A stretch of DNA of 33,103 nt. Source: Bacteroidales bacterium. GTDB taxonomy: Bacteria; Bacteroidota; Bacteroidia; Bacteroidales; UBA932. The stretch is from NCBI GenBank assembly GCA_017960585.1, contig JAGCYX010000024.1, positions 1 to 33,103 of the forward strand, given 5' to 3'. The notes under the pieces were generated by a model. The model saw only the letters and a program-made list of their open reading frames with translations, had not been told where the DNA came from and made no database searches. Position 1 is the first letter of the stretch. The number at the start of each line of letters is the position of its first letter. The position numbers and the translations under genes are program-made. This document shows positions 1-33,103 of this stretch, one piece after another.

Positions 1-548
1 ACAAGAGCGAACGCGACGCCGAGCTTGCCCGCGCCGCGCGCGAGAAGGCGACCCAGCAGGCCAACATCGTCGTGGCCGCCCAGATCGAGAAGGAGAAGCG
101 CATCATCGAGGCCGAGGCCGAGGCCGAGCAGCTCCGCCGCAAGGCGAAGGGCGAGGCCGACGCCATCTTCGCCAAGATGGACGCCCAGGCCCGCGGTACC
201 CTCGAGATCCTCGCCAAGCAGGCCGAGGGCTTCGGCCAGCTCGTGGCGGCCGCCGGCGGCGACGCCCAGCAGGCCATCACGATGCTCATCACCGACAAGC
301 TGCCCGAGCTCGTCAAGACGCAGGTCGAGGCCGTCAAGGGCATCAACATCGACAAGGTCACCGTCTGGGACAGCGGCAAGAGCGAGAACGGCAAGACCGC
401 CACGGCCAACTTCGTGTCCGGCCTGATGGGGTCCGTCCCGCCGCTCGAGGAGCTGTTCAAGATGGCCGGCATGAGCCTTCCGGGCTACCTGAAAGGCGAG
501 GCCAAAGAGGCCCCCGCTCCGGCGGAGGAAGTGAAACCGGAAGCGTAG
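1..548 (+). CDS. Flotillin/SPFH-family membrane scaffold protein (C-terminal part, cut by window edge)
   Basis: The reading frame is open from base 3 at the window edge to the TAG at 546-548, so only the C-terminal part (about 181 residues) is visible. It begins with a long charged Ala/Glu/Lys-rich helix (repeats such as EAEAEAEQ and KAKGEADAIFAKMDAQARG) typical of the flotillin coiled-coil stalk. A more globular tail (TDKLPELVKTQVEAVKGI, then DKVTVWDSG) follows, typical of flotillin C-termini, and then a Pro/Ala/Glu-rich end. Flotillins form oligomeric membrane scaffolds; the N-terminal membrane hairpin and SPFH domain must lie upstream of the window. The GTG at 72 is internal to the helix and is not the start. 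The regulator gene starts 4 nt after the stop, so the two are probably co-transcribed. Confidence 0.85.
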   Translation, partial: KSERDAELARAAREKATQQANIVVAAQIEKEKRIIEAEAEAEQLRRKAKGEADAIFAKMDAQARGTLEILAKQAEGFGQLVAAAGGDAQQAITMLITDKLPELVKTQVEAVKGINIDKVTVWDSGKSENGKTATANFVSGLMGSVPPLEELFKMAGMSLPGYLKGEAKEAPAPAEEVKPEA

Positions 549-552
549 CCGT

Positions 553-759
553 ATGATCGTCGTCAATGTAGATGTGATGCTGGCCCGGAGGAAGATGTCT
601 TCCGGGGAACTCGCCGAACGCGTGGGGATCACAGCTGCAAACCTCTCGATCCTCAAAACCGGCAAAGCCAAGGCTATCCGCTTCTCCACGCTTGAATCCC
701 TCTGCGCAGCGCTGGACTGCCAGCCCGGCGACCTGCTCGAGTACCGCTCGGAGCCTTAG
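553..759 (+). CDS. Small Cro/C1-type helix-turn-helix regulator (YozG-like)
   Basis: A 68-residue protein that is essentially one HTH domain. Residues around 17-45 fit the Cro/C1 fold (GELAERVGITAANLSILKTG), and the tail FSTLESLCAALDCQPGDLL is the classic last helices of the YozG/HTH_26 type. No sensor or oligomerisation domain is present. The start ATG lies 4 nt after the flotillin stop, suggesting a shared transcript, and a strong hairpin terminator follows. Small regulators of this kind often sit beside the membrane protein gene they control; control of the flotillin gene is inference only. The target is unknown. Confidence 0.85.
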   Translation: MIVVNVDVMLARRKMSSGELAERVGITAANLSILKTGKAKAIRFSTLESLCAALDCQPGDLLEYRSEP

Positions 760-794
760 GTTCCCAAGCCGATACTGACTATCTATTATTTACG

Positions 795-829
795 AAACGA
801 CTCCGGGCAGTTTTGCCCGGAGTCGTTTT
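795..829. terminator. Strong bidirectional intrinsic terminator
   Basis: A perfect 15-bp stem (795-809 with 814-828) closes a 4-nt loop and ends in a T run. It lies between the plus-strand regulator (stop at 759) and the minus-strand purA (stop at 870), so it can end both transcripts. The stem is GC-rich at the loop and A/T-rich at the base. Confidence 0.85.
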
Positions 830-869
830 ATAAGCCTGATAATCAGGGATAGTATTTTGCGTCTGCGGA

Positions 870-2135
870 TTACCGCAGGACGATCTCCTTGCGGTCGGGG
901 CCGACGGAGATGATCTTCACCGGGCAGCCGGTCTCCGCCTCGATGAAGGCGATGTAGTCCTTGAGCTGCTGCGGGAAGTCCTCGTACTTGCGCACGCCGG
1001 TGATGTCGCAGTTCCAGCCCGGGAACTCCTTGTAGACCGGAGTCACTTCCTCGCCGCTCTCGAAGGGGAAGTAGTCCACGCGCTTGCCGCCGATCTCGTA
1101 GGCGACGGCGACCTTGATGGTCTTGAAGGTGTTCAGCACGTCGGCCTTCATCATGATCAGCTCGCTCACGCCGTTCATCATCACGGCGTACTTCAGCGCG
1201 ACGAGGTCCAGCCAGCCGCAGCGGCGCGGGCGGCCCGTGGTGGCGCCGAACTCGTGGCCGATCTGGCGGAGGCTCTCGCCGGTCTCGTCGAAAAGCTCGG
1301 TCGGGAAGGGGCCGCTGCCCACGCGGGTGCAGTAGGCCTTGAAGATGCCCATCACCTTGCCCACGCGGTTCGGGGCCACGCCGAGGCCGGTGCAGACGCC
1401 GGCGGTCATCGTGTTGGAGGAGGTGACGAACGGGTAGGTGCCGAAGTCGATGTCCAGCATCGCGCCCTGGGCGCCCTCGGCGAGGACAGGAACGTCCTTC
1501 GCGAGGTAGTCGTTGACCACCAGCTCGCTCTCGATGAAGGAGAAGCGCTTCAGCTCCTCGACGGCCTGCAGCCACTGCTTCTCGTAGTCGGTGATGTCGA
1601 ACTGGAAATCGTATTGCGCCAGCAGGCCGAAATGCTTCTGCTTCAGGGCCTCGTAGCGGTTCTTGAATTCGGGGGAGAGGAGGTCTCCGATGCGGAGGCC
1701 GTTGCGACCGGTCTTGTCCATGTAGGTCGGGCCGATGCCCTTCAGCGTCGAGCCGATCTTGCTCTTGCCCTTGGCGGCCTCGGAGGCGGCGTCGAGCATG
1801 CGGTGTGTCGGGAGGATGAGGTGGGCACGCTTGGAGATGAGCAGCTTGGCGGTGATGTCGCCGGCCTTCTGCTCGATGGCGCGGATCTCGTCCATCAGGA
1901 TCACGGGGTCGATCACGACGCCGTTGCCGATCACGTTGACGGAATCCTTGCGGAAAATGCCGGAGGGAACGGTGTGGAGGACGAAGCCGTCACCGTCGAA
2001 CACCAGGGAATGCCCCGCGTTGGGGCCGCCCTGGAAGCGCGCAATCACCTTGTAATCAGGGGTCAGGACATCGACCACCTTGCCTTTGCCCTCGTCGCCC
2101 CACTGGAGCCCGAGCACGACATCGATTTTCTTCAT
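870..2135 (-). CDS. purA: Adenylosuccinate synthetase
   Basis: Catalyses GTP-dependent joining of IMP and aspartate to adenylosuccinate, the first committed step from IMP to AMP, in the cytoplasm. The 421-residue protein has the family's usual length. The N-terminal GLQWGDEGKGKVVDVL carries the phosphate-binding loop with the catalytic Asp, and GGPNAGHSLVF carries the catalytic His. Further hallmarks are IGSTLKGIGPTYMDK, LAEGAQGAMLDIDFGTYPFVTSS and TTGRPRRCGWLD. The gene is the last of a minus-strand run after the ligase and carrier protein genes, but a weak -7-like box in the 70-bp gap suggests its own promoter. A terminator follows the stop. Identification is secure. Confidence 0.98.
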   Translation of the reverse strand: MKKIDVVLGLQWGDEGKGKVVDVLTPDYKVIARFQGGPNAGHSLVFDGDGFVLHTVPSGIFRKDSVNVIGNGVVIDPVILMDEIRAIEQKAGDITAKLLISKRAHLILPTHRMLDAASEAAKGKSKIGSTLKGIGPTYMDKTGRNGLRIGDLLSPEFKNRYEALKQKHFGLLAQYDFQFDITDYEKQWLQAVEELKRFSFIESELVVNDYLAKDVPVLAEGAQGAMLDIDFGTYPFVTSSNTMTAGVCTGLGVAPNRVGKVMGIFKAYCTRVGSGPFPTELFDETGESLRQIGHEFGATTGRPRRCGWLDLVALKYAVMMNGVSELIMMKADVLNTFKTIKVAVAYEIGGKRVDYFPFESGEEVTPVYKEFPGWNCDITGVRKYEDFPQQLKDYIAFIEAETGCPVKIISVGPDRKEIVLR

Positions 2136-2165
2136 ATCTTCTAATAGGTATTACAATCCAAACCT

Positions 2166-2173
2166 TAAAGATA
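2166..2173 (-). promoter_or_regulatory. Possible purA -7 box (TATCTTTA)
   Basis: Read on the minus strand this is TATCTTTA, one base from the Bacteroidota -7 consensus TAnnTTTG, about 30 nt upstream of the purA ATG and after the carrier-protein stop. No TTTG is seen at the expected -33 position, so this is a weak call. Confidence 0.4.
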
Positions 2174-2205
2174 GGAATTATTCTCGAAATTCGCAAACGG
2201 CGATC

Positions 2206-2448
2206 TTATTCCCGGACGTGCTGCCGGATGTAGTCGACGACTTCGCGCACGGTCTTGGGCGGCTCCTGCATCTGGAACAGGAAGTCGAATTCGTGCTCGA
2301 TGGCCAGCGAGAGCAGCAGCATCGACAGGGAGTCGACGCCGAGGTCCGTGGTCAGCGAGGCGTCCATCGAGATCCGGTCGGGATCCATCTTGGGTTTGAC
2401 CTGGGCGAAGATGCCCTTCAGCTTGGAGAAAATATATTCTTCTGTCAT
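2206..2448 (-). CDS. Acyl carrier protein
   Basis: An 80-residue acidic helical protein with the phosphopantetheine attachment motif LGVDSLSM (Ser40), preceded by SLTTDLG and followed by EHEFDFLF, the usual ACP helix II-III pattern. It carries acyl chains as thioesters on a 4'-phosphopantetheine arm. It begins 3 nt after the stop of the upstream ligase gene, so the two are translationally close and probably work together: the ligase loads a fatty acid onto this carrier. It is unlikely to be the housekeeping fatty-acid-synthesis ACP, which normally sits beside fabF. A dedicated role, for example in sphingolipid or another lipid pathway, is inference. Confidence 0.9.
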   Translation of the reverse strand: MTEEYIFSKLKGIFAQVKPKMDPDRISMDASLTTDLGVDSLSMLLLSLAIEHEFDFLFQMQEPPKTVREVVDYIRQHVRE

Positions 2449-2451
2449 CGC

Positions 2452-3945
2452 TTAATTGTCTTTGCGGGATACTTTGAGGGAGCCCGTGCGCTTGAAGTCC
2501 TCGGTGCGGATGACGACCTTGGACACGCGGTGCGTGGTGGGGAGGGTGGCGTTGACCTGCTCGGTGAGCTGCTTGAAGAAGGCTTCCACCTCGGCGGGCG
2601 CCTTGCCCTCGAAGGCCTCGGCGCGCGGCAGGATCTCGATGCCGAGGACCTGCTGTCCGTTCTCCTCCATTTCCTTGACGAGGCAGTCGCGCAGGGCGGG
2701 ACAGGCATAGAAGGGCTCCTCGATGCTCTCCGGCGAGACGTTCTCGCCGCTGGGCAGGACGATGATGTTCTTGATGCGGCCCACGATGTAGAGGAAGCCG
2801 TCCTCGTCGAAGCGGCCCAGGTCGCCGGTCTTGAGCCAGCCGTCCGGGGTCAGGGTGGCGGCCGTCTGCTCCGGGTCGCCGTAGTAGCCGAGGAAGACGT
2901 TGTCGCCCCGGAACCAGATCTCGCCGTCCACGAGCTTGACTTCCTGCTCGGGATAGATCTTGCCCACGGAGGTAGGACGCGTGTCGGTGTCGGCGTTGCC
3001 GGAGGTCAGGTTGGCGCCTTCGGTCATGCCGTAGCCGGCCAGCAGGTTGACGCCGAACTTCCGGAACTCCTCCATGAGCTTCGGGGGCACGTTGGCCGCA
3101 CCGGAGATGATGGTCTTGAGGCGGCCGCCGAGGAACTGCGGACCGTACATCCTGGTCAGTCCGACCAGCACTTCCACGAGGCCGGGCACGAGCACGAGCA
3201 CCGTCGGGCGGATGACCGGCAGCTTGCCGATGGTGGCCTTCATATCCTCGGCCGGGTACCAGAGCGCACCGCACATCAGTTTGGCGAGCGTCCCGGCGAT
3301 CAGGCCGAACACGTGGCTGAGCGGCAGGAAGCCGATGGTCACGTGGCCGAAGAGCTGGCTGCCGGGGGCGAAGCAGCCGTTGAAGGTGCCGCGCATCAGG
3401 GCGCGGTGGGGGAGGACGGCGCCCTTGGGCGCGCCCGTGGTACCGCCGGTGAAGAAGATGGCGGCGGGGGCTTCCTTGTCCACGGTGGCGGCGGGCGTTT
3501 CGGCCTCGCCGAGGGCGGACGCCGCGATCAGCGGGCAGGGGGCGCCTTCGACGCCGGCGCGGAATTCGTCCCGCACGATGAGCGCCTTGGCGCGGAATTT
3601 CGCGCAGCAGCCGATGACGGCCGGGGCGGGAAGCTGGGCCGGGAGCTGGATGGCGACCATCCCGGCGGAGGTGACGGCCAGGAAACTCTCCAGGTCGTCG
3701 ATGGAATTCTTGTCGAAAATGGCCACATGGTCGCCGGGCTGGAGCCCCGCGTCCTTGAGCAAGGTGCGGCGGCGGGCGATGCGGCTGCCCATCTGGGCGT
3801 AGGTGTATGTGTTGACGGTATCGGAAAGGGCGGGGCGGTCTGCCCACTTAACGGAGATCCACTCCAGATATTCCGGAACGGTCGGGAGGTACTGCAGCTG
3901 CGCGAGCTCCCCGGCCGGGATCATGTCGTAGAAGTAATTGGACAT
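2452..3945 (-). CDS. ANL-superfamily fatty acyl-AMP ligase (acyl-CoA/acyl-ACP synthetase)
   Basis: A 497-residue adenylate-forming enzyme. The signature FFTGGTTGAPKGAVLPH is the ATP-binding P-loop. GYGMTEGANL is the adenine/acyl motif, TGDLGRFDEDGFLYIVGR is the hinge region, and the C-terminal TGSLKVSRKD contains the catalytic Lys of the A10 motif. The full ANL fold is therefore present. It activates a carboxylate, probably a fatty acid, as acyl-AMP and passes it to a thiol; the ACP gene immediately downstream makes ACP a likely acceptor. It is divergently transcribed from the GNAT-fold gene. A -7 box TAAATTTG lies about 35 nt upstream of the ATG. The exact substrate cannot be read from sequence. 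Confidence 0.9.
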   Translation of the reverse strand: MSNYFYDMIPAGELAQLQYLPTVPEYLEWISVKWADRPALSDTVNTYTYAQMGSRIARRRTLLKDAGLQPGDHVAIFDKNSIDDLESFLAVTSAGMVAIQLPAQLPAPAVIGCCAKFRAKALIVRDEFRAGVEGAPCPLIAASALGEAETPAATVDKEAPAAIFFTGGTTGAPKGAVLPHRALMRGTFNGCFAPGSQLFGHVTIGFLPLSHVFGLIAGTLAKLMCGALWYPAEDMKATIGKLPVIRPTVLVLVPGLVEVLVGLTRMYGPQFLGGRLKTIISGAANVPPKLMEEFRKFGVNLLAGYGMTEGANLTSGNADTDTRPTSVGKIYPEQEVKLVDGEIWFRGDNVFLGYYGDPEQTAATLTPDGWLKTGDLGRFDEDGFLYIVGRIKNIIVLPSGENVSPESIEEPFYACPALRDCLVKEMEENGQQVLGIEILPRAEAFEGKAPAEVEAFFKQLTEQVNATLPTTHRVSKVVIRTEDFKRTGSLKVSRKDN

Positions 3946-3980
3946 AGATTAGAGTAAAATGGTTTTAGTTTTTCAGGGTC

Positions 3981-3988
3981 CAAATTTA
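3981..3988 (-). promoter_or_regulatory. -7 box for the ligase-ACP transcript (TAAATTTG)
   Basis: On the minus strand this is an exact TAnnTTTG match, 35 nt upstream of the ligase ATG. It lies back to back with the plus-strand box at 4001-4008, so the two divergent promoters share about 30 bp and may be co-regulated. No TTTG -33 box is seen at the usual spacing. Confidence 0.65.
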
Positions 3989-4000
3989 CGATTTTCTTTT

Positions 4001-4008
4001 TATATTTG
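4001..4008 (+). promoter_or_regulatory. -7 box for the GNAT gene (TATATTTG)
   Basis: Exact TAnnTTTG match, 21 nt before the ATG at 4030. It decides the start: an in-frame TTG at 4006 lies inside the box, so translation from it would precede the transcript. Confidence 0.7.
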
Positions 4009-4029
4009 CGTAGTGCTAAGACCAATTCG

Positions 4030-5151
4030 ATGGCTGTTGAATTAAAAATCGTGAAGACCCGGCGCGAGCTGCGCCAGTTCGTGGACTTTCCGGAACAACT
4101 TTACCGGGGCTGCGAAAACTGGGTCCCCGCCTTGCGTGGAGACGAGTTCGATACCTTCGACAAAAAGAAAAACGGCGCGTATGACTACTGCGAGTCGGAA
4201 TGCTACCTGGCCCTGAAGGACGGCCGGGTGGCGGGACGCGTGGCGGCCATCATCAACCACAACGCCAACCGCGACTGGAAGGAGCACAACGTCCGCTTCG
4301 GCTGGCTGGACTTCATCGAGGACCGGGAGGTCCTGAAGGCCTTGCTGGACGCCGTGGAGGCCTGGGGCAAGGCCCGCGGCTGCACCCGGATGAAGGGCCC
4401 GTGGGGCTTCACCGACATGGACAAGGAAGGCCTGCTGGTCGAGGGCTACGAGCACCTCAGCCCCTTTACCTGCCTCTACAATTATCCCTACTACGACAAG
4501 CTCCTGCAGGAACTGGGCTTCCTCAAGGACGTGGACTGGACCCAGCGTGTGGCCAAGGTCACGAACCAGCTGCCGCCGATGTTCCAGTTCGCGGACATGA
4601 TCGAGCAGCGCTTCGGCCTGCACGTCGCCCGGGCGCGCAGTACGCGCGAACTGTCGGAGAAGTACGGGCTGGCCATTTTCCACATGTACAACGAGACCTT
4701 CGCCCCGCTGTTCCAGTTCACGCCGCTGACGGACAAGCAGATCGAGCGCTACCTGCAGACCTACGTCCCCATCCTGCGGCCGGAATTCGTGTCCGTCTGC
4801 CTGGACAAGGACGAGCGGCCGGTGGGCTTCACCTTCTGCGTGCCGTCGCTGTCCAAGGCGGTCAGGCGGGCTGATGGCCGGTTGTTCCCGTTCGGGTTCG
4901 TGCACATCCTGCGCGCGCTCAGGCACAACGACACGCTGGAGGCCCTGATGATCGGCGTGCTGCCCGAGTATCAGGGCAAGGGTGCGAATGTGCTGATGTT
5001 CAAGCAGATCCATGAGAATGCCCTGAAGTTCGGCATCAACCGCCTGATCCTGAACCCCCAGCTGGAGGAGAACTTCAAGGTGCAGTCCCTCTTCGAACAG
5101 TATGAGATGGAGCCGTTCATGCGGCGCCGCGCCTATTGCAAGGATATTTAA
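4030..5151 (+). CDS. GNAT-fold acyltransferase of about 370 residues (possible bacterial ceramide synthase type)
   Basis: The chosen ATG gives a 373-residue protein; an in-frame TTG further upstream falls in the promoter box. The C-terminal half contains the acyl-CoA-binding pattern of GNAT enzymes, LMIGVLPEYQGKGANVLM (Gln315-x-Gly-Lys-Gly318), followed by a helix and the strand NRLILNPQLEENFKVQSLFEQ. The N-terminal half (LYRGCENWVPAL, then ECYLALKDGRVAGRVAAII) looks like a second, degenerate GNAT half. Family knowledge: Bacteroidota have many uncharacterised 370-390-residue GNAT-like proteins, and the Caulobacter bacterial ceramide synthase is also annotated as a GNAT acyltransferase in a cluster with an acyl-CoA synthetase and an ACP. 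The divergent ligase-ACP pair here matches that pattern. The ceramide role is inference. Confidence 0.8.
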   Translation: MAVELKIVKTRRELRQFVDFPEQLYRGCENWVPALRGDEFDTFDKKKNGAYDYCESECYLALKDGRVAGRVAAIINHNANRDWKEHNVRFGWLDFIEDREVLKALLDAVEAWGKARGCTRMKGPWGFTDMDKEGLLVEGYEHLSPFTCLYNYPYYDKLLQELGFLKDVDWTQRVAKVTNQLPPMFQFADMIEQRFGLHVARARSTRELSEKYGLAIFHMYNETFAPLFQFTPLTDKQIERYLQTYVPILRPEFVSVCLDKDERPVGFTFCVPSLSKAVRRADGRLFPFGFVHILRALRHNDTLEALMIGVLPEYQGKGANVLMFKQIHENALKFGINRLILNPQLEENFKVQSLFEQYEMEPFMRRRAYCKDI

Positions 5152-5163
5152 TCTACCGGAGAT

Positions 5164-5724
5164 ATGAAGAAAGCTTTGTTCGCCCTGGCCGCTGCGGCCG
5201 TATTGCTGGCCGCCTGCGGCCGGCCTTCCCTCCCGAACGTGGAGGGCCGCGTCGTCGACGCCACCATCCATTCCGTCACCGTGCTGACCGCCGCGGGCGA
5301 TTCCGTGACCGTGAGCACGCTGGCCACCGACCCGATGCTCGTGCCGGGCGTCCTGCCCGGCGACGAAGTGCGCATCCTCTATCGTACGCTCCCCGACGGG
5401 GAGACGCTGCACGCCGTGCAGCTGGAAATCACCGTGCCGTCCGCCTACCGGCTGCTGCCGGGCATCTGGCGCGATTGTACGGGCGAGAAAGAAGTGGGCC
5501 TGGTGCTGGCCGAGGACGGTTCCGCACGGGCCGTGGGCCTGGGCGAGCTGCCCCTGCAGGACTGGTCGCTGGACGAGGAGAACCTCGTGCTGACCGCCGT
5601 GGAGCAGGAGAACCCCAAGCAGGTCCGGACGCTGCTCTTCGCTATTCAGAAACTGGACGTCGATTCGCTGGTCGTGTTGCCGGCGGGCGGCGGTCCCGCG
5701 CTCGCGTTCTCGCGCGCGGAATAA
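5164..5724 (+). CDS. Small lipoprotein with a lipocalin-like C-terminal part
   Basis: A 186-residue protein starting 12 nt after the GNAT gene. The N-terminus is a lipoprotein signal (KK, hydrophobic Ala/Leu stretch, lipobox LLAAC with lipidated Cys18). Residues about 25-95 form a small beta-rich domain (VEGRVVDATIHSVTVLTA). After YRLLPGIW the pattern of a short strand, a Gly-rich turn and the repeat LxxWSLDEENLVL resembles the lipocalin-like domains common in Bacteroidota lipoproteins. The function is unknown. Its place between the acyltransferase and the sugar permease suggests one operon. Confidence 0.75.
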   Translation: MKKALFALAAAAVLLAACGRPSLPNVEGRVVDATIHSVTVLTAAGDSVTVSTLATDPMLVPGVLPGDEVRILYRTLPDGETLHAVQLEITVPSAYRLLPGIWRDCTGEKEVGLVLAEDGSARAVGLGELPLQDWSLDEENLVLTAVEQENPKQVRTLLFAIQKLDVDSLVVLPAGGGPALAFSRAE

Positions 5725-5737
5725 ACCACGATTCCGG

Positions 5738-7006
5738 ATGAAAACCGTCGAAAAGAAAGTCCTCCTGCCGTTCTGTCTGGTCACGGTGCTGTTCCTGCTC
5801 TGGGGCATCGCCAACAACATGACGGATACCCTGCTCAGCGCCTTCAAGCGCATCATGTCGATGAGCGACACGCAGACCTCGCTGATCCAGTTCGCCTTCT
5901 ACGGCTCGTACTTCTGCTTTGCGCTGCCCGCGGCGCTCTATATCCGGAAGTACTCCTACAAAAGCGGCGTGATCCTGGGCCTGGGGCTCTACGCAGCGGG
6001 GGCGATTCTCTTTTTCCCGGCCGCGAAGGCGGCCTCGTACGGCTTCTACCTGGCCGCCATCTACATCCTGGCGGGCGGCTGCTCCATCCTGGAGACGACG
6101 GCGAACCCGTACATCCTCAGCATGGGCAGCCCGGAGACGGCCACGCGCCGGCTGAACATCGCGCAGGCCTTCAACCCGCTGGGCTCCATCACGGGCATCC
6201 TGCTCAGCCAGTATTTCATCCTGGGCGAGCTGTCCTCCGCCTCGGCGGCGGAGCGGGCGGCCATGAGCCCTGAGCAGCTGGAGGCCATGCAGGCCCACGA
6301 GCTGGGGGCCGTGACGGGCACCTACATGACCCTGGGCTTCGTGCTGCTGGCCATCCTCGTGGTGATGCTGCTCGTGAAGATGCCGGAGGGCGGCGACCGC
6401 GGCCAGGGCGACCGGCTGGGCGTCATTTTCCGCCGGCTGTTCGCCAATAAGACCTACGCCTGGGGCGTGGTGGCGCAGTTCTTCTACGTGGGCGCACAGA
6501 TCGGCGTGTGGAGCTTCACCATCCGCCTGGTGATGCAGGAACTCGGCATCCTGGAGGCCCGGGCGGCCACCATCTACCTCATCTCGATCATCTGCTTCAG
6601 CACCGCGCGCTTCATCTTCACCGCGCTGATGAAGTGGGTCAAGCCGTCCCGGCTGCTGCTCTGGGCGGCGGCCGCCGACATCGTGCTCTGCCTGCTGGTG
6701 TGGCTGTGCAGGGGGACCGGCTGGCCGTGCGTGATCGCGCTGATCGCGGTCAGCTTCTTCATGAGCCTGATGTTCCCCACCATCTACGGCATCGCGCTGG
6801 GCGAGGTGGGGGAGGCCGATGCGAAGATCGGCGCAAGCGGCCTGATCATGGCCATCCTGGGCGGCGCGCTCCTTACGCCGCTGCAGGGGAAAATCTCCGA
6901 CTTGTTCGGGGTCAACGCCTCGTACCTGGTCCCGCTGGCGTGCTTCGTCGTGGTCCTGCTGTACGCCAGGGGCGTTGTTCATAACTCTGTTGAAAAAAAC
7001 AACTGA
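5738..7006 (+). CDS. FucP-family sugar:H+ symporter (MFS)
   Basis: A 422-residue inner-membrane protein with about 12 hydrophobic segments. Hallmarks of the FucP subgroup of the major facilitator superfamily are the N-terminal FLLWGIANNMTDTLLSAFK, the Gly-rich SGVILGLGLYAAGAILF, the TM4/TM5 motif ETTANPYILSMGSPETATRR with LNIAQAFNPLGSITG after it, and the C-terminal MFPTIYGIALGEVGEADAKIGASGLIMAILGGA. FucP-type carriers import L-fucose or other hexoses with protons. The exact sugar cannot be read from sequence, and no fucose catabolic genes are adjacent. It starts 13 nt after the lipoprotein gene. It could import sugars released by the nearby utilization locus, but that is inference. Confidence 0.9.
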   Translation: MKTVEKKVLLPFCLVTVLFLLWGIANNMTDTLLSAFKRIMSMSDTQTSLIQFAFYGSYFCFALPAALYIRKYSYKSGVILGLGLYAAGAILFFPAAKAASYGFYLAAIYILAGGCSILETTANPYILSMGSPETATRRLNIAQAFNPLGSITGILLSQYFILGELSSASAAERAAMSPEQLEAMQAHELGAVTGTYMTLGFVLLAILVVMLLVKMPEGGDRGQGDRLGVIFRRLFANKTYAWGVVAQFFYVGAQIGVWSFTIRLVMQELGILEARAATIYLISIICFSTARFIFTALMKWVKPSRLLLWAAAADIVLCLLVWLCRGTGWPCVIALIAVSFFMSLMFPTIYGIALGEVGEADAKIGASGLIMAILGGALLTPLQGKISDLFGVNASYLVPLACFVVVLLYARGVVHNSVEKNN

Positions 7007-7035
7007 CGCTTCGGGCGTTTGCCCTTGATAAGGAC

Positions 7036-7043
7036 TAAATTTG
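7036..7043 (+). promoter_or_regulatory. nrdD -7 box (TAAATTTG) and leader
   Basis: Exact TAnnTTTG match 66 nt before the nrdD ATG. An in-frame TTG at 7041 is part of the box and so not a start. The roughly 60-nt leader holds a 7-bp hairpin (7054-7060 with 7067-7073). A TTTG at 7018-7021 is only 14 nt upstream, closer than the usual 20. Confidence 0.65.
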
Positions 7044-7109
7044 TACTCTGAGCGCCCTTTTCCGCGAAGGGGCTTTAACAACACTATAGCTAATCAGCAA
7101 AAAAGCAAT

Positions 7110-9308
7110 ATGGACGTACGTAAAACCAACGGCTCTTTTGAAGAGTACGACAAAGCCAAACTGGCCCGTGGTATCCACGAGGCCTACAAGACAGCTGGAG
7201 AGTATTGTGACGATGCCATCGTCGTCTCCATCATCAACAACCTCTACGTGTATGAGGGCATCACCAGCCAGGAAATCCGCCGCCAGGTGGAGGAATCCCT
7301 GATGTCGGTGAACAAGAAGGTCGCCCTGGCCTACATCGAGAAGTTCGACGCCAACATCGACCTTCGCAAGAAGCGCGACTTCATCAAGGACTATATCAAG
7401 GCCTCCAACGCCGCGACGGGCTCCAAGTTCGACGCCAACGCCAACGTCACGCGCAAGAACATCGTGACCCTGGGCAACGAGCTCTACAAGGAGAACAACA
7501 TCAAGCAGAACCGCTACATCATGCAGGACAAGATCAAGGCCCTGTACGGCCGCGCCATGGCGGACCAGTACATCAAGGACCTCGAGTCCCACGTCCTCTA
7601 CAAGCACGACGAGAGCGGCACCCCGGGCTTCCCGTATTGCGTCGCCATCACGATGTATCCTTTCCTCGTGAGCGGCCTGAAGGAGCTGGGCGGCGTGTCC
7701 ATCGCCCCCACCGACCTCAAGAGCTTCTGCGGCGAGTTCATCAACCTCGTCTACTCCGTGTCCTCGCAGTTCATGGGCGCCGTTGCCACGCCGGAGTTCC
7801 TGATGTACCTGGACTACTTCATCCGCAAGGACTACGGTGACGATTACCTCGAACACCTGAACGACGTGGTGGAGATGAACGTCAAGCAGCGCACGCTGGT
7901 CAAGGTCATCGACAACTACTTCCAGCAGGTGGTGCACTCGATGAACATGCCGGCCGGCAACCGCGGCTACCAGACGGTGTTCTGGAATATCGGCTACTTC
8001 GACAAGCCCTACTTCGAGGGCGTGTTCGGCGACTTCTACTTCCCGGACGGGACCAAGCCCAAGTGGGAGACCCTCGACTGGCTCCAGCGCCACTTCATGA
8101 ACTGGTTCAACGAGGAGCGCAACAACTACATCCTCACCTTCCCGGTGGAGACCATGGCCCTGCTGACCGACGGCGGCGACGACTTCGCCGACAAGAACTA
8201 CGCCGACTTCACGGCCGAGATGTGGGCCAAGGGCCACAGCTTCTTCTGCTACCTGTCCAACAGCCCGGACTCCCTGTCCAGCTGCTGCCGCCTGCGCAAC
8301 GAGATCCAGAAGGAGGACGGCCACAACCACACCACGCACCAGTACTCGATGGGTACGGCCTCCGTGGCCACGGGTTCCAAGTCCGTGATGACCATCAACC
8401 TGAACCGCCTCATCCAGGACGCCGTCCGCCGCTACTTCCTGGAGCGCCGCGGCGTGAACCTCGAGGCCGGCAAGCCGCTCAACCCGGTGGCCCACTTCTA
8501 TGACAAGGAAGACCTGTACAACAACTACATCGACAAGGACATCCGCGAGATGACCGAGCGCGTGCACAAGTACCAGATCGCCTTCAACGAGATCATCAAG
8601 GACTTCCTCAAGGCCGATATGCTGGACGTCTACAAGGCCGGCTTCATCGACATGAAGAAGCAGTACCTGACCGTGGGCGTCAACGGCCTGACCGAGGCCG
8701 CCGAGTTCCTCGGGCTGACCGTCTCCCCGAATCCGGAGTACGGTGAGTTCGTGAACACCATCCTCGAGACCATCAACGTCGCCAACCGCAAGGACCGCAC
8801 CCCGGACGCCATGTTCAACACCGAGTTCGTACCGGCCGAGAACCTCGCCGCCAAGAACTACAAGTGGGACAAGAAGGACGGCTATTTCGTGTCCGAGAAG
8901 CACAACCTCTACAGCTCCTACTTCTACAATCCCGAGGACGTGAACGTGTCCATGATCGACAAGTTCAAGCTGCACGGCGAGGACTTCGTGAAGTATCTCG
9001 ACGGCGGTTCCGCCCTGCACATGAACATCGCCGAGCACCTCACGAAGGAGCAGTACCGGAGCCTGCTGAAGACGGCCGCCCACTACGGCACCAACTACTT
9101 CACCTTCAACTGCCGGAACACGGTCTGCAACGACTGCGGCCACATCAGCAAGGACACGCTCACCAAGTGCCCCAAGTGCGGCAGCGAGAACCTCGACTAC
9201 CTCACGCGCGTGATCGGCTACCTCAAGCGTGTGTCCTCCTTCGCGGAGCCGCGCCAGGTCGAGGCGTCGCACCGCTACTACAATCCGAAGGACGTCCCGA
9301 CCGCATGA
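7110..9308 (+). CDS. nrdD: Anaerobic (class III) ribonucleoside-triphosphate reductase
   Basis: Makes dNTPs from NTPs without oxygen using a glycyl radical. The ATG at 7110 gives 732 residues, the normal size. The N-terminal approximately 90 residues are an ATP-cone (VRKTNGSFEEYDKAKLARGI), the allosteric activity site. The barrel core includes WAKGHSFFCYLSNSPDSLS followed by Cys392-Cys393 in SSCCRL, where the thiyl-radical Cys is expected. A zinc-ribbon near the C-terminus has Cys673, Cys676, Cys687 and Cys690 (CNDC and CPKC). The glycyl-radical loop is RVIGYL with Gly703. The stop overlaps the start of nrdG by 4 nt. Identification is secure; it shows an anaerobic lifestyle. Confidence 0.98.
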   Translation: MDVRKTNGSFEEYDKAKLARGIHEAYKTAGEYCDDAIVVSIINNLYVYEGITSQEIRRQVEESLMSVNKKVALAYIEKFDANIDLRKKRDFIKDYIKASNAATGSKFDANANVTRKNIVTLGNELYKENNIKQNRYIMQDKIKALYGRAMADQYIKDLESHVLYKHDESGTPGFPYCVAITMYPFLVSGLKELGGVSIAPTDLKSFCGEFINLVYSVSSQFMGAVATPEFLMYLDYFIRKDYGDDYLEHLNDVVEMNVKQRTLVKVIDNYFQQVVHSMNMPAGNRGYQTVFWNIGYFDKPYFEGVFGDFYFPDGTKPKWETLDWLQRHFMNWFNEERNNYILTFPVETMALLTDGGDDFADKNYADFTAEMWAKGHSFFCYLSNSPDSLSSCCRLRNEIQKEDGHNHTTHQYSMGTASVATGSKSVMTINLNRLIQDAVRRYFLERRGVNLEAGKPLNPVAHFYDKEDLYNNYIDKDIREMTERVHKYQIAFNEIIKDFLKADMLDVYKAGFIDMKKQYLTVGVNGLTEAAEFLGLTVSPNPEYGEFVNTILETINVANRKDRTPDAMFNTEFVPAENLAAKNYKWDKKDGYFVSEKHNLYSSYFYNPEDVNVSMIDKFKLHGEDFVKYLDGGSALHMNIAEHLTKEQYRSLLKTAAHYGTNYFTFNCRNTVCNDCGHISKDTLTKCPKCGSENLDYLTRVIGYLKRVSSFAEPRQVEASHRYYNPKDVPTA

Positions 9309-9769
9309 TCAAGTACATCCCGGAGCTCACGGACATAGTCCTCGAGGAGATTCCGGACAGAGTGACCCTGGCAGTTGAAATCAGCAACTGCCGGGGTTCT
9401 TGTCCCGGATGCCACTCCCCGTTCCTCAAGCGCGACCTGGGCGAGGAGCTGACGCCGGCCGTGGTGGACAAGCTGATCGCCGACAACTACGGGGTCAACT
9501 GCTTCCTGCTGCTGGGGGAGGGGAAAGACCCGGAGGCCCTGCTGGGCATCGCGGAGCACCTCCGTACGACGCATCCGACGTTGGAGCGCGCCGTCTATTC
9601 CGGCCGCACCGAGGTGGAGCCGGAGATCTATGCCGCGTTCGATTATGTGAAAGTGGGCCCGTACGTGGAAGCCGCCGGCCCGCTGAACAATCCGTCCACG
9701 AACCAGCGGCTTTACCATCACGGCGAGGATATCACCGCCCGCTTCTGGCACAAAGGCCTGGAGAAATAA
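9305..9769 (+). CDS. nrdG: Anaerobic ribonucleotide reductase activating protein (radical SAM)
   Basis: A 154-residue radical-SAM enzyme that installs the glycyl radical on NrdD. The cluster motif CRGSCPGC (Cys29, Cys33, Cys36; CX3CX2C) binds the 4Fe-4S cluster, and FLLLGEGKD is the Gly-rich SAM-binding region. The ATG overlaps the nrdD stop in an ATGA arrangement, giving translational coupling and near 1:1 output. It is short like other NrdG proteins. It converges on the minus-strand lipoprotein gene, with only 3 nt between the stops. Confidence 0.95.
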   Translation: MIKYIPELTDIVLEEIPDRVTLAVEISNCRGSCPGCHSPFLKRDLGEELTPAVVDKLIADNYGVNCFLLLGEGKDPEALLGIAEHLRTTHPTLERAVYSGRTEVEPEIYAAFDYVKVGPYVEAAGPLNNPSTNQRLYHHGEDITARFWHKGLEK

Positions 9770-9772
9770 TCT

Positions 9773-10267
9773 CTATTCCACTGTCCCCTCTTCCCGGGCG
9801 CGTTTGCGCCAGGGCTCGAAGAAGCGCTCGATGGCCGCGTAGGCGGCGCGGGCGTCTTCCTTGATGTCGTGCCCGTACCAGCGGGCGTTGACCTTGTCGC
9901 CGGAGTCGTACTCCTGATAGATGCGATAGATGTGGCCGCCGGTCATGTCTTCCTCGTGGTCGTAGCCGTTGAGGCGGTACACCTTCATCTCCGAGAGCTT
10001 CGTCTGCATGGAATCCACCACGGCGGCGTCCACCGTGTATTCCGCGCGGATCTCGCCCGGATCGAGGTCGTTGCCCTGGTTGAGGACGACCACGACCTTG
10101 GGATCCGCGCCCGGATCCGCGATCAGTTCGCAATAGTCTTTTCCCAGCCCGGCCACGCCGGTGCAGGAGTAGCTGCAATAGACGAGTTTGCCCTTGGGCT
10201 GGGCGGTGCAGGACAGGTTCAAGCCGAGTGCCATGATCAGGAGAAGGATTGACGGGAGACGTTTCAT
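9773..10267 (-). CDS. Small lipoprotein of unknown function
   Basis: A 164-residue protein with a lipoprotein signal: MKR, a Leu-rich stretch and lipobox LNLSC with lipidated Cys20. The mature part begins TAQPKGKLVYCSYSCTG and has a predicted alpha/beta pattern with DPKVVVVLNQGN and DSMQTKLSEMKVYRLNGYD. Two or three extra cysteines near the N-terminus (YCSYSC, YCEL) could form disulfides. I do not recognise the family. Its ATG shares one base with the TAA of the upstream channel gene (TAATG), so it is translationally coupled to it, and a role at the envelope alongside the channel is a fair inference. Confidence 0.75.
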   Translation of the reverse strand: MKRLPSILLLIMALGLNLSCTAQPKGKLVYCSYSCTGVAGLGKDYCELIADPGADPKVVVVLNQGNDLDPGEIRAEYTVDAAVVDSMQTKLSEMKVYRLNGYDHEEDMTGGHIYRIYQEYDSGDKVNARWYGHDIKEDARAAYAAIERFFEPWRKRAREEGTVE

Positions 10268-12903
10268 TACGATTCGGAGGAGATGATGTGGATGTCCTGC
10301 TGCGGGAACGGGATGGTGATGCCGTTCTCGTTCAGGGTCTTGTAGATGAGTTCCTTGGCGCGGTCAATGTAGCCGATGCGCTCGGGAACGAGCACGAACT
10401 GCTTGACGCCGATCTCCACGGCGCTGTCACCGAAGTTGTTGAACACCACGTAGATGCCGCGCTTGGGGTCGACGATCTCCCGGCCGTAGGAATCCTTCGT
10501 GCGCAGGACCTGGAGCTTCTCTTCCAGGATCTCCCGGACCTTCTCCATGTCCGTGCCGTAGGCCACGCCGACGACGATCTTGAGGAACTCGTAGGAGTTG
10601 TTCCGCGTGAGGTTGGTGAAGCTCTTGCTGAAGAGCACGGTGTTGAGGAACGACACCTGCGTCTCGTCGATGGTCTCGACCTGCACGCACTGGTAGTTGA
10701 TGGAGGTCACGCGTCCGCGCACGCCGTCGCACTCGATCCAGTCGCCCACGCGCAGGCGTCCCGACATCAGCTGGATGCCGTAGATGAAGTTGTTCAGCAC
10801 GTCCTTCATGGCGAGACCGATACCGGCCGACAGACCTCCGGCCACGAGCGAAAGCGAATTGGTCGGAATCTTGAGCAGGATGACCAGGAACACGATGTAG
10901 ATGAACCACACGACGATATTGACTACGCTGTTGCCCAGCGACAGGTTGATCTCGTTGCTGCGGACGAACTTGCGGTCGTTCTTGCGGAGGAAGGAGGCGT
11001 AGCTGCTCCGCCGGTACGCCCAGCCGAGGGCCCGGGCCGCATAGCGGAAGACGAAAAACAGGCAGACCACCAGGATGATATTGTAGAAGGAGATTCGCAG
11101 GATCTCCTCTCCGGAGGAGTCGGTCAGGTTGAAGAACGGGGTGTTGAACAGATGGTTGTACAGGTCGGAGAAGTCGAAGATACCCAGCGACAGCTTGAGG
11201 CACAGGGGAATGCTCATCACCAGGAAGATCGGGATGATGACCGACGAAATGAGTTCGTAGAACCAGGTGGCCGGGAACAGGAGCTTGTCCTTGTCCACGC
11301 CGGTCACGTAGGTGATGCTCTTGCGGTACTCGTCTATCCGCTTCTGCAGGTTGTCCTGTCTGTAATGGCTGAGCTGATAGTAGATGGCCACCACGGACTC
11401 CACGCAGGCCAGCTGGAAGAGCCACCACAGCATCACCAGCAGGGACAGGAAGATGTATCCGGTGAAGGCCATCGCCAGCGCCACGAACACGACGACCACG
11501 GAGATCCAGCTCATATAGCGGTCGCCGCCCATCACGTGCGGGCCCTCCACCAGGCAGGCGATCAGCTGCCAGATCAGGAAGACGAACAGGATCGGCGGAT
11601 AGATGATGTTCATCATCGTGTTGGGCATGAAGAACATGCGGAGGCAGATCACGACCAGGGCCAGCAGGATCATCGGCAAATAGAGCCGCAGGCCGTGGCG
11701 GAACTGTTCCGTGGACAGGTGCATCAGCAGGGCCAGCAGGATGGCCAGCACCAGCCAGGAGTAGGTGAGGACCAGGGTGTCGGCCTGCTCGGCCACGGAG
11801 CGTGTCTCGCCCGTAATCATCATCAGGAGTGCGAAGAACAGGAATCCGAGGGTCAGCGTGATGCCCGGCCGCCGTTCGCGGTAGGCCAGCGTCCGCAGGC
11901 GCTTGAATATGCGCGGAAGCAGAATGGTGATCAGCCAGCCGACGGCGATGCTGAGGAGCAGGAGGACCAGGAACACCAGCCCGAACGAGGCGAATGCGAC
12001 GCCGCCCCACTGGCTCAGGTCATCCAGGTCGATATCCTTCTCCTGGCTCAGCTTGACGTACTGGATCAGCGAGAGTCCGTAGCGGTCGTTCGCCTCCTGA
12101 TTCGCCCGCTCCCAGTAACGCTTGAAGTTGGACAGGATGGTCGGGTAGTTTGTCTGGCCCTGGACGAAGATGCGGTTCTGCAGGATCTTGTAGCGCTTGA
12201 GCGCGTAGTCGTACGACTCCTTGAGGCGCAGATAGACGTTTTCGTAGTGCGTGCTGTCTTCGACGATGTAGTCCTTGTTGGCGGAGTACATCTTCAGCAG
12301 GGTGGTGGCGAAGAAGATGCAGGAATCCCGTTCCAGCTGCCCGGCCTCGTCCAGGACGAAGGTGTCCAGGTCCTCTTCCGAGATCTCCTCCTCCAGCCCC
12401 AGCTGCCGTTCCAGCTCCAGGATGTCCACCTTGATGCTGTCGTTGTGGTAGCGCAGGCTGTCCGGCAGGTCCTTGAGGTCGGCTTCCGACAGTTGCGGCG
12501 GAAGCCGCCGGAGCGCCTCGATCAGGCGGGAGTAGCGCTCGATGTCGATCTCCAGCTGGGCCACCACCTGGTCGTACGGCATGCGGTTCTCCTGGAACTC
12601 TTCGTATTCGTCCGTGACGTTGTCCAGCACGTATGACAGGTCGAAGGTGAACTCCTGCTTCTGCGAGTACAGCATCAGCGAGAGCTCGTTGCATTTCTGC
12701 ATGATGTCGATCATCCTGTCGTGCTGGCGGCCGGTCTGTTCGGCCAGGCGCACCTGGGACGTGAACATCTTGTCGTAGTCCTTCTGCAGTTCCACACGGA
12801 GGCCGTGGAGCGTCCGGGCCAGGTCGCGCTCGTCGAGCACGGCGGCGAGCGGCAGCGTCAGCAGGAACGCGGCCAGCAGGGCGATGATCCGTTTCTTTTT
12901 CAT
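10267..12903 (-). CDS. Large MscS/MscK-type mechanosensitive ion channel
   Basis: The ATG at 12903 gives 878 residues: signal peptide (KKKRIIALLAAFLLTLPLAA), a periplasmic coiled-coil region to about residue 280, then roughly ten or more membrane segments. The C-terminal third is the conserved MscS core: the pore helix SLVAGGLSAGIGLAMKDVL, then NFIYGIQLMSGRLRVGDWIE and the beta domain GRVTSINYQCVQVETID with FLNTVLFSKSFTNLTRN. Such channels open on hypo-osmotic shock. The large periplasmic and membrane additions resemble MscK/YjeP-type members. An in-frame TTG 24 nt upstream is inside the promoter box and was rejected. The gene is divergent from GH97 and coupled to the downstream lipoprotein gene. 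Confidence 0.92.
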   Translation of the reverse strand: MKKKRIIALLAAFLLTLPLAAVLDERDLARTLHGLRVELQKDYDKMFTSQVRLAEQTGRQHDRMIDIMQKCNELSLMLYSQKQEFTFDLSYVLDNVTDEYEEFQENRMPYDQVVAQLEIDIERYSRLIEALRRLPPQLSEADLKDLPDSLRYHNDSIKVDILELERQLGLEEEISEEDLDTFVLDEAGQLERDSCIFFATTLLKMYSANKDYIVEDSTHYENVYLRLKESYDYALKRYKILQNRIFVQGQTNYPTILSNFKRYWERANQEANDRYGLSLIQYVKLSQEKDIDLDDLSQWGGVAFASFGLVFLVLLLLSIAVGWLITILLPRIFKRLRTLAYRERRPGITLTLGFLFFALLMMITGETRSVAEQADTLVLTYSWLVLAILLALLMHLSTEQFRHGLRLYLPMILLALVVICLRMFFMPNTMMNIIYPPILFVFLIWQLIACLVEGPHVMGGDRYMSWISVVVVFVALAMAFTGYIFLSLLVMLWWLFQLACVESVVAIYYQLSHYRQDNLQKRIDEYRKSITYVTGVDKDKLLFPATWFYELISSVIIPIFLVMSIPLCLKLSLGIFDFSDLYNHLFNTPFFNLTDSSGEEILRISFYNIILVVCLFFVFRYAARALGWAYRRSSYASFLRKNDRKFVRSNEINLSLGNSVVNIVVWFIYIVFLVILLKIPTNSLSLVAGGLSAGIGLAMKDVLNNFIYGIQLMSGRLRVGDWIECDGVRGRVTSINYQCVQVETIDETQVSFLNTVLFSKSFTNLTRNNSYEFLKIVVGVAYGTDMEKVREILEEKLQVLRTKDSYGREIVDPKRGIYVVFNNFGDSAVEIGVKQFVLVPERIGYIDRAKELIYKTLNENGITIPFPQQDIHIISSES

Positions 12904-12924
12904 CCGGGTTCTTTCTAACTTCAG

Positions 12925-12932
12925 CAAATTTA
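12925..12932 (-). promoter_or_regulatory. -7 box for the channel-lipoprotein operon (TAAATTTG)
   Basis: Minus-strand exact TAnnTTTG, 21 nt upstream of the ATG at 12903. It is almost abutting the opposite-strand box for the GH97 gene at 12935-12942, so the two divergent promoters physically overlap. Confidence 0.65.
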
Positions 12933-12934
12933 AG

Positions 12935-12942
12935 TAAATTCG
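12935..12942 (+). promoter_or_regulatory. Probable -7 box for the GH97 gene (TAAATTCG)
   Basis: One mismatch from TAnnTTTG, ending 15 nt before the GH97 ATG. The small 54-bp divergent gap leaves little room for any other promoter. Confidence 0.45.
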
Positions 12943-12957
12943 CCCAAATTACGACCA

Positions 12958-14883
12958 ATGACCATGAATATCTTAACCGTTCTTCTCGCATTGCTGCCGG
13001 TCCTGTCCGGCCCCGATTCCCGTATGCAGGTCTCGTTCGAATCCGACGGCGGCCAGCTCCGTTACACACTCTCCTACGACGGCAAAACCCTCCTGGAGCC
13101 GTCCCTGCTGGGCATCCAGACCAACGAGGTGGACTACACCCGGCTGGAAATCCTATCCGCGGACACGCAGGAGGTGCGCGACACCTACGTGCTCGACCGC
13201 ATCAAGACCTCGCACGTGGACCACGCCGCCGTCTGTGCCGTCCTCCACTGCCAGAATCCTGACGGGCGCAAGCTCGACATCGAGTGGCACCTGACGGCGA
13301 ACGATGCCGCCTTCCGTTATATCATCCCGCGCGAGGGCGAGCGCGGGAGCGTGCGCGTGCTGCGCGAGACGAGCGCGTTCCGCTTCCCGGAGGGCACGAC
13401 GGGCTTCCTGACGCCGCAGAGCGACGCCATGATCGGCTGGAAGCGCAGCAAGCCCAGCTACGAAGAGAACTATACGCTCGACGCGCCGCTCGACCAGCGC
13501 TCGCAATACGGCCACGGCTACACCTTCCCCTGCCTGTTCCGCGTAGGCGGCGACGGCTGGGTGCTGGTGAGCGAGACCGGTGTGGACAGCCGCTACTGCG
13601 GCTCGCACCTGTCCGACTACGACCCTGCCGAGGGCTACACGATCGCGTTCGCGATGCCTGAGGAGAACAACGGCAACGGCACGGTGGATCCGGCCTTCTC
13701 CCTGCCTGGCGCCACGCCCTGGCGCACGATCACCGTGGGCGCGGACCTCGCCCCGATCGTGGAGACGACCATCGCCTTCGACGTCGTGGAGCCGCGTTAT
13801 CCGGCTACCCGCGGCTACCGCTACGGCAAAAGCAGCTGGAGCTGGATCGTCTGGCAGGACGCCAGCATGAACCACGACGACCAGGTCGCCTACATCGACC
13901 TCGCCGCCGCGATGGGCTGGCCCTACATCCTCATCGACGCCGGCTGGGACCAGGAATTCGGCCATGCCGGCATGGAGGAACTCGTCTCCTACGCCCGCAG
14001 TAAGGGCGTGGAGGTGTTCCTGTGGTACTCCTCCAGCGGCTGGTGGAACGACATCGTCCAGAGCCCGGTGAACGTGATGTGCGACCCGATCGCCCGCAAG
14101 CCGGAAATGCGCTGGATGGAGAGCATCGGCGTCAAGGGCATCAAGGTGGACTTCTTCGGCGGCGACAAGCAGGAGACGATGCGCCTCTACGAGCACATCC
14201 TCAGCGACGCCGACGACCACGGCCTGATGTGCATCTTCCACGGTGCCACCCTGCCGCGCGGCTGGGAGCGGATGTATCCCAACTACGTCGGTTCCGAGGC
14301 GGTCCTGGCTTCCGAGAACATGATCTTCGGCCAGTACCAGTGCGATATCGAGGCGCAGAACGCCTCCCTGCATCCCTTCCTGCGCAATACGGTGGGCTGC
14401 ATGGAATTCGGCGGCGTGTTCCTGAACAAGCGGCTGAACCGCGCCAACGGCGCTCCGGGCCCCGGCGGCCGCGTGTTCGGCACGCAGCGCCGCACCACAG
14501 ACGCGGCCGAGCTGGCCGTGGCGGTGCTCTACCAGAATCCGATCCAGAATTTCGCGCTCACGCCGAACAACCTCACGGACGCCCCGGCGGCCGCCATCGA
14601 TTTCATGAAAGAGGTTCCGACGACCTGGGACGAGACGCGCCTGATCGACGGCTATCCGGGCCGCTGCATCGTGCTGGCCCGCCGCCAGGGCGCCACCTGG
14701 TACGTGGCGGCGATCAACGCCGTGGATGAGCCCCTGAAGCTGGACGTCAAGGCCATCGAGGCACGCCTGGGCGGCACCGCCCGCGTGCTGAGCACCGGCA
14801 AGGACGGCCTGGAGACGGGTACGGCGCCGAAAAAACCGCTCCTCATCCCGAAGAACGACGGAGCGGTTCTGGTTATTCGGTAG
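12958..14883 (+). CDS. Glycoside hydrolase family 97 alpha-glycosidase (SusB-like)
   Basis: A 641-residue periplasmic enzyme (short signal ILTVLLALLPVLSG; ATG at 12958 or 12964). Order: N-terminal beta-sandwich, then a (beta/alpha)8 barrel from about residue 285 (KSSWSWIVWQD, then YILIDAGWD, VEVFLWYSSSGWW), then a C-terminal beta domain ending VLVIR. GH97 has inverting alpha-glucosidases (SusB) and retaining alpha-galactosidases. This protein has an Asp (Asp398) in GIKVDFFGGD at the place where retaining members carry the nucleophile and SusB-type enzymes have Gly, and a Glu (Glu447) in NYVGSEAVLASE that could be the acid/base. That favours a retaining alpha-galactosidase-like enzyme, by inference. 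It converges on the HTCS gene with a long hairpin between. Confidence 0.93.
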   Translation: MTMNILTVLLALLPVLSGPDSRMQVSFESDGGQLRYTLSYDGKTLLEPSLLGIQTNEVDYTRLEILSADTQEVRDTYVLDRIKTSHVDHAAVCAVLHCQNPDGRKLDIEWHLTANDAAFRYIIPREGERGSVRVLRETSAFRFPEGTTGFLTPQSDAMIGWKRSKPSYEENYTLDAPLDQRSQYGHGYTFPCLFRVGGDGWVLVSETGVDSRYCGSHLSDYDPAEGYTIAFAMPEENNGNGTVDPAFSLPGATPWRTITVGADLAPIVETTIAFDVVEPRYPATRGYRYGKSSWSWIVWQDASMNHDDQVAYIDLAAAMGWPYILIDAGWDQEFGHAGMEELVSYARSKGVEVFLWYSSSGWWNDIVQSPVNVMCDPIARKPEMRWMESIGVKGIKVDFFGGDKQETMRLYEHILSDADDHGLMCIFHGATLPRGWERMYPNYVGSEAVLASENMIFGQYQCDIEAQNASLHPFLRNTVGCMEFGGVFLNKRLNRANGAPGPGGRVFGTQRRTTDAAELAVAVLYQNPIQNFALTPNNLTDAPAAAIDFMKEVPTTWDETRLIDGYPGRCIVLARRQGATWYVAAINAVDEPLKLDVKAIEARLGGTARVLSTGKDGLETGTAPKKPLLIPKNDGAVLVIR

Positions 14884-14885
14884 AA

Positions 14886-14987
14886 CGTTGGGGCGGGAGT
14901 CCCGTTTCGGAGCCGTTCACCCGGGTAGGGTCGTGCGCAGCGAAGCGTAAGCACGATAGCGGAGAAACGGGAGCTCCCGCCCCGACG
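14886..14987. terminator. Long imperfect inverted repeat filling the GH97/HTCS gap (probable bidirectional terminator)
   Basis: The entire gap between the two convergent stops folds on itself. A 14-bp outer stem (14886-14899 with 14974-14987, one G-T pair) is separated by a small bulge from an 8-bp stem (14901-14908 with 14964-14971). Inside is a third stem, TCGTGC with GCACGA (14931-14936 with 14951-14956). There is no long T tract, so it may instead be a dispersed intergenic repeat that also blocks read-through. Confidence 0.6.
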
Positions 14988-14989
14988 AA

Positions 14990-17900
14990 TCAATCCTTCA
15001 GGTTTTTGACGAACGCCGAAGGCGAGATATTGAACTGCTTCTGGAAACTCGTCGCGAAGTACGACGGCGAAGAGAAGCCCACCATGTAGGCCACCTCGTT
15101 GACCCGGTATTTCTGCGAAGACAACATCTCTGCCGCCTGCTTCAGGCGGCAGAGTCGTATGTACTCGTTGATGTTCAGGCCCGTGTTGGCCTTGACCTTG
15201 CGGTACAGCGTGGACTTGCTCGTGCCGATCAGGCTCGTCAGCGTCTCGATGCTCAGGTCCTGCTCCGCCATGTGCTTCATCACGATGCCGTGCAGCTTCT
15301 CCATGAACTCCTCGTCCATCTTGCTGCTGTTGACGCTGTTGAAGTGGGTGAGGGGAGAGTCGGTGAACTGCTTGTAGGCGATGTCCCGGTTCTTGAACAG
15401 ACTGGCGATGTTCGCGCGCAGCAGCTCGATCGGGAACGGCTTCTCGATATAGCCGTCGGCACCCACCTGCAGCGTCTGCAGACGCGTCTCCATGCCCACG
15501 GCGGCGGTCAGCAACAGCACCGGCAGGTGGCTGTATTCCATGTTTGTCTTGATGTAGTTGCAGAGCTGGCAACCGTCCATCAGCGGCATCATGATGTCGC
15601 TGACCACGAGGTCGATGCGCTCCTCCTGCAGCTTCTCCACGGCGTCCTGGCCGTTGGCGGCGGTGACGATGTTGTACTCGTCCGAGAGCTCGCTGGCCAG
15701 GTAGCCCCGCATCTCGGCGGAGTCCTCGACGATCAGGACGGTGTGGCGGCTGCTGTCGTGGTCGGCGTTGCGGCTGCCGTCCTCCGTCTGCTTACTGTTC
15801 TCCATCCGGATGGGCTGCTGCTGCTCCACGGGCAGCTCCAGCACGAAGGAATTGCGGTCGCGTATGCTGGTGTCGAGATACAGCTTGCCGCCGTGCAGTC
15901 CGGCGAGGGTGCGGGCGTAGGCGAGCCCGAGCCCGGTGCCCTTGCTCTTCCGCTCTTCGCCCACCTGGTAGAACACCTCGAAGATCTTCTCGCTCTCGCG
16001 GACCGGAATCTGGTCGCCGTTGCTGTCCACCCGCAGGATGGCGGTCTTGCCGTCGGCGGACGGCGTTAGGGACAGCTCGATGCGGTCTTTGGTGTACTTC
16101 ACGGCATTGGAGAGCAGGTTGCTGACGATCTTCTCCACGGCGTCGCGGGCGCACATGACCTGGAAAGGCTGGTCCGGGATGTCCTCCCGGAGGGAAATCT
16201 TCTGCTCGTCGGCCATCTGCTCGAAGTAGCGGCAGGACTTGCGGACGATGGCACAGAGGTCCTCCTTCAGGAAGACGGGCTTGATCTCGTTCTGCTCCAT
16301 CCGGCGCAGGTCCAGCAGCTGGTTGGTCAGGCTGAGCAGGCGGTCGGTGTTGGTCTGGATGGTCAGCAGGTCCTTCTCCGACTCCGGCGTGTAGTTGTGC
16401 TCCGCGATCAGTTTGTCGAGCGGCATCTTGATCAGCGTCAGCGGGGTGCGGATTTCGTGCGTGATGTTGGTGAAGAAGTTGATCTTGGCGTCATAGATCT
16501 CCTTCTGCTTCTGGTTCTCCATCTTGGAGAGGTGGCGGGCCCGGTCGCGCCGGCGCTTCATGCTCAGCGCGTAGAAGAACAGTCCCATCAGGGCCAGCAG
16601 CAGGACGGCGTAGATGATCTTGGCGGTCTTGCTCCAGAGCGGCGGGGCGAGGATGTCGAATTCGAGCTCCTGCCGCGTATCCGGGGTGTCCGCCCCGACG
16701 ATGGACACTTTGAACTTGTAGCGGCCGGGACGCAGGCCCGTGAAGCTGACCTGGTTGTCCGTGGTCGAGGCGGCGGACAGGATTTCGCGTCCTTTGCGCG
16801 TCAGGGACCAGGAATAGGAGATCTGCTGGAGAATGGAATAATTCGGTGCAGCGAAGCTGATGGACAGCACCGAAACGTCGCGGGACTTGATGCGGAAGCG
16901 CTCGGTCTTGAGGATCGAGCGGTCCGCCTGGTGCAGACGCTGGGTGCGCTCGGCGTTGGTCGCCTCGATGTTGGTGATGTAGAGGGTGTAGGTCTGCGCG
17001 TTTTTCTTGATCTTGCTGGGCGAGAACACCGTCATGCCGGTGGTGTTGCCCATGTAGATGTAGCCGTTGCGGGACACGTGGGAGGCGCCGTAGGAGAACT
17101 GCGCGCCCATGATCTGCTGGCGGTCGTAGAAATGGTCGCGGATCTGGAGGGTCTGTCCGTCGATGCGGACGATTCCGCGCGAGGTCGACACCCACAGGAT
17201 GCCCTCCTCGTCCTCCGCCACGGCGCAGGTCACGTTGTTGACCAGGCCGTCGGCACGCGTGATGGACTGGAGCCGCAGGTTGGACATGTTGGGCTCGGGG
17301 TCCGTGTAGCAGATGCCGCCGCCCTCGGTGGTGATCCAGATGCGGTGCTGGCTGTCTTCGTAGAAGGAGGTGATGCGGTCGGCCGTGAGCCCGCGGTCGG
17401 AGCCGACGGTCACGTGCGCGAGGTTGTTGCCGCCGCTGTCGCGGCAGATGAAACCGTTGCCGTACGTGCCGAGCCAGAGATTCCCGCGGCTGTCTTCGAA
17501 CAAGCAGTGGACGAACTCGTTGCAGGGCGGGTCGACCGGCACGAACGTATCCTGGTCGCGGTCCAGGACATACAGGCCGAGCTGGGCGCCGGTATAGAGC
17601 TGCCCGTCACTGGCGAGCAGGCCGCAGCCTGAGGAGCGGGGAATCTCGTAGTGCTTGACCATGGTGTGACGGTGGCGGTCGAAGCGGTACACGCCGGTGC
17701 CGAAGGTATGGATCCAGAGGTAGTCGCCTTCGGGCGTGAGCCCCTGCATATTGAGCTTGCCCTCCGGCCGTATGCTCTCGTTGGTGTGCCGGTCGGCGGT
17801 GATGCAGTTCAGGCCGCCGTCCTCGGTGCAGAACCAGACGTTGCCGTCGTCGTCCGACGTGATGGAGCGGACGATCGAGCCGGCCATCGAGCTCGAACTC

Positions 17901-18892
17901 GGGTTGGGGTAGAAGATCATGAACGCATCCTGCTTATCCTGCCAGATGTTGAGGCCGGCGTAGTAGGTGCCGACCCAGACGTTGCCGGCCTTGTCCTTGG
18001 ACAGGCTGGTGACGAGGTTGGCCGACATGGAATGCGAATCGTTGTCCATGTGGTGGAGCTCCGACAGCAGGCCGGCGTTCGTGTCCTGGATGAAGAGGCC
18101 GTTGCTGGTTCCGATCCAGTATTCGCCGGGACGGCGCTCGAGGACGTTGCGGATCTCGACGTGCTTGTTCTCGAGCGAGAGGACCGTACGGACGGAGATG
18201 TTGAAGTTGACGGTGCCGATCAGCAGGACCTGCCCGTCCCGGGTCGCGGCCAGCAGCTGGCCGTTCTCGGCGGGTTCGATGAGGGTGAACTTGCGGCTGG
18301 CGCCCGAGTCGTCGAAGAGGTCGCGGCGCTTGTCGAAGCTGTACAGGCTACCGTCGGACAGGAGGGCCCACACGCCGTCGAAGGAGTCGATGACGATCTT
18401 GATCGGGGTGTTGCTGCCGCAGGGATAGGCCTTGATCTCGCCCGTCGCCTTGTAGTAACGGTAGATCTTATCGCCGGTGAACCAGATGCTGCCCTTCATG
18501 TCCGGCTGGATGTCGAAATTGGGCATGGCGCCCGTGTGGCCGAAGGACTTGATCTCCCCGGTGAAGGGGTCGTAGCAGCCCAGGCCCGCCGCCGAGCAGA
18601 ACCAGAGCATGCCGTCCTCGTCCTCGTCGATGTCCATCGTGGCCAGGGTGGTGGCGTCGTTGATATCGCCCGAGCCGGGGCTCCGGAAATCGTAGCCGTC
18701 GAAGCGGGAAAGACCGTCGCGCGTGCCTACCCACACGAAGCCGAAATGGTCCTGGAAGGTGCAGTGGATGGTGTTGGACGGGAGTCCTTCATGCGTCGTA
18801 TAGTGCTCAAAATAATAGTAATACGTCACGGCCGACAAGGGACTGCAAAGAAGTCCTGCCAGCAGCAGAAGGAGGGCTTTGGGATGTCTCAT
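14990..18892 (-). CDS. Hybrid two-component system sensor/regulator (HTCS)
   Basis: About 1300 residues, membrane-anchored, combining sensor kinase and transcription factor. The ATG at 18892 gives a clean signal peptide (RHPKALLLLLAGLLCSPLSA); ATG 18907 and TTG 18919 are upstream alternatives. Order: periplasmic two-bladed beta-propeller repeats (patterns like GFVWVGTRDGLSRFDG, NVWVGTYYAGLN, GILWVSTSRGIVR) to about 690; Y_Y_Y domain to about 755; one membrane helix (about 759-778); HisKA with His812 in THEIRTPLTL; HATPase with NLLSNAVKYTKD and GTGLGLAYA; receiver domain with Asp1099 in VVSDIMMPLMDG; C-terminal AraC HTH (STLYRKVKANTGLNINEYI and VAYMVGFSSPSYFA). All catalytic residues are present. 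Family role: binds an oligosaccharide in the periplasm and activates the adjacent utilization genes, here the divergent susC-susD pair. Confidence 0.96.
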   Translation of the reverse strand: MRHPKALLLLLAGLLCSPLSAVTYYYYFEHYTTHEGLPSNTIHCTFQDHFGFVWVGTRDGLSRFDGYDFRSPGSGDINDATTLATMDIDEDEDGMLWFCSAAGLGCYDPFTGEIKSFGHTGAMPNFDIQPDMKGSIWFTGDKIYRYYKATGEIKAYPCGSNTPIKIVIDSFDGVWALLSDGSLYSFDKRRDLFDDSGASRKFTLIEPAENGQLLAATRDGQVLLIGTVNFNISVRTVLSLENKHVEIRNVLERRPGEYWIGTSNGLFIQDTNAGLLSELHHMDNDSHSMSANLVTSLSKDKAGNVWVGTYYAGLNIWQDKQDAFMIFYPNPSSSSMAGSIVRSITSDDDGNVWFCTEDGGLNCITADRHTNESIRPEGKLNMQGLTPEGDYLWIHTFGTGVYRFDRHRHTMVKHYEIPRSSGCGLLASDGQLYTGAQLGLYVLDRDQDTFVPVDPPCNEFVHCLFEDSRGNLWLGTYGNGFICRDSGGNNLAHVTVGSDRGLTADRITSFYEDSQHRIWITTEGGGICYTDPEPNMSNLRLQSITRADGLVNNVTCAVAEDEEGILWVSTSRGIVRIDGQTLQIRDHFYDRQQIMGAQFSYGASHVSRNGYIYMGNTTGMTVFSPSKIKKNAQTYTLYITNIEATNAERTQRLHQADRSILKTERFRIKSRDVSVLSISFAAPNYSILQQISYSWSLTRKGREILSAASTTDNQVSFTGLRPGRYKFKVSIVGADTPDTRQELEFDILAPPLWSKTAKIIYAVLLLALMGLFFYALSMKRRRDRARHLSKMENQKQKEIYDAKINFFTNITHEIRTPLTLIKMPLDKLIAEHNYTPESEKDLLTIQTNTDRLLSLTNQLLDLRRMEQNEIKPVFLKEDLCAIVRKSCRYFEQMADEQKISLREDIPDQPFQVMCARDAVEKIVSNLLSNAVKYTKDRIELSLTPSADGKTAILRVDSNGDQIPVRESEKIFEVFYQVGEERKSKGTGLGLAYARTLAGLHGGKLYLDTSIRDRNSFVLELPVEQQQPIRMENSKQTEDGSRNADHDSSRHTVLIVEDSAEMRGYLASELSDEYNIVTAANGQDAVEKLQEERIDLVVSDIMMPLMDGCQLCNYIKTNMEYSHLPVLLLTAAVGMETRLQTLQVGADGYIEKPFPIELLRANIASLFKNRDIAYKQFTDSPLTHFNSVNSSKMDEEFMEKLHGIVMKHMAEQDLSIETLTSLIGTSKSTLYRKVKANTGLNINEYIRLCRLKQAAEMLSSQKYRVNEVAYMVGFSSPSYFATSFQKQFNISPSAFVKNLKD

Positions 18893-19027
18893 CGAAGGTG
18901 CATGCATAATCGGTTGCAAGTTACGGATTATTCCCTTAAAATACGGCTCATTACCTATAAAAATCGACTCTTTTTTTAATTATGACTTTCAAATATCCGT
19001 GCCAAATTTTAAAAAATAATGCACGTT

Positions 19028-19061
19028 TTTGTATAAATGTGAAAAATTACACGTATATTTG
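19028..19061 (+). promoter_or_regulatory. susC promoter (TTTG ... TATATTTG)
   Basis: Exact -7 box TATATTTG at 19054-19061 with TTTG at 19028-19031, 22 nt apart (usual about 20). The ATG at 19126 leaves a leader of nearly 60 nt. An ORF extension to 18982 would start upstream of the promoter, which supports ATG 19126. The HTCS would be expected to bind just upstream in the A/T-rich 18920-19025 stretch. Confidence 0.7.
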
Positions 19062-19125
19062 TGCGATTGACGCAAATGTCGATCATAGGCCCGCAACCCT
19101 TTTTAACCAAAATATTATTAATTCT

Positions 19126-22100
19126 ATGACCAAACAACTGTTTGCGAAGGCAGCAACGATCGTCATGATTTTTGCTGCAAGTCTTTTGGGAATGAGCTCA
19201 GCTCTTGCCCAGAATCCTGCCATTCGCGGTAAAGTCGTCGATGCCAGCAACGCTGGCGTCATCGGCGCTGCCGTCCTGGTGCCTGGCACCACGAATGGTG
19301 TTCAGACGGATCTCGACGGTAACTTCGAAATCCGTGTTGCCCCCGGCACCACGCTGGAGGTTTCCTGCATTGGTTACGTGACCAAGCGCGTGGCTGCCGC
19401 CAACGGCATGACCATCGTTCTCGAGGATGATGCCGAGATGCTCGAAGAGACCGTGGTCATCGGCTACGGTGTCCAGAAGAAGAGCGACCTGACCGGTTCC
19501 GTGGCTTCCGTCCGCGAGGACGACCTCAAGAACCGCGCTACGTCCGACGCTGCCGCCGCCCTGCAGGGCAAGGCCGCCGGTGTGCAGGTCATCCAGGATT
19601 CCGGTGCTCCGGGCAAGGCCGCTTCCATCCGCGTCCGTGGTTACTCCTCCAACTCCGGTAACATCGGACCGCTCCTTATCGTGGACGGTCTGAAGGTGGA
19701 CAACATCCAGTACCTGGATCCGGAAATGATCGAGTCCATGGAGATCCTGAAGGATGCCGCTTCCGCCGCCATCTATGGTGCTGAGGCTGGTAACGGCGTC
19801 GTGCTCATCACCACCAAGAGCGGCAAGAAGGGCGAAGGCAAGATCTTCTACAACGGTCAGTTCCAGCTCTCCACCATCTCCCGCAGGCTCGACATCATGA
19901 ACGCGAAGGATTACATCGCCTTCGGTCTGGCTCAGGGCTATCTCCAGCAGAAAGACCTCGACACCTATTATGATGGTCGTACCGATGTGAACTGGAGCGA
20001 CGAGATCTTCGTTCCGACTTGGAGCAACCGCCACACGGTGGGCTTCCAGGGCGGCAACGACCGTGGCAACCTGTTCGTGTCCCTCAACAACGTCATGAAC
20101 GACGGTATCTTCCGTGGCGACAAGGATCAGTATCGCCGTCTGACCTTCCAGGTCAACGCCGACTATAAGATCAAGGATTGGCTGACCATCGGTGTCAACA
20201 ACTCCATCGAGAAGTGGAGCACCAAGGGCGTCTCCGAGGCCAACGACAACGGTTCCGCCCTCCTGTCCGCCATCACTTCTTCCCCTCTGTTCCCGGTCCG
20301 TGGCGATGAGAGCAAGCTCAGCGCCGGTCTGAAGAACGCCCTGGCCAACGGCACCAAGATCCTCAAGGATCCCGAGACCGGTCTCTACTGGACCGTTCCT
20401 CTGATCGGTGAGACCCAGTCCGGTCACCCGTTCGTGCAGCGTGATGCGACCGAGAGCTCCAACAGCGGCCTCAGCATCCGTGGCGTCGCTTACCTGAACT
20501 TCATGCCGTTCAAGGGCTTCGTCTTCACTTCCCGCTTCGGTTACCGTATCACCCAGAGCAATTCGCACAGCTACACCGAGCCGTACTTCTCCACCGCCAC
20601 CATCAAGGCCGAGAACTACAGCCTGAGCGCCAGTGCGAACAACGGTCTCTACTATCAGTGGGAGAACTTCGCGAACTACAACCGCACCTTCGGCAAGCAC
20701 GATGTGCTCGCCATGGCCGGTATGTCCTTCATCGAGTCCACCAGCGACAATGTCTCCGGTTCCGCTACCGGTCCGGACATCCTGAAGGGTTACGAGCCGA
20801 ACTTCCAGTACCTCAGCTACCTGAAGGCCAGCGACTCCACCAACAAGACCATCTCCAACTCTCCGGGTCGTTCCGCCAGCCTGTCGTACTTCGCCCGTCT
20901 GGCCTACACCTATGACAACCGTTACAGCATCCAGGCCAACTTCCGTGCCGATGCCTTCGACTCCTCCAAGCTTCCGCTGGACAAGAAGTGGGGTTACTTC
21001 CCGTCCGTGTCCGCCGGCTGGACCATCAGCAACGAGCCGTTCTTCAAGGAGAACGTCGACCGCAACCTGGTGAACTTCCTGAAGTTCCGCGCTTCCTGGG
21101 GTATCAACGGTAACATCAACGTGCTGAACAACTACCCGTACTCCGTGGATATCCTCCTGAACCGTGTTTGGTATCAGTACAGCGTCGATTCCGCAGCGAT
21201 GAACTATGGTTCCCTGCCTTCCGGTCTTGCGAACCCGAACCTCCGCTGGGAGACCTCCAAGCAGCTTGACCTCGGTCTCGATCTGCGCATGTTCAACAAC
21301 CGCCTGTCCATTGGCCTCGACTGGTACAACAAGGACACCGATGGCCTGCTCGTTTCCGTTAACCCGGCCATGGAGGTCGGTATGCCTGTGTTCTGGGAGA
21401 CTGGTGACGTGAAGTCCAGCCAGACCGTGAACGCCGGTGCCGTGAACAACAAGGGCTTCGAAGTCGAAATCGGCTGGCGCGACCAGATCGGTGACTTCTC
21501 CTACTCCATCAACGCCAACGCTTCCTGGCTGAAGAACAAGATGACCTACCTCGATCCGCTCGTGGGCCGTCTCTCCGGCCGTACCGTCCAGGGTACCTCC
21601 CTCACCACCTACTGCGAGGAAGGCATGCCGCTGTGGTACATGTGTGGCTATGAGGCTGAGGGCTTCGACGCCCAGGGCCAGGTCCTGTACACCGACTATG
21701 AGGATGGCGAGCGCGTGGGTACCACCGTTTCCCCGAACGAGACCGACCGCGTCTACCTCGGCAAGGGTATTCCTGACATGACCTACGGTCTGACCATCAA
21801 CCTTGCCTGGAAGGGCTTCGACCTCTCCATCTTCGGCAACGGCGTCGTGGGTAACAACATCTATCCGACCGCCTTCCGTGTGGACCGTCCTTCCTGCAAC
21901 ACGTACTCCTACTACTGGGCCAACTCTTGGGACAACCCCGCCTGCGGTGCTGCCAACGCCAAGTTCCCGGCCGCCAAGTACTGGACCAGCGATGCGTTCA
22001 GCTCCTCGCTCAACGTCTTCAACGGCGCTTACTTCAAGATCAAGCAGATCCAGCTCGGTTACACCCTGCCGCAGAGCCTGACCAAGAAGATCGCCATCAG

Positions 22101-22263
22101 CAACCTCCGCGTGTTTGCGATGCTTGACAACTTCATCACCTTCTCCAACTACATCGGTCTCGACCCGGAGACGGCTACTACCGGTGGCAACGCCCTCGGC
22201 TTCGATATGGGTAACTACCCGACTGCCAAGTCCCTGGTCCTCGGTGTCAACCTCGAGTTCTAA
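19126..22263 (+). CDS. SusC-like TonB-dependent outer-membrane glycan transporter
   Basis: A 1045-residue protein from ATG 19126, with signal peptide MTKQLFAKAATIVMIFAA ending ALAQ. A CarboxypepD-like domain follows (IRGKVVDASNAGVIGAAVLV, then DLDGNFEIRV). Next are the SusC-type TonB box region (EETVVIGYGVQKKSDLTGSV), the plug domain (AALQGKAAGVQVIQ; PLLIVDGLKV; SAAIYGAEAGNGVVLITTK) and a 22-strand barrel ending in aromatic LGVNLEF. SusC pairs with SusD to import oligosaccharides across the outer membrane using TonB energy. The gene uses more GGT, CGT and GCT codons than its neighbours, as very highly expressed genes do. susD follows after 19 nt. Confidence 0.97.
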   Translation: MTKQLFAKAATIVMIFAASLLGMSSALAQNPAIRGKVVDASNAGVIGAAVLVPGTTNGVQTDLDGNFEIRVAPGTTLEVSCIGYVTKRVAAANGMTIVLEDDAEMLEETVVIGYGVQKKSDLTGSVASVREDDLKNRATSDAAAALQGKAAGVQVIQDSGAPGKAASIRVRGYSSNSGNIGPLLIVDGLKVDNIQYLDPEMIESMEILKDAASAAIYGAEAGNGVVLITTKSGKKGEGKIFYNGQFQLSTISRRLDIMNAKDYIAFGLAQGYLQQKDLDTYYDGRTDVNWSDEIFVPTWSNRHTVGFQGGNDRGNLFVSLNNVMNDGIFRGDKDQYRRLTFQVNADYKIKDWLTIGVNNSIEKWSTKGVSEANDNGSALLSAITSSPLFPVRGDESKLSAGLKNALANGTKILKDPETGLYWTVPLIGETQSGHPFVQRDATESSNSGLSIRGVAYLNFMPFKGFVFTSRFGYRITQSNSHSYTEPYFSTATIKAENYSLSASANNGLYYQWENFANYNRTFGKHDVLAMAGMSFIESTSDNVSGSATGPDILKGYEPNFQYLSYLKASDSTNKTISNSPGRSASLSYFARLAYTYDNRYSIQANFRADAFDSSKLPLDKKWGYFPSVSAGWTISNEPFFKENVDRNLVNFLKFRASWGINGNINVLNNYPYSVDILLNRVWYQYSVDSAAMNYGSLPSGLANPNLRWETSKQLDLGLDLRMFNNRLSIGLDWYNKDTDGLLVSVNPAMEVGMPVFWETGDVKSSQTVNAGAVNNKGFEVEIGWRDQIGDFSYSINANASWLKNKMTYLDPLVGRLSGRTVQGTSLTTYCEEGMPLWYMCGYEAEGFDAQGQVLYTDYEDGERVGTTVSPNETDRVYLGKGIPDMTYGLTINLAWKGFDLSIFGNGVVGNNIYPTAFRVDRPSCNTYSYYWANSWDNPACGAANAKFPAAKYWTSDAFSSSLNVFNGAYFKIKQIQLGYTLPQSLTKKIAISNLRVFAMLDNFITFSNYIGLDPETATTGGNALGFDMGNYPTAKSLVLGVNLEF

Positions 22264-22282
22264 TCTTTGAATGACTACGAAT

Positions 22283-23983
22283 ATGAAAAAAATATTTATT
22301 GCTCTGACCGTTGCCATCGCCGCCCTGTTCCTTACGGGGTGCGAAGGAATGCTCGACATCCAGAAGAAGGGCGTTATCTCGATGGAGGATTTCTATCAGA
22401 CCGACGAGGACGCCGAATCTGCCCTGGTGAACGCTTACTATCAGGCTGCGCGTTGGCTGTCCAACACGATGGGTACCGAGGCCGGCTGGAACGAGTGCCC
22501 GCTGCTCAACCCGTTTGAGTATGCTTCCGACGATATGTTCGCTGCCGGTGAGAACAAGGCTGACGGTGTGGAAGGTAACCAGATCAACGCTTTCTGGTAC
22601 AACGACACCAACTCCGTCATCACGGGTTCCTACCACTGCTACTACATGATTATCTGCGCCGCCAACCAGGTGATCGATCACTTCGCTGAGAGCGCTGATA
22701 CCCAGGTCAAGAAGCGCTGCGTGGCCGAGGCCCGCGTGCTCCGTTCCTATGTCCACCTGCTCCTCGCCATGGGTTGGTACAATCCGCCCATCGTGGACCA
22801 TGTGCTCAATGCCAACGAACCCCCGGCAAACGCCAAGGATCAGAACGAAGTCCTCGACTTCATCATCAACGACTGCAAGGCTGCTCTCAACGATCTGACC
22901 GAGCGTGCCGCCCCGACCGACAAGGATGGCGCCGTCAAGGTGACCAAGGGCTTCTGCAACGCCGTCATGGCCAAGGCTATGATGTTCAAGAAGGACTATG
23001 CCAGCGCCAAGCCGGTGCTCAAGTCCATCATCGATTCCGGCAAGTACAGCCTGGTCGATGGCGACAAGATGAGCACCCTGTATCACTACAGCGGCCGCGG
23101 CAACTCCGAGTCCGTGCTCGAATTCAACCTCAAGTATGACGCCACCGTTGACGGTTACTATCAGCGTGCCCAACCGAACTTCAAGATGCTCTGGGGCTGG
23201 CGTGCTTCCCGTATCCGCCTCCCGAATGGCGAGGGTACCGAGCTTCCTTCCGACAGCCCTTGGGGTTGGTGCAATCCTTCCGCCAAGTTCGTGAACACCA
23301 TCCTCGAGAACGATGGCTATGAATCCAACCGCCGCAAGGCCTGGATCAAGAGCTATGACGAGGTCCTTTACGAGATGCCTTACACCACCGATCCTATGTC
23401 CGATGCCGATAAGAAGAAAGACGGCTTCCGTGGTATCACGGATGCTTCCGGTCTGTACGGCCATGTCGGTTACTTCATGTGGAAGCGCCTCTATCGCCAG
23501 GAGGACAAGGCTCCCAACGGCGAAATCCAGTGGAACCTCGTGATCATGCGTTACGCCGAGGTGCTCCTCATGTATGCTGAGTGCTGCGCCCAGACGGGTG
23601 ACGGCGCCAGCGGCCTCCCTTACCTCAACGAGATCCAGAAGCGTGCCGGTTCCAAGCACATCTCCACCGAGTGCACCCTGGCCGAAGTCCAGAAGGAGAA
23701 GTACATCGAGTGCTGGCTGGAAGGCAGCCGCTTCCCGGATCTGGTCCGTTGGGGCATTGCCGCCCAGGAGCTGAAGGATAACGGCAAGTACCTGCCGAAC
23801 TTCTGCGACGCCATGACCACCCTCGGCGAAGCTGAGCACCGTGGCTACATCGACGACAGCGATGCTGCGTGGTGCACCACCATGCACCCGGAGATGGGCT
23901 TCGACCCTGCGAAGCACAGCTACTTCCCGATCCCGTTCGACGAGAAGAAGGTCAACCCGAACATCCACAACTGGAACGACTAA
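22283..23983 (+). CDS. SusD-like surface glycan-binding lipoprotein
   Basis: A 566-residue lipoprotein from ATG 22283 (an ATG at 22271 is four codons upstream; the later start gives the cleaner signal, with lipobox FLTGC and Cys20). The mature N-terminus EGMLDIQKKGVISMEDFYQTDEDAESALVNAYY is typical of the RagB/SusD family; quoted segments are GMLDIQKKG and EDFYQTDEDAES. The C-terminal end has VIMRYAEVLLMYAE, then EIQKRAGSKHIS, EKYIECWLEGSRFPDLVRWG and the final YFPIPFDEKKVNPNI, all hallmark SusD segments. It forms the lid on SusC. It is followed by a strong terminator. Codon use matches susC (T-ending Gly/Arg/Ala codons), consistent with high co-expression. Confidence 0.96.
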   Translation: MKKIFIALTVAIAALFLTGCEGMLDIQKKGVISMEDFYQTDEDAESALVNAYYQAARWLSNTMGTEAGWNECPLLNPFEYASDDMFAAGENKADGVEGNQINAFWYNDTNSVITGSYHCYYMIICAANQVIDHFAESADTQVKKRCVAEARVLRSYVHLLLAMGWYNPPIVDHVLNANEPPANAKDQNEVLDFIINDCKAALNDLTERAAPTDKDGAVKVTKGFCNAVMAKAMMFKKDYASAKPVLKSIIDSGKYSLVDGDKMSTLYHYSGRGNSESVLEFNLKYDATVDGYYQRAQPNFKMLWGWRASRIRLPNGEGTELPSDSPWGWCNPSAKFVNTILENDGYESNRRKAWIKSYDEVLYEMPYTTDPMSDADKKKDGFRGITDASGLYGHVGYFMWKRLYRQEDKAPNGEIQWNLVIMRYAEVLLMYAECCAQTGDGASGLPYLNEIQKRAGSKHISTECTLAEVQKEKYIECWLEGSRFPDLVRWGIAAQELKDNGKYLPNFCDAMTTLGEAEHRGYIDDSDAAWCTTMHPEMGFDPAKHSYFPIPFDEKKVNPNIHNWND

Positions 23984-24008
23984 TTCCGTCCAGGAATGTT
24001 ACACCAGA

Positions 24009-24041
24009 GCGGGCCGCGCGGACAGCGCGGCCCGCTTTTTT
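24009..24041 (+). terminator. Intrinsic terminator after susD
   Basis: Perfect 11-bp GC stem (24009-24019 with 24025-24035), 5-nt loop and a run of six T. It ends the susC-susD transcript 25 nt after the stop, so the GH9 gene must use its own promoter. Confidence 0.9.
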
Positions 24042-24105
24042 GTGGTTTGAAACAGAATTGCTTATAATTGGTCTGTGAGTGAAATTCCGGTTTAATAAAA
24101 TATAA

Positions 24106-24113
24106 TAGCTTTG
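24106..24113 (+). promoter_or_regulatory. -7 box in the susD-GH9 gap (TAGCTTTG)
   Basis: Exact TAnnTTTG in an A/T-rich stretch, with no ORF starting after it before the hairpin at 24213. No TTTG sits at the expected -33 position. It would start a transcript near 24117 that runs into the pseudoknot described in the next entry. Confidence 0.45.
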
Positions 24114-24116
24114 TAA

Positions 24117-24246
24117 TGCTCATTTTGAATGATTCTACGGCGGGCGAGCACCCGTAACCCCGCCGCTTCGCAACAACAACGGGTGGTAGATTTTGGTTAA
24201 TTGTATTGTGGGAAACGGGTTCCGCGTGAGCGTAACCCGTTTTAAT
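24117..24246 (+). ncRNA. Candidate stand-alone small RNA with an H-type pseudoknot
   Basis: Between the -7 box and a terminator hairpin lies a compact fold. A 5-bp closing helix TCTAC/GTAGA (24134-24138 with 24186-24190) encloses stem 1, GGCGGG/CCCGCC (24139-24144 with 24159-24164). The loop of stem 1 contains CACCCGT (24149-24155), which pairs perfectly with ACGGGTG (24179-24185). Loop 1 is 4 nt, and the 14-nt loop 3 is A/C-rich (24165-24178), the layout of classical H-type pseudoknots. No ORF fits and a terminator follows. I do not recognise the family. It could be a trans-acting RNA for the utilization locus or a known class I cannot name. Confidence 0.4.
24213..24245 (+). terminator. Terminator-like hairpin upstream of the GH9 promoter
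   Basis: Perfect 9-bp stem AAACGGGTT/AACCCGTTT (24213-24221 with 24234-24242), a 12-nt loop and T-rich 3' side. It ends at the edge of the GH9 -33 box, so it insulates that promoter from upstream transcription and would end the candidate small RNA. Confidence 0.6.
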
Positions 24247-24277
24247 TTGTGTCTAACCGGAAAAAAAGGTATCTTTG
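24246..24277 (+). promoter_or_regulatory. GH9 gene promoter, full consensus (TTTG-N20-TATCTTTG)
   Basis: TTTG at 24246-24249 and TATCTTTG at 24270-24277 are spaced by exactly 20 nt, the textbook Bacteroidota housekeeping promoter. The leader before the ATG at 24322 is about 40 nt. The GH9 gene can therefore be transcribed independently of susC-susD. Confidence 0.85.
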
Positions 24278-24321
24278 TGGATACGGCATAGTAGATTATC
24301 AACAATATCAAATACCATCTT

Positions 24322-26994
24322 ATGCGCAAATTTATCTTGATGACGGCAGCTGCGCTGCTCCTGTGCGGGGCTGCGTCCGCCCAGGGCCTCCGGCTCAACG
24401 AGTACGAAGTCCTCGAGGAGAACGGCATCTCCGTGCTGGTCTACAGCAACCAGTATAACGGCATGTTCTGCGACGAGAAGACCGCCGGTGTGGAATTGAT
24501 CCAGCACGGCGAGCGAATCGCCACGGGCGGCGGCATCCGCTTGATGAACACCCCGGAACAATGGGACATCTATCCCGACATCCTGCGTCGCGAGCTCGAC
24601 CGCGCGAAGCAGTCCGTTGACATGACCTTCGAATATCCGGACTACGCTTTCCGGCCGCGCATCGTCGTGGCCGCCAAGGGGACCGGCTTCACGATGAGCG
24701 TGTACCTCGACGAGCCGGTACCGGCCCGGCTGGAAGGCAAGGCGGGCCTGAACTTCGAGTTTTTCCCGGCCAGCTACCACGGCAAGACCGTCTACGTGGA
24801 CGGCAAGTCGATGATCCTGCCGAACTATCCGTCGGGCGACACGAACATCCGTCCGGTCAGTGAGAAGATTCCGCAGTTCTTCGGCCTCTCGACCTTCGAC
24901 GACCGCGGACGCGGGGAATTCATCGTGCCGGAGCCGTTCACCAAGGGTCATAAGTTCGTGCTCGCCCCGGAGGACGACGACCTGCGCGTGGCCGTGAGCT
25001 CGGACAGCGAGATCAACCTGTTCGACGGCCGCAACCTCGCCCAGAACGGCACCTTCGTGCTGCGCACCTTCCTCCCGGCCGGCAAGACCGGCAAGGTGGT
25101 GGAGTGGACGGTGCAGCCGGCGTACGACGCCAACTGGACCCGCAAGCCCAACATCGGCTTCTCGCAGGTGGGCTACACGCCCGCCCAGAAGAAGGTGGCC
25201 GTGCTGGAGCTCGACAAGCGCGACGCGCTCTCCCCGGTGGCCCGCATCTGGCGCATCGGCGAGGACGGCTCCCGCCAGCTGGCGAAGGACGCCCGCGTGG
25301 ACGTGTGGGGCGTCTATAACAACCGTTACAACTATGCCCGCGTGGACTTCTCCGATGTCCGCGAACCGGGCCTCTACTGCATTGAATACAAGGGTACCCG
25401 CACCAATCCGTTCCCGATCGACAAGGACGTCTATGCCGGCACCTGGTATCCCACGATGGACGTGTGGCTGCCGGTCCAGATGGACCACATGGAGGTGAAC
25501 GAGGGCTACCGCATCTGGCATGGCCGCTCCCACATGGACGACGCCCTGCAGGCGCCTCCGGGCTACGAGCAGATGGACGGCTACCGTCAGGGTCCCGAGA
25601 CCAATACGAAATACGCTCCCTACGAGCACATCCCCAACCTGGCGGTGGGCGCCTGGTTCGACGCGGGCGACTTCGACATCCAGTCCGGCACCGTGATCGG
25701 CCTCACGCAGCAGTTCGCCATCCTCTGGGAGGACTTCCGCCCGGAGCGTGACCAGACCTATATCGACCAGAAGACGCAGTTCGTGGACATCCACCGTCCG
25801 GACGGTATTCCCGACGTGATCCAGCAGTGTGAGCACGGCGTGCTGAACATCAACGCGCAGGTGGAGAACATCGGTTTCGTGGCCCAGGGCATCGTCCAGC
25901 CCACGATGCACCAGTACCACCACCTCGGCGACGCCTCCACGATCACCGACGGTTTCGTTTACGACCCGTCGCTGGCTCCCTACGAGCAGAAGGGGGTGCG
26001 GACCGGCACCCGTGACGACCGCTACGCCTTCACCACCAACGGCAACAATCCCGCCGGGCAGATGTCCACCATCGCCGCCCTCGCGGCCGCGGCCCGCGTG
26101 CTGAAGCCGTACAACCCCGAGCTCGCAGAACGCTCGCTGAACAATGCCCTGAAGCTCTGGAACGAGAACTTCGAGGCGGCCGACCCGGCCCGCATGGCGG
26201 GCGGCATGGGCTTCGGCGGCGGTTTCGGCGGCTTCGGCGACGGCCGTGTGGCGGCTGCCATCCAGCTCTGGCGCACGACCGGCGACCAGAAGTACCGCGA
26301 CTTCTTCGAGCCGCTGGTGCGCGCCCAGCTCAAGCCGGTCGAGATGCCCGCCTTCAACCGCAACTGGACCGGCGGCGGCCGTCAGGGCGTTGCGCGCGGC
26401 GTGGAGGTCCCGCAGGGACCGCTGATCGGCGGCACCGGCGGCTGGGGTATGTTCGGTGGCGGCGGTGTGAACCTCTCCACGGCCCTGACCATCTATAAGG
26501 ATATGGACGCCGACTTCCAGGCGGAGGTGCGCGCTGCGCTGCCCGCCTACGTGGAAAGCCTGGTGAAGCAGGGGGAGAGCTCTCCTTACGGCGTGCCCGT
26601 GTCCGGACGCAGCTGGGGCGGCAACGAGCAGATCCTCGGCTGGGCCCTGAACTGCTACAACGTCTGGAAGCTCTTCCCGGATGCCATCGATCCCGAGCTG
26701 GTGCTCGCCGGCCTGAACTACATCTACGGCTGCCATCCCTACAGCAACCAGTCCTTCATCACCGCCGTGGGCGTGAACACCAAGCACGTGGCCTACGGCA
26801 ATAACCGCGCGGACTACACCGTGATTCCGGGCGGCCTGGTGCCGGGCCTGCTGCTTATGGCGCCGGACTACATGGAGAACAAGGACGACTATCCTTTCCA
26901 CTGGGGCGAGAACGAATGCTGCACCCGCAACGTCGTGCAGATCGTCACGATCTCGCTCGCCGCGGAAGAGATCACAGCGGCGCTGGCCAAATAA
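24322..26994 (+). CDS. Glycoside hydrolase family 9 enzyme with N-terminal Ig-like domain
   Basis: An 890-residue secreted enzyme: signal peptide MRKFILMTAAALLLCGAASA; an N-terminal region of about 270 residues, beta-rich, of no type I recognise; the GH9-associated Ig-like domain from about 276 (NIGFSQVGYTPAQKKVAVLEL); then the (alpha/alpha)6 catalytic domain. The base motif is WFDAGDFD (Asp447, Asp450) and the acid is in the C-terminal GENECCTRN (Glu865, or Glu863). YGNNRADYTVIPGGLVPG precedes it as in Bacteroidota GH9 proteins. GH9 enzymes are mostly endo-beta-1,4-glucanases, some exo-acting. Glycine-rich loops (GGMGFGGGFGGFGDG at about residue 629 and others) are unusual. Substrate unproven; a beta-1,4-glucan backbone is the default inference. 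The stop overlaps a terminator. Confidence 0.92.
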   Translation: MRKFILMTAAALLLCGAASAQGLRLNEYEVLEENGISVLVYSNQYNGMFCDEKTAGVELIQHGERIATGGGIRLMNTPEQWDIYPDILRRELDRAKQSVDMTFEYPDYAFRPRIVVAAKGTGFTMSVYLDEPVPARLEGKAGLNFEFFPASYHGKTVYVDGKSMILPNYPSGDTNIRPVSEKIPQFFGLSTFDDRGRGEFIVPEPFTKGHKFVLAPEDDDLRVAVSSDSEINLFDGRNLAQNGTFVLRTFLPAGKTGKVVEWTVQPAYDANWTRKPNIGFSQVGYTPAQKKVAVLELDKRDALSPVARIWRIGEDGSRQLAKDARVDVWGVYNNRYNYARVDFSDVREPGLYCIEYKGTRTNPFPIDKDVYAGTWYPTMDVWLPVQMDHMEVNEGYRIWHGRSHMDDALQAPPGYEQMDGYRQGPETNTKYAPYEHIPNLAVGAWFDAGDFDIQSGTVIGLTQQFAILWEDFRPERDQTYIDQKTQFVDIHRPDGIPDVIQQCEHGVLNINAQVENIGFVAQGIVQPTMHQYHHLGDASTITDGFVYDPSLAPYEQKGVRTGTRDDRYAFTTNGNNPAGQMSTIAALAAAARVLKPYNPELAERSLNNALKLWNENFEAADPARMAGGMGFGGGFGGFGDGRVAAAIQLWRTTGDQKYRDFFEPLVRAQLKPVEMPAFNRNWTGGGRQGVARGVEVPQGPLIGGTGGWGMFGGGGVNLSTALTIYKDMDADFQAEVRAALPAYVESLVKQGESSPYGVPVSGRSWGGNEQILGWALNCYNVWKLFPDAIDPELVLAGLNYIYGCHPYSNQSFITAVGVNTKHVAYGNNRADYTVIPGGLVPGLLLMAPDYMENKDDYPFHWGENECCTRNVVQIVTISLAAEEITAALAK

Positions 26995-27027
26995 AAAGAT
27001 TCCGGGTCGCAAACCCGGAATCTTTTT
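26993..27027 (+). terminator. Terminator overlapping the GH9 stop codon
   Basis: Perfect 15-bp stem (26993-27007 with 27013-27027) with a 5-nt loop and T run. The TAA at 26992-26994 runs into the stem. The next gene's -7 box begins 2 nt later, leaving no free space between units. Confidence 0.9.
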
Positions 27028-27028
27028 A

Positions 27029-27036
27029 TATATTTG
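27029..27036 (+). promoter_or_regulatory. Aminotransferase -7 box (TATATTTG), leaderless arrangement
   Basis: Exact TAnnTTTG ending only 4 nt before the ATG at 27041. With the usual start about 4-7 nt after the box, the mRNA would begin at or next to the A of the ATG. The -33 position falls inside the preceding terminator and is not TTTG. Confidence 0.65.
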
Positions 27037-27040
27037 CGCT

Positions 27041-28237
27041 ATGGAAATATCCCAACGCGCGCAGAACATGCCGTCTTCCCCGATCCGGAAGCTGGCTCCG
27101 TATGCCGACGCTGCCAAGCGCAACGGCGTTCACGTCTATCATCTGAACATCGGTCAGCCGGACATCAAGACCCCGCAGTGCGGTCTTGACGCCCTCAAGG
27201 CCGTGGACCGTACCATCCTGGAATACAGCCCTTCCGACGGCTACCTGTCCCTGCGCACCAAGATGGTGCAGTACTACGCCGAGTACGGGATCTACCTCTC
27301 TCCGGAGGAGATCATCGTGACCTCCGGCGGCTCCGAGGCGGTGCTGTTCGCGTTCCTGGCCTGCCTGGGGCCGGGCGACGAGGTCATCGTGACGGACCCG
27401 TTCTACGCCAACTACATGGCCTTTGCCATCTCCGTGGGCGCCGTGATCAAGAGCGTCAAGACCAATATCGAGGATGGCTTCCGCCTGCCCTCCGTGGAGG
27501 CTTTCGAGGAGCAGATCACCTCACGCACCAAGGCCATCCTCATCTGCAACCCCAACAACCCGACGGGTTATCTCTATACGCGCAAGGAGATGCAGCGCCT
27601 GCGCGATATCGTGAAGAAGCATCACCTCTACCTGTTTAGCGATGAGGTGTACCGCGAGTTCATATACACGGGCATGCCGTACATCTCCGCCTTCCACATG
27701 GAGGGCATCGAGGAGAACGTGGTGCTGTTCGATTCCGTGTCCAAGCGCTATTCCGAGTGCGGCATCCGCATCGGCTGCCTGTGCACGAAGAACAAGCAGG
27801 TGCGCGACGCGGTGATGAAGTTCTGCCAGGCGCGTCTGTCGCCGCCGCTGCTGGGCCAGATCGTGGCCGAGGCCACGCTGGGAGTGCAGAAGGAGTATCT
27901 GCACGCGGTCTATGAGGAGTACCTGGAGCGCCGCAATTTCCTGATCGACGGGCTCAACAAGATTCCGGGGGTGTATTCTCCCATCCCGATGGGCGCCTTC
28001 TATACGATGGCGAAGCTTCCGGTGGACGATGCCGAGAAGTTCTGCATCTGGTGCCTGCGCGACTTCCAGTACGAAGGGGCCACGGTCATGGTGGCGCCCG
28101 GCGCCGGCTTCTACACCGAGCCCGGCGAAGGCCGCCAGGAAGTCCGCATCGCCTACGTCCTCTGCAAAGAAGACCTCGCCAAAGCGCTTGTCGTCCTGCA
28201 AAAGGCCTTGCAGGCCTATCCTGGCAGGACCGAATGA
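27041..28237 (+). CDS. Class I/II PLP-dependent aminotransferase (aspartate-type)
   Basis: A 398-residue cytoplasmic enzyme of normal length. Key features: NIGQPDIKTP near the N-terminus; SGGSEAVLFAF cofactor-binding helix; NPNNPTG at 170-176; FSDEVYREF with the PLP-N1 Asp; SVSKRYSECGIRIG with the Schiff-base Lys235; and the C-terminal Arg of EVRIAYVL for the substrate carboxylate. Residues 2-15 (EISQRAQNMPSSPI) look conserved in this family, which supports the ATG at 27041 over the one at 27068, although the promoter leaves almost no leader. The amino acid substrate is not certain; aspartate or aromatic amino acids are usual for this subgroup. No pathway partner is adjacent. Confidence 0.93.
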   Translation: MEISQRAQNMPSSPIRKLAPYADAAKRNGVHVYHLNIGQPDIKTPQCGLDALKAVDRTILEYSPSDGYLSLRTKMVQYYAEYGIYLSPEEIIVTSGGSEAVLFAFLACLGPGDEVIVTDPFYANYMAFAISVGAVIKSVKTNIEDGFRLPSVEAFEEQITSRTKAILICNPNNPTGYLYTRKEMQRLRDIVKKHHLYLFSDEVYREFIYTGMPYISAFHMEGIEENVVLFDSVSKRYSECGIRIGCLCTKNKQVRDAVMKFCQARLSPPLLGQIVAEATLGVQKEYLHAVYEEYLERRNFLIDGLNKIPGVYSPIPMGAFYTMAKLPVDDAEKFCIWCLRDFQYEGATVMVAPGAGFYTEPGEGRQEVRIAYVLCKEDLAKALVVLQKALQAYPGRTE

Positions 28238-28390
28238 TCCGGGGGGCGTTCCCACCGGACCCCCTGCGTCGCTCCGCTCCGGTTTTCGCCTATCCCGGTA
28301 GGGTTTAACCCTTCCGCCGCCCCTTCCTGGACTCGCCGGCAAATTATTTTTCTCGCTTCCCGCTCGAAAAACCAATTTGCCGCCTCGTCA
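28238..28390. other. Non-coding GC-rich stretch with a 15-bp hairpin
   Basis: No gene is evident. It contains a hairpin with CGGCAAATT (28337-28345) pairing with AATTTGCCG (28374-28382), and an inner TTTTTC/GAAAAA stem (28347-28352 with 28366-28371). Upstream of it is GC-rich sequence with short G and C runs. Short ORFs across it are shadows without homology I recognise. Confidence 0.5.
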
Positions 28391-28422
28391 CAACGCCCCC
28401 GCACGGGCGGCGGTTGTTTTTT
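28391..28422 (+). terminator. Probable terminator before the left palindrome array
   Basis: An imperfect GC-rich hairpin (CAACGCC... with ...GGCGGTTG, 28391-28416) is followed by six T. It is about 150 nt after the aminotransferase stop and may end that transcript, or be a degenerate outer copy of the array unit that follows. Confidence 0.45.
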
Positions 28423-28428
28423 CGCTGT

Positions 28429-28560
28429 CCGTCCACAAAATAGGCTGTTTTTGTGGATGGACGCCGGTTTTTCTGCCTTCCGTCCACAAATTGGGCTGTT
28501 TTTGTGGATGACGACCGGTTTTTCTGCCTTCCGTCCACAAAATGGGGTGTTTTTGTGGAT
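28429..28560 (+). repeat. Left array: three 51-bp palindromic (REP-like) units
   Basis: The motif TCCACAAAA begins at 28432, 28483 (one base changed) and 28534, exactly 51 bp apart, each paired after an 8-9-nt loop with TTTTGTGGA (28449, 28500, 28551). With flanking CCG/TGG pairs each unit forms a stem of about 12 bp. The 19-bp spacers are also conserved (ACCGGTTTTTCTGCC), so these are repeats, not CRISPR spacers. The same family appears inverted beyond the transposase gene. Hairpin repeats next to a RAYT gene are its expected REP substrate. Confidence 0.85.
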
Positions 28561-28579
28561 GGGGACTATTTTTGCTGAC

Positions 28580-28609
28580 AGGGATTTTTATCTTCGGAGA
28601 AAAAACCCT
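28580..28609 (+). other. Leader hairpin with C(UUCG)G tetraloop before the RAYT operon
   Basis: A 30-nt symmetric hairpin: AGGG/CCCT, a mismatch, TTTTT/AAAAA, a mismatch, then TC/GA closed by TTCG. It differs in sequence from the 51-bp units. A near-match -7 box (TATCATTG, 28609-28616) overlaps its 3' edge, so the hairpin may be an operator-like site or a recombination substrate rather than part of the mRNA. Confidence 0.5.
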
Positions 28610-28616
28610 ATCATTG
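28609..28616 (+). promoter_or_regulatory. Possible -7 box of the RAYT operon (TATCATTG)
   Basis: One mismatch from TAnnTTTG, about 40 nt before the ATG at 28656. The leader is A-rich near the start codon, as usual in Bacteroidota. Confidence 0.35.
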
Positions 28617-28655
28617 TACTGGAGTGAGGCCTAACAAAACTAAAAAACTTTAACA

Positions 28656-29213
28656 ATGGAACAGAATGTCAATTCCTCCGACTCCCAGGGCTCCCTGGGA
28701 ACCCGCATCCAGCAGATTCTGGACGAGCAACGCTCTCTGGCGTATGACGCACTGGATGATCTCATGTACGAAGCGTTTCTGGAAGTGGGGCATGTCCTCA
28801 CGGAGAACGGTGATGCCGACCAGCCCCAGGCCGTAGGCGGGCTGTCGTCTTACGCTCTCCGCCAGATCCGCCAGCATGTCGCCGACGGCAACCTGGCAGA
28901 ATGGTTGTCTGCCGGCGCCGACGGAGACAAGTCGCTGTATCTTCGCGACTTTCTCAACTTCAACAAATTGCAGATGGACGAGCTGAGGGTCCGGTATCCA
29001 CGCGCTTTCTCCAAGTGGACCGAAGACGAAGACGAAGCGCTGCTCGTGTGTTACCGGCAGGAAGCGCAGCAGGGACAAAAGATTCCCTGGGGCCAGATCG
29101 CCAAGCAGCTTCAACGCAATCCCAACGCCATCCGGCTCCGCCTGGAGCACCTTGGCATCAACCTCGGTTCCGATGCCGGTCGTCAGCGCAGACAGGGAGG
29201 GGCCGCGCGATGA
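28656..29213 (+). CDS. Myb/SANT-like DNA-binding protein co-encoded with the RAYT transposase
   Basis: A 185-residue protein. Residues 1-115 are mainly helical, with no family I recognise. Residues about 117-165 fit a Myb/SANT or trihelix domain: FSKWTEDEDEALLVCYRQ (Trp121), an acidic first helix, then IPWGQIAKQLQRNPNAIR (Trp145) and a recognition helix RLRLEHLGI. Such domains bind DNA with regularly spaced aromatic residues. The tail is Arg/Gly-rich. The TGA overlaps the RAYT ATG (ATGA), so the two are translationally coupled. The natural inference is an accessory protein that binds the flanking palindromes or controls the transposase. Third positions are less GC-rich than in flanking housekeeping genes. 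Confidence 0.75.
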   Translation: MEQNVNSSDSQGSLGTRIQQILDEQRSLAYDALDDLMYEAFLEVGHVLTENGDADQPQAVGGLSSYALRQIRQHVADGNLAEWLSAGADGDKSLYLRDFLNFNKLQMDELRVRYPRAFSKWTEDEDEALLVCYRQEAQQGQKIPWGQIAKQLQRNPNAIRLRLEHLGINLGSDAGRQRRQGGAAR

Positions 29214-30214
29214 ACACGGAATCCTCCTGCGAGGCCGCCTTTGCTAAAGGCGGCCCTTTCTGGCATCTCTACACGGATGGCGAGAAGATGGAACTTATCT
29301 TCACCGGGCTCGCCGATTTCCTGTTCGGCATCGCCCTGCTGGGCCTTTGTGCAGCCAGGTTCCCACGGTGCCGGATCTTAACGTTCGCCATCATGAGCAA
29401 CCATCTGCACGTGATACTGGCCGGGCCGGAAGAGGATGTCCTGGCTTTCTTCGCGTTGTTCAAGGAGCGCCTGTCCCGGTATCTGGCCAGTCAGCAGCGG
29501 TATTGCCGGATGCAGAACTTCGATGCCGAACTGTTCCGTATTCCCGATCTGCGCGCCCTGCGCAACGAGATCATCTACGTAAACCGCAACGGCTATGTGG
29601 TCTCGCCGGACTGCACGCCTTTCTCTTATTGGTGGTGCGCCGGGATGTATTTCTTCAACCCGATGGCGGCGCTGCTCCCTTCCCGGACGATAGCATCTCT
29701 AACGATACGTGAACTGCGCGCCATGTTTCATTGTCGGGATGTCGAGTTCCCGAAGCATTTCCGTATCCTCGAGGACTTCCGGCCGAACCCGGTCGAGCCA
29801 TCCGCGCCCATTCTGCTCCCCAATAGCTTCTGCGCCATACGCGAGGCTGAGAACTACTTCCGGGATGCACACCAGTATTTCCGTCGGCTGGGGCGGGACC
29901 AGGAGGCCTTCTCCGAGGTCGCCCGACGGCTCGGTGACCGGATCTTCCTGACGGACGACGAACTGTTTGGCGCCGTGTGCGCGTTCTGCGCCAAGGATTA
30001 TGACAATCCCAACCCGGCCCTGCTGCCTGCGGCGCAGAAACAGGAGGTTGCCCGGCGGATGCACTTCGACTACAACGCCTCGAACAAACAGATTCAACGG
30101 ATGTTGAAATTGTCATCCGCCGCCGTCGATGCCCTCTTCCCGAAACCGGCTCCCACCCTTCCCGGTCCTGGCTCCATCCACAAAAACGGCCAGTTTTGTA
30201 GACAAAAGACATAA
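29210..30214 (+). CDS. REP-associated tyrosine transposase (RAYT, Y1/HUH family)
   Basis: A 334-residue protein from ATG 29210; the frame is open further upstream only as a shadow of the partner gene. The HUH-like metal motif is His65-Leu-His67 in FAIMSNHLHVILAG. The single catalytic Tyr is most likely Tyr123 in NEIIYVNRNGYV, equivalent to the usual Y-I-H-x-N-P-V. The region before (FWHLYTDGEKMELIFTG) and the C-terminal HTH-like end (NKQIQRMLKLSSAAVDALF) resemble RAYT proteins of Bacteroidota. RAYTs cut and join single-stranded REP hairpins and are usually domesticated single copies. The last 13 or so residues (SIHKNGQFCRQKT) are encoded by the first palindromic unit of the right array. Catalytic residues look intact. 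Confidence 0.85.
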   Translation: MNTESSCEAAFAKGGPFWHLYTDGEKMELIFTGLADFLFGIALLGLCAARFPRCRILTFAIMSNHLHVILAGPEEDVLAFFALFKERLSRYLASQQRYCRMQNFDAELFRIPDLRALRNEIIYVNRNGYVVSPDCTPFSYWWCAGMYFFNPMAALLPSRTIASLTIRELRAMFHCRDVEFPKHFRILEDFRPNPVEPSAPILLPNSFCAIREAENYFRDAHQYFRRLGRDQEAFSEVARRLGDRIFLTDDELFGAVCAFCAKDYDNPNPALLPAAQKQEVARRMHFDYNASNKQIQRMLKLSSAAVDALFPKPAPTLPGPGSIHKNGQFCRQKT

Positions 30215-30308
30215 ATAGTGGTTGCCATCCACAAAAACAGCCTATTTTGTGGACGGGCAGCAGAAATACCGGTCGCCATCCACAAAAACGCCCCATTTTG
30301 TGGACGGA
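30175..30308 (-). repeat. Right array: three 51-bp palindromic units in inverted orientation
   Basis: TCCACAAAA begins at 30177, 30228 and 30279, again exactly 51 bp apart, paired with TTTTGTGGA at 30245 and 30296 and a one-base variant (TTTTGTAGA) at 30194. Read on the minus strand the units and spacers (for example ACCGGTATTTCTGC) match the left array. The innermost unit lies inside the RAYT coding end and is the most degenerate. The outer end stops 14 nt from the HD-gene stop, so the array may also end transcription between the two convergent genes. Confidence 0.85.
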
Positions 30309-30321
30309 AGGGGCGGGGCGA

Positions 30322-30942
30322 CTAGGATTCTGCGTCGAAGAAGGTGTCGAAGAGGGTGCGGAGGCGGGGGAGGTCGGCGATGAGGCGGCGGAGGTCGGCG
30401 AGCTTGGCGGCGTTGGGGGATTCGGGGATCCAGAGCCGGAGGTAGCCGCCTTCGGCGTATTTTTCGTGGAGATGGTCGAGGGTGCGCTGCCAGTGCTCCT
30501 CGCGGGCGAGCTCCGGGTAGTGGGCGAAGCCGAACTGGACGGTGCGGCGGATGATGGTTTCCGGCTCGATCTGGCGGTCCGCCTCGGCGATGATGCGCCC
30601 GTAGATGCTGCGCGGCTCGTGGTCGAGCGACGCGCGATGGTCCTCGGCGGCCTGCGCGACGGTCTCGATCTGCTCCGGGGAGAACCAGTGGGGGAGTGCA
30701 GGGTCGGTGCGGATGATGCGGCCGGAGACGAGGTGGTGCGTGGCGCGGTCCTCGCACAGGCCCGTGTCGTGGAAAGCCGCCGCGGCGTAGATCATCTCCC
30801 GGTCCACGGGATAATACTCCGCGAGGGTGAGCGCGTCGCGGATCACGCGCTCCACGTGCGGGCGCTGATGCGCCTTGTCGAAGGAATCGTAGCGGGGGAG
30901 GATCTCCGCCTCCACGTAGGCTTGCAGGTCGGGTTGGATCAT
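30322..30942 (-). CDS. HD-domain phosphohydrolase-like protein
   Basis: A 206-residue cytoplasmic protein. The ATG at 30942 is preferred: the 81-residue upstream extension is antisense shadow. HD-domain metal ligands appear in order as His29 (AHQRPHVERVI), His58-Asp59 (AAAAFHDTGL) and further His/Asp (AAEDHRASLDHE, then IIAEADRQI). The C-terminal part is helical. HD proteins of this size act on nucleotides or related phosphoesters; the substrate is unknown. A near-match -7 box lies 7 nt upstream of the ATG. It is divergent from the TapB-like gene with only 40 bp between the starts and convergent with the RAYT. Confidence 0.88.
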   Translation of the reverse strand: MIQPDLQAYVEAEILPRYDSFDKAHQRPHVERVIRDALTLAEYYPVDREMIYAAAAFHDTGLCEDRATHHLVSGRIIRTDPALPHWFSPEQIETVAQAAEDHRASLDHEPRSIYGRIIAEADRQIEPETIIRRTVQFGFAHYPELAREEHWQRTLDHLHEKYAEGGYLRLWIPESPNAAKLADLRRLIADLPRLRTLFDTFFDAES

Positions 30943-30949
30943 ACGGACA

Positions 30950-30957
30950 CGAAGATA
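30950..30957 (-). promoter_or_regulatory. Probable HD-gene -7 box (TATCTTCG)
   Basis: Minus-strand TATCTTCG, one mismatch from TAnnTTTG, ending 7 nt before the ATG. It implies a leader of only a few nucleotides. Confidence 0.4.
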
Positions 30958-30970
30958 CGGAAAAATTTCG

Positions 30971-30978
30971 CATCTTTG
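30971..30978 (+). promoter_or_regulatory. Probable -7 box of the TapB-like gene (CATCTTTG), leaderless arrangement
   Basis: One mismatch from TAnnTTTG and ending 4 nt before the ATG at 30983, the same spacing as at the aminotransferase gene. The mRNA would start at about the initiation codon. Confidence 0.45.
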
Positions 30979-30982
30979 CAGT

Positions 30983-31663
30983 ATGAAACGCATTCTCCTG
31001 CTTATGCTGCTGCTCCTCCCGGCCCTGTGGGCCCGTGCCGGGGAGCCCTTCACCCCCACGAAAGCCGGCACCACGCTGGTGTTTGAACGCACCAAGGCGA
31101 ACGGGCGTGTCGAATATACCTCCACGATGCAGTACACGGGTGTGCGCCGAGAAGGGGGCAAACTCATCGTCGAGTACACTTTCACGATTCACGGACCCGG
31201 CGGGAACGAACTCTACGGCGGCGCCGCTCCGATGAGCACGACGGTCACCGCCGACGGCACCACCGAACAGGACCTGGGAGCCTCGCTGAAGGCCGTCCTG
31301 CACAATATGTTCCCGGGCGCCGCCCAGGAAGTCGAGACCGTTCCGGCCCGGCTCCCCGCCAACCTGAAGCCGGGCGACCGGCTGCCGGATGCGCACGCCC
31401 GCGTCAAGACCGGCGTCCTGACCCACACCATGGATATCACCGAACGGGAAGTCCTGCGCACCGAGCGGATCACCGTTCCCGCGGGCACCTTCGACTGCGT
31501 GGTGCTGCGCGAACACAAGATAGAGCACGGCGTCGGGCGCGAGCGCGACAACATCTGCGAGAACTGGTACGCCCCGGGCATCGGCCCCGTCCGCCACGAT
31601 TCTTACCGCCTCGTGAACGGAGTTCTGAAGTTGAACGCGCGCGAAGTCCTGAAAAAATATTAA
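30983..31663 (+). CDS. Secreted DUF3108/TapB-like protein
   Basis: A 226-residue protein with a clear signal peptide (MKRILLLMLLLLPALWARA|GEPF). The rest is a beta-rich repeated-strand fold: GTTLVFERTKANGRVEYTS, a middle LKPGDRLPDAHARV, then RTERITVPAGTFDCVVLREH and the ending NWYAPGIGPVRHDSYRL. The pattern of an antiparallel barrel with the ending W-Y-x-P-G-x-G-P-V-R matches DUF3108/TapB-like periplasmic proteins. Exact function is unknown. It is followed at 25 nt by the YjbH-like gene, which has its own -7 box; both are envelope proteins. Confidence 0.75.
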   Translation: MKRILLLMLLLLPALWARAGEPFTPTKAGTTLVFERTKANGRVEYTSTMQYTGVRREGGKLIVEYTFTIHGPGGNELYGGAAPMSTTVTADGTTEQDLGASLKAVLHNMFPGAAQEVETVPARLPANLKPGDRLPDAHARVKTGVLTHTMDITEREVLRTERITVPAGTFDCVVLREHKIEHGVGRERDNICENWYAPGIGPVRHDSYRLVNGVLKLNAREVLKKY

Positions 31664-31668
31664 ATTTG
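31661..31668 (+). promoter_or_regulatory. -7 box of the YjbH-like gene (TAAATTTG)
   Basis: Exact TAnnTTTG that starts on the TAA stop of the upstream gene and ends 20 nt before the ATG at 31689. Transcription of the YjbH-like gene may therefore be independent of, or added to, read-through. Confidence 0.6.
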
Positions 31669-31688
31669 CAGGATTGTAATTCCGACGC

Positions 31689-32942
31689 ATGCACAGACTG
31701 ATCCGAATCTGCCTCCTGTTCCCGCTGCTCTGGCCCCTGGCCCTGGCGGCCCAGGCCCCGTCGCAACTGGACAGCCTGAAGCTGGGGGAGTCCCGCGTCG
31801 AGCGGACGGCCCAGCGCCTCGTGGACGCGGGCTTCGCCAACGTCCGCGCCGTCGAGACGCCGGAATTCACGGCCTTCACCGTCGAGAACGACTACTACAA
31901 ACTGCCGGCCGAGGGTTTCGCCCGCGCCGTGCAGATTCTGGAAGGCGCCGGCCTGGACGAGTCCAAGCCCGTCAAGATCATCGGCACTTCCTATAAAGTC
32001 CCCGAGGTGACGATCACCTACGACCCGGAGTCCGGCAGCTGGCGCACCACCAAGCGCCTCGACGCCTCCTGGGACGCCGTCCGGAAGCAGAAAATGCTGA
32101 ACAACAGCTTCGGCAAGGTGGACCTCACGGTCTATCCGGTCGTTTCGCTGATCAACCTCATCATCACGCAGGTCTACCAGTCCTGCTGGGAGCTCAAACC
32201 GGCGTTAGAAGTCCCCCTGTGGCCGGGCGCCCGTTTCTCCTACCAGCTGGTCATCCCGGTCTTCACCGATTTCTTTGAAAACCGGTACCATTACGTCCAT
32301 CCGGGCTTCATCACGCTCTCGCAGCGCTTCCGCGACCCCTGGCACCTGAATATTCAAGGAAAGTTCACCATCGGCCAGTTCAGCAGCAACAGCTACGGCG
32401 CTGCGCTGGAGGCGGCCTACTGGTTCCCCAACGAGCGCTTCTGGGTGGACACGCAGCTGGGCGTGGTCTCGACCGCGTACTTTGTAGGATTCCGCTGGAA
32501 GTATGTCTGGGATCCGCAGTTCGTCTGGAACGTTGCCGGGAACTATTACAACGCGTTTCTGCAGACCCAGTTCACCCTGCGCCTGCAGCAGTTCCTCTAC
32601 GGCGACATCGGTCTCAAGTTCGAGATGGTGCGGCATTTCCGCCACGTGTCTGTCGGTTTCTATGCCGAGAAGGGCCGCCTGTACACGGCGAGCGGTGCGC
32701 TCGCATCTTCCCAGCCGCACACCAACGGCGGCTTCCGGGTGCACATTTCGCTGCCGCCTTACCGGACCAAGCGTCACGGCTATGTGCCGCGCATCACCAC
32801 CTCCGGCCAGCTCACCTATGACTATAATGCGAATAATGAGCAGGTTTACTATCGCGAGTTCCGGACCGAGGCCGCCGACAACCTGGTCAGCAAGAATTAT
32901 TACAATCCTTATTATATAGATGGTATAATCGGGAAAAAGTAG
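31689..32942 (+). CDS. YjbH-like outer-membrane beta-barrel protein
   Basis: A 417-residue protein with signal peptide (HRLIRICLLFPLLWPLALAAQA). A small N-terminal alpha/beta domain follows (VDAGFANVRAVETPEFTAF and VENDYYKLPAEGFARA) of the kind seen in YjbH-type proteins, with KPVKIIGTSYKVPEVTITYD. The remainder is alternating, aromatic-rich strands with short turns (SYQLVIPVFTDFF, GFITLSQRF, GAALEAAYWFPN and others), typical of an outer-membrane barrel. YjbH proteins of Proteobacteria sit in exopolysaccharide export operons, but no glycosyltransferases or Wza-like genes are seen here. It ends in YYIDGIIGKK, without the usual final aromatic residue. Confidence 0.7.
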   Translation: MHRLIRICLLFPLLWPLALAAQAPSQLDSLKLGESRVERTAQRLVDAGFANVRAVETPEFTAFTVENDYYKLPAEGFARAVQILEGAGLDESKPVKIIGTSYKVPEVTITYDPESGSWRTTKRLDASWDAVRKQKMLNNSFGKVDLTVYPVVSLINLIITQVYQSCWELKPALEVPLWPGARFSYQLVIPVFTDFFENRYHYVHPGFITLSQRFRDPWHLNIQGKFTIGQFSSNSYGAALEAAYWFPNERFWVDTQLGVVSTAYFVGFRWKYVWDPQFVWNVAGNYYNAFLQTQFTLRLQQFLYGDIGLKFEMVRHFRHVSVGFYAEKGRLYTASGALASSQPHTNGGFRVHISLPPYRTKRHGYVPRITTSGQLTYDYNANNEQVYYREFRTEAADNLVSKNYYNPYYIDGIIGKK

Positions 32943-32975
32943 CCGTTAAAATTTAAGTCATTATTTTTTAAAAAA

Positions 32976-33007
32976 TTTGGTTTTTCCGATTTATTGCCGT
33001 ATCTTTG
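32976..33007 (+). promoter_or_regulatory. Full-consensus promoter at the window end (TTTG-N20-TATCTTTG)
   Basis: TTTG at 32976-32979 and TATCTTTG at 33000-33007 are spaced by exactly 20 nt. It directs a transcript rightward out of the window. Confidence 0.8.
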
Positions 33008-33012
33008 TCGGT

Positions 33013-33103
33013 CGTAAAGTGTAATGTCCCGCAGAAGGGGCACGTCGCTTTGCGGACATAGAGCAGAAAATAATAGTGTTTAATGTTTAATATTTATTTT
33101 AAA
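33013..33103 (+). other. Structured 5' leader running off the window edge
   Basis: After the promoter comes a stem-loop TGTCC-C-GCA (33025-33033) with TGCGGACA (33051-33058), one C bulged, then an A/T-rich stretch. An ATG at 33083 opens the frame MFNIYFK to the window edge, which is too short to call a gene. It may be the leader of the next gene or a small RNA. Confidence 0.45.

Follow-up and report, generated by a model that had tools for sequence, protein, structure and literature searches.

A RAYT-like transposase of Bacteroidales with a Myb-like operon partner and hairpin arrays of 51-bp pitch

REP/RAYT (TnpAREP) systems have been described in Enterobacteria, Pseudomonas, and Stenotrophomonas (PMC2817692, PMC3116915, PMC8049555, PMC8266576), as far as the available portions of these accounts extend; the question of how a RAYT selects and copies its repeats is open, and the clade analyzed here bears on it. 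According to the same portions, such systems possess a single HUH/Y1 gene between palindromes, matched palindrome copies dispersed in the genome, and a gene that is kept like a housekeeping gene, features in which the present locus resembles them. In REPINs, which are REP doublets forming hairpins, the doublet is the dispersed unit (PMC3116915, PMC8049555, in the text available), as is proposed here. The spacings reported as common in P. fluorescens, in the material at hand, are 71 and 110 bp depending on the type, whereas one pitch extends over many palindrome types in the present clade. A further group, TnpAY1 subclass 2.6, is found mostly in Bacteroidetes and is flanked by atypical palindromes without GTAG, according to the accessible part of its description (Quentin et al. 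2018, PMC6006769).

The window, that is, the whole 33,103-nt stretch of Bacteroidales DNA that was analyzed, contains a two-gene operon on the forward strand. Gene A (28656..29213) encodes a protein of 185 aa whose C-terminal Myb/SANT-like domain matches Pfam Myb_DNA-bind_6 (E 1.8e-5, 25.3 bits, above the cut-off of 22.9); only weak matches to A were obtained in PHROGs and PADLOC. Gene B (29210..30214), whose start overlaps the stop codon of A (ATGA), encodes a RAYT-like HUH/Y1 transposase of 334 aa. Its HUH motif and single catalytic tyrosine (His65, His67, and Tyr123) are invariant in all 18 aligned sequences, including that of the window, as are N125, R126, and N127, which follow Y123 at two to four residues. 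The composition of the operon given in the original prediction, an HUH/Y1 transposase with these catalytic residues and a Myb/SANT-like protein, is upheld. Matches of B to Pfam Y1_Tnp (E 0.036) and to NCBIfam REP_Tyr_transpos (E 3.1e-4, 20.6 bits against 80) fall below the curated cut-offs, and 10 of the 18 members match Y1_Tnp at E up to 0.1 (best E 1.9e-4). A profile of B reached the PDB transposase chains 2xm3, 2xma, and 2xo6, which we take to be ISDra2 TnpA, at E 0.013-0.015 and over the HUH region only. The operon is flanked by a class I/II aminotransferase gene (27041..28237, forward strand), which is a conserved neighbor of the site, and by an HD-domain gene on the reverse strand (30322..31185), which adjoins the module in five of the eight loci where A and B occur together.

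On either side of the operon, three direct copies of a hairpin unit were detected (28416-28577 and 30174-30326, each with spacings of 51 and 51). The two arrays are inverted copies of each other, with arms of 135 nt (28428-28562 and 30174-30308) that are 81% complementary, which bears out the predicted layout of three plus three hairpins with an exact 51-bp period in mutually inverted arrays. The palindrome core is TCCACA..TGTGGA. The left array (28428..28562, forward strand) has its cores at 28432-28457, 28483-28508, and 28534-28559, separated by two 25-nt spacers (28458..28482 and 28509..28533, forward strand), each with GGTTTTTC in the middle. In the right array (30174..30308, reverse strand) the cores lie at 30177-30202, 30228-30253, and 30279-30304, and the two 25-nt spacers (30203..30227 and 30254..30278, reverse strand) have a central A/T tract in the sense opposite to that of the left array. 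Five of the six cores are exact, and the one at 30177-30202 carries one mismatch. This first palindrome of the right array lies within the final codons of B, which places the right array partly inside the operon; of the claim that the arrays flank the operon, only the part concerning the left array holds without qualification. When folded as single-stranded DNA, the segment 28427-28564 gave a z of -6.46, and none of 200 shuffles was as good.

The system can be set against the described ones in several respects. The cores lack the 5′ GT[AG]G foot that marks classic REPs and are preceded by CCG, CCA, TTG, or TCG; in the TCCACA type GTGG is confined to the 3′ arm, and the TCCTCA type found in related genomes does not contain it. 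B is longer than E. coli RayT (334 versus 165 aa), and its long C-terminal half is conserved among its relatives. Inverted flanking REPs, a RAYT feature, are present in the window, while in relatives the two sides mostly have the same sense. With TnpAY1 subclass 2.6 it has in common the flanking palindromes without GTAG, the palindrome copies elsewhere in the genome, and the NH[LIV]H motif; it differs from that subclass, as portrayed in the accessible part of the study, in the tyrosine motif (Y-x-NRN here, YIH[QN]NP there) and in length (310-335 aa here against 179, taken as the mean), and neither a fixed pitch nor a partner gene was found in that part of the description (PMC6006769). The Myb-like partner, present in one subclade, also distinguishes it from the REP/RAYT systems in the portions of those accounts at hand, and it provides an example of a RAYT with an operon partner. 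Neither a partner gene nor a 51-bp pitch for RAYTs was found in the literature searched, a body of work that mostly leaves out subscription papers. The likeness to IS200/IS605 elements (IS608, ISDra2) concerns the HUH/Y1 chemistry and is judged by similarity of profile only; unlike those elements, the present gene shows no sign of a mobile element and is resident at one locus, A and B lying beside one gene in eight species.

The feature that reaches beyond a view confined to the window is the 51-bp pitch. In a palindrome scan that required exact 8-nt arms, 125 of 144 neighbor gaps (up to 160 bp) at 66 RAYT loci were 51-52 bp. At least one such gap was present at 38 of the 66 loci, and these 38 represent 33 groups of B when clustered at 90% identity, 27 at 70%, and 20 at 60%; the same palindrome occurred on both sides of the gene at 40 of the 66. 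Nine loci had no palindrome family and 15 had fewer than two members; L116 has a doublet and L035 a tandem tail that the scan overlooked. None of 72 control windows had a palindrome family of two. At 30 loci of classic RAYTs (other families of the same order, NF047646 above cut-off), 0 of 43 gaps were 51-52 bp, one being 50.5. Applied to the E. coli rayT locus, the same scan detected no palindrome family, and this locus is therefore not usable as a control for pitch. The array of L056 comprises 11 near-copy units, and that of L035 eight units with a pitch of 52.

Relatives of B carry lineage-specific palindromes with a pitch of mostly 51-52. Their units follow a common plan, with a GC center, an A/T patch, a lineage-specific box, and an A/T tract in the middle of the spacer. 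The A/T fraction at mid-spacer is 0.79, against 0.37 in the adjoining positions, and the mid-spacer value is the greater one in 33 of 38 loci, with one tie. With types assigned by the analyst, the palindrome type tracks the RAYT tree (22 changes against a shuffled mean of 36.9; 0 of 200 shuffles as low). Because the boxes of the many palindrome types differ and their pitch agrees, the clade makes it possible to separate the reading of sequence from the reading of geometry. The parent genome has six other RAYT-like genes; a single palindrome common to all its RAYT-like genes was ruled out by four of them (L017, L018, L019, and L021), which have other palindromes. Gaps on both sides of the gene were available for 28 relatives, the window included; the spacer tracts of the two sides had the same sense in 19 of them and opposite senses in seven, two being undecided, and an inverted layout as a general rule was rejected. 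The inverted 3+3 arrangement was also found in two further genomes, G333 and G443, where B is about 62-63% identical to that of the parent genome. Conservation at homologous loci is partial: the arrays are present and the partner is found in one subclade, but the 3+3 layout is not general.

Copies of the palindrome are dispersed in the host genomes. The parent genome has 22 exact cores (TCCACA-N14-TGTGGA), five in the window and 17 elsewhere, whereas the reversed pattern gave none. Neither of the two outcomes named beforehand as speaking against a link between arrays and transposase, units confined to this locus and relatives lacking both arrays and partner, was observed. Fifteen dispersed sites were inspected, leaving out the one-mismatch matches on C3 and C42 and the match at C67:3109, which were judged to be chance; seven were single, six double, and two triple, and nine of the 10 gaps were 51, the remaining one being 48. 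In G333, whose arrays are of the TCCTCA type, 400 kb without its module contained 19 exact TCCTCA cores and no TCCACA core, arranged as eight doublets and one triplet with gaps of 51 in 10 of 10 cases, and a further 137 kb contained two doublets and two single palindromes. In 399.6 kb of G313, which has a different palindrome type, neither TCCTCA nor TCCACA cores were present and its own palindrome occurred once. Dispersed palindromes match the type of the resident transposase in the three genomes tested, G313 contributing one copy only and part of the sample of the parent genome having been chosen because it held arrays. The TCCACA and TCCTCA types amount to a natural swap that can serve tests of specificity. 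No clean empty site was found by comparing the C40 array with 11 relatives or by G333-G443 synteny: both testable doublets, those with both flanks present, are occupied in G333 and G443, and the C40 array is absent in 11 of 11 relatives, in which its right-hand neighbor gene is also missing (1.5 kb examined), so that C40 does not represent a clean empty site.

Considering that the palindromes form a matched and dispersed family with a 51-bp pitch and a common unit plan, it is very probable that this is a REP/RAYT system with a domesticated B and its own dispersed palindromes, with a hairpin doublet of fixed pitch (51) as the proposed dispersed unit. Against this reading stand the single palindromes at some dispersed sites, the loci without a palindrome family, the lack of a GT[AG]G foot, the profile scores of B below the cut-offs, the mostly equal sense of the arrays on the two sides, and the A-like genes that occur without B. 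Like TnpAREP of E. coli, B may bind hairpins that the palindromes form in single-stranded DNA; it would read the lineage-specific box in the hairpin stem and might handle two hairpins 51 nt apart together, in which case the copied unit would be the doublet: palindrome, 25-nt spacer with its central A/T tract, and palindrome, longer arrays presumably being repeats of it. Since relatives differ in hairpin sequence but mostly keep the spacing, the spacing itself may be a rule of the enzyme. We tentatively suggest, with somewhat less than even confidence, that the RAYT of this bacterial family is a protein ruler holding hairpins 51 nt apart, to which one subclade adds a Myb-like second DNA reader. 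The protein would then set the distance between hairpin centers, perhaps as a dimer or through the long C-terminal half of B, leaving the hairpin sequence, and not the pitch, free to turn over between species. A, translated together with B, most likely binds the duplex palindromes or the array beside its own promoter; that it controls or steers B is a guess.

A rival account, which we regard as possible yet doubtful, is that the pitch is merely inherited from one ancestral 51-bp tandem array through slippage or unequal crossing over, the protein reading no distance. The common unit plan, which makes common descent of the units likely, and the near-copy units of arrays such as those of L056 and L035 favor such an origin. 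However, the palindrome box has changed many times at constant pitch, the seed span of the palindromes varies from 25 to 36 nt while the pitch does not, and the interval between the B match and the palindrome closest upstream of it ranges between about 70 and 450 bp in loci without an intervening A. In addition, the dispersed doublets of G333 and of the parent genome, which are not products of local slippage, keep the spacing of 51 in the proportions given above.

The prediction had left room for two readings of the module, a domesticated REP-propagating unit or a small mobile element with the arrays as its ends. The second is improbable, and it was not retained after the comparison of synteny. 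A lies beside B at eight loci in eight species, all within one clade of B, and one and the same aminotransferase gene is near all eight modules, in one case at a distance of about 5 kb; 22 other loci of the genus that were examined lack A, and A was found at no other site among 29 genus loci examined. A search of 72,556 plasmid records with B gave no match, and viral contigs yielded no confirmed one. What speaks for mobility is that the arrays at the ends are inverted, that the modules occur in both orientations beside one gene, that G313 groups by its flanks with G333 and G443 yet has a very divergent and inverted A-B, and that between G333 and G443 dS is higher for B (0.71) and A (0.48) than for the flanking genes (0.25 and 0.27); homologous recombination between arrays or flanks, by inversion or exchange, accounts for the same facts. 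The domesticated unit is favored by the dispersed palindrome, the matched RAYT-palindrome pairs, the lack of plasmid or viral matches, and purifying selection, under which both genes stand in G333-G443, the sole pair tested (dN/dS 0.12 for B and 0.18 for A). A-like genes without B were present in 12 of 20 loci examined.

A reading of the palindromes as transcription terminators or operators with an incidental likeness to REPs, which the right array at the operon end and several dispersed copies just after stop codons might suggest, is highly improbable given copies at many sites that match the resident RAYT type, doublets of fixed pitch, two arrays in frame inside open frames, and the lack of any Rfam family at gathering scores in 28000-30600 of the window. 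The copies directly following stop codons were seen in the parent genome. The units of the two in-frame arrays are 17 codons long, an example of REP arrays accommodated in frame within genes.

In the window, gene A (28656-29213), whose product has a Myb-like domain at its C-terminus, overlaps by ATGA with gene B (29210-30214), whose product carries HUH and tyrosine residues. They lie between two arrays of three palindromes each with a pitch of 51 bp, the left at 28428-28562 and the right, inverted relative to it, at 30174-30308, as the original prediction had described. Self-comparison of the window showed 135 nt each way with 81% complementarity. The operon had been regarded as bracketed by these arrays, and it does lie between them, except that the first palindrome of the right array falls inside the last codons of B. 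The residues listed in the original prediction (His65, His67 and Tyr123) are present in B and show no variation among 18 aligned sequences. A B-family profile of 18 aligned sequences matched three transposase chains in PDB (E 0.013-0.015, HUH region only), and matches of B to curated transposase families were below the cut-offs, so that its designation as a REP-associated tyrosine transposase (RAYT) rests on the motif, the palindromes and the weak profile matches together. PADLOC PDC-S02 models weakly match the N-terminal part of A (window 28656-28850, best E 5.3e-4).

The parent genome (2.06 Mb, 113 contigs, 81% complete) contains 22 exact copies of the core TCCACA-N14-TGTGGA, five of them within the window and 17 outside it; the reversed core pattern, used as a control, had no matches there. 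Fifteen dispersed sites, read with TCCTCA forms and one mismatch accepted, contain single (7), double (6) or triple (2) palindromes, with gaps of 51 in nine of ten cases and 48 in the other; two one-mismatch matches, on contigs C3 and C42, were excluded as probably due to chance. The 25-nt spacers (four from the window and nine from dispersed sites), when turned T-rich, mostly have GTTTTTC in the middle. A 452-kb sample of this genome, partly picked for arrays, contained 22 TCCACA matches, one TCCTCA match, and nine and six matches to the palindromes of the paralogues L017 and L019 (gaps 51 and 52), the latter two counts including the flanks of their own genes. Six further RAYT-like genes (L017, L018, L019, L020, L021 and L022) are present in this genome, and at least L017, L019 and L021 are each accompanied by repeated palindromes of their own (pitch about 51, 52 and 75), implying several REP/RAYT pairs in one genome of about 2 Mb.

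Two dispersed arrays of the parent genome, each with three palindromes at a pitch of 51 bp (17 codons), are located in frame within related open frames downstream of ECF sigma-factor genes (L181:1976-2103 on contig C62 and L184:1957-2084 on C81). The L181 frame has an outer-membrane barrel domain, ahead of which the array codes for 17-residue repeats (PSTKxAQxVDG..). Among eight homologues read, that of the related genome G443 has three palindromes of its own TCCTCA type (gaps 72 and 51), that of G236 has two, and that of G279 has one with a mismatch, while palindromes were absent in the other five. Since 52-bp lineages exist, the pitch is not required to be a multiple of three.

The 51-bp pitch belongs to the clade of B and not to the window alone. 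Of 199 genomes in the family, 59 had a relative of B (E 1e-20 or better), representing 11 of 25 genera; of 400 genomes in the genus, 170 did (E 1e-40). Among 247 genomes sampled from the order, two had one (E 1e-20, 18-row profile), and both belong to the window's genus; one relative, L029, comes from a sheep omasum Bacteroidales MAG. When 66 loci were scanned for palindrome families on either side of the gene, 57 had a family, 51 had at least two members and 40 had members on both sides, whereas 72 control stretches lacking a RAYT gave no family of two when scanned in this way. Among 144 gaps of no more than 160 bp, 125 were 51.0-52.0 and four more were 101-102. Because a few long arrays (L049, L038, L056 and L174) supply many of these gaps, the locus count is fairer: by hand count, at least one gap of 51-52 was observed in 38 of the 66 loci, and clustering of B at 90, 70 and 60% identity places these loci in 33, 27 and 20 groups. 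In contrast, none of 43 gaps at 30 classic loci, returned for the RAYT model NF047646 in the order, was 51-52, although one measured 50.5 and there were runs of 30 and of 32-33. This model matched 109 of 198 genomes of the order at 1e-8 (34 above its cut-off), and none of the matches listed came from the window's family. Exceptions within the clade include pitches of 52 (L056, L156 and L019), 75 (L021), 60.5 (L160) and 50 (L017 and L140), steps of 25.5 (L168), and 42 beside 51 (L029). The scan overlooked a doublet at L116 and the tail of L035 (2403-2800), where eight nearly identical units with a pitch of 52 come after a B relative and exemplify recent tandem growth.

The palindromes at these loci are diverse, including TCGGCCAC, AAAAGCAC, TGTTCCGA, TCCGTAAA, TTGGTGCA, CCGTCCAT, TCTGGCCC, GAGCAGGT and others, with seed spans of 25 to 36 nt. 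When 31 loci were aligned by their spacer midpoints, a common plan emerged: the palindrome centre is GC-rich, an A/T patch lies about 20 nt away from the spacer midpoint, a GC-leaning box that differs by lineage lies outside this patch, and an A/T tract occupies the midpoint itself. The T-over-A bias in this alignment is a product of orientation choice, but the A/T excess is not; the four bases at the centre of the spacer had an A/T fraction of 0.79 versus 0.37 alongside, with the centre richer in 33 of 38 loci and equal in one. Palindrome types, assigned by hand from the arms, track the B tree (18 types in 47 rows required 22 changes, versus a shuffled mean of 36.9; 0 of 200 shuffles as low), a test in which near-copies favour clustering and the placement of some long branches is unsure. 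Certain boxes recur on distant branches (TCCaCA in L033; TCCtCA in L039, L043 and L162).

Enzyme and repeat also match in related genomes. In G333, whose aminotransferase and B are 97% and 63% identical to those of the window and whose arrays are of the TCCTCA type, 400 kb without the module contained 19 exact TCCTCA cores and no TCCACA cores, and 399.6 kb of G313, whose module has a quite different palindrome, contained neither core and a single palindrome of the G313 type. Nine sites in the 400 kb of G333 comprise eight doublets and one triplet, all ten gaps being 51 and the spacer being alike at most sites; a further 137 kb beyond the module (one mismatch accepted) added two doublets (51) and two single palindromes. 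These sites suggest that the unit is the doublet but do not prove it. No clean empty site was found when the array on contig C40 of the parent genome was compared with relatives or in G333-G443 synteny of dispersed doublets.

TnpAREP enzymes process single-stranded REP hairpins and co-evolve with their REPs (PMC8266576). In the clade of B, the co-evolving part would be the box, with the pitch staying constant, and we prefer a complex that would hold two hairpins 51 nt apart. The main alternative is that the pitch is inherited by descent with slippage and the distance is not read. Already described are REP/RAYT systems, palindromes flanking the gene on both sides, regular spacing in REP clusters of one genome and atypical palindromes in Bacteroidetes (PMC2817692, PMC3116915 and PMC6006769). 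Within the literature searched, neither a RAYT partner gene nor a pitch kept across palindrome types was found.

Gene A adjoins B at eight loci (window, G443, G484, G236, G333, G285, G279 and G313; A of G484 is truncated by a contig end), which form a single B clade (support 98/95). All eight are beside the class I/II aminotransferase gene (about 5 kb off in G279), and an HD-domain gene is the other neighbour in five. A was not seen within the stretches examined at a further 22 loci of B in the genus (L155-L176), or at 36 loci (L017-L022 and L029-L058), some of whose stretches end at contig ends. The 3+3 arrays are present in the window, G333 and G443, with fewer palindromes in the stretches read at other A-B loci. 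The module has the window's orientation in G443, G236 and G333 and the reverse in G313, G484, G285 and G279; G308 has A alone, also reversed and without B. At L140 (G285), the aminotransferase match is split into three, which would fit a broken gene or a faulty assembly at that point.

Between G333 and G443, A and B had dN/dS values of 0.18 (154 codons) and 0.12 (337 codons), compared with 0.03 and 0.13 for the aminotransferase and HD genes, indicating purifying selection on both A and B in this pair. Signs of decay include a short B match in G236 and a broken A frame in G443. In the same pair, dS of A (0.48) and B (0.71) exceeds that of the flanking genes (0.25 and 0.27), which hints at module exchange. 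In the flank tree G313 is placed beside G333 and G443, yet its A-B is far off, suggesting either exchange or the loss of one of two old versions; its locus L108, with an inverted module, long palindromes (GTTACGGAATCGC..) and very divergent A-B in flanks near those of G333/G443, looks like whole-module exchange.

A-like proteins were matched in 32 genomes and were without B at 12 of 20 loci examined (little downstream sequence is available at L068), which may mean that A was recruited from a family of solo regulators. Among the other eight, L074 and L075 have a short Myb-like protein beside a B relative of 27-29% identity. Upstream of the solo A-like genes L065 and L066, a palindrome TATCCATTT..AAATGGATA is located about 44 bp before the open frame and is perhaps a candidate operator. 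In one other genus (g22, by handle), a small gene of about 115-125 aa follows B at L030 (1075-1452, minus strand) and at the equivalent spot in L031, L032 and L033; that of L030 had no match in Pfam, and this gene is perhaps a second, unrelated partner of B.
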